Below are positions 1 to 37,940 of a stretch of DNA of 37,940 nt, piece after piece. Where the stretch lies: contig CANJNZ010000043.1 in NCBI GenBank assembly GCA_947476045.1, positions 1-37,940 of the forward strand. The letters run 5' to 3'. This DNA comes from Chthoniobacteraceae bacterium. Its GTDB lineage: Bacteria; Verrucomicrobiota; Verrucomicrobiia; Chthoniobacterales; Chthoniobacteraceae. The notes beneath the pieces are model-generated. The model was not told where the DNA came from. It worked only from the letters and a program-made list of their open reading frames with translations, and ran no database searches. A program made the translations under genes and the position numbers. The stretch's first letter is position 1. Each line of letters opens with the position of its first letter.

Positions 1-364
1 AAGAATGTAGCGGCCGGAGTTCATGGGCCGGCATCGTCCACGGAGCCACTCCGAAATTCAAATGCGTGACATCCATTTTCATGCGCAACTCACGCAAACT
101 TCGCTGCTAACAAAACACCGACCGCGCATCAACCGGACACCCGTGAAAGAGGAGAGGTATTGCGTGAAGCCTGCGGCGAGCTCGTCGAACGGCAGATGTT
201 GTTGAATCACACCTACCTAAAAACGCGAGCGATTATTGCCATGCAGCGCATCGCTATTATGCCAATTGTATCGCCTTTCACATTCCGCGAAAATATCTAC
301 ATCATTGACGCAAGACGTGGTGGCTTTCCCTCTCGTTTATTGAGTAATACCAAACCGCCATCAT
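1..364. other. Leading 364 bases, no convincing gene
   Basis: No open frame here has protein-like composition. The short frames have scattered Arg/His/Ser content and codon use unlike the neighbouring genes. A weak GC-rich inverted repeat lies near 11-32 (CGGCC facing GGCCG) without a following T run, so it is not a good terminator. The stretch is probably the intergenic region upstream of the small gene at 365, plus the end of whatever lies left of the window. Confidence 0.4.
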
Positions 365-577
365 ATGAAACTCATCCGCGTCCCATGGATCCGTTGCCGC
401 GCCGACGAAGCAGGCACTGTCGAGTGCCATCTCGAATGGAAGGGCCGCACCTTCGCAATCCTTGCCTACTCGGAAAACGAAGCGCAGTCGTGGTGGCGCG
501 AACTTTCCGAAGGCGAACGTCAGGAACACCTCGGCATCAGCACCAGCGATTCACCCGATGAGCCCGGTCTTTTTTGA
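365..577 (+). CDS. small hypothetical protein (70 aa)
   Basis: I do not recognise a family. The predicted protein has 70 residues, begins MKLIRVPWIRC and is rich in Trp and acidic residues, with an acidic C-terminal tail ending SPDEPGLF. Codon third positions are strongly G/C (ctc, atc, gtc, cgc, gcc), matching the nearby real genes. The competing frames on both strands over the same bases lack this bias. There is no signal peptide or membrane segment, so it is probably cytoplasmic. It lies 122 bases upstream of the TIGR03032 gene on the same strand. No clear ribosome binding site is visible, which is common in this window. It could still be a spurious frame. Confidence 0.5.
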   Translation: MKLIRVPWIRCRADEAGTVECHLEWKGRTFAILAYSENEAQSWWRELSEGERQEHLGISTSDSPDEPGLF

Positions 578-699
578 TTCTTCCGTAGAGTGATTGATGA
601 AAGGTAAACGCGGCCCAAAAACGCTGTGATGTAAAATATTTCACCCCGCCTTTTTCAGCGCACTCGACCTTCTTTCTCAACGCCGTATAGCGTTCCGCA

Positions 700-1761
700 A
701 TGTCCACACCCGATCCCAAACTCGACATCACCGCTTCCCGCCAGTTCGTCTCCTGGCTTCGCGAACAGCAGCTCTCTCTCGGATTCACCACCTACCAAAG
801 CGGAAAACTATTCCTCATCGGAGCGGCCCCCGAACGCAAATTAAGTCTCTTCGAGCGCAGTTTCGAGCGATGCATGGGCCTTGCCGTAGGAAACTCAGCC
901 ACCCGTAAATCCCAGACGCTCTGGATGTCCTCGATCTACCAGCTCTGGCGCTTTGAAAATGCACTGCCCGTGGGTGCCAAATCACCCGGTGGCTACGACA
1001 CACTCTACGTCCCCCAATGCGGCTATACTACCGGCGATGTGGACGCCCACGATATCGCCATCGACCGCGACGACCGCCCGCTTTTCATCAACACCCTCTT
1101 CTCCTGCATCGCCGCGCCGAGCGAGACGCACAGCTTCCGCGTCGTGTGGAAACCACCGTTCATCACGAAGCTCGCCGCCGAGGACCGCTGCCACCTGAAC
1201 GGTCTCGCCATGCGCGACGGCGCGCCCGCCTACGTCACCGCTGTCTCCACCACCGATGTGCATGAAGGCTGGCGCGAGCACCGTCGCGACGGTGGTGTGA
1301 TCGTGGACGTGCAGACCAATGAAATCATCACGTGCGGCCTCTCCATGCCGCACTCTCCGCGCTGGCACGATGGAACACTCTACGTCCTCAACAGCGGGGC
1401 CGGTGAATTTGGGCGCGTGGATCTCTCCACCGGAAAATTCGAGCCCATCTGCTTCTGCCCCGGCTACGCGCGCGGCCTCGCCATCGCGGGAAATTTCGCC
1501 GTCATCGGTCTCTCCACCTGCCGCGAGAACCGCACCTTCAGCGGACTCCCGCTCGACGACGCGCTCGCCGCAAAAAACGTCGCCCCCCGCTGCGGCTTGC
1601 TCGTCGTGGATCTGCGCACCGGAGACATCGCCCATTCGCTCACGATCGAAGGCGTCGTGCGCGAACTATATGATGTCGCCATCCTTCCCGGCGTGATCAT
1701 GCCCAGCGCACTCGGCTTCAAAACGGAAGAAATCCGGCGAACGATCACCATCGCCGAGTAG
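700..1761 (+). CDS. TIGR03032 / DUF4915 family protein
   Basis: The 353-residue protein matches the TIGR03032 (DUF4915) family, whose function is unknown. Visible hallmarks are the run of propeller-like strands, the segment HSPRWHDGTLYVLNSGAGEFG near residues 223-243, and the C-terminal signature ELYDVAILPGV followed by ALGFKTEEIRR. No signal peptide is seen, so it is predicted cytoplasmic. The length is normal for the family. The start at 700 is the first ATG in frame and lacks a strong Shine-Dalgarno sequence. It lies 51 bases upstream of a large secreted FG-GAP protein. The last 60 bases of this gene and the whole spacer recur at 5546-5660 in front of the second surface protein, which suggests the two genes travel as a cassette. 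Confidence 0.85.
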   Translation: MSTPDPKLDITASRQFVSWLREQQLSLGFTTYQSGKLFLIGAAPERKLSLFERSFERCMGLAVGNSATRKSQTLWMSSIYQLWRFENALPVGAKSPGGYDTLYVPQCGYTTGDVDAHDIAIDRDDRPLFINTLFSCIAAPSETHSFRVVWKPPFITKLAAEDRCHLNGLAMRDGAPAYVTAVSTTDVHEGWREHRRDGGVIVDVQTNEIITCGLSMPHSPRWHDGTLYVLNSGAGEFGRVDLSTGKFEPICFCPGYARGLAIAGNFAVIGLSTCRENRTFSGLPLDDALAAKNVAPRCGLLVVDLRTGDIAHSLTIEGVVRELYDVAILPGVIMPSALGFKTEEIRRTITIAE

Positions 1762-1816
1762 CGCGGAAAGGCACTGGCAAACGACGACGGTGCCTGTCAC
1801 GGTGCGCGCACTATGA
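1702..1816 (+). repeat. direct repeat copy 1: TIGR03032 gene tail plus spacer plus start codon
   Basis: These 115 bases align without gaps to 5546-5660, with 18 mismatches by my hand count (about 84% identity). The repeat covers the last codons of the TIGR03032 gene, its TAG stop, the 51-base spacer and the ATG of the following surface-protein gene. Similarity continues more weakly into the first 25 codons of both downstream genes. Confidence 0.9.
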
Positions 1817-4800
1817 TAGCAATCGTCGATCTTCGCCGTTCCTCCCCCTCCATCGAAATCCTCGAAGCCCGCATCGCGCCGGCTCTCGCAGCGAATATCC
1901 TCGTCGGCAGCCTCGATGGGAAGACCGGCTTTGGCGCTGTCGGCACAACGGATTTTGAGGTGTCGGGCATGGCGGTCAGCAGCGCAGGCGATGTCAATGG
2001 CGATGGCTTCGATGACATCCTCGTCGCAGGCTACGGTGCGAATGGCCCGACCAGCGCAGGAGTAACCTACGTTATCTTCGGAAAGGCGAACGGCTTTCCT
2101 AAATCACTGGCACTCGCCGATCTCGACGGAACTGATGGCTTCAAGCTCAACGGTGGGGCTAGGTTCGACAAGAGCGGAAGTTCCGTTTCCGCAGCAGGCG
2201 ATGTGAACGGTGACGGCTTTGACGATGTGATTGTCGGCGCACCAAATAAAACAGCTAATTATCCCTTCGCAAACGGCGCTGCGTATGTCGTATTCGGGAA
2301 GTCCGGCGGTTTCCCCTCATCGATCTCGCTCGGCGCGCTCGATGGGGTAAATGGGTTTGCGTTGATCGGAGCGGGGCAGTCAGGTGTTCCCTCGGATTAT
2401 GCCGGCTATTCAGTGAGCGGTGCGGGCGACATCAATGGCGACAATTTCGACGACGTGATCGTCGGCACTGCGGGATCTGGTGCGTATGTCGTATTCGGCA
2501 AAATGAATCGCTTCGCGGCGACGACTTCGCTCCCGACGATGTCAGCGGCGGACGGTTTCAAGATCACGCCGGAGACCAGCGGCACTGGCTTCGGCACAAA
2601 AGTCGGCCGCGCGGGCGACGTGAATCACGACGGCGTGAGCGACGTTGTCATCGGCGCGAACGGCGTCGGTTCGCCCGGTGCGGCGGGCGCGGCCTATGTC
2701 GTCTTCGGAAGTAGCACGACGCCTTTCGGCACGTCCCTTTCAGCTTCCTCGCTCACTGGCACGAATGGATTCAAGATCGCCGGCATCGCCGGGGACTACG
2801 CAGGACAGAGCGTCGGTGCGGCGGGGGATGTGAATGGAGACGGTTTCGACGATGTCTTCATTGGCGCAGGTGGCCAATACAACCTGAGCGGCCGGCACGG
2901 CAGCGTGTATGTGATCTACGGAAAGACGACCGCCTTCTCCGCCTCAATAGCACTCTCGGCGCTCAATGGCACAAATGGCTTCCGCTTCGATACGGTGCCC
3001 GGTGATGCTGGGCATAACGACGAATTCGGCCGTGACACTGCTGGCGCGGGGGATGTGAATGGCGACGGCTACGACGACCTTATGATCGCGCGAGCGTCCG
3101 CCGGACAGATGTTCGTGGTCTATGGCCGCGCCGATTTCCCCGCATCGCAAATCATCTCGGCGACGATGCTCAACGGTGCGAATGGCTTTACTGTGAACAC
3201 CACGTCAAGTAACGCCGCGCTCGGCGCTGCACTGAGCAGCGCGGGGGATGTGAACAACGACGGCTTCGCCGACCTGCTCGTCGGTGCGCCCGGCACGCCC
3301 AACATCAGTCGCGGCACGAGCTATGTGATCTTTGGCGCGCCACAAGTCGCGATCTCCATGGATGGGAAAACGGCGACCATGTTCGAGAGCGACGGCGACC
3401 TCGTGACAGTAAAGACCACCAAGGGCAGCTTTCACCGTAGTGATTTCACGCTTGAGTCCGGCTCTTTGCAGGCGATTGATCTGACTCGCGATCTCGCAGG
3501 CTTCAGCGGTGCGAGCATCACCGTCTCGGCGACGACTCCGTCCGGCGGCACGGGCGATGGCGAGGTGCATCTCGGCGCGCTCAAAGCGACGGGCATTGAC
3601 CTCGCAGCAGTCACTATTGACGGCGACCTCGGCCAACTCGACGCGGGCGACGGCACGCTCACGACGCCGGGTGCGGGCGTGGTCAGCGTGTATTCGCTCG
3701 GTCGCTACGGGCTTGATACGCAGGCAGCGGGCGGATCGCTCCAGAGCGATATCGGCGGAGGGTTCAGCGCGCTGAAAGTGCTCACAGGGATCTACGGAGC
3801 GAGTGTGAATGCGACGGGCGGGCCCATCGGCGCGATCACCGTGGGCGACAGCGTGAGCGGTGCGAAAATCGGCGCAGGCACGACGCTCGGCGCGATCACC
3901 ATCGGTGGCGACTTGCTCGATTCCACGATCAGCGCCCTCGGTAAGGCAGCGCCAGCGACCACAGCCGCAGCACTCGCGATCAAGTCGTTCACCGTCGGCG
4001 GTAACGTGGAGAATTCGCTCGTGCTGGCGGGCTACAACTTCGCCGGTGAAGCGAAAAATCCCGACGTGCAGATCGGCGCGGTGAAAGTGGACGGCGTATG
4101 GTCCGCGAGCACCATCGCCGCAGGTGCGACAAGCGGGACGGATTTGCTCTTCGGCACCACGGACGACGGGCTCATCACACCCGGCGCGCCTTTCACCGAC
4201 CAGCCTGCAATCACCGCGCGCATCACTTCCATCACAATCGCTGCGGGCGTGCTCGGCACGAGCGACCCGACCACGGATCACTTCGGCTTCGTCGCGCAGG
4301 AAGTCGGCAGCTTCAAAATAGGCGTCACCGCTTTCCCGCTCACCACCGGCCTCGATGATCTCGCCGTCGGCGCGACGGGCGACGTGAACATCTTCGAAAT
4401 CGGCGCAAGCGCCCCCGCGACGCCGCCGACGACGCCGGGACTCAACGTCGCAGCGACCGGCAAGAGCGCGACCTTCACCGACGTGGACGGCGACCTCGTG
4501 ACCGTAAAGAGCAGCAAAGGCGGACTCACCGCCGGGATGTTCCACCTCGCCGCGTCCGGCTCGGTCGGCGGCGAGCAGTTGCAAACGCTCGACCTCACCA
4601 CCCTCGGCCTGTTCGGCGGCACCGACATCACCATCTCCGCCAAGCGCAGCAACGCGGGCGGCGACGGTTTTGTGAATGTCGGCTTCATCAGCGCTTCAGG
4701 TGTCGATCTCGGCAAAGTCACTCTCGCCGGCGATCTGGGCCGGATCGAAGCGGGCGACGGCGACGCCGCCAAGCCCGCGGTGAAGGCGCTCAGCGTTTTC

Positions 4801-5496
4801 TCGATAGGCCGCTTCGCTACCGACACGCAAGCTGCGCCCGGCTCACTGCTCAGCGACTTCAGCGGCGCACTCGGCGCGCTCAACGTGCGCTCGGACATCA
4901 TCGGTGCGACGCTCATCGCCACGGGCGGCGCAATCGGTGCGGTGAAGATCAATGGCAACGTCAGTAATGGCCGGCTCGCGACCGACTCGACACTCGGCGC
5001 GGTGACGATCGGCGGCGATCTCGTCGATTTCCGCATCAGCGCGCTCGGCACACTCGCACCCGCGAATGCCGCAAAAGCCGTTGCTATCAAGAGCCTCAAA
5101 GTCGGCGGGCGTGTGGAAGGTTCGGAGATTCTCGCCGGTTACGATCTCGCCGGTGCCGCGCAAAACGGCGATGCGAACATCGGCGCCGTGACGATCACCG
5201 GCGACTGGCTTGCGAGCAATCTCGTGGCCGGCGTGAAAGACGACACCACCGACGGCTTTGGGCGCAATGATGTGCTCATCGCAAACGCGACGCCAAAAAT
5301 CCTCGCAAAGATTGCCAGCGTCATCATCGGCGGCAACGCCTTCGGCAGCACGAACGCGACCGAGTTCTTCGGAATCACCGCCGAGCAGATCGGCAAGCTG
5401 AGCGTGAGCGGTGTGAAGCGCATCGTAACGAAGACCGCCAACGATTTCCTACTCGACCCCGCGAATGGAAATTTCCACGCCATCGATTTTGTATAG
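1813..5496 (+). CDS. secreted FG-GAP seven-blade propeller protein with two tandem C-terminal modules
   Basis: This is a 1227-residue, Gly/Ala/Asp-rich protein. Residues about 8-26 hold an N-terminal motif, SIEILEARIAPA, that resembles LEPR-type N-termini of large exported proteins in Planctomycetota and Verrucomicrobiota. Residues about 27-512 carry seven FG-GAP blades, each with a calcium-loop core such as AGDVNGDGFDD (variants GDINGDNFDD, GDVNHDGVSD, GDVNNDGFAD). Seven is the usual number for an integrin-alpha-like propeller. Residues about 516-880 and 883-1227 are two diverged copies of one module, each opening with GDLVTVK and containing GDLG-x(3)-AGDG and AxGGxIGA segments. It is probably extracellular or surface bound. 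The ligand is unknown. The start is fixed by the repeat shared with the second surface gene. It lies 51 bases after the TIGR03032 gene. Confidence 0.8.
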   Translation: MIAIVDLRRSSPSIEILEARIAPALAANILVGSLDGKTGFGAVGTTDFEVSGMAVSSAGDVNGDGFDDILVAGYGANGPTSAGVTYVIFGKANGFPKSLALADLDGTDGFKLNGGARFDKSGSSVSAAGDVNGDGFDDVIVGAPNKTANYPFANGAAYVVFGKSGGFPSSISLGALDGVNGFALIGAGQSGVPSDYAGYSVSGAGDINGDNFDDVIVGTAGSGAYVVFGKMNRFAATTSLPTMSAADGFKITPETSGTGFGTKVGRAGDVNHDGVSDVVIGANGVGSPGAAGAAYVVFGSSTTPFGTSLSASSLTGTNGFKIAGIAGDYAGQSVGAAGDVNGDGFDDVFIGAGGQYNLSGRHGSVYVIYGKTTAFSASIALSALNGTNGFRFDTVPGDAGHNDEFGRDTAGAGDVNGDGYDDLMIARASAGQMFVVYGRADFPASQIISATMLNGANGFTVNTTSSNAALGAALSSAGDVNNDGFADLLVGAPGTPNISRGTSYVIFGAPQVAISMDGKTATMFESDGDLVTVKTTKGSFHRSDFTLESGSLQAIDLTRDLAGFSGASITVSATTPSGGTGDGEVHLGALKATGIDLAAVTIDGDLGQLDAGDGTLTTPGAGVVSVYSLGRYGLDTQAAGGSLQSDIGGGFSALKVLTGIYGASVNATGGPIGAITVGDSVSGAKIGAGTTLGAITIGGDLLDSTISALGKAAPATTAAALAIKSFTVGGNVENSLVLAGYNFAGEAKNPDVQIGAVKVDGVWSASTIAAGATSGTDLLFGTTDDGLITPGAPFTDQPAITARITSITIAAGVLGTSDPTTDHFGFVAQEVGSFKIGVTAFPLTTGLDDLAVGATGDVNIFEIGASAPATPPTTPGLNVAATGKSATFTDVDGDLVTVKSSKGGLTAGMFHLAASGSVGGEQLQTLDLTTLGLFGGTDITISAKRSNAGGDGFVNVGFISASGVDLGKVTLAGDLGRIEAGDGDAAKPAVKALSVFSIGRFATDTQAAPGSLLSDFSGALGALNVRSDIIGATLIATGGAIGAVKINGNVSNGRLATDSTLGAVTIGGDLVDFRISALGTLAPANAAKAVAIKSLKVGGRVEGSEILAGYDLAGAAQNGDANIGAVTITGDWLASNLVAGVKDDTTDGFGRNDVLIANATPKILAKIASVIIGGNAFGSTNATEFFGITAEQIGKLSVSGVKRIVTKTANDFLLDPANGNFHAIDFV

Positions 5497-5545
5497 GGAA
5501 AAGCTGCGCATGAGCACGGGCCTTTAGTCACTCGCCATGCTTTTA

Positions 5546-5660
5546 CCCGGCGCGCTCGGCTTCAAAACGGAGGAAATCCGCCGCACAATCACCATCGTGG
5601 AGCAGTGTAGAAAGGCGCTGGCAAAAGGCGGCGGCGCCTGCCACGGTGCGCGCACTATGA
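5546..5660 (+). pseudogene. fossil 3' tail of a second TIGR03032 gene (repeat copy 2)
   Basis: The reading frame through 5546-5605 encodes ALGFKTEEIRRTITI, identical to the C-terminus of the TIGR03032 protein encoded at 700-1761. The original stop codon TAG has become CAG, so the frame runs on into the downstream gene. Five of the seven codon differences from copy 1 in this stretch are silent, which suggests the copy diverged while it was still part of a working gene. No other part of a TIGR03032 gene is present upstream. The leftover frame makes the next gene look 40 codons longer than it probably is. Confidence 0.8.
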
Positions 5661-7213
5661 AAGCCACCTCCGCTCATCTCCCTTCCTCCACCATCGAACC
5701 ACTCGAATCCCGCATCGCCCCCGCTGGCCTCGTAAAAGTCAGTCTGGTCGGAGACCTACTAACCATCACTGGCGATGAGGCGGGCAATGAAGTCACCGTC
5801 AACGTCCTCGCAAACGGCACCACCGACATCGTCCCCGCAGGCGGCACCGACATTTTTTTTAACGGTGCCACCACGGCCGCCACACTCAACGTCACCGCCG
5901 CCCAGCCCAAACTCGTTTCCAAGCTTGGCATCGGTGACGACAAACTCACCACCAGCGGCGTCTTTACTTCAATCACCGCCGATAACGGCGACGGAGCAAA
6001 CACGACTACGCTCGGCACGATGACCGTCATCGGTAAAACCATGATCAAAGGCGGTAAGGACACGGACAGCGTCGTCACCCTCGCTGGTGCAGGCGCACAG
6101 AAATTTCTCGGCGACTTCTCCATGCGCTTGGGTGAAGGAAACAACGTCGTCAGCGTCACCGCAGGTTCGTTCAACGCCAGCGGAAACTTCTCCATCATCA
6201 ACGGCAATGGGAATAACACCATCGTGCTCACTCCCACAGCGTCGGCGACAAGTTTTAACCTCAGTTTCGCTAAAAACGTCACGTTCACCAGTGGCACGGG
6301 CTCCCACGTCACGGTTCTCGGTTCAGCCGGAATTTATGTCGGAGGCAAAACCACTATTGCGCTGAAAGACATCACGAACTCGACCTTCGTCAACGCCACA
6401 TCGAAGTGCGTCTTCGCCGGCCCCGTCAATTTCCTCTGCGGTCCGGGATCCGACACGATTGTGCTGATCAACGGCACCGGCGACCAATTGCTCGACTTCG
6501 GAGCCGGTCTCAACATGAACACGGGGGCGGGCAACGGCAGCACCATCGTCATCGCCTGTAGCAGCGCTCCCTTGAAAATTTCCGGTCCCCTCACAGCCAC
6601 CAGCACAGGAAAACTTTTTGTCACCACGCTGGTTTCACCGAACCTCATCCTTGACGGCGCGCTCACTATCCGCGGCGGGGCGGACAGCACCTTCACCATT
6701 CAGGCCGCCGGCACTATCTCCGGCAAGGCGACCCTCTCCACCGGCACCTTTGGCATGCTGAACATGAGCAACACCAGCCTTCTCACCTTCGCCGGGGGAC
6801 TTACCGTGGACTTTAGCAAGACCACCTCCGCGAACGGGATCACCATCTCAAACATTCTCACCAACGGCCCGCTCAAAATCCTCGGCGGCTCCGCAGTGGA
6901 TACGATCAAACTCGACAATATCGAAGCAAGCGGTGCCGTCAGCATCGTCACAGGCAAAGGCAACGATATCCTCGATGTCGAGCGCACTGCCGTAGGTGCC
7001 GCTGCGTCAAGTTTCCTTCTCCCATTCGTCGTATCCCTCGGTGCCGGTGACGACACCGCCAGCATTGGAAACAACAACGCCAACTTGAAGATCACCACCT
7101 TCGCCGGCTTCAAAGTGGACGGCGGTATCGGCAACGACACCCTCAGCCTTGCGACCAATGCGAACGTCCTCCTCCGTCCGCCGACGGTCATCGGCATAGA
7201 AGTCGGCTCTTGA
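5657..7213 (+). CDS. secreted beta-helix-like repeat protein with LE-x-RIAPA N-terminus
   Basis: The predicted protein has 518 residues from the ATG at 5657. I prefer this start over the in-frame ATG at 5537 because it aligns with the start of the 1227-residue paralogue and because 5546-5605 is a TIGR03032 remnant. The N-terminus reads TIEPLESRIAPAG, the same motif as in the first surface protein. The rest is Thr/Ser/Gly/Asn/Val-rich with many short beta repeats and Asp-loop motifs such as GNGNNTIVL, GKGNDILDV, GAGDDTA and GIGNDTLSL. These resemble RTX-type or parallel beta-helix strands. It is likely exported and surface or matrix located. There is no recognisable enzymatic site or C-terminal sorting tail. 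Confidence is high that it is real and low for any specific role. Confidence 0.7.
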   Translation: MKATSAHLPSSTIEPLESRIAPAGLVKVSLVGDLLTITGDEAGNEVTVNVLANGTTDIVPAGGTDIFFNGATTAATLNVTAAQPKLVSKLGIGDDKLTTSGVFTSITADNGDGANTTTLGTMTVIGKTMIKGGKDTDSVVTLAGAGAQKFLGDFSMRLGEGNNVVSVTAGSFNASGNFSIINGNGNNTIVLTPTASATSFNLSFAKNVTFTSGTGSHVTVLGSAGIYVGGKTTIALKDITNSTFVNATSKCVFAGPVNFLCGPGSDTIVLINGTGDQLLDFGAGLNMNTGAGNGSTIVIACSSAPLKISGPLTATSTGKLFVTTLVSPNLILDGALTIRGGADSTFTIQAAGTISGKATLSTGTFGMLNMSNTSLLTFAGGLTVDFSKTTSANGITISNILTNGPLKILGGSAVDTIKLDNIEASGAVSIVTGKGNDILDVERTAVGAAASSFLLPFVVSLGAGDDTASIGNNNANLKITTFAGFKVDGGIGNDTLSLATNANVLLRPPTVIGIEVGS

Positions 7214-7264
7214 GCCGGCGAAATGCATCGCTGACATCAGGCTGCTCATCACATCACACCCATC

Positions 7265-7642
7265 ATGAATGCCCATCGCAATCCCGTAGGTTGGTTCGAG
7301 ATCTATGTGCAGGACATGGACCGGGCCAGGGCGTTTTATCAAAACACATTTCAAGTGACGCTCGAACGCTTGGAAAGTCCCGGCATCGAATTGTGGGCGT
7401 TCCCGATGCAGCACGACAAACCCGGTTGCGCCGGTGCGCTCGTGAAAATGGAGTGCAAAGATTCCGGCGGCGGCGGCACGCTCATTTACTTCTCCTGCGC
7501 CGACTGCGCCGTGGAGGCATCGCGCGCTGCGCAAAACGGCGGAAGAGTTGTGAAAGAAAAATTCTCCATCGGCCAATTCGGCTTCATCGCGTTGCTCCTC
7601 GACACCGAGGGCAACATGATCGGCCTGCACTCGATGGAGTGA
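7265..7642 (+). CDS. VOC family protein (glyoxalase/bleomycin-resistance fold)
   Basis: The 125-residue protein has the vicinal-oxygen-chelate layout. A first beta-alpha-beta unit begins PVGWFEIYVQDMDRARAFY near residues 7-25. A second half carries GGRVVKEKFSIGQFGFIALLLDTEGNMIGLHS near residues 90-123. This single-domain size is typical of the family, which works as dimers and includes metal-dependent isomerases, dioxygenases and resistance proteins, so the substrate cannot be inferred. It is cytoplasmic, with no signal peptide. It lies 51 bases after the repeat protein and 68 bases before the cytochrome gene, on the same strand, and shows no obvious functional link to either. Confidence 0.88.
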   Translation: MNAHRNPVGWFEIYVQDMDRARAFYQNTFQVTLERLESPGIELWAFPMQHDKPGCAGALVKMECKDSGGGGTLIYFSCADCAVEASRAAQNGGRVVKEKFSIGQFGFIALLLDTEGNMIGLHSME

Positions 7643-7710
7643 AGACGGAGTCGGCGTAGATTCCCGTCCCAATTCCCGGCATATGTGCTATTCCCATTCA
7701 CGTGACTGCC

Positions 7711-10221
7711 ATGCGTAATATTTTCTTCGCCAGTTTGCTCGTTGTTTCAAGTGCCCGCGCAGTGCTGACGCCGGATGTGCCAGTGGTAGGTGTGGTGGAT
7801 GCGGGGGGCGTGGAGTTTTTTGAAAAGCACATCCGGCCTGTGCTTTCGCAGAAGTGTTACGGATGCCATTCGACGGAGAGCGGGAAGACGAAGGGCGGGC
7901 TGTTGCTGGACACGCGCGAGGGAATCCGCGCCGGGGGCGACACCGGACACGCGGTGGTGCCGGGAAATTTGAAGGACAGCCTGCTCATCAAGGCGATGAG
8001 TTACACGGACAAGGACATCGCCATGCCGCCGAAGAAAGAGGGCGGAAAATTGCCGGATGATGTGATCGCGAAATTTACGCAGTGGATCCAAATGGGCGCG
8101 CCTGATCCGCGCGAGAACACGGCGGGGAAAATCGTGGTGCGCAAGACGTGGGACTTGGAGGAAGGGCGGAAGTTTTGGGCCTTCCAGCCGCCGAAAGCAG
8201 TGGCAGCGCCCGCTGTGAAAGATGCAACATGGCCGCGCGGTGATGTGGATCGTTTTCTCCTCGCAGCGATGGAGGCGAAGGGGCTGCATCCCGTGACGGA
8301 TGCGGACAAGGCGACGCTGATTCGCCGTGTGTATTTTGATCTTATCGGTCTGCCGCCGCGCCCGGAGGAGGTGGATGCTTTTGTGAAGGACAACTCGCCA
8401 AACGCCTACGCAAAGATCGTGGACAGGCTGCTGGCGTCACCGCAGTTCGGCGAGCGATGGGGGCGTCACTGGCTGGATGTGGCGCGCTATGCCGAGAGCA
8501 GCGGGAAGGAGCGCAACTACACGTTCCCGACGGCGTGGCGGTATCGCGACTGGGTAATCGCGGCGATGAACGCGGACAAGCCTTATGACCAGTTCATCCG
8601 CGAACAAATCGCGGGCGATTTGTTGCCACACAGCACGCCGGAGCAGCGCGATCAACTGCTCATCGCCACGGGCTTTCTGGCCATCGGCACCAAAAGTCTG
8701 AACGAAAAAAACCGCGAGCTTTTCCGGATGAACATGGTGGACGAGCAGATAGACACTACGACACGCGCGGTGCTCGCCACGACGGTCGCCTGCGCACGGT
8801 GCCACGATCACAAATTCGATCCCATCGCGCAAAAGGACTACTACGCGATGGCCGGGATTTTTAAAAGCAGCGAGACGTATTTCGGCGTCGAGGGCAACGC
8901 GAAGAACAAAAACGGATCGCCGCTCATCCCGCTTTCCACGGTGGAGAAAATGCCCGCGCCATCGCCGGGTGTCGTCGCCACGAGTCCGGCACCGACTGCG
9001 CCGAAAATGGATTTCAAACAAAAGCTTGCGCGTCTCGAAAGGCGCAACCCGAAGGCAGCGGAGCGAGTCAAGTCACTCCCTCCTGCGAAGCAGGAGCAGG
9101 CGATGGAGCGCATCATGGCGCGCATCGCCGAAAAAATTCCCGCGAACAAAAACGCCTACGCCGCACCCGCAAACCCCAGCACAAAAACCGAGTGTATGGG
9201 CGTGCTAGAAGCGCGCCCCGGCGATGCGCGACTCCTCGTGCGAGGGGAAATTGACCAGCCTGCGGACATGATCCCGCGTGGCGTCGTCCCCGTGCTCACG
9301 AGCGGCACTTTACCAAAAATCCCGGGCACTGCGAGCGGACGCCTCGAACTCGCCAACTGGCTCACTGCACCGACGAATCCACTCACCGCCCGCGTGATGG
9401 TGAATCGCGTGTGGCAGCATCTTTTTGGCGAAGGCATCGTCGGCACGGCGGACAACTTCGGCACGACTGGCGAGAAGCCGCGCAACCCGGCGCTGCTCGA
9501 TGCGCTTGCGGTGCAATTCATGCGCGATGGATGGAGTGTGAAAACTTTCATCCGCTCCATCGTGCAAACGCGCGCCTACCAACTCGGCAGCGCGAGCGAT
9601 TCCAAGGCGATGTCCATTGACCCCGACAACCATTTACTTTGGCGGCAGGCCCCGCGACGCCTCGACGCCGAGGCCATCCGCGATGCGATGCTCGCCGCGA
9701 GCGGACAACTCGACGTCACGCCGCCGCAAGGTTCCTTTGTCGCGACCGTCGGCGAGGCCTACGTCGGCAGAGGCGTGAAGCCCGAGGCTTTCACCAACTA
9801 CGAATCGCACAAACGCAGCGTCTATCTCCCCATCGTCCGCGACAGCGTCCCCGAGGTGCTCGATCTTTTCGACTTCGCCGAGCCGAGCCTCGTCATCGCC
9901 TCGCGCGATGTCACGAATGTCCCTTCTCAGGCGCTTTACTTGATGAACAACCGCTTCGTGCGCGAGCAGGCTGATGCCCTCGCGCAACGCGTCCTCGCTG
10001 CGCCGCTGGACTTCCCCGGTCGCATCAATCTCGCGCACCAACTCACACTCGGCAGGGCGGCAACCACGTCCGAATTCCAGCGCGCACACGCCTACCTTCT
10101 GAGTGAGGCTCGCTCGCTCATCCCCGCAAGGGACACATCGAAAGAAGCCGCCGCCCAGCAATCGTGGGCAACATTTTGTCAGGCACTCTTTGCCTCCGCC
10201 GAGTTCCGCTACATCCGCTAA
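7711..10221 (+). CDS. PSD1 and planctomycete cytochrome c domain-containing protein (DUF1549/DUF1553)
   Basis: This 836-residue protein has a signal peptide (MRNIFFASLLVVSSARA). A PSCyt1 cytochrome domain follows with the haem motif CYGCH at residues 49-53. DUF1549 (PSCyt2) spans about residues 165-400 and contains LLASPQFGERWGRHWLDVARY and a second CxxCH, CARCHDHK. DUF1553 (PSD1) spans about 550-820 and contains LANWLTAPTNPLTARVMVNR. A Lys/Glu-rich linker lies near residues 430-480. Family members are periplasmic, of unproven biochemistry, and abundant in Planctomycetota and Verrucomicrobiota. The ATG at 7711 is preferred over the GTG at 7702 because it gives the cleaner signal peptide. The DUF1501 partner gene starts 12 bases after its stop, the usual arrangement. 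Confidence 0.93.
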   Translation: MRNIFFASLLVVSSARAVLTPDVPVVGVVDAGGVEFFEKHIRPVLSQKCYGCHSTESGKTKGGLLLDTREGIRAGGDTGHAVVPGNLKDSLLIKAMSYTDKDIAMPPKKEGGKLPDDVIAKFTQWIQMGAPDPRENTAGKIVVRKTWDLEEGRKFWAFQPPKAVAAPAVKDATWPRGDVDRFLLAAMEAKGLHPVTDADKATLIRRVYFDLIGLPPRPEEVDAFVKDNSPNAYAKIVDRLLASPQFGERWGRHWLDVARYAESSGKERNYTFPTAWRYRDWVIAAMNADKPYDQFIREQIAGDLLPHSTPEQRDQLLIATGFLAIGTKSLNEKNRELFRMNMVDEQIDTTTRAVLATTVACARCHDHKFDPIAQKDYYAMAGIFKSSETYFGVEGNAKNKNGSPLIPLSTVEKMPAPSPGVVATSPAPTAPKMDFKQKLARLERRNPKAAERVKSLPPAKQEQAMERIMARIAEKIPANKNAYAAPANPSTKTECMGVLEARPGDARLLVRGEIDQPADMIPRGVVPVLTSGTLPKIPGTASGRLELANWLTAPTNPLTARVMVNRVWQHLFGEGIVGTADNFGTTGEKPRNPALLDALAVQFMRDGWSVKTFIRSIVQTRAYQLGSASDSKAMSIDPDNHLLWRQAPRRLDAEAIRDAMLAASGQLDVTPPQGSFVATVGEAYVGRGVKPEAFTNYESHKRSVYLPIVRDSVPEVLDLFDFAEPSLVIASRDVTNVPSQALYLMNNRFVREQADALAQRVLAAPLDFPGRINLAHQLTLGRAATTSEFQRAHAYLLSEARSLIPARDTSKEAAAQQSWATFCQALFASAEFRYIR

Positions 10222-10233
10222 AGTCACACCGCC

Positions 10234-11661
10234 ATGAACACGAACCGTCCATTTGAATGCCGCGATGTCCTCCCTCAAATGCTCACACGTCGCGACTTAC
10301 TGCGCACCGTTTCCGGCGGATTTGGCTGGCTCGCTTTCAAAGCACTCGCCCACGCTGAGACCACTGCAACACAAGCGGCGAGCCCGCTGCTTCCCAAGGT
10401 GCCTCACTTCGCGGCACGTGCAAAACGCGTCATCTTTCTCGCGATGCAAGGCGGCCCGGCGTGCCAGGACACTTTCGACTACAAACCAAAACTCAACGCA
10501 GACAGTGGCAAACCCGGCGGTGCGCGCGGCGCTGGCTCCAAGCTTTTCGGATCGCCATTTAAGTTTTCGCAGAGTGGAAAGAGCGGGCTTTGGATCAGCG
10601 AACTTTTTCCCCATCTCGCGAAGCAGGCGGACGAAATGTGCCTCGTCCGCTCGATGCACACCGACATCCCGAATCACCCGCAAGCCTTCGTGCAACTCCA
10701 CACCGGTAGCGCGCAATTTGTCCGCCCCAGCATGGGCGCGTGGATGCTCTATGGCCTTGGCACCGAAAACCAAAATCTCCCTGGCTTCATCACGATCAAT
10801 CCGCCCGTGCAGTTCGGCTCGCAAAACTACGGTAGCGCATTTCTCCCCGCGATTTACCAGGGCACGCGCATTGGCGCTGCTAGGGAGAAGGACGGCGACG
10901 GAGCGGCAGGAGCAGCGGCAAGAATCCCGAACATCACCAACAGCGATTTACCCCGCGAACTTCAGCGCAAACAGCTCGACCTCGTTCAGGCGATGAACCG
11001 CGATTTTCTCTACTCCACGAGTGGAGACCGCGAAGTCGAGGGCGTCATCGAGTCATTCGAGCTGGCGTTTCGGATGCAGAGCGAAATTCCACGCGTCATG
11101 GAATTCACGAAAGAAACGCCCGAGACGCTCAAGCTCTACGGCATCGGCGAGCGCCAGACCGACGGCTTCGCGCGCCAGTGCCTCATGGCGCGTCGTTTCA
11201 TCGAAGCAGGCGTGCGTTTCGTCGAAGTCTGCCAGCCCGGATGGGATCAGCACCAAAACCTCACAACTGCACTCCAGAAAAACTGCGGCGCGATTGACCA
11301 GCCCATCGCCGCGCTGTTGCAGGATCTAAAGTCGCGCGGCCTGCTCAAGGACACGCTCGTCGTGTGGGGCGGCGAATTTGGCCGCACGCCCGATGGACGC
11401 CGTCCCGACGGACGCGACCACAACGCAAAGGGCTACACGATGTGGATGGCCGGCGGCGGGGTGAAGGGCGGTCTTAGCTACGGCTCCACCGACGACTACG
11501 GCTACAAGGCCGTGGAAAATCCCGTCCACGTCCACGACCTGCACGCCACAATCCTCCACCTCATGGGTCTCGATCATGAAAAGCTTACCTTTAATTATGC
11601 GGGTCGTAATTTTCGTCTTACTGATGTTCACGGCAACGTCGTAAAGGCGCTAATGGCGTAA
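10234..11661 (+). CDS. DUF1501 domain-containing protein, exported
   Basis: This 475-residue protein belongs to the DUF1501 family, which is related to the alkaline phosphatase/sulfatase fold. The N-terminus contains TRRDLLRTVSGGFGWLAFKAL, a twin-arginine-type export signal near residues 18-38. Family segments visible are KRVIFLAMQGGPACQDTFDYKP (about 64-85), the central ARRFIEAGVRFVEV with WDQH (about 318-339), and the C-terminal GGEFGRTP and GRDHNAKGYTMWMAGGGVKGG. It starts 12 bases after the DUF1549/DUF1553 gene, so the pair is surely co-transcribed, as in many related genomes. The role is unknown. It probably acts in the periplasm together with its partner. Confidence 0.92.
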   Translation: MNTNRPFECRDVLPQMLTRRDLLRTVSGGFGWLAFKALAHAETTATQAASPLLPKVPHFAARAKRVIFLAMQGGPACQDTFDYKPKLNADSGKPGGARGAGSKLFGSPFKFSQSGKSGLWISELFPHLAKQADEMCLVRSMHTDIPNHPQAFVQLHTGSAQFVRPSMGAWMLYGLGTENQNLPGFITINPPVQFGSQNYGSAFLPAIYQGTRIGAAREKDGDGAAGAAARIPNITNSDLPRELQRKQLDLVQAMNRDFLYSTSGDREVEGVIESFELAFRMQSEIPRVMEFTKETPETLKLYGIGERQTDGFARQCLMARRFIEAGVRFVEVCQPGWDQHQNLTTALQKNCGAIDQPIAALLQDLKSRGLLKDTLVVWGGEFGRTPDGRRPDGRDHNAKGYTMWMAGGGVKGGLSYGSTDDYGYKAVENPVHVHDLHATILHLMGLDHEKLTFNYAGRNFRLTDVHGNVVKALMA

Positions 11662-11700
11662 GACGAAATGAGTGATTTTCAAAGACGCTCATAGTTTGGT

Positions 11701-11729
11701 TTGACCGACTCGAAACTCTCACCTACATG
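11701..11729 (+). promoter_or_regulatory. possible sigma70-type promoter for gltB
   Basis: TTGACC at 11701-11706 is five of six to the -35 consensus. It is followed after 17 bases by TACATG at 11724-11729, a weak -10 match. It would give a leader of about 100 bases before the gltB ATG at 11845. This rests on sequence matching only. Confidence 0.3.
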
Positions 11730-11735
11730 CGCGTG

Positions 11736-11773
11736 CCTTCCTGCCTTCGGGCTGCGGCCTGGGTGAGGGAAGG
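11736..11773 (+). promoter_or_regulatory. possible structured leader upstream of gltB
   Basis: CCTTCC at 11736-11741 can pair with GGAAGG at 11768-11773. Inside lies GCC-TTCG-GGC at 11743-11752, a short hairpin closed by the very stable C(UUCG)G tetraloop. No T run follows, so it is not an intrinsic terminator. It could be a leader structure of the glt transcript or be neutral. Confidence 0.3.
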
Positions 11774-11844
11774 AAGCATGGGAAGTGTGCTGGATGCTCT
11801 CACTGAGTTGCACTGTCGCGCTCCCGATACGAACGATCAGAAAA

Positions 11845-14800
11845 ATGAACAATAACGGACTACCAAAAAAGCAGGGACTTTACGACCCACGGTTTGAGCA
11901 TGACGCATGTGGCGTCGGCTTCATCGCTCACATGAAGGGGAAGAAATCGCACGACATCGTGGCGCAGGGACTGCAAATGCTCATGAATCTCGACCACCGC
12001 GGTGCGTGTGGTGCGGAGGTGAATACGGGCGATGGCGCGGGTATCTTGATGCAGATGCCGCATGAATTTTTGCGCAAGGTGACGGAGGGGAAGTTTAAAC
12101 TTCCAGCGGAAGGTCAGTATGGAGCGGGGCTTGTTTTCATGCCCAAGAATCCGACGCTTCGCAGGAAGCTGGAGGAGGCTTTTGAAAAGATTGTGGCGGC
12201 GGAAGGGCAGTATTTCCTCGGCTGGCGGAAGGTGCCTACGGACAATTCTTCGCTCGGCGAGACTGCGAAGGGCGCGGAGCCGGCGATGATGATGGCCTTT
12301 ATCGAGCGCGGGGAGAATTGCGCGGACGATGCGGCTTTTGAGCGGAAGCTTTATGTGATCCGCAAACGGTCGTTTAACGAGATCCGGTGCTCGACTTTGC
12401 CGGGCGGCAATTTTTGGTATGTGTGCAGTCTGTCTTACAAGACGCTGGTCTATAAAGGCATGTTGCTGACGGACCAGGTGGGCAAGTATTTCCCGGACCT
12501 GAGCGACCCGGATATGAAGTCGGGGCTGGCGTTGGTTCACTCGCGGTTTTCGACGAATACGTTCCCGAGCTGGGACCGTTCGCATCCGTATCGCTACATC
12601 GCGCACAATGGTGAAATCAACACGCTGCGCGGGAATATCAACTGGATGCACGCGCGTCAGTCGCTGGCGGATTCGCCGCTGTTTGGCGAGGACTTCAAGC
12701 AGACGCTGCCGGTGGTGAATCCGAATGGTTCGGACTCTTCGATGTTCGACAATGTGCTGGAGCTTCTCGTGCTCGCGGGGCGTTCGCTGCCGCACGCGAT
12801 GATGATGATGATTCCGGAACCGTGGAGCGGTCACGAGTCGATGAGCGATGAGCTGAAGGCGTTTTACGAATACCACTCGTGCCTCATGGAGCCGTGGGAC
12901 GGACCGGCGTCGGTCGCTTTCACCGATGGCAAAATGATCGGCGCGACGCTCGACCGCAACGGTCTGCGGCCTTCGCGTTACTACGTGACGAAAGACGACA
13001 TCGTGGTGATGGCGAGCGAGGCGGGCGTGCTTCCGTTTCCGCCGGAGAATATCGCAATCAAAGGACGGTTACAGCCGGGCCGCATGTTCATCGTGGACAT
13101 GGAGCAGGGGCGCATCGTTCCGGACGAGGAAATCAAACGGAAGATCGCGACGGCGCAGCCTTATCGTTCGTGGCTGAATGAAAACCTGCTCCCGCTGGCG
13201 AAGATGGAAGAAGTGGATCATTTGCCGGAGCCGGATCACGCGACGGTGCTGAAGAAGCAGCAGGCGTTCGGGTATTCGTTTGAAGACTTGCGGATGCTGA
13301 TGGTGCCGATGGCGCGCGACGGTGTGGAAGCCGTGGGCTCGATGGGCACGGACACGCCAATCGCCGTTCTTTCGAACAAGTCGCAGTCGCTTTTCAACTA
13401 CTTCCAGCAGCTCTTCGCGCAGGTGACGAATCCGCCGATTGACTGTATCCGCGAGGAAATCATCACGAGCACGCTCACGACGATTGGCTCGGAGGGCAAC
13501 CTTCTCGACCCGCAACCGAAGAGCTGCCACCTCATCGCGCTCGACTCGCCGGTGCTCACGAATGAGCAGTTCGCGAAGCTCAAGCACATCAACGAAGAGG
13601 GCTTCAAGTCAGTGACGATCCCGATTTTGTATCCCGTCGAGGGCGGCGAAAATGCGCTACGCAAGGCGATGACCGAAGTGTGCGCGAAGGCGTCGCAGGC
13701 GGTGGAAGACGGCGTGAACATTATCATCATCAGCGACCGCGGAGTGAACGCGGAGCTGGCGCCGATTCCGTCGCTTCTCGCGACGAGCGGGCTGCACCAT
13801 CACCTCATCCGCGAAGGCACCCGCACAAAGGTCGGCCTCGTTCTCGAATCGGGCGAGCCACGCGAGGTGCATCACTTTGCGCTGCTCATCGGCTACGGCA
13901 TCGGCGCGGTGAATCCGTATCTCGCGTTCGAGACGCTGGACGACATGATCAAGCAGGGATTGCTCGGCAACATCGACCACAAGACGGCGTGCAAGAACTT
14001 CGCGAAAGCGGCCATCAAGGGCGTCGTGAAAGTGGCTTCGAAGATGGGAATCAGCACCGTGCAATCGTATCGCGGCGCGCAGATTTTCGAAGCGGTGGGA
14101 CTCAGCAGCGCGGTGGTGGAGGAATACTTCACGTGGACCGCGTCGCGCATCGAGGGAATCGGCCTGGAGCAAATCGCGGGAGAAGTTGCGATGCGCCACT
14201 CGCACGCATTCCCGAAGAGCTCGGCGACGAGCAACACGCTGGAGGTCGGCGGCAATTACCAATGGCGCAAAGACGGCGAGGAGCATCTCTTTAACCCGAC
14301 GACCGTGCACAAACTGCAAGCGTCGGTGCGTCAGGGGAACTACACGATCTTCAAGCAATACTCGGCCGAGGTGAACGAGCAGAACAAGAAGTGGTGCACA
14401 CTGCGCGGATTGCTCGATTTCAAAGGCGGCAAGGCGATTCCAATCGAGGAAGTGGAGAGCATCGAGAGCATCCTTACTCGATTTAAAACGGGCGCGATGA
14501 GCTACGGCTCGATCTCGAGTGAAGCGCACGAAGCGCTCGCGATTGCGATGAACCGCATCGGCGGAAAATCGAACACCGGCGAAGGTGGCGAAGACCCCGA
14601 GCGCTTTACTTGGACGAACGCGGAAGGCGACTCGAAGAACAGCGCAATCAAGCAAGTTGCATCGGGACGTTTCGGCGTGACGAGTCACTACCTGACGAAC
14701 GCGAAGGAAATCCAAATCAAGATGGCGCAGGGCGCGAAGCCCGGCGAAGGAGGACAGCTCCCCGGCTCGAAGGTGTATCCGTGGGTCGCGAAGGTGCGTC

Positions 14801-16437
14801 ACAGCACGCCGGGCGTGGGACTCATCTCGCCACCGCCGCATCATGATATTTACTCCATCGAGGATCTCGCGGAGCTCATTCACGATTTGAAAAACTCGAA
14901 CCGCGCCGCACGCGTGAGCGTGAAGCTCGTCGCGGAAGTCGGCGTGGGCACTGTGGCGGCGGGCGTTTCCAAGGCGCACGCGGATGTCGTGCTCATCTCC
15001 GGCTACGATGGCGGCACCGGCGCTTCACCGATGGGCTCCATCAAACACGCGGGCATCCCGTGGGAACTCGGCCTCGCTGAAACGCACCAGACGCTCGTGC
15101 TGAACAATCTCCGCTCGCGCATCGTCGTCGAGACGGACGGCCAGCTCAAAACGGGCCGCGACGTCGTCGTGGCAGCGCTGCTTGGCGCTGAGGAATTTGG
15201 CTTTGCCACCGCGCCGCTCGTCGCGCTCGGCTGCATCATGATGCGCGTCTGCCATCTGAATACGTGCCCCGTCGGCGTCGCCACGCAGGACCCGGTGCTG
15301 CGCAAAAAGTTCACCGGCGACCCGGCGCACGCGGTCAATTTCATGAAGTTCATCGCACAGGAAGTGCGCGAGCTCATGGCTCAACTCGGCTTCCGCTCGC
15401 TCACCGAAATGGTGGGACGCACGGAATTCCTGGAGCCGAAGCAGGCAATCGAGCACTGGAAAGTTTCGGGCATCGATCTCAGCTCGATTCTTTACCAGCC
15501 GGAAGTCGGACCGGAAGTCGGCCGCTACTGCACGCTCAAGCAGGATCATGGACTCGAGAAAGGTCTCGACCTCACGACGCTGCTCGACATTTGCAAACCC
15601 GCAATCGAGCGCGGCGAAAAAGTGAACGCGACGGTGAAAGTGCGGAACGTCAACCGGGTCGTCGGCACCATCACCGGCAACGAAGTCACGAAGAAATATG
15701 GAGCCGCCGGACTGCCGGAGGACACGATTCAGATCAAATTCGAAGGCAGCGCTGGCCAGAGTTTTGGCGCATTCATGCCGAAAGGAATGACGTTCACGCT
15801 CGAAGGCGACGCGAACGATTACTTTGGCAAAGGACTCTCGGGCGCGAAGCTCATCCTGTATCCGCCAGCCGCGTCCACATTCGTCGCGGAAGAAAACATC
15901 ATCATCGGCAACGTCGCGTTTTACGGCGCAACCGCCGGCGAGGCATTCATTCGCGGAATGGCCGGCGAACGCTTCGGCGTCCGCAACTCCGGCGTCACCG
16001 CAGTCGTCGAAGGCGTGGGCGACCACGGCTGCGAATACATGACAGGCGGCACCGTCGTCATCCTCGGCGCGACCGGCCGCAATTTCGCCGCAGGCATGTC
16101 CGGCGGCGTGGCCTACGTGCTCGATGAAAAGGGCGACTTCCCGAAAAAGTGCAACCAGCAGATGGTCGCGCTCGAGCAACTCGACGACGAAGACACCGCT
16201 ACGCTGAAAGGCTTGATCGAAGAACACGCCATCAACACCAAGAGCACCCGCGCCGCAAAGATCCTGAGCAATTGGGACGCGATGCGCGCGAAGTTCATCA
16301 AAGTGATGCCGAAAGACTACAAGCGCGTGCTGCAGGAAATCAAAAAAGCACAAGCCGCCGGACTGACCGGCGACGACGCGCTCAACGCAGCCTTCGAGGC
16401 CAACTCGAAAGACGCAGCCCGCGTGGGCGGCGGATAG
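11845..16437 (+). CDS. gltB: glutamate synthase large subunit
   Basis: This enzyme uses glutamine-derived ammonia to turn 2-oxoglutarate into two glutamates. The product has 1530 residues, the normal length. Residue 22 is the catalytic Cys (HDACGVGF), preceded by a short propeptide as in the family. The class II amidotransferase domain fills about residues 22-430 and includes NGLRPSRYY near 370. A central domain follows, then the FMN-binding synthase domain at about 840-1210 (PGEGGQLPG and [10 protein letters not shown] visible). The 3Fe-4S cysteines are C1130, C1136 and C1141. The GXGXG domain lies at about 1280-1490. The ATG at 11845 is chosen over an in-frame upstream ATG at 11785 because it gives the usual distance to the Cys. 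The partner gltD is 700 bases downstream, separated by a repeat-bounded insert. Confidence 0.97.
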
Positions 16438-16573
16438 GTTTTGCCCGCAGATTTCGCAGATTATTTTTCTGTGAGTCGGGAATCTGGACGAAACGGAACC
16501 ACAGAGTTTAAGCCGCATTTTCACGACCAACCTTCACACACAAATACCGAACCTGCGAAATCTGCGGACAAAG
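16438..16573. repeat. inverted-repeat element A (about 136 bases)
   Basis: The left arm at 16438-16463 and right arm at 16551-16573 are imperfect reverse complements built on GCAGATTTCGCAGAT. The interior contains CTGTGAGTC at 16469-16477, also found in element B, and ACCACAGAG near 16498-16506. The right arm ends just before the ATG at 16576, so it overlaps the region where the ribosome binding site would lie. Confidence 0.7.
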
Positions 16574-16575
16574 AC

Positions 16576-16959
16576 ATGAAAGACAAACAAACCTACGCCA
16601 TTATCGGAGCCGCGATGGAAATCCATCGGGTGCTCGGCCACGGTTTTTTGGAGCGTGTATATCAAGAGGCGATGGAGCACGAACTCGTTGCCCAGCAGAT
16701 AGTCTATCAGCGGGAAATCGAAGTCGCCGTTATTTACAAAGGCAAAAAGCTCAACTGCGACTACCGCGCGGACTTCATCGGTTTCGGCGACATTATCGTC
16801 GAACTGAAAGCCACGGAAAACCTGACCAGCAAAGACGAGGCGCAACTGCTGAACTACCTGAAGGCCACAGGATACAAACGCGGGCTCTTACTGAACTTCG
16901 GCAGCGAGAGCCTGCAATACAAACGAGTCGTCAACGGCTACATCGAACCCACAGAATGA
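16576..16959 (+). CDS. GxxExxY protein (PD-(D/E)XK-like fold, TIGR04256)
   Basis: This 127-residue protein carries the name-giving motif at G23-FL-E26-RV-Y29. A nuclease-like triad follows in DYRADF (D66) and VELK (E76, K78), fitting the PD-(D/E)XK-type assignment (Pfam PDDEXK_3). The C-terminal LLNYLKATGYKRGLLLNFG is also typical. The family is widespread and its function is unproven; a DNA-acting enzyme is possible. The ATG at 16576 is chosen because the frame upstream to 16441 is only repeat sequence. The gene sits between two inverted-repeat elements inside the gltB-gltD interval, a place where no gene is expected. Its codon use is less GC-biased than its neighbours, in keeping with acquisition. 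Confidence 0.92.
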   Translation: MKDKQTYAIIGAAMEIHRVLGHGFLERVYQEAMEHELVAQQIVYQREIEVAVIYKGKKLNCDYRADFIGFGDIIVELKATENLTSKDEAQLLNYLKATGYKRGLLLNFGSESLQYKRVVNGYIEPTE

Positions 16960-16965
16960 TTCCTA

Positions 16966-17113
16966 GGTTTTCGCCCGCAGATTTCGCAGATTTCGCAGAT
17001 TTTTCACTCTGTGAGTCACGCGCATTTTTCATCAACACAACTCATCCGTCCAGGACAGACATCCGCATCACGCAGCCCCAATCTGCGAAATCTGCGAAAT
17101 CTGCGGGCAAAAC
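16966..17113. repeat. inverted-repeat element B (about 148 bases)
   Basis: The left arm at 16966-16999 contains GCAGATTTCGCAGATTTC with one extra TTTCGCAGA unit compared with element A. The right arm at 17080-17113 is its near-perfect reverse complement. The inner sequence CTGTGAGTC at 17009-17017 is shared with element A. In RNA, the roughly 33-base arms would form a long hairpin directly upstream of gltD. Confidence 0.75.
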
Positions 17114-17137
17114 CATCTACCAATCCAACTAACACTT

Positions 17138-18616
17138 ATGGGCAAACCAACAGGCTTCCTTGAATTCGCGCGCGAACTTCCGCTCGACCGCAGCGCCATC
17201 GCACGCATCAACGACTGGAACGAATTCCACGAGCACATGGACGAGCCGAAGCTCAAGCAGCAGGGCGCGCGTTGCATGGATTGCGGCATCCCGTTTTGCC
17301 ACACCGGCACGCTCATCAGCGGCATGGCCAGCGGATGCCCCATCAACAACCTCATCCCCGAGTGGAACGACCTCATTTATCGCGGCCTGTGGAAGGAAGC
17401 GCTCGACCGTCTGCACAAGACGAACAACTTCCCGGAGTTCACCGGACGCGTCTGCCCCGCGCCGTGCGAAGGCTCGTGCGTGCTCGGCATGAACAACCCG
17501 CCGGTGACCATCAAAAACATCGAGGTCTCCATCATTGATAAAGGCTGGGACGAAGGCTGGGTCACACCCGAGCCGCCGAAATCCCGCACCGGCAAAAAAG
17601 TTGCCGTCGTCGGCTCCGGCCCCGCTGGCTTGAGCGCCGCCGCGCAGCTCAACAAAGCCGGCCATTGGGTCACCGTATTCGAGCGCGCCGACCGTCCGGG
17701 CGGGCTGCTCATGTATGGCATCCCCAACATGAAGCTCGATAAAAACCAGGTCGTCCTCCGCCGCATCGGTCTGCTGGAGCGCGAAGGCGTCACGTTCCGC
17801 TGCAACACCGAGATCGGCAAAGACATCACCGCACAGGAACTCACAACCGACTTCGACGCCGTCGTCCTCTGCACCGGCGCGACCAAACCGCGCGACCTCC
17901 CCATCGAAGGCCGCAACAGCAAAGGCATCCACTTCGCCATGGAATTCCTCCATTCCAACACCAAGGCCCTGCTCGACGGCACCGAACCGCCCATCACCGC
18001 GAAGGGCAAAAACGTCGTCATCATCGGCGGCGGCGACACCGGCACCGATTGCGTCGGCACATCTATGCGCCACGGATGCACAACTGTCACACAGGTGGAA
18101 ATTTTGCCAAAACCTCCGCTCGAACGCGCCAAGGACAACCCATGGCCCGAATGGCCCAAGACCTACAAAATGGACTACGGCCAGGAGGAAGCCGCCGCAA
18201 AATTCGGCGCCGACCCGCGCGTCTATGTCACCACCGCAAAGAAATTCGATACCGACGCGAACGGCAACGTCAGCGCCGTCCACCTCGTCGAAATCAAGTG
18301 GGAGAAAAACGACAAAGGCCAGTTCATCCCCGTCGATGTCCCCGGCACCGAGCGCGTCCTCCCGTGCGAACTCGTCCTCCTCGCCATGGGCTTCCTCGGA
18401 CCCGAGCAACCACTGCTCGAAGCTCTCAACATCGAGCGCGACCCACGCAGCAACGCCAAAGCCGAGCACGAAAAATACACCACGAACATCCCGAAAGTCT
18501 TCGCCGCCGGCGACTGCCGCCGCGGCCAAAGCCTCGTCGTCTGGGCCTTCAACGAAGGCCGAGGAGCCGCCCGCGAATGCGACAAGTTCCTCATGGGCGC
18601 GACGGACTTGCCGTAA
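17138..18616 (+). CDS. gltD: glutamate synthase small subunit
   Basis: The FAD/NADPH subunit passes electrons to GltB. The 492-residue length is normal. The N-terminal iron-sulfur domain shows C46-x2-C49-x4-C54 ([11 protein letters not shown]) and C106-x3-C110-x3-C114 ([11 protein letters not shown]). The FAD-binding site is [10 protein letters not shown] at about 157-166, with ERADRPGG after it. The NADPH site is [10 protein letters not shown] at about 290. The C-terminal FAD contact is [18 protein letters not shown]. It begins 24 bases after the right end of a repeat-bounded insert, so transcription from gltB must pass through the hairpin-forming repeats unless gltD has its own promoter. 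No strong Shine-Dalgarno sequence is seen. Confidence 0.97.
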
Positions 18617-18618
18617 TA

Positions 18619-18634
18619 AGAATTTTAAAATTCT
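18619..18634. repeat. perfect 16-base AT-rich palindrome after gltD
   Basis: AGAATTTTAAAATTCT is its own reverse complement and starts 2 bases after the gltD stop. It lacks a loop and a GC stem, so it is a poor intrinsic terminator. It could be a protein-binding site or a weak bidirectional signal. Confidence 0.5.
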
Positions 18635-18656
18635 ACGTGTGAGGCGTTTCCATTAT

Positions 18657-18683
18657 TTGATGAAAATGAGAATACTGTATAAT
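18657..18683 (+). promoter_or_regulatory. possible promoter in the gltD/TPR gap
   Basis: TATAAT at 18678-18683 is a perfect -10 match. TTGATG at 18657-18662 is a four-of-six -35 match with a 15-base spacer, slightly short. The TPR gene begins over 350 bases downstream, so this would imply a long leader or a small transcript. Confidence 0.25.
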
Positions 18684-19045
18684 TCGGCACTGCTTTTTGG
18701 AAGGCACGTTTCACAGCCCGCACTGAGAGAAATCAACATTCTGGTGTGTTTGTAGCGAGCATGAACTCGGCGAGCAGCTGGGTTCTCGTGATGTTGAGGC
18801 ATGCTACCAGCCTTAGGCCCGTCTTCAGAGTCAAATCAGCATGCGCTGCGATATGGATAGATCTTTGGCAGTTCGCTCGTCATGGCGTCTAGGACGGGGT
18901 GCTCATATTTAGCTGATTCGAAGATTTTCTAGTGTTTGCGCAATCCATGCATCGACATCTCGTGAATGAACTATTTTGTGCAAAGGATGCGTTTTCTTCC
19001 TCAATCTACTAAGCAATCCTCACGATTTTGATTTGTATTTCCTCT

Positions 19046-22000
19046 ATGATTATTGCCAACCCCTTCCTGCGAGCCCGATGTCTCGCAAAATTTGCGTCGA
19101 CCATCATTTTCGCATCCTGCTCGGTGACCGCGCTGCATGCACAGGCTCTTTCCCCGGATGATGCTGCACTAGTGGTGCTGAATACAGGGAAGCGTGCATT
19201 TAATGACAGCCAGTTTCCGGTGGCTGTGGAGCGCTTCCGGGAGTTTTTGCGGGTGGCTCCGAATCACAAAGATGCAGCGCAGGCTCGCTATGCGCTCGGG
19301 CTTGCTTTGCTTGAGACCGGAGATCCAAAGGGCGCGCTGGAGACTTTTACACAGGCTTCGACGGTGGAGTTTCCCGAACGTCCTCTCGCGCTTTACCACG
19401 TGGGGGCCGCGCAGCGTCTCACGGGAATTCAGTCGCTCGCGCAAATTGACGCAAAGCCGAATGAGGCGGATGCATTACGAGCGGCGGCGACGGCGGCTTT
19501 CACTGAAGCAGCGAAGGCTTTTCAGGCGGCTGCGGACATGCTCGTTGCGCGAATCAAGCCGGCTGGAGATGCAGCGGCGGGATTGTCGGCAGATGCTGAG
19601 TGGCTTGTTCGGGCGCGTTGCGATCAAGCGGATATGTTCCTGCGCACGGGAAAAGCGAAGGAGGCGGCTGAGCTTGTCTGGCCTCTGCTTTCTGACCCGT
19701 CCTGGTCGAACAGCCCGAGCCGAAAACTGGCGACGTATCATTTCGGTCACGCAAGTTTATTGCTGAAGGACTATGTGTCAGCATCACGCGAATTGAATTC
19801 GCTCGCGCCATTCACGCAGGAGTTTGGCGTCCATGCGCGCTATCTGCTCGCACGCACGCAGCATCTCAGCGGCCAGCGCGCCGAGGCTGCGCAAAACTAC
19901 AAGGCCGTTCTCGCGGGATACGAAGAGCAAAAGAAAGCGGCGCAGGCAGCGTTACAGAATCCAGCGGCGTTGAAAGCGGAGCACAAAGCCTCGCTCGAAG
20001 CTCTTGCGAACCAACCGCCGCCGGAGCACGTGAGTCGTGCCGAGTTTTACAGCGCGGTGCTCACTTTCGACGAAGGCCGTCATGCCGATTCAGCTACGGC
20101 ATTCGCAGCATTTGCGCAGAAGTATCCAAAGTCGCTACTGACTCCCGAGGCGCAGTTCCGCGTAGGTGTGTGCAATGTGCAGCTTAAAAAATTCCCGGAG
20201 GCCACCGCGGTGCTCGATCCTTTGAAAGAACACCCGCAACTCGGCGATCAGGCGCTGCTCTGGCTTGCCCGGGCAAAGATTGGGGCTGCAGATCCCGCCA
20301 AGCCTGCCGAGTATGATCCGGCGCTCACGGCCGCACTCGATTTGATGCGTCGTGCTTCACAAAAAATGCCGCCGCCTGCCGCGACCGATGTCGATGCGAA
20401 AGCTCGCCGCGCTGCGATATTGATGGAACTCGCCGACGCCGCCGCTCTCGCGAAGCAATACCCGGAGGCGATCACGAACTACGAACTCATCATCAACGAG
20501 AAGCTGGAACGCGCGGAGGAGGCCATGCAGCGCGAAATCACTGCACGTGTTCTCGCAGCGCAGTTTCCCGAGGCCGAGGCTCTCGCGACCAAGTTTGAAA
20601 CAACTTATCCCGCCAGCACCCTGCTGCCGCTGGTGATTTTCCGCAGTGCGGAAAGCGCCTATCTTCGTGCAATCAAGATTGCCGACCCCGCTGCGCAGAA
20701 GGTGGCGTTCGGCGAGGCAGTCACGCGCTACAAACGCATCGTTCGCAAATATCCGGAATTTACCTTCCTCAACATGGCGCGCCACGGACTTGCAAATGCG
20801 CTCTATCGCCTGGGTAACTACACGGAATCCGGAATGACTTTCGACACGATACCTGTTGCAGATCGCACGGGAGAACTCGTGACAGTTCCATATCTTTTCG
20901 CTGATTGCCTGCTGCGCGATCTGCCTGCGGAAACGGATAATACAACCCAGCCGGCGGCCATGATCCAACAGGCAGAACAAGCGGCCAAGCTGCTGGAGAA
21001 TTTCATAGCAACCCAGGACAAAAGTCCGCAGGGACCGGATGCGCTCCTGAAGCTTGGCCATTGCCATCAGCGTCTCGCCGCATTCAAGACCGTGCAGACG
21101 CAGCGCACAGTCAGCCTCGCCGCTGCACGAGATGCCTACGACCGCGCGATAAAACTGACCGACAAAGAGCCGACTCGCTCCACAGCCGTATTCGAGCTGG
21201 CAAAATGCCAGGCGCTCCTAGGCGATTCGGCCACCGCCATCGCCTCGCTCACTCAATTTCAAAACCCGCCTCTGAGCACCACGCCAAATGCTCCGCTCGC
21301 ATTACTGCGTCTTTCCGTCCTCCTGCGCTCACAGAGCAAGGCTGTAGAGGCAGTGGCTGTAATGGCAAACTGTCGCGCGCAGCACGAAGGGCGACTCGCT
21401 GGCGAGCCCGCGCGTGCATCGTGGGTGCCCGTGATTCAATACGAACACGCAGTCGCCCTGAAGGAATCCGGAAAACTGCCCGAAGCGCGAGCACAGTTTG
21501 AGGCGATAGTGAAACAATTTCCCGGCAAACCCGAGGCGCTGAACGCAGAATGGCGCGTGAACCAGTGCAAGCGGGAAGAGATCGCCGCACTTCTCGCCCC
21601 CGCGCGCACGGCATTCACAAAGCCGGATGCGAAGCCGGAGGAAATCACAGCTGCGCAAAAGATACTCGATACTCAGAGCGATGCCCTCCGCGATTCTACC
21701 GATGCCTTCCTCGTTCAGGCCGAGCAACTGCGCACTGCCGCCGTCTCCTCCGATGCGCATTTGCGAATGCTCTACGAAGCCGTGTGGTGCTACCGTTTGC
21801 TCGCTGATGTGGAGGACGAAACACAACGGCTGAATGCTCAGCGCTCCCCTGTGGTCGGCACACCAGCACCTGCTCCCGCACCGCTTTCCCGTCCGCCATC
21901 CGAGCAACGAGCCATCGAGGCTTACAAAAAGATCATTGCCGCTGCACCCGCGTCACCCGTTGCATCTCAAGCCCGCAACGAACTGGCTGAAATCCACAAC

Positions 22001-22780
22001 GCACGTGGCGAAGGCGATGCCGCGAGGGAACTGCTCTCCACAACACTTGATAAAATCCCCGCCACAGAAATTCCTGCACGCACCCGGCTCGGCCTTGCCG
22101 CCGCGAGCCTCGCAAAAAAGAATCCCGCGGAAGCCCTCGCAAATTTGCAGCCACTTCTCGCCGCGCCAGACAATCCCGACGGCATCGAAGCGCGTGCCAT
22201 TGTAGGCGAGGTGTTTCTGCAGCAGGAAAACTGGGCCAAAGCGATCGAGCAGTGGCTTCCTTTCCGTGATGACGAAAAACTCCGCAACCTCGCCAGCGTA
22301 AGTGACCGCGCAGTGCTCCGCCTCGGCCATGCCTACGCCGAAGCCGGACAGTGGGACGCGAGCCGCCAGACATTTGAAACGCTTTTGCAGCGCTATCCGC
22401 AAAGCCAGTGGTTCGACGAAGCGCGCTATGGCATCGGATGGGCTTGGAAGAATCAAAAGAACTACGACAACGCCGTTGCTGCGTTTTCAGAAGTGCCCAA
22501 GCGCTCGTATGCGGAAATCGCGGCCAAATCGCAATTGCAGATCGGCCTCTGCCGCATGGAGCAGAAACGCTACGATGATGCCATCACCGCGCTGCTCGTC
22601 ATTCCCTACACCTACCGTTACCCTGAATGGAATGCCGCAGCGCGCTGCGCTGCAGCACGGGCTCAGATGGAGTTGAAAAAACCGCTCGCTGCCGAGGCGC
22701 TCTGGCAGCAAGTCATCAATGATTCGCCCAAAAGCACGTGGGCCGAATTGGCGAAGAAGGGTCTGGAGGGAATGAAGTAG
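19046..22780 (+). CDS. large secreted tetratricopeptide-repeat protein (1244 aa)
   Basis: This 1244-residue protein is built almost entirely of TPR-type helical repeats. The N-terminus is a signal peptide: basic residues, then ASTIIFASCSVTALHAQA, with cleavage probable after AQA. TPR-like segments are visible throughout, for example ARYALGLALLETGDPKGAL early, GLANALYRLGNYTESGMTF in the middle, and EARYGIGWAWKNQKNYDNAVAAF near the C-terminus. The last repeats resemble the YbgF/CpoB and BamD style. It probably acts in the periplasm as a protein-binding scaffold, and partners are unknown. The ATG at 19046 is preferred over a TTG at 19028. A lipoprotein gene starts 2 bases after its stop, so the two are likely co-expressed. 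Confidence 0.85.
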   Translation: MIIANPFLRARCLAKFASTIIFASCSVTALHAQALSPDDAALVVLNTGKRAFNDSQFPVAVERFREFLRVAPNHKDAAQARYALGLALLETGDPKGALETFTQASTVEFPERPLALYHVGAAQRLTGIQSLAQIDAKPNEADALRAAATAAFTEAAKAFQAAADMLVARIKPAGDAAAGLSADAEWLVRARCDQADMFLRTGKAKEAAELVWPLLSDPSWSNSPSRKLATYHFGHASLLLKDYVSASRELNSLAPFTQEFGVHARYLLARTQHLSGQRAEAAQNYKAVLAGYEEQKKAAQAALQNPAALKAEHKASLEALANQPPPEHVSRAEFYSAVLTFDEGRHADSATAFAAFAQKYPKSLLTPEAQFRVGVCNVQLKKFPEATAVLDPLKEHPQLGDQALLWLARAKIGAADPAKPAEYDPALTAALDLMRRASQKMPPPAATDVDAKARRAAILMELADAAALAKQYPEAITNYELIINEKLERAEEAMQREITARVLAAQFPEAEALATKFETTYPASTLLPLVIFRSAESAYLRAIKIADPAAQKVAFGEAVTRYKRIVRKYPEFTFLNMARHGLANALYRLGNYTESGMTFDTIPVADRTGELVTVPYLFADCLLRDLPAETDNTTQPAAMIQQAEQAAKLLENFIATQDKSPQGPDALLKLGHCHQRLAAFKTVQTQRTVSLAAARDAYDRAIKLTDKEPTRSTAVFELAKCQALLGDSATAIASLTQFQNPPLSTTPNAPLALLRLSVLLRSQSKAVEAVAVMANCRAQHEGRLAGEPARASWVPVIQYEHAVALKESGKLPEARAQFEAIVKQFPGKPEALNAEWRVNQCKREEIAALLAPARTAFTKPDAKPEEITAAQKILDTQSDALRDSTDAFLVQAEQLRTAAVSSDAHLRMLYEAVWCYRLLADVEDETQRLNAQRSPVVGTPAPAPAPLSRPPSEQRAIEAYKKIIAAAPASPVASQARNELAEIHNARGEGDAARELLSTTLDKIPATEIPARTRLGLAAASLAKKNPAEALANLQPLLAAPDNPDGIEARAIVGEVFLQQENWAKAIEQWLPFRDDEKLRNLASVSDRAVLRLGHAYAEAGQWDASRQTFETLLQRYPQSQWFDEARYGIGWAWKNQKNYDNAVAAFSEVPKRSYAEIAAKSQLQIGLCRMEQKRYDDAITALLVIPYTYRYPEWNAAARCAAARAQMELKKPLAAEALWQQVINDSPKSTWAELAKKGLEGMK

Positions 22781-22782
22781 CC

Positions 22783-23571
22783 ATGCGCAGCGTGAACATG
22801 ATTCGCAGCATTGCGTTCGAAGGCGCACCGCGTGGCAGGCAGTCCACTCCCGGTGTGACTGTGCTCATTAAACTCGCGCTCCTCGCAATGATCGCAGTCC
22901 TGTTTGCCGGATGCTCAAAGCCAAAAAACGATACCGATACCGAAAAACCCATCGTGGCGGAAGAGTTTAACAGGGCATCGAAACCTTCCATTCCAGCAAT
23001 CGTCATCAATACCGCAGCGACCACTCCAAGCACGACCGCCGCCACGCCTGCGCAATGGAACTACGGCGAGATTTACCCGATGCCACTCCGCCAGTGGCTG
23101 CCGCCTGCCGATACGCTGGAAAACGTGCGCACGCTCCCCGGCGACCTCCGCATCGCCACATCAGCGCCTTCCTTGTTGCCGGATTCGCCGCTCCCTACGT
23201 TGAATATAAGCGCGCCCAGCAAACTCGCACTACCAGCGCCTGCACCTGCGCAATCCCCATCCCCTGATCCCACTTTAGTCACAGTCTTCATCGCGACAAG
23301 CCCCGCACCCGAGATGCGCGGGCGCCAGCCTATCTGGGATCGCCCGCAACTCGCAACCGACCCCACTGTAGAAATGTCGCGCACCTTCCCACTCGACGCA
23401 CCCATCGGCCTTCGCGAAACAACACCACCATTTGTGCGAGTAAGCATCCCGACTCCGGCCGCGGAAACCCGCATCGCAGGATTGAACACGCCTCTACCGG
23501 AAACCACCCCACCCGTCGCACCCTTCACGCGCCCCTTGCTGGCACCATTCAAAGTTGTGGAGCAAAAGTAG
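22783..23571 (+). CDS. proline-rich predicted lipoprotein
   Basis: The 262-residue product has an N-terminal hydrophobic segment (TVLIKLALLAMIAVLFAGC) with lipobox LFAGC, giving a lipidated Cys at residue 44. A start at the second ATG (22798) would put it at residue 39. The mature part is low in hydrophobic core and rich in Pro, Thr and Ala, with stretches such as LPAPAPAQSPSPDPT. This looks like an extended, disordered spacer. No known domain is recognised. It starts 2 bases after the secreted TPR gene and is probably its envelope partner. The zwf gene follows closely on the same strand. Confidence 0.75.
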   Translation: MRSVNMIRSIAFEGAPRGRQSTPGVTVLIKLALLAMIAVLFAGCSKPKNDTDTEKPIVAEEFNRASKPSIPAIVINTAATTPSTTAATPAQWNYGEIYPMPLRQWLPPADTLENVRTLPGDLRIATSAPSLLPDSPLPTLNISAPSKLALPAPAPAQSPSPDPTLVTVFIATSPAPEMRGRQPIWDRPQLATDPTVEMSRTFPLDAPIGLRETTPPFVRVSIPTPAAETRIAGLNTPLPETTPPVAPFTRPLLAPFKVVEQK

Positions 23572-23634
23572 CCGTGCATGCGCCCGCAAAAGGGTTTGCC
23601 AACGGCGCTGGGGAATCTCCATCTTCGCTCCACC

Positions 23635-25170
23635 GTGAGCAACGAATCCGCCAATCCACTTCGTGAGGGTCTTTCTAATCGGGCGATGCCCCAACCGTGC
23701 AACGTCGTCATCTTCGGCGCATCGGGCGACCTGACTTTCCGCAAACTCATCCCAGCGCTTTACAATCTCGCCGCCGATGGCGATTTGCCGGGCGCTGCCA
23801 ACATCGTTGGTTTCGCGCGACGCGAAAAATCAGACGAGAGCTGGCGCGCGGAGTTGAAGGAAACGACGGCGAAGTGCTCGCGCTCGGGGCTAAATGAGGA
23901 GGTGTGGGACGGGTTCAGTAAACGCATTTACTATCACCAGTCGGAGTTCGGCGATGCAGCGGGCTACGCACGCCTGAAGCAGAAGCTCGATGCTCTGGAT
24001 GCGGTGGGCGGCACGCGTGGAAATCGCTTGTTTTACCTCTCGGTGGCACCGGCGGAGTTTGAGGGAATCATCGCCCAGCTCATCGCGGCGGGACTGACGC
24101 AAAGTGGCGATGGTTCGTGGTCGCGCGTGATTGTGGAAAAGCCTTTCGGGACAGACCTCGCGACGGCCCAGGATCTGAATACGATCATCGCCCGCGCTTT
24201 CGCCGAGGGCGACACGTTCCGCATTGACCACTATCTCGGCAAGGAGACTGCGCAGAACATCATGGTCTTGCGTTTCGCAAACTCGCTCATCGAGCCGCTG
24301 TGGAACCACCGCTACATTGACCACGTGCAGATCACGAGCGCGGAGCAGCTCGGCGTGGAGGCGCGCGGGCCTTACTACGACAAGTCGGGCGCGCTGCGCG
24401 ACATGGTGCAGAGTCACCTTCTGCAAATCCTCTGCCTCACTGCGATGGAGGCTCCGACAAATCTTTCCGCCGACGCGGTGCGCGATGAAAAGCTAAAGGT
24501 CGTCCGCAGCCTGCGTCGTATGTCCGCTGACGATGTTTCGCGCGATGTCGTGCGCGGGCAATATGCAGCCGGGGCCATCGGCGGAAAACAAGTGCCCGCC
24601 TATCGCGCCGAGGATCGTGTGAATCCGAAGAGCGAGACGGAAACGTTTGTCGCGCTGAAGCTCCACGTGGACAACTGGCGCTGGCACGGCGTGCCGTTTT
24701 ACATGCGCGTGGGCAAACGGCTCGCAAAGGGCGGTGCGGAAATCGCGGTGCAATTTAAGGAAGCACCCGGCGTTCTTTTCAACAGCGCGGAGACTCCGCT
24801 CGGACCAAACCAACTCGTCATCCGCATCCAGCCCGACGAAGGTGTGTCACTCCGACTGCAATGCAAAGTGCCCGGCAGCACGCTGCGCATCGAACCGGTG
24901 AAGATGGATTTTCACTACGGCACGAGTTTCGGAAAACAAAGCCCCGAGGCCTACGAGCGCCTCATCCTCGATTCGATGAGCGGCGACGCCACACTCTTCG
25001 CACGACGCGACGAAGTAGAGGAGGCATGGCGTTTTGTGGACGTGATCGAAAACACGTGGCACGCCAGCACTACACCTCCCCCGCTCTGCGATTATCCGGC
25101 TGGAAGCTGGGGCCCGAAGGAAGCAGACGATTTGCTCGAACGCGATGGTCGTGCGTGGCGGAGGATGTAA
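23635..25170 (+). CDS. zwf: glucose-6-phosphate dehydrogenase
   Basis: This enzyme oxidises glucose 6-phosphate to 6-phosphogluconolactone with NADP+ and opens the oxidative pentose phosphate pathway. The 511-residue product has the dinucleotide-binding motif VVIFGASGDLT (a Phe replaces the common Lys right after it) and the substrate-binding signature FRIDHYLGKE. Later segments such as PFYMRVGKRLAKG are also typical. The GTG at 23635 is preferred because homologues commonly begin with a short N-P-L-R-x-G-L segment, seen here just after it (ANPLREGLSN). An in-frame ATG at 23578 would add 19 unlikely residues. The opcA-like gene follows after 3 bases. Confidence 0.96.
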   Translation: MSNESANPLREGLSNRAMPQPCNVVIFGASGDLTFRKLIPALYNLAADGDLPGAANIVGFARREKSDESWRAELKETTAKCSRSGLNEEVWDGFSKRIYYHQSEFGDAAGYARLKQKLDALDAVGGTRGNRLFYLSVAPAEFEGIIAQLIAAGLTQSGDGSWSRVIVEKPFGTDLATAQDLNTIIARAFAEGDTFRIDHYLGKETAQNIMVLRFANSLIEPLWNHRYIDHVQITSAEQLGVEARGPYYDKSGALRDMVQSHLLQILCLTAMEAPTNLSADAVRDEKLKVVRSLRRMSADDVSRDVVRGQYAAGAIGGKQVPAYRAEDRVNPKSETETFVALKLHVDNWRWHGVPFYMRVGKRLAKGGAEIAVQFKEAPGVLFNSAETPLGPNQLVIRIQPDEGVSLRLQCKVPGSTLRIEPVKMDFHYGTSFGKQSPEAYERLILDSMSGDATLFARRDEVEEAWRFVDVIENTWHASTTPPPLCDYPAGSWGPKEADDLLERDGRAWRRM

Positions 25171-25173
25171 TCC

Positions 25174-26211
25174 ATGGCTCTCGACACCACCACACTCGGC
25201 ACGCCCGTCGAAGTCGCGGCCATCGGCAAGGAGTTAAAAAAACTCTGGGCAGCCGACAAGACCCGCACACGCGCAACGCTATTTAATTTCGCCATCATTT
25301 GCCAGGGCGAGGAGGCGATGACCGTAAATACGGAATTGCTCTCGGACTTCGTGCGCGGCCACGCATTTCACGCGCTGCTCCTCGGCATCGCACCGGGAGC
25401 CGGTGAAACCAAGGTGCAAGCGTGGATCAACGCGCACTGCTTTCTGCCGAAGGTCGGCGCGAAGCACGTCTGCTGCGAGCAAGTCTCCATTTTCGTAGAG
25501 GGAAATGTGAAGGCGCTACTGCCAAATCTCCTTTTCTCGCAGCTCGATTACGACCTGCCGCTCACTTTGTGGTGGCGTTGCGACTGTCCCGAAATCGTGG
25601 ACAGCGAAGTGTGGCGCTGGACGGATCGTCTCATCTTCGACAGTCAGATTTGGAGCGATGCCCGCAAGCAATTCGCCGCGGTGCGACGCTCGCTCGGCAA
25701 CAGCCACGCTGTGCTTTGCGACCTTGCGTGGACGCGCTCGCTGCATCTGCGCCAGTCGCTCGCGCAGTTGTTCGACACACCCGATACAGCCTCCGCACTG
25801 CGCGGCATCAAACACATCGCCATCACACACGCGCCCGGCGCACGCACACCGGCCATGTTGCTCGTCGGCTGGTTTGCAGCACAACTCGGCTGGTCGGCGC
25901 ACGGCGCGCGGGGAAATCACGTGCATTTCTCCACGGGAACCGGAGACGTCGTTTGCGATCTCACCGAGGCCACGGGGTCGTGCATCAGCGCGATTGAATT
26001 GGTCAGCGACACCCTAACCATCTCCGCGTCACGTCCGACGACAGCGAATTTCCTCCATGTCGAAATCCGCGATCAGTCCGGCAACACGACAAAGCACGTC
26101 ATGCCCGCAGACAGCGACGACATGACCACCGTCCTCGATCAGGAACTTGCAAGCTGGGGCCGCCACAGCGTGTATCTCAAGGCGCTCGCCGCCGCCGAAC
26201 CGCTGCTCTAA
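25174..26211 (+). CDS. opcA: OpcA-like glucose-6-phosphate dehydrogenase assembly protein
   Basis: The 345-residue product matches the OpcA family, which in cyanobacteria and actinobacteria is needed for full or redox-controlled G6PDH activity. Supporting features are the position 3 bases after zwf on the same strand, the central segment DLPLTLWWRCDCP near residues 128-140, and RGIKHIAITHAPG further on. These fit the two-part OpcA layout. It has no signal peptide, so it is cytoplasmic. It overlaps the smpB stop by 4 bases at the convergent 3' ends. The gene symbol is used by family resemblance and context, not from experiment. Confidence 0.85.
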   Translation: MALDTTTLGTPVEVAAIGKELKKLWAADKTRTRATLFNFAIICQGEEAMTVNTELLSDFVRGHAFHALLLGIAPGAGETKVQAWINAHCFLPKVGAKHVCCEQVSIFVEGNVKALLPNLLFSQLDYDLPLTLWWRCDCPEIVDSEVWRWTDRLIFDSQIWSDARKQFAAVRRSLGNSHAVLCDLAWTRSLHLRQSLAQLFDTPDTASALRGIKHIAITHAPGARTPAMLLVGWFAAQLGWSAHGARGNHVHFSTGTGDVVCDLTEATGSCISAIELVSDTLTISASRPTTANFLHVEIRDQSGNTTKHVMPADSDDMTTVLDQELASWGRHSVYLKALAAAEPLL

Positions 26212-26669
26212 GAGCGACTGCGATTGAAGCCCGACACCACGCGATCTGTTTCGCGCTTCACGGCCTTCGCCTTCAAATCCTGACGCTTGTCGTGCGCGAG
26301 CTTTCCTTTACCGAGTCCGATTTCGACCTTCACGCGATGGCCCTTCCAATACACCCGCAACGCCACGAGCGAGAATCCCTCTATCTGCGTCTTGCCTAGG
26401 AGCTTTTCGATTTCCTGACGGTGCAGGAGCAGCCGCCGCAACCGCTTTGGCTCATGCTGCTCGTGGCTCGCCTTTTCGTAGGGCTGGATGTCCATGTCAT
26501 ACAGCCATAGTTGCCCCTTCTCCACGCGCGCAAACGCATTGTTCACGTTCGCAAGACCTCCGCGGATGGATTTCACCTCCGTGCCCTTGAGTTCAATGCC
26601 AGCCTCGATCCTGTCGAGGATGTGATAATCCCGCAGCGCCTTGCGATTGACCGAAATTTCGGTGCTCAT
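26208..26669 (-). CDS. smpB: SsrA-binding protein
   Basis: SmpB binds tmRNA and delivers it to stalled ribosomes for trans-translation. The 153-residue product is the usual size. The N-terminal VNRKALRDYHILDRIEAGIEL and the segment GTEVKSIRGGLANVNNAFA are diagnostic. The C-terminal basic tail KGKLAHDKRQDLKAKAVKRE is the part that enters the ribosome. It lies 28 bases downstream of rpoZ on the same strand, with an intrinsic terminator between them, so its expression depends on read-through or its own promoter. No tmRNA gene is seen in the window. Confidence 0.97.
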   Translation of the reverse strand: MSTEISVNRKALRDYHILDRIEAGIELKGTEVKSIRGGLANVNNAFARVEKGQLWLYDMDIQPYEKASHEQHEPKRLRRLLLHRQEIEKLLGKTQIEGFSLVALRVYWKGHRVKVEIGLGKGKLAHDKRQDLKAKAVKRETDRVVSGFNRSRS

Positions 26670-26678
26670 CGCTTTGCC

Positions 26679-26707
26679 AAAAAAAGGAGAGAGCGTCCTA
26701 GCTCTCT
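26679..26707 (-). terminator. intrinsic terminator overlapping the rpoZ stop codon
   Basis: On the minus strand AGAGAGC (26707-26701) pairs perfectly with GCTCTCT (26694-26688) around a 6-base loop. The loop starts with the rpoZ stop codon (26700-26698). CC and a run of seven T follow (26685-26679). It should end most rpoZ transcripts just before smpB. Confidence 0.75.
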
Positions 26708-26913
26708 TCCTCGTCCTTCTTCTTCATCTCATAGCCGAGCTTCCCGGCGATGATTTCGCTGAGCGCGATGTCGGCGAGCCCCATACGGGTGACCACATCA
26801 ATCATCGGCTTGTGACCGGCCGAAAGCTGGCGCACACGCTTGGAGACGACGTTGACGAGCAACGGAACGCTCGGGATGGTTTTGGATGCTTCTTCGACTA
26901 GTGAGCTCATCAT
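26698..26913 (-). CDS. rpoZ: RNA polymerase omega subunit
   Basis: Omega helps assemble and stabilise the beta' subunit of RNA polymerase. The 71-residue product has the family core VVSKRVRQLSAGHKPMI near residues 22-38, then DIALSEIIAGKLGYEM at about 48-63 and an acidic Lys/Glu tail, all fitting bacterial omega. Two ATG codons stand in a row, so it may start one residue later. It precedes smpB with a terminator in between. The length is short but normal for this phylum. Confidence 0.85.
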   Translation of the reverse strand: MMSSLVEEASKTIPSVPLLVNVVSKRVRQLSAGHKPMIDVVTRMGLADIALSEIIAGKLGYEMKKKDEEES

Positions 26914-27041
26914 GATAGGTAGTTAGCAGGTTGACCGAATTACTGAAAAGGGGCGGGAAGGTGCTGGGCCGACACCCAATTGTCAAACTGCTTTTCCTAG
27001 GACGATCCTATCGGAGCCGAATTTCACAAACAGGCAGCCGC

Positions 27042-28526
27042 TCAACTACGCAGGCGCAGTTCGGCGAATCGCTCCGCCGCTTCCTTCCATGCCGCCGGTT
27101 CATATCGCTGCACCGTGCTGGATGCTCGGACGACTTCGCGCATTTCGGCCAGCGATCCGATCTCTCCGTCGGCTCTCGCCTGCGTGAGCAAATTGCCCAT
27201 CGCCGTGGCCTCGACCGGTCCTGCGACAACGGGCCGGTCACATGCATCGGCGGTGAATTGGTTGAGAATCTTGCTCTGCGAACCGCCGCCGACGATGTGG
27301 ATGACTTCGCTTTCCTCGCCGGTTAGCTCCTCGATCGAGGCAAGCGTCTCGCGATATTTCAGCGCCAGACTTTCGTAGGCGCAGCGAATGAGTTCGCCCT
27401 CGGTCCTTGGCACGGGCTGCTTCGTCTCGCGGCAAAACTCCTGAATCTCCCGAGGCATATCCGGAGGATTGAGAAAGCGAGGAGCGTTCACATTGACGAT
27501 GGAGCGCAGCGGCCTCGCTTTCGCCGCCAGCGTGGCAAGCTGCGAGTAATCGTATTTCTTCCCGGCGGCATCGAAGGAGCGTTTGCACTGCTGCACGAGC
27601 CAGAGACCCATGATGTTCTTGAGCAGGCGATAAGTGCCATCCACGCCGCCCTCGTTGGTCATGTTCAGTTCCAGTGCACGCGGCGTCAGCACAGCCTTCT
27701 GAATCTCCACGCCCATGAGCGACCACGTGCCCGAGCTGATGTAAGCCCAGTTCGCTTTGCCAGTGTTCGCCGTGGGCACGCCCGCAACTGCCGAGGCCGT
27801 GTCGTGCGAAGGCGGGGCGACGACTTTCACATCGGCGAGACCCGTGCGCTCCGCGAGTGCTTTGCTGAACTTACCGAGCGTCGTGCCGGGCGGAACCACC
27901 TTCGGCAGGAAATGCGTCGGCAGCCCAAACTTCTTCATCAACGGCAGCGACCAGTCGCGTTTGATCGGATGCAGGAACTGCGAAGTGGAGGCAATCGTGA
28001 ACTCCGCGCGCTTCACCCCGCACATGGCCCAGTGCAACAAGTCCGGGATGAAAAGCAACGTATCGGCGGCATCGAGGATGGCAGGCGAATCTTTCTTCCA
28101 CGCTAGCAACTGGTAGAGCGAATTCAACTCCATGAACTGCGAGCCGGTGTGTTTGAAAATCTCCGCCCGCGGCACCTTCTTGAAAGCGCGCTCCAGTCCG
28201 CCCCGCGTCCGCGCATCGCGATAGTGATACGGCAGCCCGAGCATTTCGTCCTGCTTGTTCAAGAGCACGAAATCCAGCCCCCACGTATCCGCGCCCACCG
28301 AGACGATTCGCCTGCCGTATTTTTTCCCGGCGAGCGCGAGCCCCTTCTGGATTTCCGACCACAGCATCAAGACATCCCAGCGCAGCGTGTCGCCGAGATA
28401 AACACCGCCATTGGGAAAACGATGAATCTCATCAAGCTGAAGCACCCGCCCATTCCAAATCCCCGCCATCACGCGCCCGCTCTCCGCACCGAGATCCACT
28501 GCCAGATATATTTTGGAATGCCGCAT
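27042..28526 (-). CDS. rhaB: rhamnulokinase
   Basis: RhaB phosphorylates L-rhamnulose at C1 in rhamnose catabolism. The 494-residue product is a FGGY-type kinase of normal length. Visible parts are the N-terminal phosphate loop YLAVDLGAESGRVM, GADTWGLDFVLL, the ISSGTWSLMG block and the C-terminal HIVGGGSQSKILNQFTADA. The ATG at 28524-28526 is chosen. The frame stays open upstream to 28916 but those residues are Arg/Gly-rich and unlike any kinase N-terminus, an effect of the C-rich intergenic DNA. It is divergent from an oxidoreductase gene. Other rhamnose genes (isomerase, aldolase) are not in this window. Confidence 0.93.
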   Translation of the reverse strand: MRHSKIYLAVDLGAESGRVMAGIWNGRVLQLDEIHRFPNGGVYLGDTLRWDVLMLWSEIQKGLALAGKKYGRRIVSVGADTWGLDFVLLNKQDEMLGLPYHYRDARTRGGLERAFKKVPRAEIFKHTGSQFMELNSLYQLLAWKKDSPAILDAADTLLFIPDLLHWAMCGVKRAEFTIASTSQFLHPIKRDWSLPLMKKFGLPTHFLPKVVPPGTTLGKFSKALAERTGLADVKVVAPPSHDTASAVAGVPTANTGKANWAYISSGTWSLMGVEIQKAVLTPRALELNMTNEGGVDGTYRLLKNIMGLWLVQQCKRSFDAAGKKYDYSQLATLAAKARPLRSIVNVNAPRFLNPPDMPREIQEFCRETKQPVPRTEGELIRCAYESLALKYRETLASIEELTGEESEVIHIVGGGSQSKILNQFTADACDRPVVAGPVEATAMGNLLTQARADGEIGSLAEMREVVRASSTVQRYEPAAWKEAAERFAELRLRS

Positions 28527-28928
28527 CAGGAAATCAGTTCGCAATTTTTCACCCAAGGTCAATGCCGCCCGCTCCCCACCAACCCCGCCGCTCAAAAATC
28601 CGCCGCCCCACCCCGGCCATCCGCGACCCCATACCCGGCGGCACATCGCCGCCCCGCGCCACACGCGCGATGAAAAACGACGCCCTCTTCCGCGTCCCGG
28701 GGTCCTCCCTCCGCGTTTCATTGACGCCCCTGCCCCTTCCATGGGCTTCCCTGCCCGCCGCAACAGCGTCCCTCCCGTTCGAGGGGTCTTCCCCCGCGCC
28801 TCCCGGGGTGTCCCAAGGAAACCGCAGGAATGCCTTACGGCGGATGAATTTTTCTCCGCTCCGCAGTTGCGTAGAGGGCCGCGCTTTGCTGGAATCCGCG
28901 CCCTTTCCGAAAACAACTACCTACTATT
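28527..28928. other. C-rich intergenic region between rhaB and an oxidoreductase gene
   Basis: This 402-base stretch separates two divergent genes and must hold both promoters. It is strongly strand-biased, with long C/CC-rich tracts on +, and stays open in several frames on both strands without giving protein-like sequence. No clear -35/-10 pair, dyad operator or riboswitch could be recognised. Confidence 0.45.
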
Positions 28929-30098
28929 ATGGCAAAGAAAAACCTGAACATCGGCGTCGTCGGCTACGGCTTCATGGGCCGCACCCACGCAAACGCATAC
29001 CACAACGCGGCGAACTTTTTTGATCTCCCGCTCAAACCCGTGCTCAAGGCCGCTTGCGGTCGCGACGAGGCGAAGCTGAAAGCCTACGCGGACAACTGGG
29101 GCTTTGAGAGCACGGAAACGGATTGGAAAAAGCTAATCGCCCGGAAGGACATTGATGCGATTGACATCTGCACGCCGAACAACAGCCACGCGGAAATCGC
29201 GATGGCGGCGGCGCGCGCGGGCAAGATGGTGCTTTGCGAAAAGCCGCTCTCGCTCGACGGCCCCGAAGGCGAAGAGATGGTGAAGGTGATCGAAGCCGCG
29301 AAGGTGCCGAACACGGTTTGGTATAATTATCGCCGCGTGCCTGCTGTGACGCTGGCCAAGCAGATCATTGATTCCGGAAAGCTCGGCAAAATTTTCCACT
29401 ACCGCGCGAACTTCCTCCAGGACTGGACGATTTCCGCCGACCTCCCGCAGGGCGGCGCGGGCCTGTGGCGTCTCGACGCGAAGGCGGCAGGCAGCGGCGT
29501 GACGGGCGATTTGCTCGCGCACTGCATTGACACGGCAATCTGGCTGAACGGCCCGCTGACGGACGTGACCGCGATGACGGAGACTTTCATCAAGGAGCGC
29601 AAACACACACTGAGCGGCAAGGTGGAGAAGGTGAAGATTGATGACGCCTGCACGTTTATGGGGCATTTCGCCAACGGCTCGCTCGCGCTCTTCGAGAGCA
29701 CGCGCTACGCACGCGGCCACAAGGCGCTCTACACACTCGAAATCAACGGCGAGAATGCGAGCATCCGCTGGGATCTCCACGACCTGCACCGCCTGCAATA
29801 CTTTGATTACAGCGACGAGGGAATTGTGCGCGGATGGCGCAGCATTCACGTGACCGACGGCGACCAGCCTTACATGAAGAACTGGTGGGTGCCCGGCCTG
29901 CAAATCGGTTACGCGGAATCCTTCACGCATCAGGTCGCTGACTTCATCCGCGCCGTGGGTGCCGGCAAGCCCTGCTCGCCGACTTTCCGCGAAGCGCTGG
30001 AGACGCAGTATGTCTGCGACGCAGTGCTCGCCTCCGCGAAATCCGGCAAGTGGGTCAAGTGCAAGCACTCCACAAAAGCGAAGGCTGGCAAGAAGTAG
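28929..30098 (+). CDS. Gfo/Idh/MocA family oxidoreductase
   Basis: The 389-residue protein has the family's N-terminal Rossmann fold with [18 protein letters not shown] at about residues 6-23. It has the signature [18 protein letters not shown] followed by CEKPLSLDG, whose Lys is the conserved active-site residue. The C-terminal half is the substrate-binding sheet domain, with [16 protein letters not shown] containing the family His/Asp pair. Such enzymes oxidise sugars or inositols with NAD(P). The family is very abundant in Verrucomicrobiota, so the substrate is not predictable, though the divergent rhamnulokinase hints at sugar use. It has no export signal. Two terminator hairpins follow. 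Confidence 0.93.
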
Positions 30099-30120
30099 CC
30101 TGCTGCTTCATTTTACAAAA

Positions 30121-30152
30121 AAAGACCGCTCCGCGAGGGGCGGCTTTTTTTT
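30121..30152 (+). terminator. intrinsic terminator of the oxidoreductase gene
   Basis: CCGCTCC (30126-30132) pairs with GGGGCGG (30137-30143) around GCGA, with one G-T pair. A run of eight T follows (30145-30152) and an A run precedes it. It lies 23 bases after the stop at 30098. Confidence 0.85.
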
Positions 30153-30181
30153 CGCCGAAGCGCCGGGATCTTTCCCGGAAA

Positions 30182-30219
30182 ATCAAAAGGCCGACCCCTT
30201 GCGAGGCCGGCCTTTTGAT
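30182..30219. terminator. bidirectional terminator hairpin
   Basis: ATCAAAAGGCCG (30182-30193) is perfectly complementary to CGGCCTTTTGAT (30208-30219), a 12-base stem with a 14-base loop. The A and T runs lie within the stem on both sides. It sits between two convergent genes and can end both transcripts, especially the minus-strand small Cys-rich gene. Confidence 0.8.
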
Positions 30220-30237
30220 GATTGCTAGCTTTTCAGC

Positions 30238-30426
30238 TTACTTCTTTGGGTTGCACTTCTCGCAGACCTTGCCTTCCGCAACTGCTTTCACGCAGCAGGG
30301 ATGTTCGCAAGCCTTGCCGGCGGCTTTCGCCTTTTCGCAGCATGTTTGCTTGGCTTCTTCGGCATACGTGGCGGTTGACGCGACGAGCGCGAAAACGCCC
30401 GCGAGGATGAGTTTGGTGATGTTCAT
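30238..30426 (-). CDS. small secreted cysteine-rich protein (62 aa)
   Basis: The product begins with a signal peptide (MNITKLILAGVFALVASTATYA). The mature part of about 40 residues is rich in Lys, Ala and Cys. It consists of two near-repeats of the pattern C-C-x-K-A-x-A-x-G-K-x-C-E: TCCEKAKAAGKACEH and then PCCVKAVAEGKVCEK. It ends CNPKK. Eight Cys and one His (CEHPCC) suggest a small metal-binding or disulfide-bonded periplasmic protein. I know of no described function, and the link to metal is inference. The ATG at 30424-30426 is preferred over a TTG three codons upstream. A strong hairpin terminator follows its stop. Confidence 0.8.
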   Translation of the reverse strand: MNITKLILAGVFALVASTATYAEEAKQTCCEKAKAAGKACEHPCCVKAVAEGKVCEKCNPKK

Positions 30427-30491
30427 AGGACGCAAGAATTAGCACTCGGCCATTTGCCACGCAACTGGTATCTCGCTCATATTCTCCAGCC

Positions 30492-31754
30492 ATGAACCGC
30501 TACTTCTACGCCATGCTCATCGTGACAGCCTTCGCCACGCAAGCCGCCGACGACTGGCCGCGCTTCCTTGGGCCCGGCGGAAACAGCACCACCACGGCAA
30601 AAGGGCTGCCGCTCGAATGGAAGGAAGGCAAGGACGACAAGCCGGGGCGCAATTTGAAATGGAAAACGGCGCTACCCGGCGAGGGCTGGTCGTCGCCGGT
30701 CTGCGGCGGTGGTCGCATCTATTGCACAATGGCGCTCGATGAGGGACATTCGCTGCACGCGCTCTGCATCGCACTTGCGGATGGAAAAATCCTATGGGAC
30801 GTCGAGGTTTTTAAAAACGAAGTTCCGCCTCCAAAACATAAACGCAACAGCTACGCCTCCCCCACTCCGCTCCTCGAAGGCGATCGTCTTTATGTCACCT
30901 TCGGCACGATGGGCACCGCTTGCATTGCAGTGAAGGACGGCACGAAATTTTGGGAGAACCGCGACTTGCAGTGGGATCAGCAAAACGGCCCCGGCGGCAG
31001 CATGAGCGGTTTTGGTGATTTGCTGCTCATCCCATGCGACGGCGCGGATGTGCAATACGAGGCTGCACTTTCAAAAAAGGACGGCAAACTCGTGTGGAAA
31101 AGCGAGCGCAGCGCAAAGCCGGACCTCCAGCAAAAGCCAAAGGATATGCACAAGGCCTATGGCACTCCTGTCGTATTCGATGTGGATGGCAAACCCGTGA
31201 GCATCACCATGGCTGCGGAGCGCCTCTACGCGCTCGACCCGAATACCGGGAAGGAATTGTGGCATATAGTCACGCCCGGTTTTTCCAACGTCCCGCTGCC
31301 AGTCAGCGATGGCCGCCAAATTTACATCAGCACTGGCTTCAACAAGGGAGAGATGTGGGCCGTCAAACACGCAAGCGCTACTGGTGATGCGACCAGCACG
31401 CATGTCGTGTGGAAACAAACAAAGGGAGCGACCACGGAATCCACTCCTGTTGTCACCGGCAACCGTCTCTACTACGTGAACAGCGGCGGCATCGCCACCT
31501 GCCTCAACACCGCCGACGGCAGTGTCGTGTGGCAGGAACGCCTCGGCCCGGACTTCTCAGCCACGCCGCTTATCGCCGATGGGCGAATCTATTTCTTCGA
31601 CGCCTGGAACAAGTGCTACGTCGTCGAGCCCGGCGACACTTTTCGCCTCCTCGCCACCAATCGTCTCGAATCCGGCTGCATGGCATCACCCGCCGTCGTT
31701 GGAAAAGCGCTGATCGTCCGCACAAAAACGCACCTTTACCGGATCGAAGAATAG
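30492..31754 (+). CDS. PQQ-like beta-propeller repeat protein, exported
   Basis: The 420-residue protein has a signal peptide (MNRYFYAMLIVTAFATQA). The mature N-terminus, DDWPRFLGPGG, is characteristic of planctomycete/verrucomicrobial PQQ-like propellers. Tryptophan-docking-type repeats recur, such as LADGKILWDVEV, KDGTKFWENRDL, KDGKLVWKSER, PNTGKELWHIV and ADGSVVWQERLG. These fit a BamB-like eight-blade propeller without a proven cofactor. It probably acts in the periplasm as a binding or assembly protein, and no catalytic residues can be named. It is divergent from the small Cys-rich gene with a 65-base gap, and it ends 4 bases from the converging pfk gene. Confidence 0.88.
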   Translation: MNRYFYAMLIVTAFATQAADDWPRFLGPGGNSTTTAKGLPLEWKEGKDDKPGRNLKWKTALPGEGWSSPVCGGGRIYCTMALDEGHSLHALCIALADGKILWDVEVFKNEVPPPKHKRNSYASPTPLLEGDRLYVTFGTMGTACIAVKDGTKFWENRDLQWDQQNGPGGSMSGFGDLLLIPCDGADVQYEAALSKKDGKLVWKSERSAKPDLQQKPKDMHKAYGTPVVFDVDGKPVSITMAAERLYALDPNTGKELWHIVTPGFSNVPLPVSDGRQIYISTGFNKGEMWAVKHASATGDATSTHVVWKQTKGATTESTPVVTGNRLYYVNSGGIATCLNTADGSVVWQERLGPDFSATPLIADGRIYFFDAWNKCYVVEPGDTFRLLATNRLESGCMASPAVVGKALIVRTKTHLYRIEE

Positions 31755-31758
31755 CCTT

Positions 31759-33063
31759 TTAGCAAAGCTTGGGCGGCTGGCCGGTGCTCTCGAGCACTGC
31801 GCGCCAGAGTTCGCCTGTGGTGTTCACTTTGCTGCGACCGACCTGGGTGACGAGTGAGATGGGCAGATGCACGAATGAGCAGTGCCAGCGGCCCACGAGC
31901 ATTCCGGTCTTTCCCGCCATCGCTGCGTGGACGGCGTGCTGCGCGAGATGCTGGCAGAAAAAGTTGTCCTGCGCATTCGCAGGCACACTGCGGATCGTGT
32001 AGCTGGGATCGATGTATTTCAAATTCAGTTCCGTCCTGCGTTCCTTGAAGAACCTGTAGATTTTGTCGCGGAGAAATTGACCAATGTCCTTCGGGCGGCG
32101 ATTGCCACTGGAGTCGGGTTCGTCGTAGCCATCCATGAGTTCGTGACCCGCACCCTCTGCAACGACGATGACTGCACTTTTCTTTTTGGCGATCTTGTAG
32201 CGCAGCGCTTCAAGCAGTCCACGTTCGCCTTCCAATTTAAATGGCACTTCGGGAATGAGCACAAAGTCCACGTTGCCCTCCGCCAGCGCGGCGTAGGATG
32301 CGATGAAGCCGGACTCACGTCCCATGAGTCGCACGAGCCCGATGCCATTCGGTGCGCCGAGTGCTTCCGCCTGCGCCGCGCGGATCGCTTTCACCGCCTC
32401 GGCAAACGCGGTTTCGAAGCCGAATGATTTATCGAGGAACTGGATGTCGTTATCAATCGTCTTGGGAATGCCCACTACGGCTTTTTTTAATCCGCGCCCC
32501 TCGACCTCCTCAGTGATCAACTGCGCGCCCTTGAGAGTGCCGTCGCCACCGACAACGAAAAGGATGTCCACTTTCATGTCCACCAGCGTGTCCACTATTT
32601 CCCCGATGGGCTGCTCCCCTCGCGAACTGCCTAGGATGCTGCCGCCAAGCAAGTGGATTTGTGAAACGCTCTCCGGCTTCAACATAATTGGTGTGTGTCC
32701 GTATTTCTGCACGAGGCCCTGATAGCCGTAGCGGAAGCCATAGATTTTTACCGCGCGGTATCGGTAATAAAGCTGGTTCACAAGGCCCTTGATGATGTCG
32801 TTAAGACCGGGGCACAGCCCGCCGCACGTAACAATGCCGGCGGTGATTCGCGGCGGGTCAAAGTAGATGTGCTCGCGCGGCCCGGCGACCTCGAAACTGA
32901 GCACTCTTTGCGAGGCGACATCCACTGGCTGCATACTGAGATCTAGAACGTGTTCGTGCAGCACGCGCTCGCTGTCTGTCCTGAACTTTACCTCCACACT
33001 TCCGATATGGTGCAGCGGCGACGGTATTTTACATTCACCCAAATTCTGAATCGTTGTTGGCAT
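31759..33063 (-). CDS. pfkA: 6-phosphofructokinase, probably ATP-dependent
   Basis: This enzyme phosphorylates fructose 6-phosphate in glycolysis. The 434-residue product carries an N-terminal extension of about 70 residues, then the core: GIVTCGGLCPGLND (76-89), GGDGTLKGA (172-180), PKTIDND (200-206, with catalytic Asp 204) and MGRESGFIA. The Gly after Asp in GGDGT predicts ATP use, whereas pyrophosphate enzymes have Asp there. The Lys in PKTIDND is of the pyrophosphate-type kind, a mixture known from the long ATP-PFKs of trypanosomatids and some bacteria. The start at 33063 is the only reasonable one. It converges on the PQQ-like gene and is divergent from a TPR gene. Confidence 0.9.
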   Translation of the reverse strand: MPTTIQNLGECKIPSPLHHIGSVEVKFRTDSERVLHEHVLDLSMQPVDVASQRVLSFEVAGPREHIYFDPPRITAGIVTCGGLCPGLNDIIKGLVNQLYYRYRAVKIYGFRYGYQGLVQKYGHTPIMLKPESVSQIHLLGGSILGSSRGEQPIGEIVDTLVDMKVDILFVVGGDGTLKGAQLITEEVEGRGLKKAVVGIPKTIDNDIQFLDKSFGFETAFAEAVKAIRAAQAEALGAPNGIGLVRLMGRESGFIASYAALAEGNVDFVLIPEVPFKLEGERGLLEALRYKIAKKKSAVIVVAEGAGHELMDGYDEPDSSGNRRPKDIGQFLRDKIYRFFKERRTELNLKYIDPSYTIRSVPANAQDNFFCQHLAQHAVHAAMAGKTGMLVGRWHCSFVHLPISLVTQVGRSKVNTTGELWRAVLESTGQPPKLC

Positions 33064-33065
33064 CG

Positions 33066-33111
33066 GCGCAAATCACTGGCGGGCGCAATGCGCTGGCGCA
33101 AGCGCAAATCA
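33066..33111. promoter_or_regulatory. direct repeats in the pfk/TPR divergent gap
   Basis: GCGCAAATCA occurs exactly at 33066-33075 and again at 33102-33111, 36 bases apart. Both copies are followed closely by CTGGC. This could be a paired operator or chance in a small promoter region. Confidence 0.3.
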
Positions 33112-33137
33112 AGACTGGCACTTGAAATTCGGGTGGC

Positions 33138-33659
33138 ATGGGCGATGCTAAATCACAAGCCATGCTGACACTCAGCAATCGAACTAAACAACACTCGCCC
33201 GAAACCTACCGGGCACTCCAGGCGGCGGAGGGATATGTTTACCTCGACCTTTACAGGGAGGCACTGAAGGAAGTGGATGAAATTGACCAGGCCGATCAGG
33301 AAGATTCCGACGTTCTCATCGCCCGTATCCGCATCCTCCTGCACCTCGCCCGCTGGACAGCAGCAGCCCGCCTATCCGCACGCGGCGAAGAATTGCACCG
33401 CGACGAGGATGAATTCACCGTGCAACACGCTTTCGCACTCCACCAATTGGAACGCGGCGACGAGGCAGCGCGAGTTTTGCTGGAGGCTCCTGAGTGGCTC
33501 CGCCGCACTGGCATCCTGCATTACAATCTCGGCTGCTACGAAGCGCGCTGGGGAAATCTGGTCGTCGCGCGCCAGTGTTTGCAGACTGCGATTCAGATGA
33601 ACGCCGCGATGAAAAAAAACGCGCGTCAGGATCCCGATCTCAGCATCCTTTGGAGCTGA
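33138..33659 (+). CDS. TPR-like repeat protein
   Basis: The 173-residue protein is helical. It has a TPR-like unit around residues 25-60 (ALQAAEGYVYLDLYREALKEVDEID), more helical pairs in the middle, and a final clear unit (GILHYNLGCYEARWGNLVVARQCLQTAIQMN) near 130-160. It has no signal peptide, so it is probably a cytoplasmic adaptor of unknown partner. The ATG at 33138 is the first in frame. The ATG at 33162 is an equally possible start and would give 165 residues. It is divergent from pfk, and its last 20 bases overlap the 3' end of rfbD on the other strand. Confidence 0.75.
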   Translation: MGDAKSQAMLTLSNRTKQHSPETYRALQAAEGYVYLDLYREALKEVDEIDQADQEDSDVLIARIRILLHLARWTAAARLSARGEELHRDEDEFTVQHAFALHQLERGDEAARVLLEAPEWLRRTGILHYNLGCYEARWGNLVVARQCLQTAIQMNAAMKKNARQDPDLSILWS

Positions 33660-34533
33660 GCGAAACGAAGCCGCGCACGTATTCCCTCACCGCCTCGCGC
33701 CAGTCGCGCGGGCGCTCTCCAATGAGGGACGCCAGCTTGTCCGTGCTCATCACGGTATTCGGCGGACGCTTCGCGATGAACGCTTTCAAATCCGCCATTT
33801 TCAATGCGCTAACCTTGTGCGCCTTCAACACCATTCCCGCCTCCGTCGCGCAGTCGAGCGCATATTGACCATACTCCTGCCACGTGCATTGCCCGGCATT
33901 GCAGAGATGCAGCAGACCGCCGGCCGGTTTTTGAAAAAGCAACGGGCGCAGCAGGCGTGCGGCATCGAGCGTGTAAGTCGGCACGGCAATTTTATCAGCA
34001 ATCGCCGCGGCGCTATCCTCAGTGCGTGCTCGCTGGAGGATTTGATCAATAAAACTCGGCCTGTCCGGTCCGAACACCCACGAGACACGCACCGCGAGAT
34101 GCTTGTCCGAAACGTCGAGCAATGCTAATTCACCTTCCCTTTTCGAAGCTCCGTAGTGGCTGATGGGCAGCGCTGCATCCTCCTCGGTATATGCGCCCGC
34201 TTTCGCACCATCGAAAACATAGTCGGTGCTGATCTGGATGCACCGCGATCCTTTTTTTGTGCAGATTTCCGCGAGCACGCGCACGGCATCCGTATTGATT
34301 TGCTTCGCCTCATCCGGATGCGTCTCGCACCGATCCACATTTGTCTGCGCAGCACAGTTCACCAACACACCAAAATCCAGCGGCTCCAGCGTCGCTCTCA
34401 ATTGTTCCGGCTGTGAAAGATCCAGTTCCTGCCGTGCAAAGCCCGTGACTTCCTCGCCAGCAGTCCGCCATTCGCGTGCGAGCGCAGCGCCCAGTCGTCC
34501 GCCTGCTCCCGTGATGATGATTCGTTTGCTCAC
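33640..34533 (-). CDS. rfbD: dTDP-4-dehydrorhamnose reductase
   Basis: RfbD makes the last step to dTDP-L-rhamnose, a sugar donor for envelope polysaccharide. The 297-residue product has an NAD(P) site IIITGAGGRLGAALA at the N-terminus, CAAQTNVDRCE, STDYVFDG, and YGASKREGE with the catalytic Tyr and Lys. The GTG at 34531-34533 is the start. It overlaps the rfbB stop in a GTGA junction, showing translational coupling. An upstream extension to 34629 lies inside rfbB in another frame and is not credible. The 3' end overlaps the TPR gene by 20 bases on the opposite strand. The rfbA and rfbC genes are not in the window. Confidence 0.95.
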   Translation of the reverse strand: MSKRIIITGAGGRLGAALAREWRTAGEEVTGFARQELDLSQPEQLRATLEPLDFGVLVNCAAQTNVDRCETHPDEAKQINTDAVRVLAEICTKKGSRCIQISTDYVFDGAKAGAYTEEDAALPISHYGASKREGELALLDVSDKHLAVRVSWVFGPDRPSFIDQILQRARTEDSAAAIADKIAVPTYTLDAARLLRPLLFQKPAGGLLHLCNAGQCTWQEYGQYALDCATEAGMVLKAHKVSALKMADLKAFIAKRPPNTVMSTDKLASLIGERPRDWREAVREYVRGFVSLSSKGC

Positions 34534-35510
34534 GACTTTTTCCTCAGCGGCTCCCACCACGCACGGTTTGCGACATACCACGCAATCGTCTCGCGGATTC
34601 CCTGCTGCGGGCGATGCTTCGGCTTCCATCCCAGTTCGCTTTGCGTCTTGCTCGAATCAATCGCATAGCGCCTATCGTGGCCGAGGCGGTCGGTCACATA
34701 CTTGATGAGCGACTCCGGTTTACCGAGCTCCGCGAGGATCAGCTTCACCACCTCGATGTTCGTCAATTCGCCATCGCCACCGATGTTGTAAACCTCGCCC
34801 GCGCGCCCGCGTTCCAGCACCGCGAGTGCCGCCTCGTTGTGATCGTGGACGTGAATCCAATCACGCACATTCAGCCCGTCGCCATAGACCGGCAGCGGCA
34901 GATCCGCGAGCGCGTTCGTGATCATCAAAGGAATCAGTTTTTCGGGAAATTGATACGGCCCGTAGTTGTTCGAGCATCGCGTCACCAGCACCTCCTGCTT
35001 GAACGTGTGAAAGTGCGCCAGCGCCAGCAGGTCCGCACTCGTCTTGCTCGCCGAATACGGCGAACTCGGCTGCAACGGCGACTGCTCCGAAAATCTCCCC
35101 GTCGGCCCCAGCGAGCCATACACCTCGTCCGTTCCGATTTGCAAAAAGCGCCGCACCTTGTGCCGTCGTGCCGCATCCAGCAGCACACTCGTTCCCACCA
35201 CATTCGTATGGATAAAAGCCAGCGGCCCGCTAATGGAGCGATCCACGTGCGACTCCGCCGCGAAGTTCACCACCGCATCATAATTCCCCTTCGTAAAAAG
35301 CACCTCCATCGCCGCCACATCCGCAATGTCCGCCTTGTGAAAAACATATCGTCCCCCGAACGGACGAACAAACTCGGCGAGAGTGGCCGGATTTCCCGCA
35401 TACGTCAGCGCATCCACATTTTCCACGAACCAATCCGGCCGCGCAGTAAGCAACAGCCTCACAAAATTGCTGCCGATAAAGCCGCAGCCGCCAGTAACAA
35501 GAATTCGCAT
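34530..35510 (-). CDS. rfbB: dTDP-glucose 4,6-dehydratase
   Basis: RfbB converts dTDP-glucose to dTDP-4-keto-6-deoxyglucose. The 326-residue product has ILVTGGCGFIGSNFVR at the N-terminus, DALTYAGN, NFAAESHVDRSI, GTDEVYG (Thr-Asp-Glu catalytic set) and YSASKTSAD (Tyr-x3-Lys). NNYGPYQFPEKLIP is another family hallmark. The ATG at 35508-35510 gives the normal N-terminus. The open frame continues upstream to 35609 but adds a basic, unlikely stretch. It is the first gene of an rfbBD pair that ends in overlap with rfbD. The upstream gap of 128 bases contains the start of the tRNA-Pro promoter region on the other strand. Confidence 0.96.
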   Translation of the reverse strand: MRILVTGGCGFIGSNFVRLLLTARPDWFVENVDALTYAGNPATLAEFVRPFGGRYVFHKADIADVAAMEVLFTKGNYDAVVNFAAESHVDRSISGPLAFIHTNVVGTSVLLDAARRHKVRRFLQIGTDEVYGSLGPTGRFSEQSPLQPSSPYSASKTSADLLALAHFHTFKQEVLVTRCSNNYGPYQFPEKLIPLMITNALADLPLPVYGDGLNVRDWIHVHDHNEAALAVLERGRAGEVYNIGGDGELTNIEVVKLILAELGKPESLIKYVTDRLGHDRRYAIDSSKTQSELGWKPKHRPQQGIRETIAWYVANRAWWEPLRKKS

Positions 35511-35638
35511 CGCCGCCCTGTAGCAGCGCACACGCTCCACGCCAAAAGATTTCCGTCGGGAACTTGGGCGCACGGCCTTGTCTTCACGTTTCTGTTGACC
35601 CCGCAACACCGCCCCGCTCTATTTCGCACTCAATCATT

Positions 35639-35715
35639 CGGGCTGTGGCTCAGCTTGGTAGAGCGCTTCGTTCGGGTCGAAGAGGCCGTGGGTTCGAATC
35701 CCACCAGCCCGACCA
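35639..35715 (+). tRNA. tRNA-Pro (anticodon CGG)
   Basis: The full cloverleaf can be drawn. The acceptor stem CGGGCTG pairs with CAGCCCG (35705-35711). The D arm is GCTC/GAGC. The anticodon stem CTTCG/CGAAG encloses TTCGGGT, giving anticodon CGG at 35673-35675. The T arm GTGGG/CCCAC encloses TTCGAAT. The discriminator A and CCA end are encoded (35712-35715). It reads CCG proline codons. Confidence 0.97.
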
Positions 35716-36057
35716 CTTTAAGCTACACCTTTCAGCGCTTTATTGAGGCGCAAGCTCTGCGAAGCATTAGGCCATACACAATCAGCTACAGTGCTGAACT
35801 CAAAAATCATTTGCTGGAGGAATCCATTGAAGGCAAAGAGATACCGACTCCTGCATCTCGCAGATATCTCTTTAAATTGCTGGCCAATCGCGGGGCTCTC
35901 CATTTGCGCTGCCGTTTAGTTGGGATAAACGGCCCCATTTTCTATCGACCATGATCCATCCTGCAATAAAAGACACATTTTACTCTGTGCTTCAATTGCG
36001 CATCTATAAGCCAAATTATAGACTAGCCCCTTCGGCAGGTGCGCCACCCACGCACCA
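35716..36057. other. 342-base gap between tRNA-Pro and the sensor gene
   Basis: No gene is recognised. Base composition is more AT-rich than the flanks. A + frame over about 35730-35951 gives somewhat protein-like sequence but has no plausible start and no recognised family, so it may be a relic. The gap ends with a small dyad near 36003 that may serve the sensor gene. No second copy of the tRNA 3' end was seen. Confidence 0.4.
36003..36022. promoter_or_regulatory. possible operator dyad upstream of the sensor gene
   Basis: TCTATAA, six bases, then TTATAGA form a perfect 7-base inverted repeat, 35 bases before the ATG at 36058. TATAAG/TTATAG within it also look like -10 elements, so a regulator binding here would overlap the promoter. 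Confidence 0.4.
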
Positions 36058-37806
36058 ATGAGTTCCGTTATAAAATGCCTCGTAATCGCGCTCGCCTATT
36101 TTATCACCGGGCGACTTGGCTTGATGCTGCCGGCGTTCGGTTCAAACATCACACTGGTATGGCTTCCTACGGGCATTGCGGTCGCAGCCATGCTGCGGTG
36201 CGGCTTTGGGTGCTGGCCGGGCGTTACGCTCGGTGCTTTGGCGGTGAATCTCGCCGTCGGCACGCATTGGCCGCAGGCGATGGGAGTCGCGCTTAGAAAT
36301 ACTTTAGCACCCATGCTCAGTGCGTGGATGTTGCAGCAGGTGGGTTTCCAGCCGAACTTCAAACGCCCCCGCGACATCCTCCTACTCGCCGCTGCTGCGA
36401 TTATAGGAATGCTGCTGTCCTCCGTCTTGGGAGCCACCATCCTCTACAGCGGCGGGAATGTGCCTAAAGATGTGCGCCTTCAAGCATGGCTCACGTGGTG
36501 GGGCGGCGATACATTGGGAGTTATCACTACGGCACCGCTACTTTTGACTTTCGGAATGGCGGAAATACGGATCAGCCTCCAAAGGCGACTGGAGTTCTTT
36601 GTGTGGCTTATCGCAACAGGACTGACGACATGGGCGGTATTTGTCTACAATCGCGGCGGCCCCGGGCAGGCTCTTGCGCTTGCGTTTACTCCACTGCCAT
36701 TAGTGGCGTGGGCTGCACTGCGTTTCGGTCCCGTCGGCACTTCCTTCGCGTTGATCTTCGTCTCATTCATCGCCGCTTATGGCACCGCGATGAAGGGCGG
36801 CCCATTTTATCGGGCGAATGCCATTCTGGAGATGGAATTATTATGGCTCTTCATGGCAGCCAGTTCAGTCCTTGGCTGGCTGGTCTCGTCGCTGAATTCG
36901 TCAAAAATACAGGTTGCGGGCATTCAACGGCTTTTAGAGCGGGCGCTTTCCGATGTATCACTCGGAGTGCTCATCGCCGGCATGGATCGGAAAATCACCT
37001 ACGCGAATCAGGGCTTCACGCGTCTCACAGGATACACGGAGAAAGAGTTACTCGGGAAAAGCTGCGCGATACTGCACGGTCCTGAGACAGATCGGGCAAC
37101 GGTGCAAAAATTGAAGTCGGCCATGCACGGTGACTTTTTTTTTGATGGTGAAATCCTAAACTATCGCAAGGACGGAACCACTTTCTGGAACGCATTGCTC
37201 ATTTCTCCAGTGCATGACGAAGACGGTAAAATGACCGGCTTTCTCGGCATCCAACGCGACGCTACCAAACGCAAACTGGCGGAAATCGCCCTGCGCGAAA
37301 GCCGCAGCCGACTGGATAGCATCCTCAACTCGATGGAAGACGTGGTGTGGTCTTCCTCGCCGGATGGACAGACCTTGAACTTCGTAAGTAACTCCGTGGA
37401 GGCTATGTATGGTTTGCCGGCGGCCGACTTCATGGCTAATCCCATGAAATGGCTTGCGATGATCCATCCCGATGATCGTGAAGCAACCGAACGCGCGTTT
37501 CACAACGTCGCTACAACCGGCGAAATAGACGTGGAATGTCGGATTGTGCGAGCAGACGGGGCTGTGCGCTGGGTTCACGATCGCGGCCGGCTCGTGACAG
37601 ACGAAAGCGGGAAACCGTTCCGCTTAGACGGGATAGTGACAGACATCACCGAGCGTAAAATAGCGGCCGAGACGCTGCGTGAGAGCGAGAATCGCTTTCG
37701 TAAACTCATTGAACACGCACCTGAAGCCATCCAGCTACTGGATGTTAAAACCGGGCGTTTTATCCAGTTGAATACAGCCTCGGAACGTTTGTTTAGAGCA
37801 TATTAA
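36058..37806 (+). pseudogene. MASE1-PAS sensor protein, truncated by an IS element
   Basis: The readable 582 residues begin with a MASE1 membrane-sensing domain at about 5-285, with some eight hydrophobic segments, starting IALAYFITGRLGLMLPAFG. A PAS domain follows at about 300-410 (LIAGMDRKITYANQGFTRLTGY). A second PAS_3-type domain lies at about 420-545 (SPDGQTLNFVSN, HPDDREATERAF, GIVTDITERK). A third PAS starts at about 555 (LIEHAPEAIQLLDVKTGRF) and stops after ERLF, in mid-domain, at a TAA supplied by the adjoining element. Such proteins normally end in a histidine kinase or GGDEF/EAL domain, now lost or beyond the window. It may still be made as a truncated product. The output is unknown. 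Confidence 0.8.
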
Positions 37807-37940
37807 AATAAACTGTAGCCGTTTTCTGGTGGGAGTGCTACAAGGAGGGATGAAAACGACATCCATGGATTTGCGGACCCGGATAGTGGCCACCTACGAC
37901 GAGGGCAGGAGCACGCGGGAGGAGGTGGCGCGGCGCTACC
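37801..37940 (+). mobile_element. left end of an IS630-type insertion sequence (runs off the window)
   Basis: The sensor frame breaks at about 37800 and a transposase start follows within 50 bases, so an element boundary lies near 37793-37806. IS630/Tc1 elements insert at TA, and a TA is present at 37801-37802. The terminal inverted repeat cannot be verified because the right end is outside the window. Confidence 0.7.
37850..37940 (+). CDS. IS630 family transposase, N-terminal fragment
   Basis: Thirty codons are visible before the window ends. They read MDLRTRIVATYDEGRSTREE from the second Met onward, then VARRY. This is the start of the helix-turn-helix DNA-binding domain of IS630-type transposases, in which D-L-R-x-R-[IV]-V and T-R-E-E-V-A are typical. 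An AAGGAGG sequence (37842-37848) lies only 1 base before the ATG at 37850, so the exact start is uncertain and the ATG at 37865 is an alternative. The catalytic DDE domain would lie beyond the window. Confidence 0.85.
   Translation, partial: MKTTSMDLRTRIVATYDEGRSTREEVARRY

Follow-up and report, generated by a model that had tools for sequence, protein, structure and literature searches.

The window analysed here, a 37,940-nucleotide stretch of DNA from a Chthoniobacteraceae bacterium, contains a very short gene whose product stands an even chance of being a small exported metallothionein-like protein, that is, a putative metal-thiolate protein, judging from its sequence and a structural model. 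In this scheme, the Sec machinery would export the protein, each of its two CC pairs would open a short helix, and the cysteine following each pair would close a turn after a glycine. Seven thiolates and one imidazole would provide eight ligands for soft metals (Cu(I) or Zn(II) being the likeliest), held in two sites or in a small cluster, and the cell would use the protein to buffer periplasmic metal. The features of the gene and of its immediate surroundings are collected in Table 1.

Table 1 Features of the gene and its flanking regions (window positions).
Feature	Position	Strand	Basis
CDS, 62 aa (62 codons), ATG start, stop codon 30238-30240	30238-30426	minus	ORF, family, dN/dS
Predicted signal peptide, residues 1-22 (MNITKLILAGVFALVASTATYA)	30361..30426	minus	simple rule; cleavage site by eye
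Mature protein, residues 23-62, 7 Cys	30241..30360	minus	sequence; AlphaFold2 model of residues 22-62
Repeat 1, residues 29-43: CCEKAKAAGKACEHP	30298..30342	minus	offset-identity analysis
Repeat 2, residues 44-58: CCVKAVAEGKVCEKC	30253..30297	minus	offset-identity analysis
Hairpin and short T-run, probable intrinsic terminator	30185..30216	minus	strict hairpin rule, arms read from sequence
Promoter-like region: TTG-like around -38 to -36, T at -18 from ATG, CCT just before ATG	30427..30466	minus	upstream alignment

A tiny protein made of two cysteine repeats

A reading of the DNA made earlier from its letters alone (hereafter, the sequence-only reading) had described a tiny secreted protein with two near-repeats, and most of this description held. 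The hydrophobic N-terminus ends in T-Y-A and is followed by ~40 mature residues, in which we found the announced CC-x-K-A motifs (CCEKA and CCVKA) and the histidine in CEHPCC, together with CEKCNP. The cysteines had been overcounted as eight; the true number is seven (residues 29, 30, 40, 44, 45, 55, and 58). They define the core pattern CC-x9-C-x-H-x-CC-x9-C-x2-C, a tandem repeat of 15 residues in which 6 of the 11 non-Cys positions agree between the two units (P = 0.002 when the non-Cys residues are shuffled). The same periodicity characterizes the relatives: over 33 distinct cores, mean identity at offset 15 was 0.493, against at most 0.21 at the other offsets from 3 to 19. All 36 family members conformed to a simple signal-like rule of our own (a hydrophobic stretch preceded by a basic residue and followed by a small-x-small site), used in place of a trained predictor and without negative control. 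From this N-terminus we infer that the protein is exported via the Sec machinery.

A conserved family in the Verrucomicrobiota

The family as collected comprises 36 distinct proteins from Verrucomicrobiota records and genomes of the window's phylum; their cores, each 30 residues long, fall into 33 distinct sequences. A peptide-pattern search of one genome per species of bacteria and archaea, using six patterns all taken from the window protein, yielded at least 14 loci, and all matches listed were named Verrucomicrobiota. A profile made of 21 cores (A2) matched 12 of 387 genomes of the phylum and 20 of 197 genomes of the order, the window's own genome being counted in both sets. In the order set 19 matches were full-length, and a partial one with an internal stop (G499) was excluded from the full-length carriers, which number 30 genomes in the two sets together. 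Within the window's genus, the gene occurs in 9 of the 10 genomes listed. The own genome has a single copy and G459 has two, the second of which (L061:6006-6197) is diverged, has Lys in place of the first Gly, and adjoins a relative of the PQQ propeller. Copies were also seen in two MAG records labelled Prosthecobacter debontii (L003 and L006, a doubtful label), with 91% and 82% identity to the window protein, and in a record labelled Akkermansia muciniphila (L005), with 74% identity. Searches of plasmids with one relative as query gave no match, and none of 216 stretches of viral contigs fitting the pattern was confirmed as belonging to the family. A plasmid search with the PQQ propeller retrieved three archaeal plasmids only and no Planctomycetota.

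The cores fit CC-x9-C-x3-CC-x9-C-x2-C without gaps; the Cys pattern was required for core extraction, and all full-length matches of the searches made without pattern also pass, with only the partial G499 failing. Beyond the cysteines, all 33 distinct cores have Ala at core position 5, and 31 have His at position 14, which is Lys in one of the remaining cores and Asn in the other. Position 9 is Gly in 31 cores and position 24 in 28. The core is under purifying selection, with dN of 0.01-0.12, dS of 0.12-2.98, and dN/dS of 0.02-0.26 against all eight relatives tested, each of these values being rough as it rests on 30 codons. These ratios and the 36 distinct relatives indicate that the window ORF is a real gene and not a chance reading frame. 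At the C-terminal end, 7 of the 36 members have CxxCG and 4 have CxxCxGxG, the window protein having neither. One member (L015:4001-4327) has a core without His and a long Lys-rich C-terminal tail that contains several His.

Database and structural comparisons

The window protein matched no Pfam family up to E = 10 and had no convincing match in NCBIfam. For 25 relatives, Pfam listed ten families, none of them above its own cut-off in the six members examined singly, and the list contained no metallothionein, CHCH, Cox17, or DUF2282 (Buf1). Pfam contains a bacterial metallothionein model, and the description of the pattern as unlike classical metallothioneins agrees with these results; likewise, no match to a characterized family emerged from the libraries searched. 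The best Pfam match of the relatives, DUF6520 (E = 0.00016), was rejected: it concerned 2 of the 25, whose scores of 22.4 and 14.3 bits fall short of the cut-off (25.4), and both alignments run from the signal peptide on. One member with a zinc-knuckle-like end weakly resembled the zinc-binding protein Anti-TRAP, at E = 0.02 and with 15.3 bits, below the cut-off of 32. The best PHROGs matches of two members, at E = 0.016 or worse, were also rejected. A sequence-profile search of the PDB gave no match. In the open-licence literature, the matches listed included no account of the family, and four motif strings found no match.

AlphaFold2 modelled the mature part (residues 22-62, 41 residues) from 35 sequences with a mean pLDDT of 85 and a pTM of 0.53. 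Local pLDDT was 72 for model residues 1-10, which include the first CC, and 90, 93, and 87 for residues 11-20, 21-30, and 31-40. Two helices are predicted, at model residues 8-14 and 22-29, the first beginning at the CC and the second one residue ahead of the CC. The full-length model had a pLDDT of 68 and matched no fold in the PDB. The single PDB chain retrieved with the mature model (E = 8.4, probability 0.01) was rejected as a chance match, and a second structure aligner aligned no PDB chain. The AlphaFold model contains no metals.

Gene neighbourhood and transcription signals

As the sequence-only reading had noticed, the gene is divergent to a PQQ-like propeller, a PQQ_2 gene located 65 bp upstream. 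It had also been credited with a hairpin terminator of its own, and a hairpin with a T-run, probably an intrinsic terminator, is indeed present. A strict rule demanding a hairpin and T-run within at most 120 bases after the stop codon detected one just downstream of the gene and at 27 of the 36 loci including the window, compared with a mean of 0.54 and at most 4 of 36 loci in dinucleotide shuffles; a looser rule detected 35 of 36, a count without shuffle control. A consensus scan of 30050-30560 left this minus-strand hairpin unlisted, probably because its T-run is too broken for the scan rule; its one terminator entry was that of the neighbour, on the plus strand at 30126-30143, with 1.0 terminator-like sites expected by chance in this interval. 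At the second copy of G459 (L061), neither the strict nor the looser rule detects a terminator. On the promoter side, an ungapped alignment of 18 upstream regions of closer relatives, chosen from the 36, gave a weak promoter-like consensus, with ~0.9 bit at positions -36 and -18. On the minus strand, the scan of 30050-30560 gave no sigma-70 site. Since the promoter-like signal lies at a fixed distance from the ATG, it may hint at a very short leader. The window gene has no evident ribosome-binding site before its ATG, where CCT stands instead.

Neighbouring genes at the 36 loci were called by a simple ORF rule, and their families were assigned with Pfam on one member per group, for a total of 20 proteins. 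A same-strand gene of at least 120 aa lies within 100 bases on one side or the other at 8 of the 36 loci (L014, L015, L058, L062, L063, L079, L080, and L087) and is absent from the other 28. The upstream, divergent neighbour is related to the PQQ_2 propeller at 6 of the 36 loci and to a secretin at 7, all in one group of close relatives; at 8 loci a Gfo/Idh relative is found downstream and convergent. The neighbours vary between groups and include DXP synthase, RecR, DJ-1/PfpI, Ppx/GppA, a ParA-type ATPase, an integrase, and DUF1501, among others, 5 of the 20 scanned having no Pfam family at E <= 1e-5. HupE/UreJ (L062) and a Cu2_monoox_C domain protein (L080) each occur once beside the gene. 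Among the 20 neighbour proteins, the secretin of 7 loci is the only recurring candidate for a metal, redox, or secretion partner. Gene neighbourhood was considered as a clue to function and set aside; no functional link is drawn from it.

A different regularity concerns tRNA genes. Of the 10 loci in genome family f11, 7 have a tRNA-Gly(ccc) gene within ~30-210 bases upstream, on the same strand in six of them (L078, L081, L082, L084, L085, and L086) and on the opposite strand in L079. As the gene follows the tRNA, it may be co-transcribed with it in this group. No adjacent tRNA gene is present at 21 further loci, most of which belong to the window's own group. A tRNA-Cys gene is located 279 bases downstream in L014. 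A single tRNA gene was detected in the window itself, a tRNA-Pro (cgg) at 35639-35715 on the plus strand, which is retained in the close relative L059.

Redox setting and competing explanations

The redox setting bears on whether the seven thiols would remain available for metal. The own genome, 96.8% complete, had no match to the Pfam profiles VKOR, Thioredoxin_4, DSBA, and DsbB, which matched 3, 9, 8, and 6 of 14 control genomes, respectively. Among the 30 carriers, Thioredoxin_4 was found in 8 and VKOR in 3 (22 and 27 without), and among the 19 carriers of the window's order in 1 and 0; the DSBA and DsbB figures cover, among carriers, the own genome only. As an enzyme-driven disulfide system is often undetectable in carriers, the thiols could stay free. 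In the three VKOR carriers (G099, G169, and G181), a Thioredoxin_4 match lies less than 1 kb from the VKOR match; the two share their strand and open-frame length and are probably fusions. The family is thus also present in genomes that have an oxidising system. A published tree includes a VKOR from the genus Chthoniobacter (PMC4555120), so that the group as a whole is not devoid of this enzyme. The occurrence of the family both with and without a visible oxidation system weakens the reduced-thiol argument and does not remove it.

The composition of the core bears on the same question. An odd number of invariant cysteines (seven) cannot all pair inside one chain, and a His accompanies them in 31 of the 33 cores; both observations favour metal binding, as do the zinc-knuckle-like C-terminal ends of some members (one with the sub-threshold match to Anti-TRAP), the His-containing, Lys-rich tail of the His-less L015, and the four oxidation profiles missing from the own genome. 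Against it are the replacement of the His by Lys or Asn in two cores, the lack of any metal gene recurring among the 20 neighbour proteins, and the three carriers with VKOR and Thioredoxin_4. The odd Cys number also fits three disulfides plus one free Cys, or a dimer. In fact, the protein might be a disulfide-stabilized mini-protein, an explanation to which we give somewhat less than one chance in three, in which intramolecular bridges would hold two short helices in the manner of the mitochondrial twin CX9C helix-hairpins (the units here being C30-x9-C40 and C45-x9-C55) and one Cys would be spare for dimerisation or thiol exchange, with a role as secreted peptide, redox partner, or envelope component. 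The predicted exported compartment and the short two-helix AlphaFold2 model would suit such a protein, as would the twin CX9C spacing of the 33 cores (the pattern was part of the extraction, and full-length unpatterned matches share the spacing) and the presence of VKOR in 3 and Thioredoxin_4 in 8 of the 30 carriers. However, the Cys count is odd, just four residues separate the two CX9C units, the Pfam lists of the window protein and the 25 relatives contain no CHCH/Cox17 family, the own genome has none of the four oxidation profiles, and most carriers have neither Thioredoxin_4 (22 of 30) nor VKOR (27 of 30).

Two further explanations are far less probable. A secreted bioactive peptide, antimicrobial or signalling, would agree with a small, probably exported, Cys-rich product often encoded without a same-strand partner gene, but the core is under purifying selection, the same core occurs across several families of the phylum, and the 20 neighbour proteins show no recurrent gene for an exporter, a protease, or immunity, which makes it very unlikely. 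Slightly less probable still is a bufferin-like precursor whose Cys, first modified by an MNIO (DUF692) enzyme, would chelate copper once the protein is exported. The small size, the signal-like N-terminus, and the conserved Cys motif are those expected of such a precursor, and PF05114, present in 41 of the 197 genomes of the order, was found in 5 of its 19 full-length carriers (G390, G436, G480, G496, and G530). Nevertheless, the 14 other carriers have no PF05114 match (6 of them are under 90% complete and 8 are not); they include the own genome, at 96.8% completeness. In addition, none of the 20 neighbour proteins is an MNIO, and the window protein has no Pfam match whatsoever up to E = 10. 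As most of these 19 carriers are devoid of PF05114, the family can, on the evidence of the genomes examined, do without MNIO. The earlier suggestion of a small secreted peptide precursor, in its MNIO-modified form, is thus disfavoured by the missing PF05114, and that of a redox shuttle found no specific support. The remaining suggestion, a periplasmic metal buffer with putative metal binding, is the leading explanation, favoured by the Cys/His conservation and the signal-like N-terminus.

Comparison with known systems

Several families of small or Cys-rich proteins offer points of comparison for a metal-thiolate protein. The bacterial metallothioneins of the SmtA/MymT type are cytoplasmic. They share with the window protein the very small size, and the Cys and His ligands and metal-thiolate cluster (both proposals in our case), and differ from it by the signal-like N-terminus, the helix-repeat architecture, and the absence of any family match that distinguish the latter. 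The twin CX9C (CHCH) proteins are helix-hairpins of the mitochondrial intermembrane space; one of them, Cox17, has a CC copper site. The similarity is here in architecture: two CX9C units (in 33 of 33 distinct cores, the pattern being part of the selection), a helical and small protein, and a Cys beside the first unit. In contrast, the window protein is bacterial, has four residues between the units, and matches neither CHCH nor Cox17.

The periplasmic copper storage proteins of the Csp1 type are Cys-rich, like the window protein, and exported, as is predicted for the latter, with thiolates holding the metal (again, as proposed here). The gonococcal Csp binds 15 Cu(I) per monomer and serves in copper protection (PMC12510493). 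Csp is a four-helix bundle, whereas the window protein is a predicted two-helix unit of 40 residues with 7 Cys and no Pfam match; instead of a Cys-lined four-helix bundle, the 41-residue model has two short helices. The bufferins are exported Cys-motif peptides modified by MNIO, some of whose genes stand alone, with 4 Cys in Buf1 and 6 in most Buf2 (PMC12452194). These RiPPs (Buf1/DUF2282 and Buf2) resemble the window protein, whose own export is a prediction, in being small, endowed with a Cys motif, and sometimes stand-alone. Yet the Cys pattern of the latter is different (7 Cys in a CC-x9-C repeat), its own genome has no MNIO match, and it has no Pfam match; in particular, the Buf1 (DUF2282) profile was matched neither by the window protein nor in the list for the 25 relatives.

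Implications for the Verrucomicrobiota

At the level of the whole family, we tentatively propose, as a possibility well short of even odds, an undescribed Verrucomicrobiota family of exported, unmodified metallothionein-like proteins in which two 15-residue CC-helix-Gly-turn-Cys repeats would hold a metal-thiolate cluster, their free thiols acting as a metal buffer where, as in many carriers, Dsb/VKOR is undetectable. If the protein is oxidised instead, bacteria would have a twin CX9C protein in it, and the question becomes what oxidises it. If it binds metal, it would represent a very small natural metal-thiolate scaffold working outside the cytoplasm without the MNIO modification of bufferins, and it may provide a hint of how Verrucomicrobiota without a visible disulfide pathway handle periplasmic copper or zinc.
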